Shown: piece after piece, positions 1 to 28,468 of the stretch
Numbering within the stretch: the first letter of the stretch is position 1
Layout of the letters: the number at the start of each line of letters is the position of its first letter
Virus record (IMG/VR): IMGVR_UViG_3300017758_000082
Coordinates: 1 to 28,468 of that record
Reading direction: 5' to 3' (one strand)
Source of the DNA: a virus
DNA: 28,468 bases
Program-made: the position numbers and the translations under genes
The notes under the pieces: generated by a model
What the model was told of the DNA's origin: nothing
Databases searched by the model: none
Seen by the model: the letters and a program-made list of their open reading frames with translations, nothing else

Positions 1-20
1 GCTACGTCCTGTTGGGTTTC

Positions 21-36
21 GGTAAGTTTACTTACC
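21..36 (-). repeat. Small perfect inverted repeat at the end of the holin gene
   Basis: GGTAAG and CTTACC pair across a four-base loop that contains the stop codon of the holin gene. It may be a weak 3' structure. There is no T-run, so it is not called a terminator. Confidence 0.35.
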
Positions 37-219
37 TGCGAGTTGTTTTTTTGCATACTCTTTTAACACTACTATTACGGCACCGCCACCTGCAATTGCT
101 GCAGCTTCAAGTGTTGTAATTTCTAGGTCTAATGCAGGACCAACCAACAAAGCAGAACCGAATGCTTCGATGAATGTCCATACAACTTTTTCAACAAGTT
201 GTTTGAGTTCGTCACTCAT
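28..219 (-). CDS. Putative r1t-family holin (63 aa)
   Basis: This 63-residue protein would form the membrane lesion that lets a lysin reach the peptidoglycan. It has an amphipathic N-terminus (about residues 1-12), a hydrophobic helix with WTFIEAFGSALLVG (14-27), a small-residue-rich second helix AAAIAGGGAVIVVL (39-52), and a short basic tail (KEYAKK). Two hydrophobic helices, the FIEAF stretch and the LEAAAIAGG stretch are typical of r1t-type phage holins known from Gram-positive hosts. The start is supported by a GGAG sequence five bases upstream. It follows the DUF5675-type gene by 11 bases and is the last gene of the visible operon, as expected for a lysis cassette. The family assignment is by eye. 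Several other small membrane proteins in this region could also serve as holins or antiholins. Confidence 0.72.
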   Translation of the reverse strand: MSDELKQLVEKVVWTFIEAFGSALLVGPALDLEITTLEAAAIAGGGAVIVVLKEYAKKQLAGK

Positions 220-230
220 ATTACTCCAAT

Positions 231-794
231 CTATATAATAGGTTTTCCTCTTAGCTTACTGTCTATGCGTGTCACTTTTTCGTGAATAGCATGTAACATT
301 TTACTATCGGAACTTTGTTGTGGTTCGCTTGAACCATCAAGATTTATCTTGCTAACCTCTAATGTGACTGGTTTACCTTGTAGTAATACTGCTGCCACTT
401 TTTTGTACATACGTTCATACGCGTTACGTGACTGTCCAATCATACCGTCTTTACCTAAGTCAAGATCTTGTTGAGAATTTCCTGTCAATATACAACCCGA
501 AGTATGCTCATCGGTGTTGCCTGAATGAATTAATATATATTTAAAGTCGGGTACATCTTGTAGTTCAAGCATACCATAGTGTGCATTCTTATAACGTGCG
601 CTATATTTAGCGTGGAACCCACCAACTTTTCTAAATTTAATTGCATATGTACCTTCAGGTATGCAGGTTTCGTGCATAACTTTGACTGCTTGATACTGAT
701 CTTCGAGGGTATAATTTTCAAACTTACCATCGATAAACATCATTCCATTGGTAGCGTCAATACCGAACTGTGTTCTTACAACTTGTATCTTCAT
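231..794 (-). CDS. DUF5675-type protein, candidate peptidoglycan-active lysis enzyme (187 aa)
   Basis: The pattern is that of DUF5675 proteins: TLED near residue 29, IPEGTY at 46-51, VPDF at 81-84 and the signature IHSGNT (89-94) followed by HTSGC (97-101). The His90 / His97 / Ser99-Gly-Cys101 arrangement resembles the H...SxGC active site of L,D-transpeptidase-like enzymes. That is known for the YkuD fold and only inferred here. Residues 150-187 form a polar tail ending in a short basic helix. Its place directly before the holin, with no other obvious endolysin in the window, makes it the best candidate for the lysis enzyme, although the SLT-like protein at 15889-16767 also cuts peptidoglycan in principle. 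Its ATG overlaps the stop of the upstream zinc-ribbon gene (ATGA). No secretion signal is visible, consistent with holin-dependent release. Confidence 0.7.
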   Translation of the reverse strand: MKIQVVRTQFGIDATNGMMFIDGKFENYTLEDQYQAVKVMHETCIPEGTYAIKFRKVGGFHAKYSARYKNAHYGMLELQDVPDFKYILIHSGNTDEHTSGCILTGNSQQDLDLGKDGMIGQSRNAYERMYKKVAAVLLQGKPVTLEVSKINLDGSSEPQQSSDSKMLHAIHEKVTRIDSKLRGKPII

Positions 795-910
795 ATAGAC
801 TCCCTGTTTATCTTAGTATAGTCTAAACAATCAGGATTTGTACAGTATAATTTAAACGGGTTTAAATCTACTTCAAGTGGTTGTCCGCATTTAGGACAAG
901 ATACTTTCAA
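791..910 (-). CDS. Zinc-ribbon microprotein, TTG start (39 aa)
   Basis: A 39-codon frame encodes a protein with Cys5-x2-Cys8 (SCPKCGQ) and Cys23-x4-Cys28 (YCTNPDC), the knuckle spacing of a zinc ribbon. It ends in an ATGA overlap with the DUF5675-type gene, which supports its being real. The in-frame stop TAA lies just upstream, so the only usual start available is TTG; I see no clear Shine-Dalgarno sequence, which is the main weakness. It was probably missed by automatic calling because of its size and start. Function is unknown. Such ribbons bind zinc and often nucleic acid or protein, but nothing here fixes a target. Confidence 0.6.
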   Translation of the reverse strand: MKVSCPKCGQPLEVDLNPFKLYCTNPDCLDYTKINRESI

Positions 911-916
911 AATATA

Positions 917-1081
917 TTATCTGTTTGCTGCCCACATATTATCCACCATGTTAGGGTACTTGCGACCATTAGCTTTAGCTCTTGCTTTTGCTTTAGACTT
1001 TTGTGCAGGTGATAGCTTCTTGCTTTTACCTAATCCACTAGGTCTTGGTTTGTCCCATACGGGTTTACTTTTTTTTGCCAT
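917..1081 (-). CDS. Small highly basic protein (54 aa)
   Basis: This 54-residue protein starts MAKKSKPVWDKPRPSG and ends in NMWAANR. About a third of it is Lys or Arg, with an AKARAKANGRK stretch in the middle and no hydrophobic segment. The composition suggests binding to nucleic acid or to an acidic partner. The strongly acidic exported protein at 1644-3494 lies nearby, but a partnership is speculation. It begins 13 bases after the stop of the 83-residue gene and ends six bases before the zinc-ribbon start. I recognise similar lysine-rich small proteins from marine phage genomes but know of no function. Confidence 0.65.
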   Translation of the reverse strand: MAKKSKPVWDKPRPSGLGKSKKLSPAQKSKAKARAKANGRKYPNMVDNMWAANR

Positions 1082-1094
1082 AGTATATTATAAC

Positions 1095-1346
1095 CTACCA
1101 TTTATGTTTGCAAGCCCAATAACCTGCTGTAAGTTTGCTCTTCTTAGAAGAACACTTATGTCTTGCATGGAAGTTTTGATTTCTTTTAGTTCCTTTAGGA
1201 CTACCTTTTTTGCCTGCTTGCCCAAAGCGTACCATCTTGACAGTACCTTTTTCTTTAGCCAAAACAACATGTGATTTACCGCCAGACGTTTGTGCTTTAG
1301 GTTTGTTGTAACCACTAAAGGATTGTCCTCTGTAGTTAATAGCCAT
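1095..1346 (-). CDS. Small basic protein, DUF6321-like (83 aa)
   Basis: Begins MAINYRGQSFSGYNKPK and contains KSHVVLAKEKGTVKMVRFGQAG (residues about 24-45), a KARH-like basic segment (HARHK, 60-64), and a terminal AGYWACKHKW. This order matches a small marine-phage family that I recall as DUF6321; the name should be verified. The protein is strongly basic, with two Cys (65 and 79), and has no membrane segment. Role unknown. The gene sits two bases after a 22-codon basic ORF and before another basic ORF, forming a cluster of tiny cationic proteins. An overlapping minus-strand frame (1088-1315) is a shadow, because this frame carries the recognisable pattern. Confidence 0.72.
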   Translation of the reverse strand: MAINYRGQSFSGYNKPKAQTSGGKSHVVLAKEKGTVKMVRFGQAGKKGSPKGTKRNQNFHARHKCSSKKSKLTAGYWACKHKW

Positions 1347-1348
1347 AA

Positions 1349-1417
1349 CTACTTAGTCATTTTTTTCTTACGCTTGGAAGAGTATTTCTTTTTCTTACCT
1401 GTTTTGCTGTAAGGCAT
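1349..1417 (-). CDS. Very short lysine-rich peptide (22 aa)
   Basis: ATG-initiated frame encoding MPYSKTGKKKKYSSKRKKKM followed by TK and stop. More than half the residues are Lys or Arg. The start overlaps the stop of the preceding gene as TAATG, the same coupling used at nine other junctions here, which argues that it is translated. Small MPY-initiated Lys-rich peptides occur at similar positions in related marine phages as far as I recall. A decayed gene or fortuitous ORF cannot be excluded at this length. Confidence 0.5.
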   Translation of the reverse strand: MPYSKTGKKKKYSSKRKKKMTK

Positions 1418-1644
1418 TATCTGCTCACTTTCTTTTTATTTTTATCTTCAGGTTTATCTTTACGTAAACCTATTGTTAATAACCATAAGACTATTGATAG
1501 AAGTATAGCAATACCTACTATATCTTTTGCTGTTCCTGTGAGGGTTAGCCATGCTATAAAAAAACCTAGCAACGTAAACGTTTGCGCAATAGTTTCTTTA
1601 AGGATCTCTCCTACCCATGTAAATAATTTTTTAATATATTTCAT
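1417..1644 (-). CDS. Two-helix small membrane protein (75 aa)
   Basis: The N-terminal 18 residues are amphipathic and basic. Two predicted membrane helices follow, about 21-38 (TFTLLGFFIAWLTLTG) and 41-60 (DIVGIAILLSIVLWLLTIGL), and the tail is very basic (RKDKPEDKNKKK). A hairpin with both ends inside and a Lys-rich C-terminus is the layout of class II holins, so this is an alternative or additional holin. The start overlaps the stop of the exported 616-residue gene (TAATG), so the two are probably made together. No family is firmly recognised. Confidence 0.68.
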   Translation of the reverse strand: MKYIKKLFTWVGEILKETIAQTFTLLGFFIAWLTLTGTAKDIVGIAILLSIVLWLLTIGLRKDKPEDKNKKKVSR

Positions 1645-3494
1645 TAGCTACGTCTTATTCTAACGGGTACCACTTGCATACTAGCTATAATTTGCGAAGC
1701 TATGATCACTGGTACTACAACTTCTTGTGCTTTTTCTTTTTGATCGCTTGTCATATCTGATCCAATTTCTGCTAGATCTATTTGATCTATCTGTATGTCA
1801 ACGAATGAACCTATTGGATCAGCAAGGAATTGTTCTGTCTGTACCTCTGTCACTACGTCAGCAAGTGAGTAGTTTTCCACATCACTATTCTCTACTGCTC
1901 TCTCGACATACTCTTCTACAGCTTCACTAATAGCTTCATCTTTTTTTACAGCTGCAGCAATGATCTCCACGTCAGCTGCTTCTACTTGTAAAACTTCTGC
2001 AACTACTTCTACTTGTTCTTCTGTTAGTTCTTGTACATCAGCAATAGCTTCTTCAACAACAGCTTGCACAACTTCCTGTATTTCTTCTGTAGCTTGATCA
2101 AGATTTTGTACACCAATGTCATTTACTTCTTCAAGGACTTCAACAACTTCTTCTTCGGTAAGGTCTTGTACATACTCTTGTATTGCTTCTTGTTTAGATT
2201 CTTCATCAGTCTCCTCTGTTATTGGTAGATTCACAATGTCTTCTATTTGTGAAACTTCTTCCTGTATTTCTTCTTCAGTAAGATCTAAGGGTTCTGTATC
2301 TTCCACTCCTGGAGTGTCTCGTTTTGTATCTTCTTCAACAACTTCCTGTATTGACTCATCCAAAATTTTCTCATCATTCTTTTCATCTACAATCTCCTCT
2401 ATTTCATCTTGTATTGGTATCTCATCCACGATTTCGGTAACAATATCTTCCAAATCAAATTCAATAATCTCGAACTCAATAGGTTGTTCTTCAAACTCCA
2501 CCACTTCATCTTCAATAACTTCCTCTTTAGGTGTGTCGAGTATAGAATTATCATTCTTAGGAAGGATGTCATCCACATCTTCTTTAACTTCTTCTTCAAT
2601 TATTACCTCTTCCTTAATTATATCTTCTTCTTCTATGATCTCAACATCTTCCTCTAGAATCTCAATCTCTTCTTTAGGTTTAGGTATTTCACAATCACCA
2701 CGATCTATCTGTGCGTCAGTCATAAAACAACCGTATTCATTTTCATTATCTATACGTTCCTGATCTCTCTCTATAGTCCCATCATTAACGTCTGCCTGTG
2801 TGTATGTTTTATCAACACCTTCAACAACTATATCTACAATAATTTCTTGTGGTGTTGGAGGGGGTGGAGGAGGTGGAGGAGGTGGAGGTGGAGGAGGAGG
2901 TGGAACAGTTGTGGTTGTAGTTGTGGTAGTAGTGGTAGTAGATGTTGTACTAGATGTAGTAGTCACAGGGATCTCTACATACTGCCAGTACAGTGTGTCT
3001 AATACAGATATATCAGTTAATATAACTTCAAACTTTGTAATAAATTTATCTGTGTTAGCTTCATCATTGTTGTAATCAGTGAATGATTTGTAGAAATCAT
3101 CATACATAGTATTGCCATCTTCTCCCCAAGATTGTGCTGCTTTGTTTATAGTTTCATCTGTTTCATCAGAGTAGTAATACTTAACATCATAAGTATTATT
3201 TACTGCACCAACTAGAAATGCTACTTCATATACATCTTCTGCAAATTCAAATACATAAGTACCGCTTTGTAAAGCTAGTGAACAACCTGTAGTTCCATAC
3301 CTACCTTGTTCATTACAGTAAATATACGCAGCAATACTACCTCCGCTAATAGTTAAACCTTCTTGATAAGTGTCATCACTGAAATCTTCGTTGATGGTAA
3401 CTTCGTTAGGTACTTCCTCTGCGACTACAGGTATAGGTACTATAAGAAAAAGTACGATACATATACGTACTAGACTATTAAATTTATATAACAC
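1644..3494 (-). CDS. Exported, membrane-anchored Thr/Pro-linker acidic protein (616 aa)
   Basis: GTG start. Residues 1-25 form a signal peptide (hydrophobic core ICIVLFLIVPIPVV, cleavage predicted after VVA). Residues 26-175 form a beta-rich domain with Cys60 and Cys71, which could make a disulphide. Then come a Thr/Ser stretch (178-196, including 11 consecutive Thr) and 16 consecutive Pro (198-213). A short segment with Cys256 and Cys268 follows, then about 300 residues of Glu/Asp/Val/Ile-rich repeats. A hydrophobic segment (about 592-611) and a basic RIRRS end close the chain. This suggests a type I surface protein of the infected cell, anchored at its C-terminus, with a stiff Pro/Thr stalk. 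Thr-run to Pro-run stalks of this kind occur in actinobacterial exported proteins. Function is unknown: superinfection exclusion, adhesion or lysis control are possibilities, and a virion location is not excluded. The Shine-Dalgarno is weak. Confidence 0.8.
   Translation of the reverse strand: MLYKFNSLVRICIVLFLIVPIPVVAEEVPNEVTINEDFSDDTYQEGLTISGGSIAAYIYCNEQGRYGTTGCSLALQSGTYVFEFAEDVYEVAFLVGAVNNTYDVKYYYSDETDETINKAAQSWGEDGNTMYDDFYKSFTDYNNDEANTDKFITKFEVILTDISVLDTLYWQYVEIPVTTTSSTTSTTTTTTTTTTTVPPPPPPPPPPPPPPPPTPQEIIVDIVVEGVDKTYTQADVNDGTIERDQERIDNENEYGCFMTDAQIDRGDCEIPKPKEEIEILEEDVEIIEEEDIIKEEVIIEEEVKEDVDDILPKNDNSILDTPKEEVIEDEVVEFEEQPIEFEIIEFDLEDIVTEIVDEIPIQDEIEEIVDEKNDEKILDESIQEVVEEDTKRDTPGVEDTEPLDLTEEEIQEEVSQIEDIVNLPITEETDEESKQEAIQEYVQDLTEEEVVEVLEEVNDIGVQNLDQATEEIQEVVQAVVEEAIADVQELTEEQVEVVAEVLQVEAADVEIIAAAVKKDEAISEAVEEYVERAVENSDVENYSLADVVTEVQTEQFLADPIGSFVDIQIDQIDLAEIGSDMTSDQKEKAQEVVVPVIIASQIIASMQVVPVRIRRS
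2856..2963 (-). repeat. Low-complexity Thr/Pro codon repeat
   Basis: Degenerate trinucleotide repeats encode the Thr/Ser run (ACN codons) and the 16-Pro run (CCN codons) of the exported protein. Codon third positions vary (CCA, CCT, one CCC), so the peptide is conserved without an exact DNA microsatellite. On the plus strand, which is the transcription template, bases 2857-2903 contain no C and are almost entirely G with interspersed T and A, in runs of two to five G. Confidence 0.85.
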
Positions 3495-3499
3495 GGAAC

Positions 3500-3547
3500 T
3501 TACTTAGTTCCGCAACAACCACCACCGCAACAACCGTCACTACCCAT
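3500..3547 (-). CDS. Cys/Gly-rich micropeptide (15 aa)
   Basis: A 15-codon ATG frame encodes MGSDGCCGGGCCGTK. Four Cys are arranged as two CC pairs separated by GGG. It overlaps the end of the 93-residue membrane protein gene by eight bases and ends five bases before the GTG of the exported protein. The extreme composition is hard to get by chance in AT-rich DNA, and I recall similar Cys/Gly-rich ORFs at this position in related marine phages. Possible roles are metal binding, disulphide linkage to the exported neighbour, or a translated leader for it. No experimental family is known to me. Confidence 0.5.
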   Translation of the reverse strand: MGSDGCCGGGCCGTK

Positions 3548-3821
3548 GATCTATTCCTCTCCCGTTCATATCGTTATGTGTTTTACTATCAAGAATACCG
3601 AATGCCTGGTTGACTTCATCGTATGTCAGTTGTCCATCATTAAGATATTTTCTCGCTAAGATTTCTAGTACGTTAGCTACTCCAAGTAATCCTGCTAGTA
3701 ATGCAGAACTAAATACATCTATACCTACAAGACTGCCTGCACCTATAACACTTAATGCTTGTGCTATAAAGACAGCTATCATACGTTTAGATATATTCCA
3801 ATACAATTTGTAACCCTTCAT
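3540..3821 (-). CDS. Small membrane protein, holin-like (93 aa)
   Basis: A basic, amphipathic N-terminus (KGYKLYWNISKR) leads into two hydrophobic helices, about 14-32 (MIAVFIAQALSVIGAGSLVG) and 36-54 (VFSSALLAGLLGVANVLEIL). A polar C-terminal tail follows, containing NDGQLTYDEVNQAF (61-74), which looks like a degenerate half EF-hand. The AQALSVIGAG and small-residue packing are typical of phage holin-like proteins, which makes this the second or third holin candidate in the window. Its ATG overlaps the stop of the coiled-coil/TM gene upstream (TAATG). Confidence 0.7.
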   Translation of the reverse strand: MKGYKLYWNISKRMIAVFIAQALSVIGAGSLVGIDVFSSALLAGLLGVANVLEILARKYLNDGQLTYDEVNQAFGILDSKTHNDMNGRGIDHG

Positions 3822-3988
3822 TACATTAAGAAGCTACCTACAATTAATATAACTGTGGCAACTAATCCTATTACTTTATAAAATTCTGATTTATCTAACT
3901 TCTCATCTAGCTTTTTATCAATGTCATCTAATTTGTCAAAGATCATTTTGTTTAATTCTTTTTGGGTAAAGCCATTGGAAGTAGTCAT
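3821..3988 (-). CDS. Coiled-coil plus single TM protein, XhlA-like layout (55 aa)
   Basis: Residues 8-35 form a charged heptad helix (KELNKMIFDKLDDIDKKLDEKLDKSEF) and residues 38-54 a single membrane helix (KVIGLVATVILIVGSFL). A short N-terminal coiled coil with a C-terminal anchor is the architecture of XhlA-type lysis-associated proteins, which act with a holin; the similarity is one of architecture, not of clear sequence. Both ends are TAATG overlaps, with the 44-codon gene upstream and the 93-codon gene downstream, so it belongs to a tightly coupled trio of membrane proteins. Confidence 0.68.
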   Translation of the reverse strand: MTTSNGFTQKELNKMIFDKLDDIDKKLDEKLDKSEFYKVIGLVATVILIVGSFLM

Positions 3989-4122
3989 TATGGTAAGTCA
4001 TCATGGGATAACATATCCCAGTCCTCATCTAAGAAAATAGTTTCAGATGTGCTTATATACTTTAATAATTTATATATTTCTTTTACACTATATCCAAAAA
4101 TAAATCCAATTAAATAATCCAT
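3988..4122 (-). CDS. Small protein with N-terminal membrane helix (44 aa)
   Basis: Starts MDYLIGFIFGYSVKEIYKLL, a hydrophobic helix over residues 3-20, and ends in an acidic tail (LDEDWDMLSHDDLP). Its stop overlaps the next ATG as TAATG. There is no clear Shine-Dalgarno upstream of the ATG. Its size and position suggest another component of the membrane/lysis group. No family recognised. It is the first gene after the 52-base gap at 4123-4174, so it may follow an internal promoter. Confidence 0.58.
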   Translation of the reverse strand: MDYLIGFIFGYSVKEIYKLLKYISTSETIFLDEDWDMLSHDDLP

Positions 4123-4129
4123 AAAGAAT

Positions 4130-4135
4130 ATTATA
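4130..4135 (-). promoter_or_regulatory. Possible minus-strand -10 element (TATAAT)
   Basis: The minus strand carries a perfect TATAAT eight bases upstream of the 44-codon gene, inside the only gap (52 bases) between the fibre-region genes and the membrane-protein group. The sequence 17-18 bases further upstream matches the -35 consensus poorly (TTAAGT-like), and the DNA is AT-rich, so the site may be fortuitous. Eight bases also leave very little room for a 5' leader. Confidence 0.2.
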
Positions 4136-4142
4136 ACATGTG

Positions 4143-4158
4143 GCTACTTAGCTACTTA
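4143..4158. repeat. 8-bp tandem repeat in intergenic gap
   Basis: GCTACTTA occurs twice head to tail in the 52-base gap between the 243-residue gene and the 44-residue gene. It is short and may be chance, but it lies just upstream of the possible -10 element. Confidence 0.45.
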
Positions 4159-4174
4159 ATATTTGTAGATCGTA

Positions 4175-4906
4175 TCATACAATATTTAATTTAATTTCTT
4201 CTAACACTTTTTTCTGCGCATTTGAAGCATGAAACTTTGCATATCTTTTTGCTAAAGGCACACCACTCCACCAAGCAGAACTTTCAGCACACGAACTTGC
4301 TATGTTGTATAGTTTTTCAGTTAAATGAAATCTATGTAATTTTATTTTTTCTTGTGTATTAAAGTTTACATAAGCTAAAGGTTCATCTTCTTCTATCTTC
4401 CATTCGTTTATACCTTCCCATAAATTTATTTCAAATCGTAAAGGTCTAAACCAACTGCCTATATCATATCTACCTGGAACAACAGCACCATATTTAGTAT
4501 GTTTTGCTTGATGAAAATAAGGTGCAGTCAAGGTTATATCTACAGATTTATCTGCAAAAAATATATGTGGCATATGATAATCAAACATCTTTTGTCCTGT
4601 TAATGTATCGTCTCTTAATATTTCTGAATGCATATGGTTTTTAGAAGTAGGTATTACTGGTGATTGTCTATTAGGTAAATAAAAATCAGTAAATTTACTA
4701 TGTGTTTGTATTGGATTTTTTATAACTAATGTATGCGTACCTAAATCTTGAAAAGCTGTACATTCATCAAATCCTGGCATATCTTTTTGTCTATTTTTAT
4801 TTTTGTTTTTAATTTTGCTTTTAAACAAAGACTGTGGTTCTTCATACATCCAAGAAAAATCATCTTCAGTTGGATGATTGAATGCAGAATAATAAATATT
4901 GATCAT
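4175..4906 (-). CDS. Marine-phage hypothetical protein coupled to a 2OG oxygenase (243 aa)
   Basis: No named family is certain. Visible features are a Lys-rich loop (KSKIKNKNKNRQK, about 29-41), a CTAFQDL stretch (about 49-55), HMPHIFF (about 110-116), and GRYDIGSWFRPLRFEINLW (about 145-163). A strand-like segment ending in HRFHLTE follows. Similar marine viral proteins with a conserved 'IGSWFRP' core exist as far as I recall, of unknown function. There is no signal peptide or membrane helix. Its ATG overlaps the stop of the 2-oxoglutarate oxygenase gene (ATGA), so the two are translationally coupled and may act on the same substrate, possibly as enzyme and target or co-factor protein; that is inference. 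Confidence 0.72.
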   Translation of the reverse strand: MINIYYSAFNHPTEDDFSWMYEEPQSLFKSKIKNKNKNRQKDMPGFDECTAFQDLGTHTLVIKNPIQTHSKFTDFYLPNRQSPVIPTSKNHMHSEILRDDTLTGQKMFDYHMPHIFFADKSVDITLTAPYFHQAKHTKYGAVVPGRYDIGSWFRPLRFEINLWEGINEWKIEEDEPLAYVNFNTQEKIKLHRFHLTEKLYNIASSCAESSAWWSGVPLAKRYAKFHASNAQKKVLEEIKLNIV

Positions 4907-5418
4907 GAAAAATCAAAGTTAACTAATACTCTTATAGGAGTATCTGATTGTGTAACTCCACTATGTAAACTTTTACCATCAAAAACTAGCAGACTATTTT
5001 GTACACTATCAAAAAATTTATTAGGTTTATAAAATTTAGTACCACCATTACAAGTTGTTAAATTATAAACTGCTGTTGTGTAACTATCTAATTCAGGATA
5101 ATCTTCATGTTGTTCATGCGTTATATTAACACCACTATTTGTGTATAAATTAGCTTTTATTCTTAAAAGATTAGTATGTTTTTTACCAACATAAGCACTA
5201 ATTGTATTTAATAAAGGAATAAACTCTTGAAATTGTGGACTATTTATACCTGTGTTTACATCATATAAACTGTGTGCAAACATAAAATCATCATCTTGTG
5301 TTGATAATTCTTTATGCAATGAAGTTGCGTAATGATACCAAGCAAAATAATTACCTGTTGTTATGTTTAATAAAGAATTGTAATTGTCGTCAGATAAAAT
5401 ATTTGTATGTAAATGCAA
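4903..5418 (-). CDS. 2-oxoglutarate/Fe(II)-dependent oxygenase (171 aa)
   Basis: Non-haem iron dioxygenases use a HxD...H facial triad for Fe(II) and a basic residue for 2-oxoglutarate. Here His104-Glu-Asp106 (QHEDYP), His152 (SLHSGV) and Arg163 (PIRVLVNFDF) fit in order and spacing. They sit on the expected strands, with NGGTKFY and NSLLVFDG in between, as in prolyl-4-hydroxylase-like enzymes. At 171 residues it is a minimal catalytic domain. The start is TTG, supported by an AAGGTGG Shine-Dalgarno four bases upstream; no ATG is available nearby. The neighbours are a fibre-region protein upstream and a coupled hypothetical downstream. Marine phages carry many such enzymes, and a role in hydroxylating a virion, host or sugar component is plausible but unshown. 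Confidence 0.82.
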   Translation of the reverse strand: MHLHTNILSDDNYNSLLNITTGNYFAWYHYATSLHKELSTQDDDFMFAHSLYDVNTGINSPQFQEFIPLLNTISAYVGKKHTNLLRIKANLYTNSGVNITHEQHEDYPELDSYTTAVYNLTTCNGGTKFYKPNKFFDSVQNSLLVFDGKSLHSGVTQSDTPIRVLVNFDFS

Positions 5419-5434
5419 GTTCCACCTTTTGTAT

Positions 5435-5896
5435 TTAGTATACTCCAGTATCTTCTAAATCACCAGTGTATAAATCCATAGTTAAAACAACCCAACCTGT
5501 TGTGTTATCTGCTTGATAGGCGTCTTCATCCCATCTACAATCTATTTCTGTTCCAACATCATCACCATCAATAGATACACCTTCACTAGATACAGTTGGT
5601 TTAGCTATAGGTGCTTCCCAATAACCTGTTGTTGTATTTAATACCCAACTAGGATATGGTTTTGGTTTGTGAAATAGATCATTGTCAGCGTCATACAGAT
5701 CACCTACACCAGGAAATCTTTTCTTAACGTTTTCATTATATGAACATTGGACCCATGTTGCTTCTCCAAAAGTATCAGTCAAAAATGTTTGTCCAAGAGT
5801 TTCTTGTTCATCTCCATTTTCATCTAATAAAACTTCATTAGCAACTACTGTTACTTGTTCTACTGTTCCATCTATTACTTTTGCAAAATGTGCCAT
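5435..5896 (-). CDS. Marine-phage tail/fibre-region protein (153 aa)
   Basis: Begins MAHFAKVIDGTVEQVTVVANE, followed by LLDENGDEQETLGQTFLTDTFG, then WVQCSYN, a FPGVGDLYD turn, and PYPSWVLNTTTGYWEAP. This order is a widespread small protein of marine phages and cyanophages, usually near tail fibres and often next to 2OG oxygenases. The closing WDEDAYQADNTTGW segment is also typical. Function is not established; a small structural or fibre-associated protein is likely. It starts at a TAATG overlap with the glycine-rich protein and is followed 16 bases later by the oxygenase. Confidence 0.75.
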   Translation of the reverse strand: MAHFAKVIDGTVEQVTVVANEVLLDENGDEQETLGQTFLTDTFGEATWVQCSYNENVKKRFPGVGDLYDADNDLFHKPKPYPSWVLNTTTGYWEAPIAKPTVSSEGVSIDGDDVGTEIDCRWDEDAYQADNTTGWVVLTMDLYTGDLEDTGVY

Positions 5897-6879
5897 TAGA
5901 AAGTTATTGTCCCATCTCCTGTAAATTTATAATATTTATATCCACCTGTTGTATATAAAGTTGGCGAACCTGTTGTACTAGCTGCGTCTGCTAATGTGTC
6001 AGAATATCTTAATAAGAAAATTCCTGAACCACCATTACCACCATTACCTGATGTTCCTGAATTATTTCCATACCCTGCACCACCTGCACCTCCACCTGAA
6101 CCTGTGTTAGCTGAAGCTGAACCACCAGTACCATAAGCACCTGAACCTGCACCACCTGAACCGCCACCTGCAGTACCTGTAAAACTTGCACCTCCGCCAC
6201 CACCTGCGTACTGACTACCTGAACCTGATGATGTTGCTGTTGCCCATGTAGAGTAAGCATTTGTTCCTGCACCGCCACTACCATGACTTCTCGAACCTGC
6301 GTTATTTCCTTTTGCACCTGCTGCACCGCCACCTGAACCATTGCGACCATCTCCGCCACCTGCAGTACCACCTTCGTGACCTACATTGTCATAACCAAAA
6401 CCGCTATCTTGAACTGCGATTAAAGCACCATCTTCAACTTGATAAGGTTGAGTTACGCCACCATGATTAGGAGAGTTACCATAAGCACCTCCGCCACCTG
6501 AACCACCTTGTTTGCTATTGTAAGTTCCTCCACCATTACAACGAGTTACTGTGACTCCTCCTATTGTGACTGTACTATCTGAACCTTTAGCATTACTACC
6601 TCCACCTGCACCAATATCAACTGTTATTGCAGCACCCTTAGCTGTAGCTATAGAACCAGTACGAACTTCTCCTGCACCTCCGCCACCACCGCCAGAAACA
6701 TTTCCGCTTCTACCGCCACCGCCGCCTGCAATAAGTACATACTCAATAACTGGACCTGTTTTAGCCCACTTACTATCGCTTAATAAATCTTGTTGTTCAT
6801 CTATAGAGAATATACCTTTATTACCTGTTGTTTCACTTTGCGCAGGTGCTGTATTTCCTATATATCCAAATTGTCCCAT
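5896..6879 (-). CDS. Glycine-rich tail-tip adhesin (327 aa)
   Basis: After a short N-terminal part (1-40), which probably anchors to the tail, IEYVLIAGGGGG opens a glycine-rich domain (about 46-292) built from GGGG, GSGG and GGAG repeats. It closes with IFLLRYSD. The C-terminus ends YKYYKFTGDGTITF, the standard ending of phage glycine-rich fibre domains. Such domains can form polyglycine-II sandwiches in host-receptor-binding adhesins (known for the T-even-like adhesin gp38); assigning that fold here is inference. A GGAG site nine bases upstream supports the ATG. The frame is clean and uninterrupted. It is the most likely receptor-binding or host-range protein of the window. Confidence 0.8.
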   Translation of the reverse strand: MGQFGYIGNTAPAQSETTGNKGIFSIDEQQDLLSDSKWAKTGPVIEYVLIAGGGGGRSGNVSGGGGGGAGEVRTGSIATAKGAAITVDIGAGGGSNAKGSDSTVTIGGVTVTRCNGGGTYNSKQGGSGGGGAYGNSPNHGGVTQPYQVEDGALIAVQDSGFGYDNVGHEGGTAGGGDGRNGSGGGAAGAKGNNAGSRSHGSGGAGTNAYSTWATATSSGSGSQYAGGGGGASFTGTAGGGSGGAGSGAYGTGGSASANTGSGGGAGGAGYGNNSGTSGNGGNGGSGIFLLRYSDTLADAASTTGSPTLYTTGGYKYYKFTGDGTITF

Positions 6880-6891
6880 CTTAAAAAACTC

Positions 6892-7224
6892 CTATGCGGT
6901 AATTTCTAATAAAGAAAGTGTCAATTCAAGATCTGAAGCTGCGCCTGCCCATGCTCTTAACTCATCATTTGCTTTTAGTACAAGTTTTCCTCCAATAGGA
7001 TTCACTGCACTATCAGCAGGTACTGATAAAGTTGAGACTAAAGCTGCAACTACTGAACCATCATTCATGTCAATGTTAAGATCTGCTGCGTTTGAGCCAT
7101 CAACATTAGCAACCTGGCAATGTATAACAATTGCTGTTTCTAATCCTGATGTGTTAGCTGTATAAACTACAGCGTCTGCGCTATCGCCCAACGCTACATT
7201 GACTGTCTTAAATAATTCTGCCAT
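6892..7224 (-). CDS. Small virion structural protein, beta-sandwich type (110 aa)
   Basis: Starts MAELFKTVNVALGDSADAVVYTANTSG. Then comes a strand with IVIHCQVANVDGSNAADLNIDM, followed by LSVPADSAVNPIGGKLVLKANDELRAWAGAASDLELTLSLLEI. This strand pattern is shared by small phage tail or fibre-base proteins that are known only as hypothetical structural proteins. No catalytic residues are visible. A clean AGGAG Shine-Dalgarno lies eight bases upstream. It sits among fibre genes, so it probably decorates or joins the tail tip. Confidence 0.7.
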   Translation of the reverse strand: MAELFKTVNVALGDSADAVVYTANTSGLETAIVIHCQVANVDGSNAADLNIDMNDGSVVAALVSTLSVPADSAVNPIGGKLVLKANDELRAWAGAASDLELTLSLLEITA

Positions 7225-7246
7225 ATTCTATTCTCCTAGTAATTAA

Positions 7247-7450
7247 TTAACTATCTCCCATAACTATAGCACGAGGTTTTGATCCTGATCCTGTAGAAGT
7301 AGTAGATAGACTTCGCATTATTAATCTAAATGCTAAGGATTGTTGTCCACCTGTATCAGGTAATAAATCTAGATCTTCGTCAATAGGTTTATTACCTATT
7401 GTATCTATACCTAAACTACCACCTTCTTTAAGAAGTATTAACATACTCAT
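7247..7450 (-). CDS. Small protein of unknown function in tail region (67 aa)
   Basis: Starts MSMLILLKEGGSLGIDTIGNK, contains the acidic patch DEDLDLLPDTGG (24-35) and ends SGSKPRAIVMGDS. There are no recognised motifs, membrane segments or coiled coil. The start is well supported by a strong AGGAGG site that lies inside the last codons of the preceding fibre gene. Its position between two tail-region genes suggests a minor structural or assembly role. Confidence 0.65.
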   Translation of the reverse strand: MSMLILLKEGGSLGIDTIGNKPIDEDLDLLPDTGGQQSLAFRLIMRSLSTTSTGSGSKPRAIVMGDS

Positions 7451-7451
7451 G

Positions 7452-8078
7452 TTAACCTCCTAATGCTATTACTAATCCGAGACTTGCTTTTGTAGCAACT
7501 TGTCCATCAACGTATACTTTTATAGACTGTTGTGAAGCAGCTGCTGTTGCACTGTTGCTAGCCATGTTATCTTCATCGAGTAAAGTAACAGCACTAGCGT
7601 CAACATAAGATTTATTTGCAACATCTGCTGCTGCTGTAGGTGTAGTAAGGTTTGTAATTTTGTTATTATTAGCGTCTAAGATCGCAGCTAATTTAGGTGT
7701 ACCTGCTGTACCTGAAGCATAACTTACATCTACTACTTGACCAATTGCGTCAAACATATCTTCATATACTTGTTGTACAGGAACCATACGTACTACAGAG
7801 TTCTGTGGATGTGATAGTCCTGAAGCTGCTGCTGATCCTGTTAAATATCTATTGTCGCCAGTAGAAGTTACTAACTGTGTAGAAGTAAATGTTCCATCAA
7901 AAAATACATACTCACGTTGTGTTGAACTATCAGGTTCAATAACTAAATAACAGGGACTTACTAGCCCTGATGTAGAAGCTACTGTTGCTGTTGTGTCTGT
8001 AGCACCGAATGTACTAGATAGCGTAGTTTCAAACGCATTCCTTGTAAATGTCTCTGCTGCTTTTCTTGTACTTGCCAT
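7452..8078 (-). CDS. Tail fibre-like protein (208 aa)
   Basis: The N-terminal half (about 1-110) is Ser/Thr-rich beta structure, typical of tail-attachment domains. Residues about 132-160 carry DANNNKITNLTTPTAAADVANKSYVD in sequence, a motif seen in many phage tail fibres just before trimeric shaft repeats. The motif is followed by a second VYVDGQVATKASLG segment. Only one clear repeat is present, so this is a short fibre, or the base piece that carries the glycine-rich adhesin encoded downstream. An AGGAG site lies 11 bases upstream of the ATG. Confidence 0.75.
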   Translation of the reverse strand: MASTRKAAETFTRNAFETTLSSTFGATDTTATVASTSGLVSPCYLVIEPDSSTQREYVFFDGTFTSTQLVTSTGDNRYLTGSAAASGLSHPQNSVVRMVPVQQVYEDMFDAIGQVVDVSYASGTAGTPKLAAILDANNNKITNLTTPTAAADVANKSYVDASAVTLLDEDNMASNSATAAASQQSIKVYVDGQVATKASLGLVIALGG

Positions 8079-8103
8079 AGGTTAATTTCTCCTGTTTAGT
8101 ATA

Positions 8104-10092
8104 TCACACACCAAATTGGTGTATTCCCAATCTTCCAATACCAAGCGCACCTAATGATGTAACTTCTCCAGTTGCAGACGCTTGTCTCTGACCACGTACT
8201 TGTATAGTACAAAATACCATAGTAGATCCTAGCTTAGTAATCTCTTGTATAGGTAATGTAACATTTTCTACAATACCTCTTACTATCTCATCAGGTTTAA
8301 AGAGAGTAAGAGTTACTGATTTACCTTCTAATTTTTTAACAGCGTCAAATAATTTTTTACCTATACCAGGTATATTCTTAGCACGTTTACCTGGACGTTC
8401 TATACGATCAGATACGTTAATAGGAATACGTGCAATAATATCTTCAGGTTCAGGGAATGCACGATAGCTATAAGAATAAACTTCAGGACTAGCTGTTCTT
8501 CCTGAATTAGAACTTATAGTTATCTTTGCAACTAACCACCTGTTAATTACATTGATCATAGGAACTTCATTACCACTCTCTGCTGTCTCTATTTTTGTTA
8601 AGGTTGAAAAACTTGTAGCATTTGGATCTTCTAATGCGTCTAATTCTGTACTAAATTCAGCTAATACGTTAGAACCTGCGGGTATATCGTTAGTATAGAT
8701 ACGACCACCTATCCATTGTTTAGCTTGTGAAGTATAAAAATCTGCAGCAGGAAGTATTAGGTAACCGTCATCAACTAATGTGGCAGCTTCTTTAATTAGA
8801 CCTATACCTGCAACAATAAAAAATAATTTACCTTTAGCTATAGCTATACCTGTTACTTTACCTGATGTGCCTGTGTAATAAATATTTCTAGCGTAACCTA
8901 ATGTAGGTAAGTATATAGAATATAAATCTGTCTCTGTACCACTATCAACAATGCCAAAATATATTTGATCTCTTGTGTTAAAAAATGCAGTAGGACTTTT
9001 ATCTACTGTTGTATTGTTGTCACCAAATTCTTTAATCAATTGTCTATCATCAACTGTGTAAAGAACTCCGTCTGTTGCAATAGTAGCTCTGTAAACTCTG
9101 CCTATCTTACCGTCACCTGCTGATGTTTGCGATGTAGAAAAAAAGATAATACCATTACTCTCTGTCATATCTACAATGTCTTCACCTTCAATGTAAGTTT
9201 GACCTGCTAATACAAGACCTGATGTTAGATCATCTTTAATAGCGTATATGTAACCATCATCAGCTGCTGCTAATATTACTGATCCACCATCTACGACGCT
9301 TGTCCACAATGATCCTGAAGGTAGATCTTTTATTGTACCTGGTGATCCTGTACCGTCTAATTCAAGTAACTTACCATTAGAATCTGTTGCAATAAGATAG
9401 TTCTTAACATTAAACAGTCCTGTATAAAGGTGACTAGAGTGTACGTTCATATAGTTGGACCAACCACCTGCTATGTTATCTGCGTCAAGTTTTCTAACAA
9501 TACTATCTGTACCATCGTTTAATGCTACGTACAGTATGTGTCCTTCAAGAACCATACCTGTAATATTAAAACTTGATCCTGCTGAATAAGGATCTGATGT
9601 TGTCCAGGTATCTCCACCGTTTGATGAATAATAAACATTGTGTCCTTGACCAACGTACAATACATCTTCATGTGCAATAATTTCTTGATAAGCACTTGCA
9701 CTAGCTCTGCTTGTTATCGCTGTGGTATCATTTAATAACTCTATAGAGTATGCTTTGCCACTGTCATCCGCATTCTTGAATACATCTATACCTTTGCTAT
9801 CAAAAAATCTTCTAAAGTCATTAGTGCCTTGTTGTCTACTGTGTGCTTGATCTAAACCTGCACCACCTGAAAAATCAGATCTTGCAAATGATTGACCAAA
9901 CTCTGCTCTAAATTCTTCAGGTACTTGTGCTGTGTTAACCTGTTGCGCAGATAATGGTGCGGTAGTAATAGTTAATTCTCTTCCTGGTGCTACTGCTAGA
10001 CGTAAAAGTATATCAGTAATGCCATCAGATATTTGTGCCTGGTATCCAAAAGCTAATGGATTTGAAACGTTAGACGTTGACGGTAAAGGCAT
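8104..10092 (-). CDS. Beta-propeller tail (nozzle/hub) protein (662 aa)
   Basis: Residues about 130-450 are a series of strand-rich repeats such as HEDVLYVGQGHNVYYSSNGGDTW. SSNGGDTW at 156-163 is an Asp-box (S-x-D/N-x-G-x-x-W type), typical of beta-propellers. The C-terminal part (about 451-662) has a mixed fold with ITNR-like strands and a final glycine-rich GALGIGRLGIHQFGV. In short-tailed phages the nozzle protein (T7 gp12 type) has a propeller-like platform and directly follows the adaptor gene; that order is seen here. Function as the tail nozzle or tubular tail protein B is therefore likely, but the sequence similarity is not obvious. The ATG overlaps the stop of the adaptor gene (TAATG). 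Confidence 0.72.
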   Translation of the reverse strand: MPLPSTSNVSNPLAFGYQAQISDGITDILLRLAVAPGRELTITTAPLSAQQVNTAQVPEEFRAEFGQSFARSDFSGGAGLDQAHSRQQGTNDFRRFFDSKGIDVFKNADDSGKAYSIELLNDTTAITSRASASAYQEIIAHEDVLYVGQGHNVYYSSNGGDTWTTSDPYSAGSSFNITGMVLEGHILYVALNDGTDSIVRKLDADNIAGGWSNYMNVHSSHLYTGLFNVKNYLIATDSNGKLLELDGTGSPGTIKDLPSGSLWTSVVDGGSVILAAADDGYIYAIKDDLTSGLVLAGQTYIEGEDIVDMTESNGIIFFSTSQTSAGDGKIGRVYRATIATDGVLYTVDDRQLIKEFGDNNTTVDKSPTAFFNTRDQIYFGIVDSGTETDLYSIYLPTLGYARNIYYTGTSGKVTGIAIAKGKLFFIVAGIGLIKEAATLVDDGYLILPAADFYTSQAKQWIGGRIYTNDIPAGSNVLAEFSTELDALEDPNATSFSTLTKIETAESGNEVPMINVINRWLVAKITISSNSGRTASPEVYSYSYRAFPEPEDIIARIPINVSDRIERPGKRAKNIPGIGKKLFDAVKKLEGKSVTLTLFKPDEIVRGIVENVTLPIQEITKLGSTMVFCTIQVRGQRQASATGEVTSLGALGIGRLGIHQFGV

Positions 10093-11027
10093 TAGGTAAA
10101 AGTTATTCCGTAAAGTTCCACACCTTGTGGGAATCTTGACCTCTGTTCTCTTCTCGCTCTATCTAGTAAGACACCATAGTATCTAAGTAAAGCATTTCTT
10201 AAACGTTCACCTGATCCAACAGGTACTCCTCTTTGTTCTAAGTTTTCTGTAATATAGTTTTGTGTTGTTGCGTCAACATCTAGTTCTGATAATAACTGTG
10301 CAACAGCACCAACCATTACTATCTGTTCGTGAAAATCTTCTAACCCTGATACTGAATTTAAATCTGTAGTTTCAGCTGATGGTCTTGTAAACTTTGAAGC
10401 ATATACAACATAAACAGTTTTACCTGATGTAGGTCCTGAAGGGAATTGTACTGCTGCGTCTGTTGTAGATCCTGCAAAGTCTGTTATTAACTCTAAGGGT
10501 ATGTCACTATAAACTGTTGTGTTTGCTGTACTGTTATTAATCTTTGCTTGCAATATTCTTTGTGTACCTGCAGGCATTTCAACAAATTGTGTAGAAGCTG
10601 TTGTAATAGTAGTTTTCTTTATTGCATACAAGGCAGGAAACAATCCAATTACTTGATCACCAATAGCATTAGCTACATTAAGTCTCGGATATTTAGGTTT
10701 AAGAATAATGTCGGTATCTTCTGCATGTTGTGCTGCTGTAGATCCTAACCTACCACGTTCTACTGTGATCTCTCGTGATACAGTGTTAATGTCTTCGACC
10801 ATAACTAACTCACTGTCTATTTCTAAAACACTGCCTGCGCCAATAAGTTCTTCTTCTTCAGGCGTAAACAATCCTTCTTTATATTTAAGTGTTGTACCTG
10901 TAGCAGTTATACCCTGACCACCTGTAATAGTGTCAAGGTTAGCTACTTGTGATAGAGGTTCTTGTTCCTCTACAGGTCTAAGATACTCTCTGTAAGTTCT
11001 GTCAATAAGTTGACCAAATGTTGACAA
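10092..11027 (-). CDS. Head-tail adaptor / tail tubular protein A-like (311 aa)
   Basis: Starts MSTFGQLIDRTYREYLRP with an N-terminal helix. A beta insertion follows (about 35-110, with EGLFTPEEEE, SELVMVED and VERGRLGSTAAQH). A helix next contains YPRLNVANAIGDQVIGLFPALYAI (about 113-136), and the C-terminus is helical and basic (LLRYYGVLLDRARREQRSR). Helical adaptor cores with a beta insertion and an 'A-I-x-x-V-x-x-x-FP-x-L' helix are typical of proteins linking portal to tail in podovirus-like virions. The start codon is TTG, supported by a perfect AGGAGG four bases upstream. The next gene overlaps at TAATG, as expected for partners in one assembly. Confidence 0.7.
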   Translation of the reverse strand: MSTFGQLIDRTYREYLRPVEEQEPLSQVANLDTITGGQGITATGTTLKYKEGLFTPEEEELIGAGSVLEIDSELVMVEDINTVSREITVERGRLGSTAAQHAEDTDIILKPKYPRLNVANAIGDQVIGLFPALYAIKKTTITTASTQFVEMPAGTQRILQAKINNSTANTTVYSDIPLELITDFAGSTTDAAVQFPSGPTSGKTVYVVYASKFTRPSAETTDLNSVSGLEDFHEQIVMVGAVAQLLSELDVDATTQNYITENLEQRGVPVGSGERLRNALLRYYGVLLDRARREQRSRFPQGVELYGITFT

Positions 11028-11035
11028 AGGTCCTC

Positions 11036-11380
11036 CTAAGCAGTTCTAAATATTAAATTAATTTTTCTATCTGCAGCTTCTGTTCCATCTGAAGTAATCC
11101 TAAGAAAACCACCGCTAGCAAAAGCCCAACCACTAGGATCTACACGTGTCGCATTACCTGCACTCACTGTGTATGATACCTCTGTGCCGTCAGTCTCAAC
11201 TACATCTACCCATGATGATCCATCTACTGAAAAATCAAAAGAAATGTTAGATCCAGTCATAGCAGCTGGAAATACTATCCCTGCTAAGAGCATGTTATCT
11301 ACATTGACTGATGTACTGTTGCTTGCGTCATCCGAAATGTCTATTAAAGCTACTGTGCTTTTACTTCTACCGTATACCAT
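11036..11380 (-). CDS. Small beta-sandwich virion protein, possible decoration protein (114 aa)
   Basis: The sequence is strand-rich throughout: NMLLAGIVFPAAMTGSNISFDFSVDGSSWVDV, SYTVSAGNATRVDP, FLRITSDGTEAADRKINLIFRTA. This pattern recurs in small phage head proteins located directly after the capsid gene, where they are thought to decorate or brace the shell; no single family is certain. The ATG has no visible Shine-Dalgarno. Instead a long hairpin ends 17 bases upstream, so expression may depend on that structure or on read-through. Confidence 0.65.
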   Translation of the reverse strand: MVYGRSKSTVALIDISDDASNSTSVNVDNMLLAGIVFPAAMTGSNISFDFSVDGSSWVDVVETDGTEVSYTVSAGNATRVDPSGWAFASGGFLRITSDGTEAADRKINLIFRTA

Positions 11381-11397
11381 ATTGTAAATTCTAACAT

Positions 11398-11436
11398 ACT
11401 CAAAACACCACTATGGTGGAATAGCGGTGTTTGAGT
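11398..11436 (-). terminator. Long hairpin after the capsid gene (terminator or processing site)
   Basis: On the transcribed strand, ACTCAAACACCGCTAT pairs with ATAGTGGTGTTTTGAGT around a six-base loop (TCCACC). That gives about 16 pairs with one bulged T and one G-T pair. It lies 17 bases after the stop of the major capsid gene and 17 bases before the next ATG. No U-run follows, so it is not a standard intrinsic terminator. A partial terminator, RNase processing site or mRNA-stabilising 3' structure for the abundant capsid message fits better. Confidence 0.7.
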
Positions 11437-11452
11437 AATTAATGAATAGGGA

Positions 11453-12499
11453 TTAACCTACTACGTTATCAATTGCACAGTGATATTGTTGAGGTCCGAA
11501 ATCGAACGCCATTTCCATATATACTGCTTTAGCAATTCTTGCTTGATCGTTTTGATCTAAGTCTCTTACAAACATAGTTCCATAACCTGGAATGTTAAGG
11601 AATACTGGTTTGACGAAACTAAGGTCAACGATAAATGCTTGCTTAGATCCTGATATAGTACCTGCAGGCAAGACATCGGATAATGCTAGACCGATAGATC
11701 CAAATGGTGTAACCACTGTATCAATGTCAACACCTCCAATGTTTCTGTCTCTTGGTAAAATACCATAATTCACAGATCCAACTGTAGCTTTAATTAACTC
11801 TTTGTTTAGATCCAACAACATTGTTGGGGAAACAAAAAGTACTGGTTGTCTCATTGGCGCACCTGCGTCATAGAGAGTTTTCATTGCTGAAGCAATGATG
11901 TCCCAGTTAATTTTTTGAGCTGCAGGTGTTCCTGCGCCGTTATCGTTATTAACGGAGTTGCCGCCTGTTAAGTCTTGGTGTGCTTTAAGACCTCTCATCT
12001 GACGGTTGCCTGAAGCACCATCAGAATAAGTTGCGTTAAATGCTGCCCACTCTACTTTCTTTGCGACTTGTTCTAATACTAATTCCATCTGATAAGCTAA
12101 CTCATCATTGATTGGACTTGTTCCTGCTAGTGCGAGTGCAGGATCAGAGTTCTTGTAGTTCCCTGAAAGATTAAACGGTACGATTTCGCCTGAAGCTGCT
12201 TGTGCAGTATAAGATACTTGCGCGGCTTCATGAAAAATCTGTAGTACACCCTGTTGTGACGCTCTGCTTCTACCTGAATAGTTTGGGGATCCACCCTCAT
12301 CATCAGGAGTAACAGCGGTAACAACTGCATTGTCTTGTGTTTGGAATTGGAAGAATGTCGAGTTAATCGCATTTCCACCATTCAAACCACCTGCTGCTGC
12401 AAGTAAAGGTGTCCTATGAGGTGTAATCTTGAATAGTTCACCAGTAAAGTTATTAACGTCACTAGCTACTATTGGGTTTGCACCTGATATTGCTGCCAT
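11453..12499 (-). CDS. Major capsid protein, HK97 fold, SU10/DUF5309-like (348 aa)
   Basis: The 348-residue length, conserved N-arm and loop pattern (FKITPHRTPLLAAAGGLNGG, STFFQFQTQD), and P-domain strands (EIVPFNLSGNYKN) support a capsid protein. Further support comes from the helix ELAYQMELVLEQVAKKVEWAAFNATYSDG and the C-terminal VFLNIPGYGTMFVRDLDQNDQARIAKAVYMEMAFDFGPQQYHCAI. The QMELVLEQ...VEWA helix and the closing 'hAxD' style are like the SU10-type major capsid family. The gene follows the scaffold directly, as expected. A clear AAAGG site precedes the ATG. The assembled product forms the icosahedral shell. The fold assignment is by pattern only. Confidence 0.82.
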   Translation of the reverse strand: MAAISGANPIVASDVNNFTGELFKITPHRTPLLAAAGGLNGGNAINSTFFQFQTQDNAVVTAVTPDDEGGSPNYSGRSRASQQGVLQIFHEAAQVSYTAQAASGEIVPFNLSGNYKNSDPALALAGTSPINDELAYQMELVLEQVAKKVEWAAFNATYSDGASGNRQMRGLKAHQDLTGGNSVNNDNGAGTPAAQKINWDIIASAMKTLYDAGAPMRQPVLFVSPTMLLDLNKELIKATVGSVNYGILPRDRNIGGVDIDTVVTPFGSIGLALSDVLPAGTISGSKQAFIVDLSFVKPVFLNIPGYGTMFVRDLDQNDQARIAKAVYMEMAFDFGPQQYHCAIDNVVG

Positions 12500-12528
12500 G
12501 TTTTAGCTGCCTTTCTACTCTTACGAGT

Positions 12529-12978
12529 TTATTTTTTCTTTGCTTCTTCTTGTAAAGCTATTTTTGCTCTAAGACTATCTCTTACAGATGTGTCTCCACT
12601 TGAAATAACATCTTGCATTTTCTGTGTCCAGTCAGCAGGTGTTTGTGCAACAGAATTTTGTTGTATAGTTTGTAACTTATCGTCACTATCAGCGATCTTC
12701 GCAGCAGCTACTTCGTTGTTCTGCTGTACGTTAGTATCGATGTTATAGTTTTCTTTAAGCCATGATCCTAGTTCGCCAGTGTTTGGTTTTCCGTCATATA
12801 GATCGAAAGCCATTTTACCAGTTCCTGAATCAGGATCTAATCCAACATCTTTAAAAAGTGAAGTCTTAACTACACTCTTTAATTCTTTATTCTCTTGTTC
12901 AACTGATTTAAGTTTTTCTCTTAAACCTTTTATGCCGTCATTGTTTTCCATGCCGTCCATTGTTTGCTCGTCTGTCAT
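12529..12978 (-). CDS. Capsid scaffold protein (149 aa)
   Basis: A small, acidic, Gln/Asn/Ser-rich protein. It has a predicted coiled coil at about 17-37 (IKGLREKLKSVEQENKELKSV), a central linker, and a basic C-terminal helix (RAKIALQEEAKKK, 137-149). N-terminal coiled coil plus basic C-terminal helix, immediately upstream of the capsid gene, is the standard scaffold arrangement. The basic tail is the usual capsid-binding element. A GGAG site seven bases before the ATG supports the start. It follows the 181-base non-coding gap, so this is the first gene of the head block. Confidence 0.78.
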   Translation of the reverse strand: MTDEQTMDGMENNDGIKGLREKLKSVEQENKELKSVVKTSLFKDVGLDPDSGTGKMAFDLYDGKPNTGELGSWLKENYNIDTNVQQNNEVAAAKIADSDDKLQTIQQNSVAQTPADWTQKMQDVISSGDTSVRDSLRAKIALQEEAKKK

Positions 12979-13159
12979 TGATATTCTCCATTTCTCACAC
13001 GATTACACTATTCTCCAATAAGGTGTGGTACATATTGGGAGTGGTTACAAAATTTAATTACATGTTGAATCGGCGCTGCAACATACGCATACAACACCTC
13101 TACGAATTTAATACGTAGCTAGGACGTAGGAACCCTAAGCTAGAGTGTCGATCTATTAT
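12979..13159. other. Largest non-coding gap: structured leader of the head operon
   Basis: These 181 bases between the 57-residue gene and the scaffold gene have no supportable ORF on either strand. They contain two small inverted repeats (13062-13084 and 13100-13118), a repeated ACGTAG (13113-13118 and 13124-13129), and a repeated AGCTAG (13117-13122 and 13138-13143). I found no convincing -10/-35 pair and no run of T. As the only sizeable gap, placed just before the highly expressed scaffold and capsid genes, it probably holds a promoter of a non-consensus type or an mRNA leader; this is inference. Confidence 0.5.
13062..13084 (-). repeat. Inverted repeat in the head-operon leader
   Basis: On the transcribed strand ATGTTG pairs with CAACAT (six pairs) across an 11-base GC-rich loop (CAGCGCCGATT). 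The GC-rich loop stands out in AT-rich DNA and could be a protein-binding or regulatory RNA element. No U-run follows. Confidence 0.4.
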
Positions 13160-13333
13160 TTACTTGGCGGATACTGACCACGCCAATAGAATTATTATAA
13201 CACACAAAAACACGGTAATTAGTTTTTTTCCTTGTTCTGTTAATATTATTTTGTAAGCGTCATTCCACCAGGTCCATGCTTTGTCAGACTTATAGTGACC
13301 TTTTTTATTTCTTGCTCTTACCCACTTAAACAT
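13160..13333 (-). CDS. Small basic single-pass membrane protein (57 aa)
   Basis: Residues 1-38 are polar and basic (MFKWVRARNKKGHYKSDKAW, then TWWNDAY), with four Trp in total. A membrane helix follows at about 37-54 (KLITVFLCVIIILLAWSVS), ending AK. The ATG overlaps the stop of the 441-residue gene (TAATG), so it is coupled to the virion-protein operon and not to the head genes downstream. It is one of several very small membrane proteins of the phage. Position between ejection proteins and scaffold is unusual for a lysis protein; a role in the virion or in genome entry is possible but unproven. No family recognised. Confidence 0.65.
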   Translation of the reverse strand: MFKWVRARNKKGHYKSDKAWTWWNDAYKIILTEQGKKLITVFLCVIIILLAWSVSAK

Positions 13334-14658
13334 TATTGTTCAATTAATCCTGTAACACCTGCTTGTGTAGCAGCTGCACCTTCAGCTCTTGTGAAAACTG
13401 ACGCTTGTTCTGACTCTAATCTCTCTTCTAGTTGTGCTGCTGTACCTTCACCGAATACTTCTGATTCAATAAATTCTGATAAACCAAAGATGTCTTCTCT
13501 ACCTGTAAATCTTTTAGCAAGTCGTTGTAATCTAGGTAACCTAGCTTCTGCTCTTTGTGCTATCTGTTGCGCACCTGTGCCGCTAAGTCCTGCACTAACT
13601 AATCGTTGTGCTTGATCTGCAGATATAGTCAAGTCTTCTTCACCAAAAGCACCACCTATTTGTGATACCTTGACTCTCTGTTCTATTATGTCAGATGATA
13701 TATCTTCACTAATAAATGAAGCAAATATAGCTTCATCAGTTAGATCATCTGTTGATGGAAATATACCAGGATAGTTTTGTACGTAGTATTGTTTAACAGC
13801 GTCAAACTGTGTAAACAAGGATGTATATGCAGTTTCTAATCTGTTAGCAAAAGTACTAGGATCTACGTCATTAGTAAACAAGTCTGTCATTTGATTTTCA
13901 AAGTAATCAGGATTCAAATTGTAATCTTCTAAGTATGTTCTGTAATCCTCTTTAATTTTTATGTAATCTAATTCAGGTGTATTACTCTCTATTCTAAGTG
14001 TTGTACCATCTTCTCTAAAGATTCCAGGAAACTTATCTTTGTATGCTTGTGTAGTACGCATACCTCTTAGTGCTTCGTCTGCGTCACCACCGTTAACATT
14101 GTATTCATCAATAAATAAATCTAATAACTCTTGACCTAAGAAACCATAGTTAGCTTGTGCAAATTCTTTGACATTAAATTTTTCTACAGGATCTCCTGGT
14201 ACTGGTGCTACTTCTCCTCCACCACCGCTTCCTCCTCCGCCACTAGGACCTAGATCACTTTTAAATGTTCTGCTAACTATGTTACCTTCAGAGTCTCTAA
14301 CAATAGTGTAAACAAGTAACCTTCCATTTTCTATAACAGTTTCATCACTTGGTGGCATATTTTCCAATTTACCACCACCTGTGACAACTGGATCTGTTTC
14401 ATCGTCACCTGATTTATCTGTAGCAGGTCCTGAATTAATACTTAAATCTTTAAAATTGTAATCTCCTTGTGTAGCTGCTTCTTGTTCAGCTACGTATCGA
14501 TCTGCAATAGCTTCTACTTCTACTTCTGATGGTCTATCATTAGCCATTGTTGCAGGTCCTGCTGCAACAGCTGATGGACCAGTTTGTCTTGAAGCTGCAA
14601 TTGCTTGTCTATCTTCTTCAGGTAAAAACTGTATTATTCTATCAAATATATCTGCCAT
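13333..14658 (-). CDS. Putative internal/structural virion protein with Gly-Ser linker (441 aa)
   Basis: The N-terminal half (1-135) is polar, disordered and acidic. A natural linker GGGGSGGGG sits at about 140-148. The second half is helical: ANYGFLGQELLDLFIDEYNVNGGDADEALRGMRTTQAYKDKFPGIF (about 169-214), a later QYYVQNYPGIFPSTDDLTDEA repeat of the same PGIF motif, and a long basic/acidic helical tail (RLPRLQRLAKRFTGREDIFGLSEFIESEVFG). The duplicated '...Y..NFPGIF' helical unit suggests an internal repeat. No enzyme motif seen. It lies between other virion proteins and overlaps both neighbours by TAATG, so a co-assembled core or ejection protein is likely. Confidence 0.7.
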   Translation of the reverse strand: MADIFDRIIQFLPEEDRQAIAASRQTGPSAVAAGPATMANDRPSEVEVEAIADRYVAEQEAATQGDYNFKDLSINSGPATDKSGDDETDPVVTGGGKLENMPPSDETVIENGRLLVYTIVRDSEGNIVSRTFKSDLGPSGGGGSGGGGEVAPVPGDPVEKFNVKEFAQANYGFLGQELLDLFIDEYNVNGGDADEALRGMRTTQAYKDKFPGIFREDGTTLRIESNTPELDYIKIKEDYRTYLEDYNLNPDYFENQMTDLFTNDVDPSTFANRLETAYTSLFTQFDAVKQYYVQNYPGIFPSTDDLTDEAIFASFISEDISSDIIEQRVKVSQIGGAFGEEDLTISADQAQRLVSAGLSGTGAQQIAQRAEARLPRLQRLAKRFTGREDIFGLSEFIESEVFGEGTAAQLEERLESEQASVFTRAEGAAATQAGVTGLIEQ

Positions 14659-15899
14659 TATCTAAACGATCCTCCTCCTGTTGCTCGCGCACCTGCTTTA
14701 CCAAAGTTGTTTTCTAAATCACTTATTACTTGATCTCTATATGCTTGTGTACCTAGCTCTGCTGCTGCTGCGAATGCTATATCTTTACGTTCTGCTATAT
14801 CATTAGTAGCAGCAAACTGTTTCCATTGTGCAGTGGTTTCGTCTGCTTTTTGTCCTGTTATGCTTACCCATTCACTTCTTAAACTTGGTGCTATTTCTTC
14901 ATATGCTTTGACGTTAGTACCTTTGTACTGTGCGTATGTAGTTTGAAATTGATCTTGTAACTTAGGTAAAAACTCTTGCGTGAAAGCTGTAGGGTTATCT
15001 GTATAGTCTGCACTAAGTTGTTCTAAGTTAAAGTTATCTGATGTACCAGGACCTAGTATGGAGTTAATTGTATTTTCCATTTGTCTTGTAAATTCTATAG
15101 TTTCTAAAGTCTTGCCTTCTAATGCAGCTTTAACTTCAGGATCTAATGTAAATCTAATTAATGGATTAGCAAGTTTGTTAATCGTGTTAGTTATATCTTT
15201 ATCATCAAACATACCGTATTGTTTTTTCTGTGTAATAGCGTCAATGACTGCAGGATCTAATGTTGTTAAACCTGCTGATAACATCCTGCCAATAATATCT
15301 TCTCTTGTTTTAATACCTTGTTGACTAAATGTAGCAGGATCTTTATGTGCAAAGTTCATCTGCTGTCTCTCTGTATCTGTATGCTTTAGCCACCAGGTAG
15401 TTTGTGATAGTTCTGATTCTCTAGCTGTCCTACCTTCTTTAGCTGCTTCTAATGCAACGGCAAGATAATCATATTGACCTGCTGCATTCTTACTGAATAT
15501 GTAAGGTTTATATTTAGACTCTTGTTCTAATGCTTCTATAAAGTATTCATAACCAACTGCACCTGCTTCCATACCACCATGTATAGCTGCTAGTTGCGTA
15601 TGATCTCCAAAGTAAAAACTGTTTGTATATTCATCAGCTGTAATATTTGAACTACCTTCTGTACTATAGACTTCGCCATTCTTTGTAATGACTACGTCAG
15701 GTGTTACAGTACCTGTAGCAGTAATTGATTTCAAATCTTTAACCTTATATCTGAATGTAAAGTTCTCTAAACCAGGTGATAGTTCTGCTGCTTCTTGCGG
15801 TAGTTTATAAACAAGATAATATATAGATTGACCTGATTCATTTATCTCTTGCCAAACTTGTGTATCGCTTGGTAACTGTGGTATTAAATTAGCTGCCAT
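14658..15899 (-). CDS. Putative internal virion protein (413 aa)
   Basis: No catalytic motif is recognised. The N-terminal 90 residues are strand-rich (WQEINESGQSIYYLVYKLP, FTFRYKVKDLKSITATG), and the rest is mainly helical with many Gln/Glu/Lys residues and repeated FTQEFLPKLQDQFQTTY-like segments. It ends in a Gly-rich basic tail (GKAGARATGGGSFR). I chose the ATG at 15899 over a TTG four codons upstream, because the frame from the ATG begins MAANLIPQLP and GGGAT lies just before it. The gene overlaps the end of the transglycosylase-like gene. Size, helical content and context point to an ejected or core protein. Confidence 0.68.
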   Translation of the reverse strand: MAANLIPQLPSDTQVWQEINESGQSIYYLVYKLPQEAAELSPGLENFTFRYKVKDLKSITATGTVTPDVVITKNGEVYSTEGSSNITADEYTNSFYFGDHTQLAAIHGGMEAGAVGYEYFIEALEQESKYKPYIFSKNAAGQYDYLAVALEAAKEGRTARESELSQTTWWLKHTDTERQQMNFAHKDPATFSQQGIKTREDIIGRMLSAGLTTLDPAVIDAITQKKQYGMFDDKDITNTINKLANPLIRFTLDPEVKAALEGKTLETIEFTRQMENTINSILGPGTSDNFNLEQLSADYTDNPTAFTQEFLPKLQDQFQTTYAQYKGTNVKAYEEIAPSLRSEWVSITGQKADETTAQWKQFAATNDIAERKDIAFAAAAELGTQAYRDQVISDLENNFGKAGARATGGGSFR

Positions 15900-16767
15900 A
15901 TATCCCTGCAAATGGTTTTAGTTTTTCTATTTTCTTATCAGCAAAATCAGTCATATCTTCACGTCTTTCTTTTAAAGAAGTGTATGCGTCTATCAATGCT
16001 TTCGCTCTATCCTCTATATTAACAGGCATTTCGTCACGTAATTCCAATATACGTAACATGTCTGCTGTGTTCTTACGGTTTTGAATCATAAGATCCTGGT
16101 CCCATGTGCTGTACACACGCTCTTCATTAGCTAATTGTACTGATTCATATAGATCTTTAAATCCCTGATCGTTACCATTCTTATAATTACCGTAAGCATT
16201 CCAACCATCCATACCATTGTCATTAAATATAGTACTAGCAATCATCATATGTTTATCTATATTGTTTATGTCTTTAAGAAAACCTATAGCTTCATCTCTA
16301 TTTTCTTCAAATAGCTTTGCACCTATAGCGTTACGTTCAGTTACTGAAGTAGCTTTATTTATTTCCTCTGCATACTTATTATCCATTGCCATCATCACAT
16401 AGGTTTTATTGTCACCCATAACGTCTATTTGCATTAATCCATAACTTTCACCACTACCTGGTACGTTATATTCTGCATGTGCATTGTAAGGTATATTATT
16501 AATATTTAAAATCTCACCATCTTTAGTGCGATTACTTGCACTCTCAACACCAAATACTGTTAACAGTTCATCTGCCATGTCTTTACCGTTTTCATACCAT
16601 GCTACTTTTTTTCTACCGTTGTAGTCTCTAGCATTAGATTTTCTGTGATTCATCATAGCTTCATATACTCTGTTAGGATCTACTACACCAATACCGTCTT
16701 CTCTATATTTAATAAGTGGATAATTACCTCCACCCTCTATAACTGGAAAACTTCTTGCGTCAAACAT
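15889..16767 (-). CDS. Virion-associated lytic transglycosylase-like protein (292 aa)
   Basis: Residues 68-120 carry a lysozyme/SLT-like signature: FGVESASN (candidate catalytic Glu75) and ESYGLMQI (108-115). GLMQI is the hallmark of soluble lytic transglycosylases. A later WNAYGNYKNG segment matches the substrate-binding C-lobe. The enzyme would cut glycan strands so that phage DNA and ejection proteins can cross the wall. The ATG at 16767, with AGGAG five bases upstream, is preferred to an earlier in-frame ATG (16818), which would overlap the previous gene by 50 bases. About 35 residues separate Glu75 from GLMQI, more than the usual spacing, so the catalytic Glu is tentative. The rest is helical and charged and ends AGIYGS. 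Confidence 0.76.
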   Translation of the reverse strand: MFDARSFPVIEGGGNYPLIKYREDGIGVVDPNRVYEAMMNHRKSNARDYNGRKKVAWYENGKDMADELLTVFGVESASNRTKDGEILNINNIPYNAHAEYNVPGSGESYGLMQIDVMGDNKTYVMMAMDNKYAEEINKATSVTERNAIGAKLFEENRDEAIGFLKDINNIDKHMMIASTIFNDNGMDGWNAYGNYKNGNDQGFKDLYESVQLANEERVYSTWDQDLMIQNRKNTADMLRILELRDEMPVNIEDRAKALIDAYTSLKERREDMTDFADKKIEKLKPFAGIYGS

Positions 16768-16768
16768 A

Positions 16769-19700
16769 TTATCTCCTACCTGGATTGTACTTAGGAAAAT
16801 TAGTACTGTCAGCAACATCTAATGGTCTCCCGTATTTATCTTCTAGTTTTGGTAAACCTGCTTCATATTCTGATTCTAGTTGTGAAACAAGTCCTGATGG
16901 TATACGTCTATCTTTACCATTGTAACCTTTTTCTTTTAGTTTAGTAGATACATACATATCTCTTTTGACATTGTATATCCAATCGTTCATACCGAACCCA
17001 TCTTTGACAGTATCTAATGCTGAAATAGCACCTTCTTTAATACTCTCAAACATTGGTCCGAGTAACTTATTGTTCTTTGCTTCTTCAACTATAGGATTAG
17101 CTGCTTCTTTATATATATCGAATGTACCACTTACACTACCTGCTAAGGTACCTTGATCTTCAGGAGATCCATATAGCTTTTCAAAAGTTGTGTCAGTTTT
17201 GCTTGGATCATAAATGTCTTGTGCAACATCTGCGACTGCACCACCTATAGTTTCAGTAGCATTTCCTACACCTGTTGTCTTTGAAACTAAAAGATCTAAC
17301 ATAACTGGTCCTAATACTGCAGCGTCAAATAGATCAAACCCATTACCTAATGTTTGGAGTAGACCATTTCTTGCTGCTACTTTTGCTACATTTTCTGCAG
17401 GTACTTGTGCAAACAATTCATCCATAACTTTTGTTGCATGATTTTGTACTACGTTATCTTGGACATCACCAAATATAGATTGTCTTGCAATAAGTTCTCT
17501 AAGCTCGTCAAAGTTTTGTAAAAATACACCATCAATTGCTGTAGGATTTATTTCACTAAGATTAAAAAACCGTTCGTCATTAATATTTAATGTACTATAC
17601 AACTCTAAATACTGTTGTTTTTTTATATCAGTAAGTTCTTCATTTTGCATAATTGTCTCTATAGGTATAAAATTAGCAATTTGTTTAATACTGTTATCAT
17701 CAAGATCATTAAGACTTGTTGTACCCATATTTATTTGATCAAGTAAAAATAAAGTATCTTCATTTAATTCTGTTGCTTTAATATCGTAGGTTGTTTTTCT
17801 TGGTATTCCTGTACCAAACTTGTCACCTGGATCTACTATACCGAAAACATCATGGAAATTATTTCTTTGACGACCACCGCCTGTACCTGCAACTATCTCT
17901 ATACCGCTTTCGGATAGAGATTTTAATAAAGCTATATCTGCGTATTTAGTTGGATTTCCTCCTGGTATTGGAGTGCTTCTAGTTTGTCCATTCATCTGAT
18001 TTAAAAAGTTTATAAGGTCTCTATCTCCATCTTTAAAACCAAAAGATTCGTAAACTAAATCATCTACTAACTTACTTCCACCATTTTCATTAGGATTATA
18101 GTCTCTAAAGTTACCATCTAGATTTTTTGCTTCATAGCGTAGTGCATGTTTTTGTCTAATTAGTTCAGCAGCTATAGCCATATCTTGTAGGAGATTATCA
18201 TTTATGCTGATTCCATTCCCACCTTTTGCAATATATTCATATCCCATTTCCAATGGTAAATCTTTAAAGAACTCTGCTTTAAGTTGTGGATAATCATTTA
18301 GATACTCTGTAATATTTTTAATGGACAACAATTCAGAAATAGCTTGATGTGAACCTAGTGAAGCAGGATCTACTTGCGTTGCAGCAAATTCAAACATATC
18401 TTCAAATTGTATTCTTTTATATGGAAAAAACTCATCTGCTTTTGCAGTAAATAAAACGTGTCCTGCTGTAGTTCGATTCGTATGGTACCATTCGGGAGTA
18501 ACAAATGTTGTACTATCAAAAGTACGATCAACTTTTTTAATATACTGAAATGCTTCATTATATAGTTCAGTTGCTATTGCTTCTCTTGGTCTAATCATTC
18601 CTGCCATAATATCTTGCATATTACTAAAGTTTATTTTAAATTCATCTTTGCCTTTAAGAATATTTTTAATAACAACTTCCATACCTTCATCGGTACTCAT
18701 AATATTTGTATAATATTTTTTAATTGTTTCTCTTGCAGGACCATCTTTTCTTGCGTCAAGTAACATTTGAGAAACTATTCTATCTGCTTCTTCAGTTCTT
18801 ATAACTTGAAAATCTCTACTTGTTGCTGCTTTGTGTAAATCTTCTATTAAATAATCAAGTGACTCTTCTGATAGCACATGTTCAGGACTAGAGTTCTGTA
18901 TAACCTGTCCTAATAGTTTTGTAACATTAGGATTATTAGTTTGTCTTATAAGTGGCATGTCTGTATGTAATATTGAATTTGGTTCTGCATTGAATTTTAT
19001 TTGCATAATACCTGGATCAACTAACAATGTGTTTTCATTAGTTACACTTTTTAAATAGTTTCCTTCTTTAGGATTCACTACTACTTCTAAACCAATTTCA
19101 CGTAAATCACGATTCATCATGTCTATTAAGTCTGTATCATCTACATCTAGAATATCTTGGTGATTTAATATTTGATATACTGCGTCGAACACTTCATTAT
19201 TCATAGCACTTATTGTTCCTGGATTATGACCACCTGTTGCATATGAAGCTGCAAGAAATGGATTTGAAGTTGTGTACATATAATTTAAACGTAGTTGTTG
19301 GTTTCTATATTTTCTAGGATCTAACCAGTCAATATTATTTTCGTAGGTAATACGGTTTAAAAATCCTTGCATAGTATTTTCAAATTCCATCATAGGTGCA
19401 GTTGTTCCAAAATTTGTAGCAGGTAAATATGTTTGCAGTATGTCTAAAACTTTTCTACCTTTTGCGTTAAGACCATTACCACCGTGATAAACCATCCCAC
19501 TTAAATTACCGTCAGCAGTTTTAACTAGCTTTTGTGTATCTAACATAGCTTCAGGCATAGCAGGTGAATTGTTTTTATAGTAATCCCATGCAGGTGTATA
19601 TATCTCTTCGGGAAATGTTTTAGTATAAAACTTGTTATTTTTATTTCTAATAGATTCCATCGCATTACCTACTGCAGGATTGTTATTTTTTTGATACTCA

Positions 19701-21535
19701 ATAAGATCATCAACTGCAACCTCTAAACCTTCTTTAGCAATGATTGTATTTTGGGGATCTAAAAAAGAATAAAGTGCAGCGTCAGTATCAGCACTTTTTA
19801 AATAATACAAATTGTCATCTGCTTCTTCCACCATTACTCGTTCAAATGATTCTGAAATTATTGTTTTAAATTCTTGACTGTTAATAATTTTATCTGCATT
19901 TTGTTGCATAGCAACAATAACTGGTGTTATTTGCATGCCTTCGTTTAATTTTCTTTTTAATAAAGATCTGTAATATCTTTTAGTATGTTCTGTAATTAAT
20001 TTTGTAACGCGCTTTTTACCTTTCTCAGTTAGGTCTGCGTCAAAAATAAACTCGCTGTTCATCATTTGATTTCTTGTAGGTACTACATTGCCTTCAATAT
20101 CTGCAGAACCTAATGTAACTATTGTTGGGTTTTTTATTGCAGAGTGCATAATATCTATAAATATAAAGTCAGATCTCATTTGATCCATAGCATTGAATTT
20201 TATATTATTGCCATAATCCATTTTACCCATTTGTCTAATGCTATCAATCATTGCTTTGTTTTGACGATCAATAACATTGTTACCTTCTATAGGTATTATT
20301 GGTTGACCAACTTGTTCACGTACTACATTACTACCGTTTATAATATCAATGTTTCGTTTTGCAGCAGCTTGTGTTTGTATTTTAAGATTTTCAACATCTT
20401 CAAAATCATATACAGCTGTGCCTTTAATTATTGTAAACATATTAGATTTATCAAAATATTTGTTTTTTAAAGAAGTTGTTAATGCGTCTTCTACAAACTC
20501 TGTGTGTCCAAATGCAAGTTCTGCTGATCCGTCAATAACATCTTCAAGTTTTATCCATTGATAAGATAAAGCGTCATCTCCTGCTTTTGGTTTCCATTCT
20601 GTAAAAGTAGATTTTATTTGTCCGTTGACTACTTCATCATTTTGTAAATCTTTTATAATCGTAAACGCACCACCAACGTTTACACCACTAGCTGCTCTTG
20701 CGTCCCAATCATATCTATTGTATTTAATAGGTAAAGGTTGTGAAGCTCTAATAAATTTACTCTCTAAACCAACTTCTTCAACTGCTTCACGCAATGCTTC
20801 TAATGCAAAAATTCTAGAAGCACTTCCGCTTTCGTTTGGTATAAATTTACCATCAATATTAAAATAGAACTCTTGCAAACGTCCTACTTCATTAGGATCA
20901 ACAACACTTTTAATTATTTTTTCATCAGACATTTCTGCTTCAACTATGCCACCAGGTAACGCAAACAAATCTCTATGTGGACCACGCTTGCGTTTAATAA
21001 CAAGAAGTTCTATAGTCCCATCTTGTGCTTCTTTAAAAATTACATTGTCTGCTGTGTTCTGACGATCTTTAAATTTCTCATATACAAAGTCATTGTTAAC
21101 TTCTGCAACATCGTCAGATAGTCCTTCGTCTAATAGCAAACTTTCTTTTGCAAATCTTGAACTTTGAGGATCTCCTTCGTAATTATAGAATGCTGAAGCT
21201 GTATCATCATCAAGATCAAATCCCATGTTTCTCCAAAAGCTACTACTGTATGCTGATTCTAAAGTTTTATCTAATAAAGTAATAGGTACATTTATTTCGT
21301 CTGATAATTGTTTTAAAGCGTCAACCATTTTTCTACCAATGCCTTGACCTTGTGCTTCAGGTTTTAAATAAAATGATTCTATATATATTTCATTACCATT
21401 GATTATATTTCCACTTGTTAAATCAAAATGTAAACCGCTGCCATCTCCTGCTTCACTAGCAGTACTGTCTAAAAACTCTCCGTATTTTTCTTTGAGATCA
21501 TCAAGAAGTTGCATAACTTTATCTTCATTATCCAT
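16769..21535 (-). CDS. Multidomain virion-region protein: GNAT + Nudix + ADP-ribosyltransferase-like (1588 aa)
   Basis: Domain order: (a) residues about 40-115, a GNAT acyltransferase with motif A QGQGIGRKM (62-70) and a closing FWRNMGFDL; (b) residues about 163-350, a Nudix hydrolase with G195-x5-E201 and R249-E-A-V-E-E-V-G256-L, the catalytic box split by 40 extra residues; (c) about 680-860, an ADP-ribosyltransferase-like domain with YHGG (His684) and YTTSNPFLAASYA (Tyr754 onward), the H and Y parts of an H-Y-E type active site, with the third residue not assigned. The remaining 700 residues are charged and helical with no recognised fold; a hydrophobic stretch lies at about 1395-1415. Size, context and domain mosaic resemble phage 'polyvalent' or ejected proteins that act in the newly infected cell. 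ATG overlaps the previous stop (TAATG). Enzymatic activities are predictions. Confidence 0.78.
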   Translation of the reverse strand: MDNEDKVMQLLDDLKEKYGEFLDSTASEAGDGSGLHFDLTSGNIINGNEIYIESFYLKPEAQGQGIGRKMVDALKQLSDEINVPITLLDKTLESAYSSSFWRNMGFDLDDDTASAFYNYEGDPQSSRFAKESLLLDEGLSDDVAEVNNDFVYEKFKDRQNTADNVIFKEAQDGTIELLVIKRKRGPHRDLFALPGGIVEAEMSDEKIIKSVVDPNEVGRLQEFYFNIDGKFIPNESGSASRIFALEALREAVEEVGLESKFIRASQPLPIKYNRYDWDARAASGVNVGGAFTIIKDLQNDEVVNGQIKSTFTEWKPKAGDDALSYQWIKLEDVIDGSAELAFGHTEFVEDALTTSLKNKYFDKSNMFTIIKGTAVYDFEDVENLKIQTQAAAKRNIDIINGSNVVREQVGQPIIPIEGNNVIDRQNKAMIDSIRQMGKMDYGNNIKFNAMDQMRSDFIFIDIMHSAIKNPTIVTLGSADIEGNVVPTRNQMMNSEFIFDADLTEKGKKRVTKLITEHTKRYYRSLLKRKLNEGMQITPVIVAMQQNADKIINSQEFKTIISESFERVMVEEADDNLYYLKSADTDAALYSFLDPQNTIIAKEGLEVAVDDLIEYQKNNNPAVGNAMESIRNKNNKFYTKTFPEEIYTPAWDYYKNNSPAMPEAMLDTQKLVKTADGNLSGMVYHGGNGLNAKGRKVLDILQTYLPATNFGTTAPMMEFENTMQGFLNRITYENNIDWLDPRKYRNQQLRLNYMYTTSNPFLAASYATGGHNPGTISAMNNEVFDAVYQILNHQDILDVDDTDLIDMMNRDLREIGLEVVVNPKEGNYLKSVTNENTLLVDPGIMQIKFNAEPNSILHTDMPLIRQTNNPNVTKLLGQVIQNSSPEHVLSEESLDYLIEDLHKAATSRDFQVIRTEEADRIVSQMLLDARKDGPARETIKKYYTNIMSTDEGMEVVIKNILKGKDEFKINFSNMQDIMAGMIRPREAIATELYNEAFQYIKKVDRTFDSTTFVTPEWYHTNRTTAGHVLFTAKADEFFPYKRIQFEDMFEFAATQVDPASLGSHQAISELLSIKNITEYLNDYPQLKAEFFKDLPLEMGYEYIAKGGNGISINDNLLQDMAIAAELIRQKHALRYEAKNLDGNFRDYNPNENGGSKLVDDLVYESFGFKDGDRDLINFLNQMNGQTRSTPIPGGNPTKYADIALLKSLSESGIEIVAGTGGGRQRNNFHDVFGIVDPGDKFGTGIPRKTTYDIKATELNEDTLFLLDQINMGTTSLNDLDDNSIKQIANFIPIETIMQNEELTDIKKQQYLELYSTLNINDERFFNLSEINPTAIDGVFLQNFDELRELIARQSIFGDVQDNVVQNHATKVMDELFAQVPAENVAKVAARNGLLQTLGNGFDLFDAAVLGPVMLDLLVSKTTGVGNATETIGGAVADVAQDIYDPSKTDTTFEKLYGSPEDQGTLAGSVSGTFDIYKEAANPIVEEAKNNKLLGPMFESIKEGAISALDTVKDGFGMNDWIYNVKRDMYVSTKLKEKGYNGKDRRIPSGLVSQLESEYEAGLPKLEDKYGRPLDVADSTNFPKYNPGRR

Positions 21536-23316
21536 TATCTTCCAATCATATTATCGAATTGATCTAATGAACTAAACAAAAAGCTAAGATCATTCTTTTC
21601 TTGTATACCTCTCTGCTGTGCTGCTAGTTCAGGTTCAAACTTTTGTTCTGCAAATGCTGCAAGTTCTTCACTTGGTGTACTTGGTATAGAAATACTATCA
21701 GGTGCGCCAGGAAATAACCTGTTAGCTAAATCAAGATTCTTACTATATTCTGCACTTGCTGTCTCATAATCTTTATCTGCGCCTATATAGAAATCACTAA
21801 AAGCAATGAGTTCTGCGTCTGTTAGTTTACGTGTAACTCCTGCAGATCTGAGTGCATTGTCTATTTCTCCTTTAATAAATCCTGGAGATGGTGTTGCATA
21901 TACTTTAGGTGCTAAAGGTGGTTTCTTGAAATAACGTTCCTTCTCACTGTTAAGTTGTGAATACACATCTATCATGTTTAAGTTTGCGTCAACCATAGCA
22001 GAGTACATACCTTGTGATGTTTTACCTTGCCATGCACCTTGTTCTAAAAAGAAGTCTTCAGCAGTTATATAACCTGCTTGCATTAAATCTACTTGTACAG
22101 CTTTTATTTCCTGTGGCGCTAATGAGATCCATGATATTTTCTGTGTACCATTCATACCTGGTCCTTGACCTGATATGTGATCTGTGCCACCATAAAACTG
22201 ACCTTCAGGAATATTACCTGCATATACTTGCTGCGGTAACATAGCGTCCTTCATTTGTGCTGCTGTAGGATCTCCGTCTTTAAAAGCGTCTGCTACATCA
22301 GGTTGTTTATATATTGCATAGTCAGGTGAGATCCCTCCAAAAATATCATATTCAGGTGCATTAGCTTGTTGTGTATTAAAATCAATCCATTGTTGTAATT
22401 GTGCATTAATTTCTTGTTTATCACCTGATACGTTGATAATAGTTTTAGATGGATCACCTTCTACTTCTGAATTAAGTAATTGCAATTCATCATAGCTTAG
22501 TGTCTGTACTTCTCCAGTACTTGTGCCGTCAGGTCTATTCACACCAACAGCTACCTGGAATGTATCACCAGTATCTAAAGCTGTATTAAATTTACCACTG
22601 TCATTAAAAGTTTCAGCACCAAACAAGTAATCTCCAGTATGTTCGTAGTATCCTGACTCATCATTAAAAGTCATAACTGGTTTTGTTAATATTGTAGGTT
22701 TAGCAAATCCAGGATATTTTTTATAATCTTTACCTTCTGTAGGATAAAAACCTTCTGTCATATCTCTAGGTGGATTGTTAAGAAACCATTCATTAAGATC
22801 TTCTGTGACATAAATCTGTCCACCCTCACCACGTGGTGGTCTAACTATAACTCCTAATGTACCTGTCTCTTCAACTATTTGTTCTAGTTTTGTGTTTAAA
22901 TAGTCATAATACTTACTAGCATTTTCTGAACCTTCAGGACCTTTAAGCCCTGCAGCAACATCTAAACCTCTATATATATCTGCTGCAAATTTTTCTTCTT
23001 TTGGGGATTGAGGATTTCTCCATGTACGAGACTCTGCATTGTTATCTACTGCTTTGTTAAATGTAGCAAGTGTAGGGTTAGCAGTGGGTTGTCCCATAAC
23101 TCCACTGTATGCAGACTCAAAACTTATTAACTGATTAGACATCTGTGCTTGTATTTTGTCGTACATTGCTAGATCGTTATACACTTTAGCAATAAACAAT
23201 TGATCATTAGATTCTTTGACTAATGCAACAAGATCTTTATATATCTGTTCATTTTCTGTAAAACCACGCTGATCTATAATACTTTGTACTAGCGCCTGTT
23301 TAAATTCTTCTGTCAT
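21535..23316 (-). CDS. Putative internal virion protein with PG-binding-like segment (593 aa)
   Basis: N-terminal 80 residues are helical (TEEFKQALVQSIIDQRGFTENEQIYKDLVALVKES). The middle is Pro/Gly-rich and strand-containing. At about 395-445 lies a helical unit, LAPQEIKAVQVDLMQAGYITAEDFFLEQGAWQGKTSQGMYSAMVDAN, whose pattern (ir.vQ..L...Gy....... G.wg..T..A) resembles peptidoglycan-binding-like domains that occur in large phage proteins. The C-terminal third is helical with a Q/E-rich tail. It lies between the two giant proteins, with TAATG overlaps on both sides, so the three are presumably made together and co-assembled. No catalytic residue seen. Family not recognised. Confidence 0.7.
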   Translation of the reverse strand: MTEEFKQALVQSIIDQRGFTENEQIYKDLVALVKESNDQLFIAKVYNDLAMYDKIQAQMSNQLISFESAYSGVMGQPTANPTLATFNKAVDNNAESRTWRNPQSPKEEKFAADIYRGLDVAAGLKGPEGSENASKYYDYLNTKLEQIVEETGTLGVIVRPPRGEGGQIYVTEDLNEWFLNNPPRDMTEGFYPTEGKDYKKYPGFAKPTILTKPVMTFNDESGYYEHTGDYLFGAETFNDSGKFNTALDTGDTFQVAVGVNRPDGTSTGEVQTLSYDELQLLNSEVEGDPSKTIINVSGDKQEINAQLQQWIDFNTQQANAPEYDIFGGISPDYAIYKQPDVADAFKDGDPTAAQMKDAMLPQQVYAGNIPEGQFYGGTDHISGQGPGMNGTQKISWISLAPQEIKAVQVDLMQAGYITAEDFFLEQGAWQGKTSQGMYSAMVDANLNMIDVYSQLNSEKERYFKKPPLAPKVYATPSPGFIKGEIDNALRSAGVTRKLTDAELIAFSDFYIGADKDYETASAEYSKNLDLANRLFPGAPDSISIPSTPSEELAAFAEQKFEPELAAQQRGIQEKNDLSFLFSSLDQFDNMIGR

Positions 23317-26300
23317 TAAATATCCTCTGTACCAGGTACGTTTGGTAAGTACACACCATATTCATTAAGTGTATCATAGTCATACTGTAAATCTTCTAAG
23401 AAATCTGTACGTTCCTGGAATAAAGGTAGCAATACACGTTCTGCTAATATTTGAAAATCAGGGTTCTTATTTATTAACATACCTATAGTATCACGTAATT
23501 GTTGACGTTCTTTTAACATAGTCCTTGATGTTTTCCAACCTTCTTTAGATAAACCAACAACTAATGCACGTTTTTCTAACGTATCTATAAACCCTAATAC
23601 AACACGTAAGTCTTTACCTACTGCTGTTTGTGATAGGGTTCTACTCTTTTCCCAATTTTTAAGCTCTTCAAATTGCATATCTAATGTAGATGTTTGTGGT
23701 AATCCAGGTATCGTAGAATCGAATCCTGGAAACTTTGATCTAGCAATATCTCTAGATAATGCCATTTCTCTCTCACGCATTTGATTCTGATATGGATCTG
23801 TTATGTCATATGTTTGTAAAGTACTTACTCTCTTATCTTCCATAAAGAAATCACCTAGTCTTTGATTCCTTTTAGCTAGCCACTCTTCAGGTTTAAGAGG
23901 TTCTCTTTGTTCATTAGCAATTGTACGTACATATGCTTCATAATCGAATGGTCCACCTCCGCCTTGTGGTATTGCATACTGTGCAGTAAAAGTATAGTTC
24001 TCAAATATTTCAGGATTTTCTAATTGAAACTTTACACCACGTTCATCTACTGGTCTAGGTTCTATAACTACTGTCTTAGGTGTAGCAATGTCTAGTGGAT
24101 TAAATCCAAACTCATCAATAAAGAACTTAGTAGCTGAGTAGTTATCTCCAGGTGCATAGAGGAATTGTCCTGTAACTTCATCTTTAGGTGGTGTCTGTAA
24201 CATCTCTCTGTATCTGTCCGCAAGTATTTGCATAGAATAAACATGTCCTGCATTCTTATCGTTGCCTATATCAAATCTAGGGTTAAGTCCTACTGGACCA
24301 ACAAATTGTGAAGCAGCTTTAATTAAGGTTAAGTTCCTAGCAATAGATCTAGCTTCTTTCATAAGTTCTTCTTGTTGTTGCGAAGTACGATCATCTGAAC
24401 CATTAGCTTTTAATATTCGGTATACATCAATAGTAGTGTTAGAAGCAATACGTGTTATTTCGTTTTGTCCAACATCTTCGTTATATGCGTACAATGCCTG
24501 GTATGTATTACGTAACCATGCAGGTACACCTGCTGCTGAAATAAGATCTCCTGCTGTTCTTACATCAGGTAATCCATAAGGGAATAATATTTTTTTAGCT
24601 TCGTCAAAGTTTGGACTAGCATTAACAAAGAAACTAGCAGGTATAGCTACAGCAGGTCCAATACCAGGTACTATTTCTAATGCTAAGTTAATTGATGAAG
24701 CATAACCAGGAAACCTTACTCCTACATTTCGATCTTCACCAAACAATGCGTCTGAAGCTAAATCATCAATCATAGGATAATAGAATACTTCTTCACCAGT
24801 AACTTCATCCTGTCCTAAGAATCCTTCGCCTTGTACTGGACTAAATGGATTGTCACCACGTAAAGCATTAACTGTTACTTGTCCTCTTCGTGTAATTTCA
24901 GGGTTTTCTTTTAATAACTTAGCCCATGTTGTCATAATCTCTATGTACGCTTCGCCGAATGGGAATATGCCACGTAGGTTGTATGCAACCTTTTTACGTT
25001 TAGTTAAGTCATACAATAACTCTTGCACTTCTGTTAACGCACGTGCTTTTGCTATTCTATCAATTAAGTCAACGTCACCTGATTTATCTGTAAAACCTAG
25101 TAGTTCTGATCTTGTCTCTAAGTTTGAATCAAACAATTCTTTATTGGTTTCTAGTTTTGCTTCTAGATCAAACATATCTTCTTGTAGATCGTCTACTCTT
25201 TTTTTAACATTCATAGGTACAATGTCATCTTCGTAACTAACACCTGATCCATAAGTACCTGTTATGTCTAGTTCTAACTTAGCTAGTTCTTCAGTCTTAT
25301 CTGTAAGTTGTTTATCTAGATCACCTTTACGTTTTAAATAAGCTGTCTGAAACTTTTCAAACTCATCATCTACATCTTGATAATCTAGACCTGCTTTTAC
25401 ATCACGATCATTCAGTTCTTTAATTTTTCTTTGGAACATGTCAATGTTTATCTCTGTATCAGTTTTACGTAGCTTCTGTGCAGGCAATCCAATATCTGCA
25501 CGTAGAGAAGACATTAAGTTTTCACCAGGTAAGTTTGCATTTAAAGCACCCGATACGTTGAACTCTTTACCTCCTACAATATAGTTACCACCCTCCATCA
25601 TTGTGTTACGCATTTTCGCAGACATGTATGGAAGCATATCGTATATTGTTCTCCAGTATGCTTGTCTAAAGACTGGTGACCTAGAAGCATTGTCAGTTCT
25701 TTGTCCCATTAAAGCGTCGAATGCTTTGTTAGTATAAAACTCCATCTTGCCTACATCATCAATGTAATCTGTTTTACCTACAGCAACAACGTTAGGTAGA
25801 TCATTTATGTACTCATCTGACATAAGAGTCTTCTTAACATTTTTATATAGAGTGTTATCTCCATTCTGTATGCTATCAAAAAAATCATCTAAGGTTTCAG
25901 TTGTATATTGTTTGCCATCTATTCTATTTAGTCTGTTACGTACAAGCATTTCAAATATGTTTGTGTTAGCAGTTTTTTCTATAGATAATGGGAATGGTGT
26001 TTTACCGAAGTCAAGATCGTCTATGTTCATTTTATTAGCTAAATCTTCTAATACGTCTAAGTTCTGATCAAAAGCACCACCTGCTAATTGGTTTGCTCTA
26101 GCATAAATAGATTCAGTGTATGCAAATCTACCACCTGCTGTGGACATTCTAGCTTTATAGGTAGGTCCACCTTGTGAGTATGCTTCTATAATATCTTGCG
26201 CTCTAGTAGAAGTACCTTCTATAAACTCTTTCATTCTTTGATCTCTTTGTTTTTTAGTTAAAGCACCTCTAAACAAATGATTAAACAATCTATCGTAATG

Positions 26301-28445
26301 TAAATGCGCAACTTCTCTTACAATCCCATCATCAAAATACTTCTGTAATAATTGTGGTCTTGTCTCTTGTGCCGCTAATGCTTCTTCTTTTGTAATAGTA
26401 TCCATTGGGTGTACACCAGGTTTTTTTCTTCTCTTGCCTGCTCTGTAGTTACCACCGAATAGATGATCAAAGTTATTAGATCCATACCTACGTGAACTAG
26501 CAGCTTGCCATTCAAGTGCTTCTTCTAACGGGTTACCTAGTAAATCTTTAAACTCTACATTCTTGCTTGTCCAACGTGCAGCTTCTGTACTGCTAGGTTT
26601 TTTAAGTATACCTAAAGACAATACAGATAACGGTCTGCTAAATATATTGTCATAACCACGTGTATACATACGTAATTGTTCTTCACCAACAACACGTAGT
26701 AACCAGGCACCACGTAATAATACGAATGGTTTCCAAAAGTCACCGTAGTAACTATCTATAATCTTTGACATAGTTCCTGATTTAATTTTGGCAGGTAGTT
26801 TACTAAACATGTCTATACCTTGTTCTGACGCTTTAGCTCTAATTAAAGACATAGAGTTCATAGCTTTTGCTAATTGTGAAGGATCAGGTAAAGGTATTGT
26901 ACGTTCGATAAACTCTGTTAATAAATGCGGATCAGGATTAACGAATGCTTTGTTGTCAACAATTGTTTGACTTATCTTTGCACCAGGATTAGCTACGTTG
27001 TTACCTGTTACAGAATCTATAAAATATGCGCGTAGTTCAGGTAAGTAATCTTCAAAGATCCTGCTAAATGTATATGCGTCTTCTGCATTGACACCGTAGT
27101 TATCTACTAGATCATCAGCAGTAAACTTTACCATATCTTTTACAACGTTAAATAAACCTGTTTGATCTCCATCTTCTAAACGTATAGCTCTGTTAAGTAT
27201 TTGATTTTTAGCAACACCATCCATAGTTGTTTGATCCATGAAACCTTTTAGGTTTGTTACAGCGTCATCTAACTGATTGCTATCAACATATCTATATGGA
27301 AACTCTCCTGCATACGTAGATAGTATTCTTGCTGATCTATTAGGACTATCCATAAGTTTTGTCTTAATAACTTTTTTAGCACCAAATAATTTACCTGTAC
27401 CTTCAGGTACTCCGCCTAACAACTCTTCTGTAGCACCACCTAAGAATCTACCTATTGCACCTACTGTTGGTTTTTCTCCTGTACCCATAGGTCCAAAAGG
27501 ATCTTCTAAAAATTCTGTAAGTAAGTTTTTAACTGCTGTTTGTTTATCTGCACTTGACTTTGTAAAGTCTTGTGATACATCCATAAAAGCAGTGATAGCT
27601 TCTCTATCAGTAATACCAGTAAGTTCTATAAACTTATTAGGATCATCTAACTCTGCAAAATAATTAATTAATTTCTTACCACCTTCATCTTTAACAAGGT
27701 AATTAGATACTGATCTACCTGATATAAACGGTAAACCCCAACTTTTGTTTACAGCACCGATGTATTCTTTTTGTGCTTTAGTCATCTTATCTACAGGTGT
27801 ATCATTTAAAATCTTTTCTAAGTAATCAGGTATCTTTAAAGATTTTCTACCTTTTGTAAATGCACCCATGCCTAATGTTAAATAGTTTGCAGGATCTAAG
27901 AACAATGCTTTACCTGCGTCTAATACACCTGATACAACATTAAATGTTCTTGTATTAGGTTCTGCAACTTGTAGTGCTAACGATCTGCCTAAAGATATGG
28001 GAACTGTACCCTTTTCATTACTAATAGTAAAATTCTCATTACCTTCTTGCATTTGTCTATCTATAGAAGTTATTGGTGTACCTAGATAGTTTTGTATTAT
28101 TTGTTCTGCTCTACCTTGATCAAATCCTGATCGTATCATGTATTGGTATTCATCATAAAATTTAGACTGTGGATTCTGTGCGTCGAACGTTTCTGATACA
28201 GGTAAGAACCCTTCACCTAAATTTACTTTTTTACCTTTGTTCATTTCACCAAACAATTGTTTAACAGTTGATTTACCACTTTGTCTATATGCGTCAGCAA
28301 AAGATAGATTCTCTGATTTATCACCAAACGTACTTGCTATAAATGAATTGATAGGACGATCTACTGTTGTTCTATATAAATCTTCTAATCCTAAAAATCC
28401 TAAACGTACTCCTGCTTGTAGTGGATCAAAGACTTTATCTAGCAC
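23316..28445 (-). CDS. Giant virion/ejection protein, 5' end possibly beyond window (1709 aa)
   Basis: Largest gene of the window. Recognisable landmarks are an FWKPFVLLRGAWLLRVVGEEQLR helix (about 568-590), SRSPVFRQAYW (about 920-930), a coiled-coil region (about 990-1115), FPFGEAYIEIMTTWAKLL (about 1160), and a hydrophobic helix (about 1248-1275). I recall similar 'PFGEA...W..L' and 'SRSP.FRQ.YW' proteins in actinobacteriophages and uncultured marine phages, annotated only as large structural proteins. No RNA polymerase motif was identified, so it is not called a virion RNA polymerase. The frame opens at a GTG (28445), but the reading frame stays open to the window edge with no clear ribosome site before the GTG. 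The true start may therefore lie upstream. Likely a core or genome-ejection protein. Confidence 0.74.
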   Translation of the reverse strand: MLDKVFDPLQAGVRLGFLGLEDLYRTTVDRPINSFIASTFGDKSENLSFADAYRQSGKSTVKQLFGEMNKGKKVNLGEGFLPVSETFDAQNPQSKFYDEYQYMIRSGFDQGRAEQIIQNYLGTPITSIDRQMQEGNENFTISNEKGTVPISLGRSLALQVAEPNTRTFNVVSGVLDAGKALFLDPANYLTLGMGAFTKGRKSLKIPDYLEKILNDTPVDKMTKAQKEYIGAVNKSWGLPFISGRSVSNYLVKDEGGKKLINYFAELDDPNKFIELTGITDREAITAFMDVSQDFTKSSADKQTAVKNLLTEFLEDPFGPMGTGEKPTVGAIGRFLGGATEELLGGVPEGTGKLFGAKKVIKTKLMDSPNRSARILSTYAGEFPYRYVDSNQLDDAVTNLKGFMDQTTMDGVAKNQILNRAIRLEDGDQTGLFNVVKDMVKFTADDLVDNYGVNAEDAYTFSRIFEDYLPELRAYFIDSVTGNNVANPGAKISQTIVDNKAFVNPDPHLLTEFIERTIPLPDPSQLAKAMNSMSLIRAKASEQGIDMFSKLPAKIKSGTMSKIIDSYYGDFWKPFVLLRGAWLLRVVGEEQLRMYTRGYDNIFSRPLSVLSLGILKKPSSTEAARWTSKNVEFKDLLGNPLEEALEWQAASSRRYGSNNFDHLFGGNYRAGKRRKKPGVHPMDTITKEEALAAQETRPQLLQKYFDDGIVREVAHLHYDRLFNHLFRGALTKKQRDQRMKEFIEGTSTRAQDIIEAYSQGGPTYKARMSTAGGRFAYTESIYARANQLAGGAFDQNLDVLEDLANKMNIDDLDFGKTPFPLSIEKTANTNIFEMLVRNRLNRIDGKQYTTETLDDFFDSIQNGDNTLYKNVKKTLMSDEYINDLPNVVAVGKTDYIDDVGKMEFYTNKAFDALMGQRTDNASRSPVFRQAYWRTIYDMLPYMSAKMRNTMMEGGNYIVGGKEFNVSGALNANLPGENLMSSLRADIGLPAQKLRKTDTEINIDMFQRKIKELNDRDVKAGLDYQDVDDEFEKFQTAYLKRKGDLDKQLTDKTEELAKLELDITGTYGSGVSYEDDIVPMNVKKRVDDLQEDMFDLEAKLETNKELFDSNLETRSELLGFTDKSGDVDLIDRIAKARALTEVQELLYDLTKRKKVAYNLRGIFPFGEAYIEIMTTWAKLLKENPEITRRGQVTVNALRGDNPFSPVQGEGFLGQDEVTGEEVFYYPMIDDLASDALFGEDRNVGVRFPGYASSINLALEIVPGIGPAVAIPASFFVNASPNFDEAKKILFPYGLPDVRTAGDLISAAGVPAWLRNTYQALYAYNEDVGQNEITRIASNTTIDVYRILKANGSDDRTSQQQEELMKEARSIARNLTLIKAASQFVGPVGLNPRFDIGNDKNAGHVYSMQILADRYREMLQTPPKDEVTGQFLYAPGDNYSATKFFIDEFGFNPLDIATPKTVVIEPRPVDERGVKFQLENPEIFENYTFTAQYAIPQGGGGPFDYEAYVRTIANEQREPLKPEEWLAKRNQRLGDFFMEDKRVSTLQTYDITDPYQNQMREREMALSRDIARSKFPGFDSTIPGLPQTSTLDMQFEELKNWEKSRTLSQTAVGKDLRVVLGFIDTLEKRALVVGLSKEGWKTSRTMLKERQQLRDTIGMLINKNPDFQILAERVLLPLFQERTDFLEDLQYDYDTLNEYGVYLPNVPGTEDI

Positions 28446-28468
28446 TGTCTTACTGTTAGATTGTGAAA

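Follow-up and report, generated by a model that had tools for sequence, protein, structure and literature searches.

A widespread phage gene pair predicted to encode an exported stalk protein with exchangeable heads and a two-transmembrane partner, with a possible role in lysis

Results and Discussion

The locus and its gene neighborhood

The window, meaning the whole stretch of DNA analyzed here, is a 28,468-base IMG/VR virus record in which nearly all likely genes lie on the minus strand. The gene of interest (positions 1644–3494, minus strand) is a single open reading frame (ORF) with a GTG start, and its 616-residue product is predicted to be an exported stalk protein with a lectin-like head. 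Its stop codon overlaps the start (TAATG) of a second gene (1417–1644, minus) for a 75-residue protein with two transmembrane (TM) segments and a predicted N-in/C-in topology; this gene was missed in an earlier interpretation of the letters alone, here called the sequence-only reading. Further downstream come small basic ORFs, a putative wall enzyme of the DUF5675 family (231–794, minus; PF18925, E 1e-28), one homologue of which is annotated as an L,D-carboxypeptidase/transpeptidase, and a hydrophobic, holin-like protein of 63 residues recognized from its sequence (28–219, minus). On the upstream side lie a holin-like membrane protein of 93 residues (3540–3821, minus; weak match to the holin family phrog_443), tail/fiber-like genes, a Gly-rich protein (PF21722), the major capsid protein (MCP; PF17236, SU10_MCP) and large internal proteins. 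As the stalk gene shares the strand of the structural genes and lies downstream of them, it is probably expressed late.

A series of tiny, very basic ORFs, for example MPYSKTGKKKKYSSKRKKKMTK, is found between the two-TM gene and the DUF5675 gene (948–1420, minus), together with an 83-residue phrog_7595 protein. A tiny Cys-rich ORF, MGSDGCCGGGCCGTK, sits immediately upstream of the stalk gene (about 3499–3546, minus). At the DNA level, the fiber-like region at 4149–6885 is unmatched in relatives that have both of its flanks in common, and it is a hypervariable island. A 662-residue protein (8104–10092, minus) carries an Asp-box-like motif, SSNGGDTW, and is possibly a sialidase-type propeller; for comparison, sialic-acid islands have been reported in Actinomarinales phages (PMC7771536). 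The N-terminus of a 1588-residue internal protein (16769–21535, minus) reads as a GNAT acetyltransferase, LKPEAQGQGIGRKM, and is followed by a Nudix-like box (LPGGIVEAE...REAVEEVGLE); NCBIfam matches to this protein are weak only, and it may be a polyvalent injected protein.

Architecture of the stalk protein

The stalk protein opens with a predicted signal peptide (residues 1–25; 3420–3494, minus), LYKFNSLVRICIVLFLIVPIPVVA, whose cleavage end, VLFLIVPIPVVA, precedes EE and whose best TM-like segment has a dG of about −1.4. No lipobox Cys follows it (PVVA, then EE), as would be expected of a bacterial lipoprotein, and the protein has no C-terminal LPXTG ahead of a hydrophobic segment and basic tail for sortase anchoring. 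Residues 26–180 (2955–3419, minus) form a CBM-like beta-jellyroll head, defined by AlphaFold2, Foldseek and cassette exchange and modeled at a pLDDT of 84.8 over about residues 27–175. A Thr11-Val-Pro16 stalk, TTTTTTTTTTTVPPPPPPPPPPPPPPPP (residues 186–213; 2856–2939, minus), comes next and varies in length among relatives. The signal peptide, the beta domain and the stalk had all been proposed in the sequence-only reading and are borne out.

In the structural model, the part beyond the head consists of a small domain, an acidic stretch that is disordered, a helical domain and a helix at the C-terminus. The small conserved domain (residues 214–268; 2691–2855, minus), with the motif EGVDKTYTQADVNDGTIERDQERIDNE..GCFMT..RGDC, contains invariant alignment columns and has a pLDDT of about 80. 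The mostly disordered acidic linker (about residues 274–402; 2289–2675, minus) leads to the helical domain (about residues 407–560; 1815–2276, minus; pLDDT about 80–88), and Foldseek found no PDB match for the C-terminal/helical part at E ≤ 0.001. While the acidic stretch described earlier is present, its portrayal as a repeat region was overstated: apart from the stalk codons, the only repeats are imperfect tandem ones of two to three copies at 2585–2674. The figure of 300 acidic residues also has to be corrected, to 162 Asp and Glu in the whole protein, of which 132 follow the stalk.

The C-terminal signature (1647–1745, minus), DMTxDQKEKAQEVVVPVI...RR, has a basic end and is nearly invariant across relatives, and the alignments indicate conservation far beyond the needs of a plain anchor. 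A hydrophobic C-terminus with a basic end, VVVPVIIASQIIASMQVVPVRIRRS, is present as previously described, but it is a marginal TM segment only, with an apparent insertion energy of about +1.8 kcal/mol. The family range is +1.3 to +2.5 kcal/mol on this translocon scale, which was re-implemented for this analysis and gave −1.75 for a glycophorin control. Given these energies, insertion of the C-terminus probably requires help, which the two-TM partner may give.

Distribution of the family

The stalk-protein family is undescribed and is common in marine viral contigs: 75 family loci were found by the head and at least 560 by the C-terminal part. When the whole protein, the C-terminal domain and the two-TM protein were used as tblastn queries, no match was obtained among 50,697 records of named phages, and a megablast search with the first 12 kb of the window was negative as well. 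Pfam, PHROGs and NCBIfam hold no fitting family for the stalk protein, and the PADLOC HMMs gave no match, i.e. no known anti-phage system. Weak Pfam matches (PRIMA1, DUF2252 and others) were low-complexity and under cutoffs, and were discarded.

Seventy-eight distinct complete proteins of 515–1102 residues were surveyed, with signal-peptide-like starts scored by a simple heuristic. Such a start is conserved in 77 of the 78. Thr runs of at least five residues are present in 75/78 and Pro runs of at least five in 51/78, and the fraction of Asp and Glu ranges from 0.19 to 0.31. These relatives indicate that the architecture is not due to chance. The Thr/Pro/Glu-rich low complexity might have been that of an ordinary gene with no selected function, or of an assembly artifact, but such an explanation has virtually no chance of being correct; it is refuted by conservation, as the architecture is kept in hundreds of contigs and C-terminal columns are invariant.

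Fold and exchange of the head

The head has a beta-jellyroll fold in common with CBM61 and CBM29 modules (Foldseek E 3e-5 to 3e-4, TM score about 0.50–0.57). This likeness is at the level of fold only, with identity at just 7–13%, and the model suggests that the head may bind glycans. It matched no CBM family in Pfam and gave no sequence-profile match in the PDB.

In five close relatives (L093, L101, L097, L090, L089), the DNA matches the window up to codon 30, does not match over the head, and resumes at about codon 180–207. The flanks of the exchanged head are about 80–94% identical between relatives. This pattern indicates that the head is swapped cleanly between the signal peptide and the stalk. 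The 78 complete proteins fall into two larger groups of head types and a few small ones, and FN3 domains are added in some family members.

The two-TM partner and the lysis region

A short ORF starts −8 to 0 from the stop of the stalk gene in 128 of 130 loci and encodes a two-TM protein in about 123; in about seven loci (L019, L020, L021, L023, L033, L074 and one more), the selection rule took another short basic ORF. The two-TM protein follows the pattern KE[TS]..Q.FTL.G...WLTLTGSA..I.G....W L.T..R, and its basic N- and C-termini suggest that both ends face inward. Although the two-TM family lacks conserved stretches suited to an alignment-based scan, single-sequence scans from divergent members led to loci with a stalk protein immediately upstream, the one exception being a chance match. 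At the sequence level, the stalk gene and the two-TM gene constitute a widespread undescribed pair, present in nearly every locus examined. A hydrophobic N-terminal extension of roughly 90–110 residues is seen on the two-TM partner of some phages (L200–L204).

The pair is kept with both SU10-type (PF17236, window) and HK97-type (PF05065, contig G060:C11) capsids. Its occurrence alongside an unrelated capsid type makes a virion part unlikely and, together with the signal peptide in 77/78 proteins, upholds the earlier assignment of a cell-surface layout. It could be argued that the protein is a tail fiber or decoration protein and that its N-terminal hydrophobic segment is no true signal peptide, given that the gene adjoins tail-fiber-like genes and that CBM-like folds are common in fibers. 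We consider this very improbable in view of the cleavage-like motif that accompanies the signal-peptide layout, the membrane partner whose gene overlaps, and the recurrence of the pair with unrelated capsids.

The survey of the downstream region covered 80 distinct loci whose sequence extends for 3.5 kb or more past the pair. A wall enzyme was found within 3.5 kb in 74 of these (DUF5675 in 68, amidase in 6), and 67 of the 74 carry a holin-like gene as well, either a small gene or an r1t-type holin after the wall enzyme. With a wall enzyme in 74/80 loci and a holin-like gene in 67/80, the pair occupies a lysis-region position beside endolysin and holin, as would LysZ- or spanin-like proteins. 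Of the other six loci, three (L203, L204, L060) have, right after the two-TM gene, a holin-like ORF resembling the 93-residue protein of the window, one (L035) has an ORF that reads as lysozyme/transglycosylase-like, and two (L200, L202; 2/80) have neither a wall enzyme nor an evident holin. The overlap of a two-TM gene with a one-TM gene also matches the LysF1a/LysF1b type, with the single TM segment marginal; the cytoplasmic bulk of the one-TM protein does not, as the signal peptide would place about 590 residues outside. Searches of Pfam, NCBIfam and PHROGs yielded nothing that would link the pair by homology to LysZ, LysF1 or spanins.

Hosts and stalk style

The 25 named-phage MCP relatives of the window (24–31% identity) are actinobacterial phages wherever a bacterial host is stated. 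No WhiB was found in 22 related viral records, and the actinobacterial host assignment hence rests on the MCP relatives, the style of the Thr runs, and the contigs of G060 and G023. When homologues were sought in genomes as well as in phages, a search that the sequence-only reading had advised for Actinomarinales, the genome matches of the C-terminal profile were all to contigs of phages, located in MAGs and in G060. A C-terminal domain acting as a common host sorting signal was ruled out on the same grounds. The domain is carried by two genomes of one 42-member order with genomes of 0.6–1.1 Mb; one of them, G023, is an Actinomycetota MAG, and we infer that this order is Ca. Actinomarinales. 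In G060, contig C11 is a phage of 29,719 bases and 35.4% GC with an HK97 capsid, a WhiB of 215 residues, an amidase, an r1t holin and a stalk gene that spans the contig ends. The phage reported from Ca. Actinomarinales SAG AG-919-G14 is 29 kb with 35.5% GC and an enlarged WhiB (PMC7771536); on size, GC content and WhiB, the two are probably the same or close. The family is also found in gamma- and flavobacterial MAG bins, and MAG binning is weak as host evidence. Overall, the hosts of these phages are probably marine, Actinomarinales-type actinobacteria. In contig G023:C30 (58,316 bases), two copies of one phage segment lie about 43.9 kb from each other, which is what a circular or concatemeric phage assembled within a MAG would give.

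Runs of eight Thr residues are present in 34/42 genomes of G023's order; for two control orders the figures are 12/40 and 11/42, and there a reversed-pattern control was as frequent as Thr8. Many of the runs in G023's order belong to extracytoplasmic proteins, where they take the form T(n)-[LVI]-PP, and very long Thr runs in such proteins are a hallmark of the order. Like the stalk protein, these host proteins combine signal or anchor segments with beta/FN3-type domains and T(n)-[LVI]-PP linkers; unlike it, they lack the C-terminal domain and have no Pro8 runs. In genomes of the order, the Thr6-X-Pro6 stalk is confined to phage contigs, and Pro8 occurs only in MAG G023, which contains phage contigs, and is absent from the other 41 genomes. 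Host mimicry, which had been suggested for the Thr/Pro stalk as a whole, is therefore supported for Thr but not for polyPro. EF-P is encoded in 37/42 genomes of the order, from which ribosome stalling at Pro16 would be expected to be relieved. PMT was rejected as a candidate for O-mannosylating the Thr stalk: it was above the cutoff in 0/42 genomes of the order, and the C. glutamicum control was positive.

Possible functions of the pair

We tentatively interpret the stalk and two-TM proteins as a late envelope module that aids lysis, in a LysZ/spanin- or LysF1a/b-like manner; this is the reading that we consider most probable, at somewhat less than even chances. The large stalk protein would be exported by Sec, and its CBM-like head would be held away from the membrane by the Thr/Pro stalk and acidic linker. 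The conserved helical part would reside at the cytoplasmic membrane, as would the weakly hydrophobic helix at the C-terminus, next to the two-TM partner; the stalk protein would be N-out, C-in and the partner N-in, C-in. The head may grip the wall or lipoglycans, and the pair's membrane part, set off together with the holin, may disrupt the envelope or set the timing of its breakdown. Swapping of heads would match the phage to envelope glycans that vary among its host strains. Architecture, pairing, position and head swapping are seen in the sequences; topology, glycan binding, late timing and the part played in lysis are deduced from them. Against a role in lysis, the ectodomain is far larger than in known lysis proteins, and the gene lies between tail-fiber-like and lysis genes, a position that in itself also fits a late surface protein. 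The marginal C-terminal TM segment, the lack of a family match to known lysis proteins, and the two loci (L200, L202) with neither wall enzyme nor evident holin likewise count against it.

The main rival is a surface shield, in which the anchored lectin head binds or masks receptor glycans and blocks superinfection or the sticking of progeny to debris, with the partner anchoring the head or itself blocking DNA entry. T4 Imm is a small two-TM protein that blocks DNA entry. Export, the host-style Thr stalk, the variable CBM-like head and the absence of virion logic across capsid types are all consistent with such a shield, and our data do not decisively separate exclusion or masking from lysis. 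We nevertheless regard the shield as rather unlikely: position and pairing follow the lysis module, late expression gives little time for exclusion, and head type does not covary with the neighboring fiber region, a weak test as this region is hypervariable everywhere. An adhesin that joins cells, or infected cells and surfaces, late in infection, with effects on aggregation, particle attachment or predator interaction, would also suit the layout of signal peptide, lectin/FN3 heads and stalk. The lysis-linked position and the lack of a link to dispersal genes make it improbable. The superinfection block or altered aggregation put forward in the sequence-only reading finds no direct support; the conserved location next to wall enzyme and holin, and the obligate two-TM partner, point first to a lysis-stage role at the envelope.

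More broadly, the pair may represent a new class of envelope module, a proposal that we hold with similar reserve to that of the lysis role. The class would combine an exported lectin, a host-style stalk, cassette heads and an obligate two-TM partner, and would serve unrelated lineages of streamlined marine actinobacterial phages by tuning envelope breakdown or receptor masking to host glycotype. The pair is widespread and undescribed, and the phages that carry it are linked to marine actinobacteria that are abundant and uncultured. If the proposal is true, a glycan-gripping, recombining component is added to lysis (or exclusion) in hosts that have no outer membrane, a poorly understood step. 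The genes would then be markers for recognizing such phages in metagenomes, and the swapped heads ready-made probes for host surface glycans. The phages encode a Pro16 run; the putative host lineage has no Pro8 in genomes of its own.

Comparison with known systems

Three known systems resemble the pair in part. As described in PMC13056207, LysZ of the Corynebacterium phages CL31 and Cog is a 177-residue protein with a single N-in/C-out TM segment and a proposed action on lipid-anchored glycans. Like the stalk protein, it is a membrane protein of an actinobacteriophage and lies mostly outside the membrane, and its proposed action on envelope glycans would complete lysis. The stalk protein differs in its size (515–1102 residues), signal peptide, lectin head, stalk, predicted N-out/C-in topology and two-TM partner. 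In about half of the phages of M. smegmatis, the lysis cassette encodes a one-TM protein (N-out/C-in) and a two-TM protein (N-in/C-in), and lysis is impaired when lysF1b is deleted (PMC13056207). LysF1a and LysF1b of F1 mycobacteriophages are, as here, products of overlapping lysis-region genes with N-in/C-in two-TM and N-out/C-in one-TM topologies; LysF1b is a mostly cytoplasmic protein of 124 residues with a 22-residue outside part, whereas the stalk protein would lie nearly all outside (PMC13056207). Finally, gp33 of the Gordonia phage DumpTruck is a lysis-cassette protein that, at 87 residues, has neither lectin head nor stalk, but shares with the stalk protein a predicted signal peptide and one TM segment in an N-out/C-in arrangement (PMC9671378).
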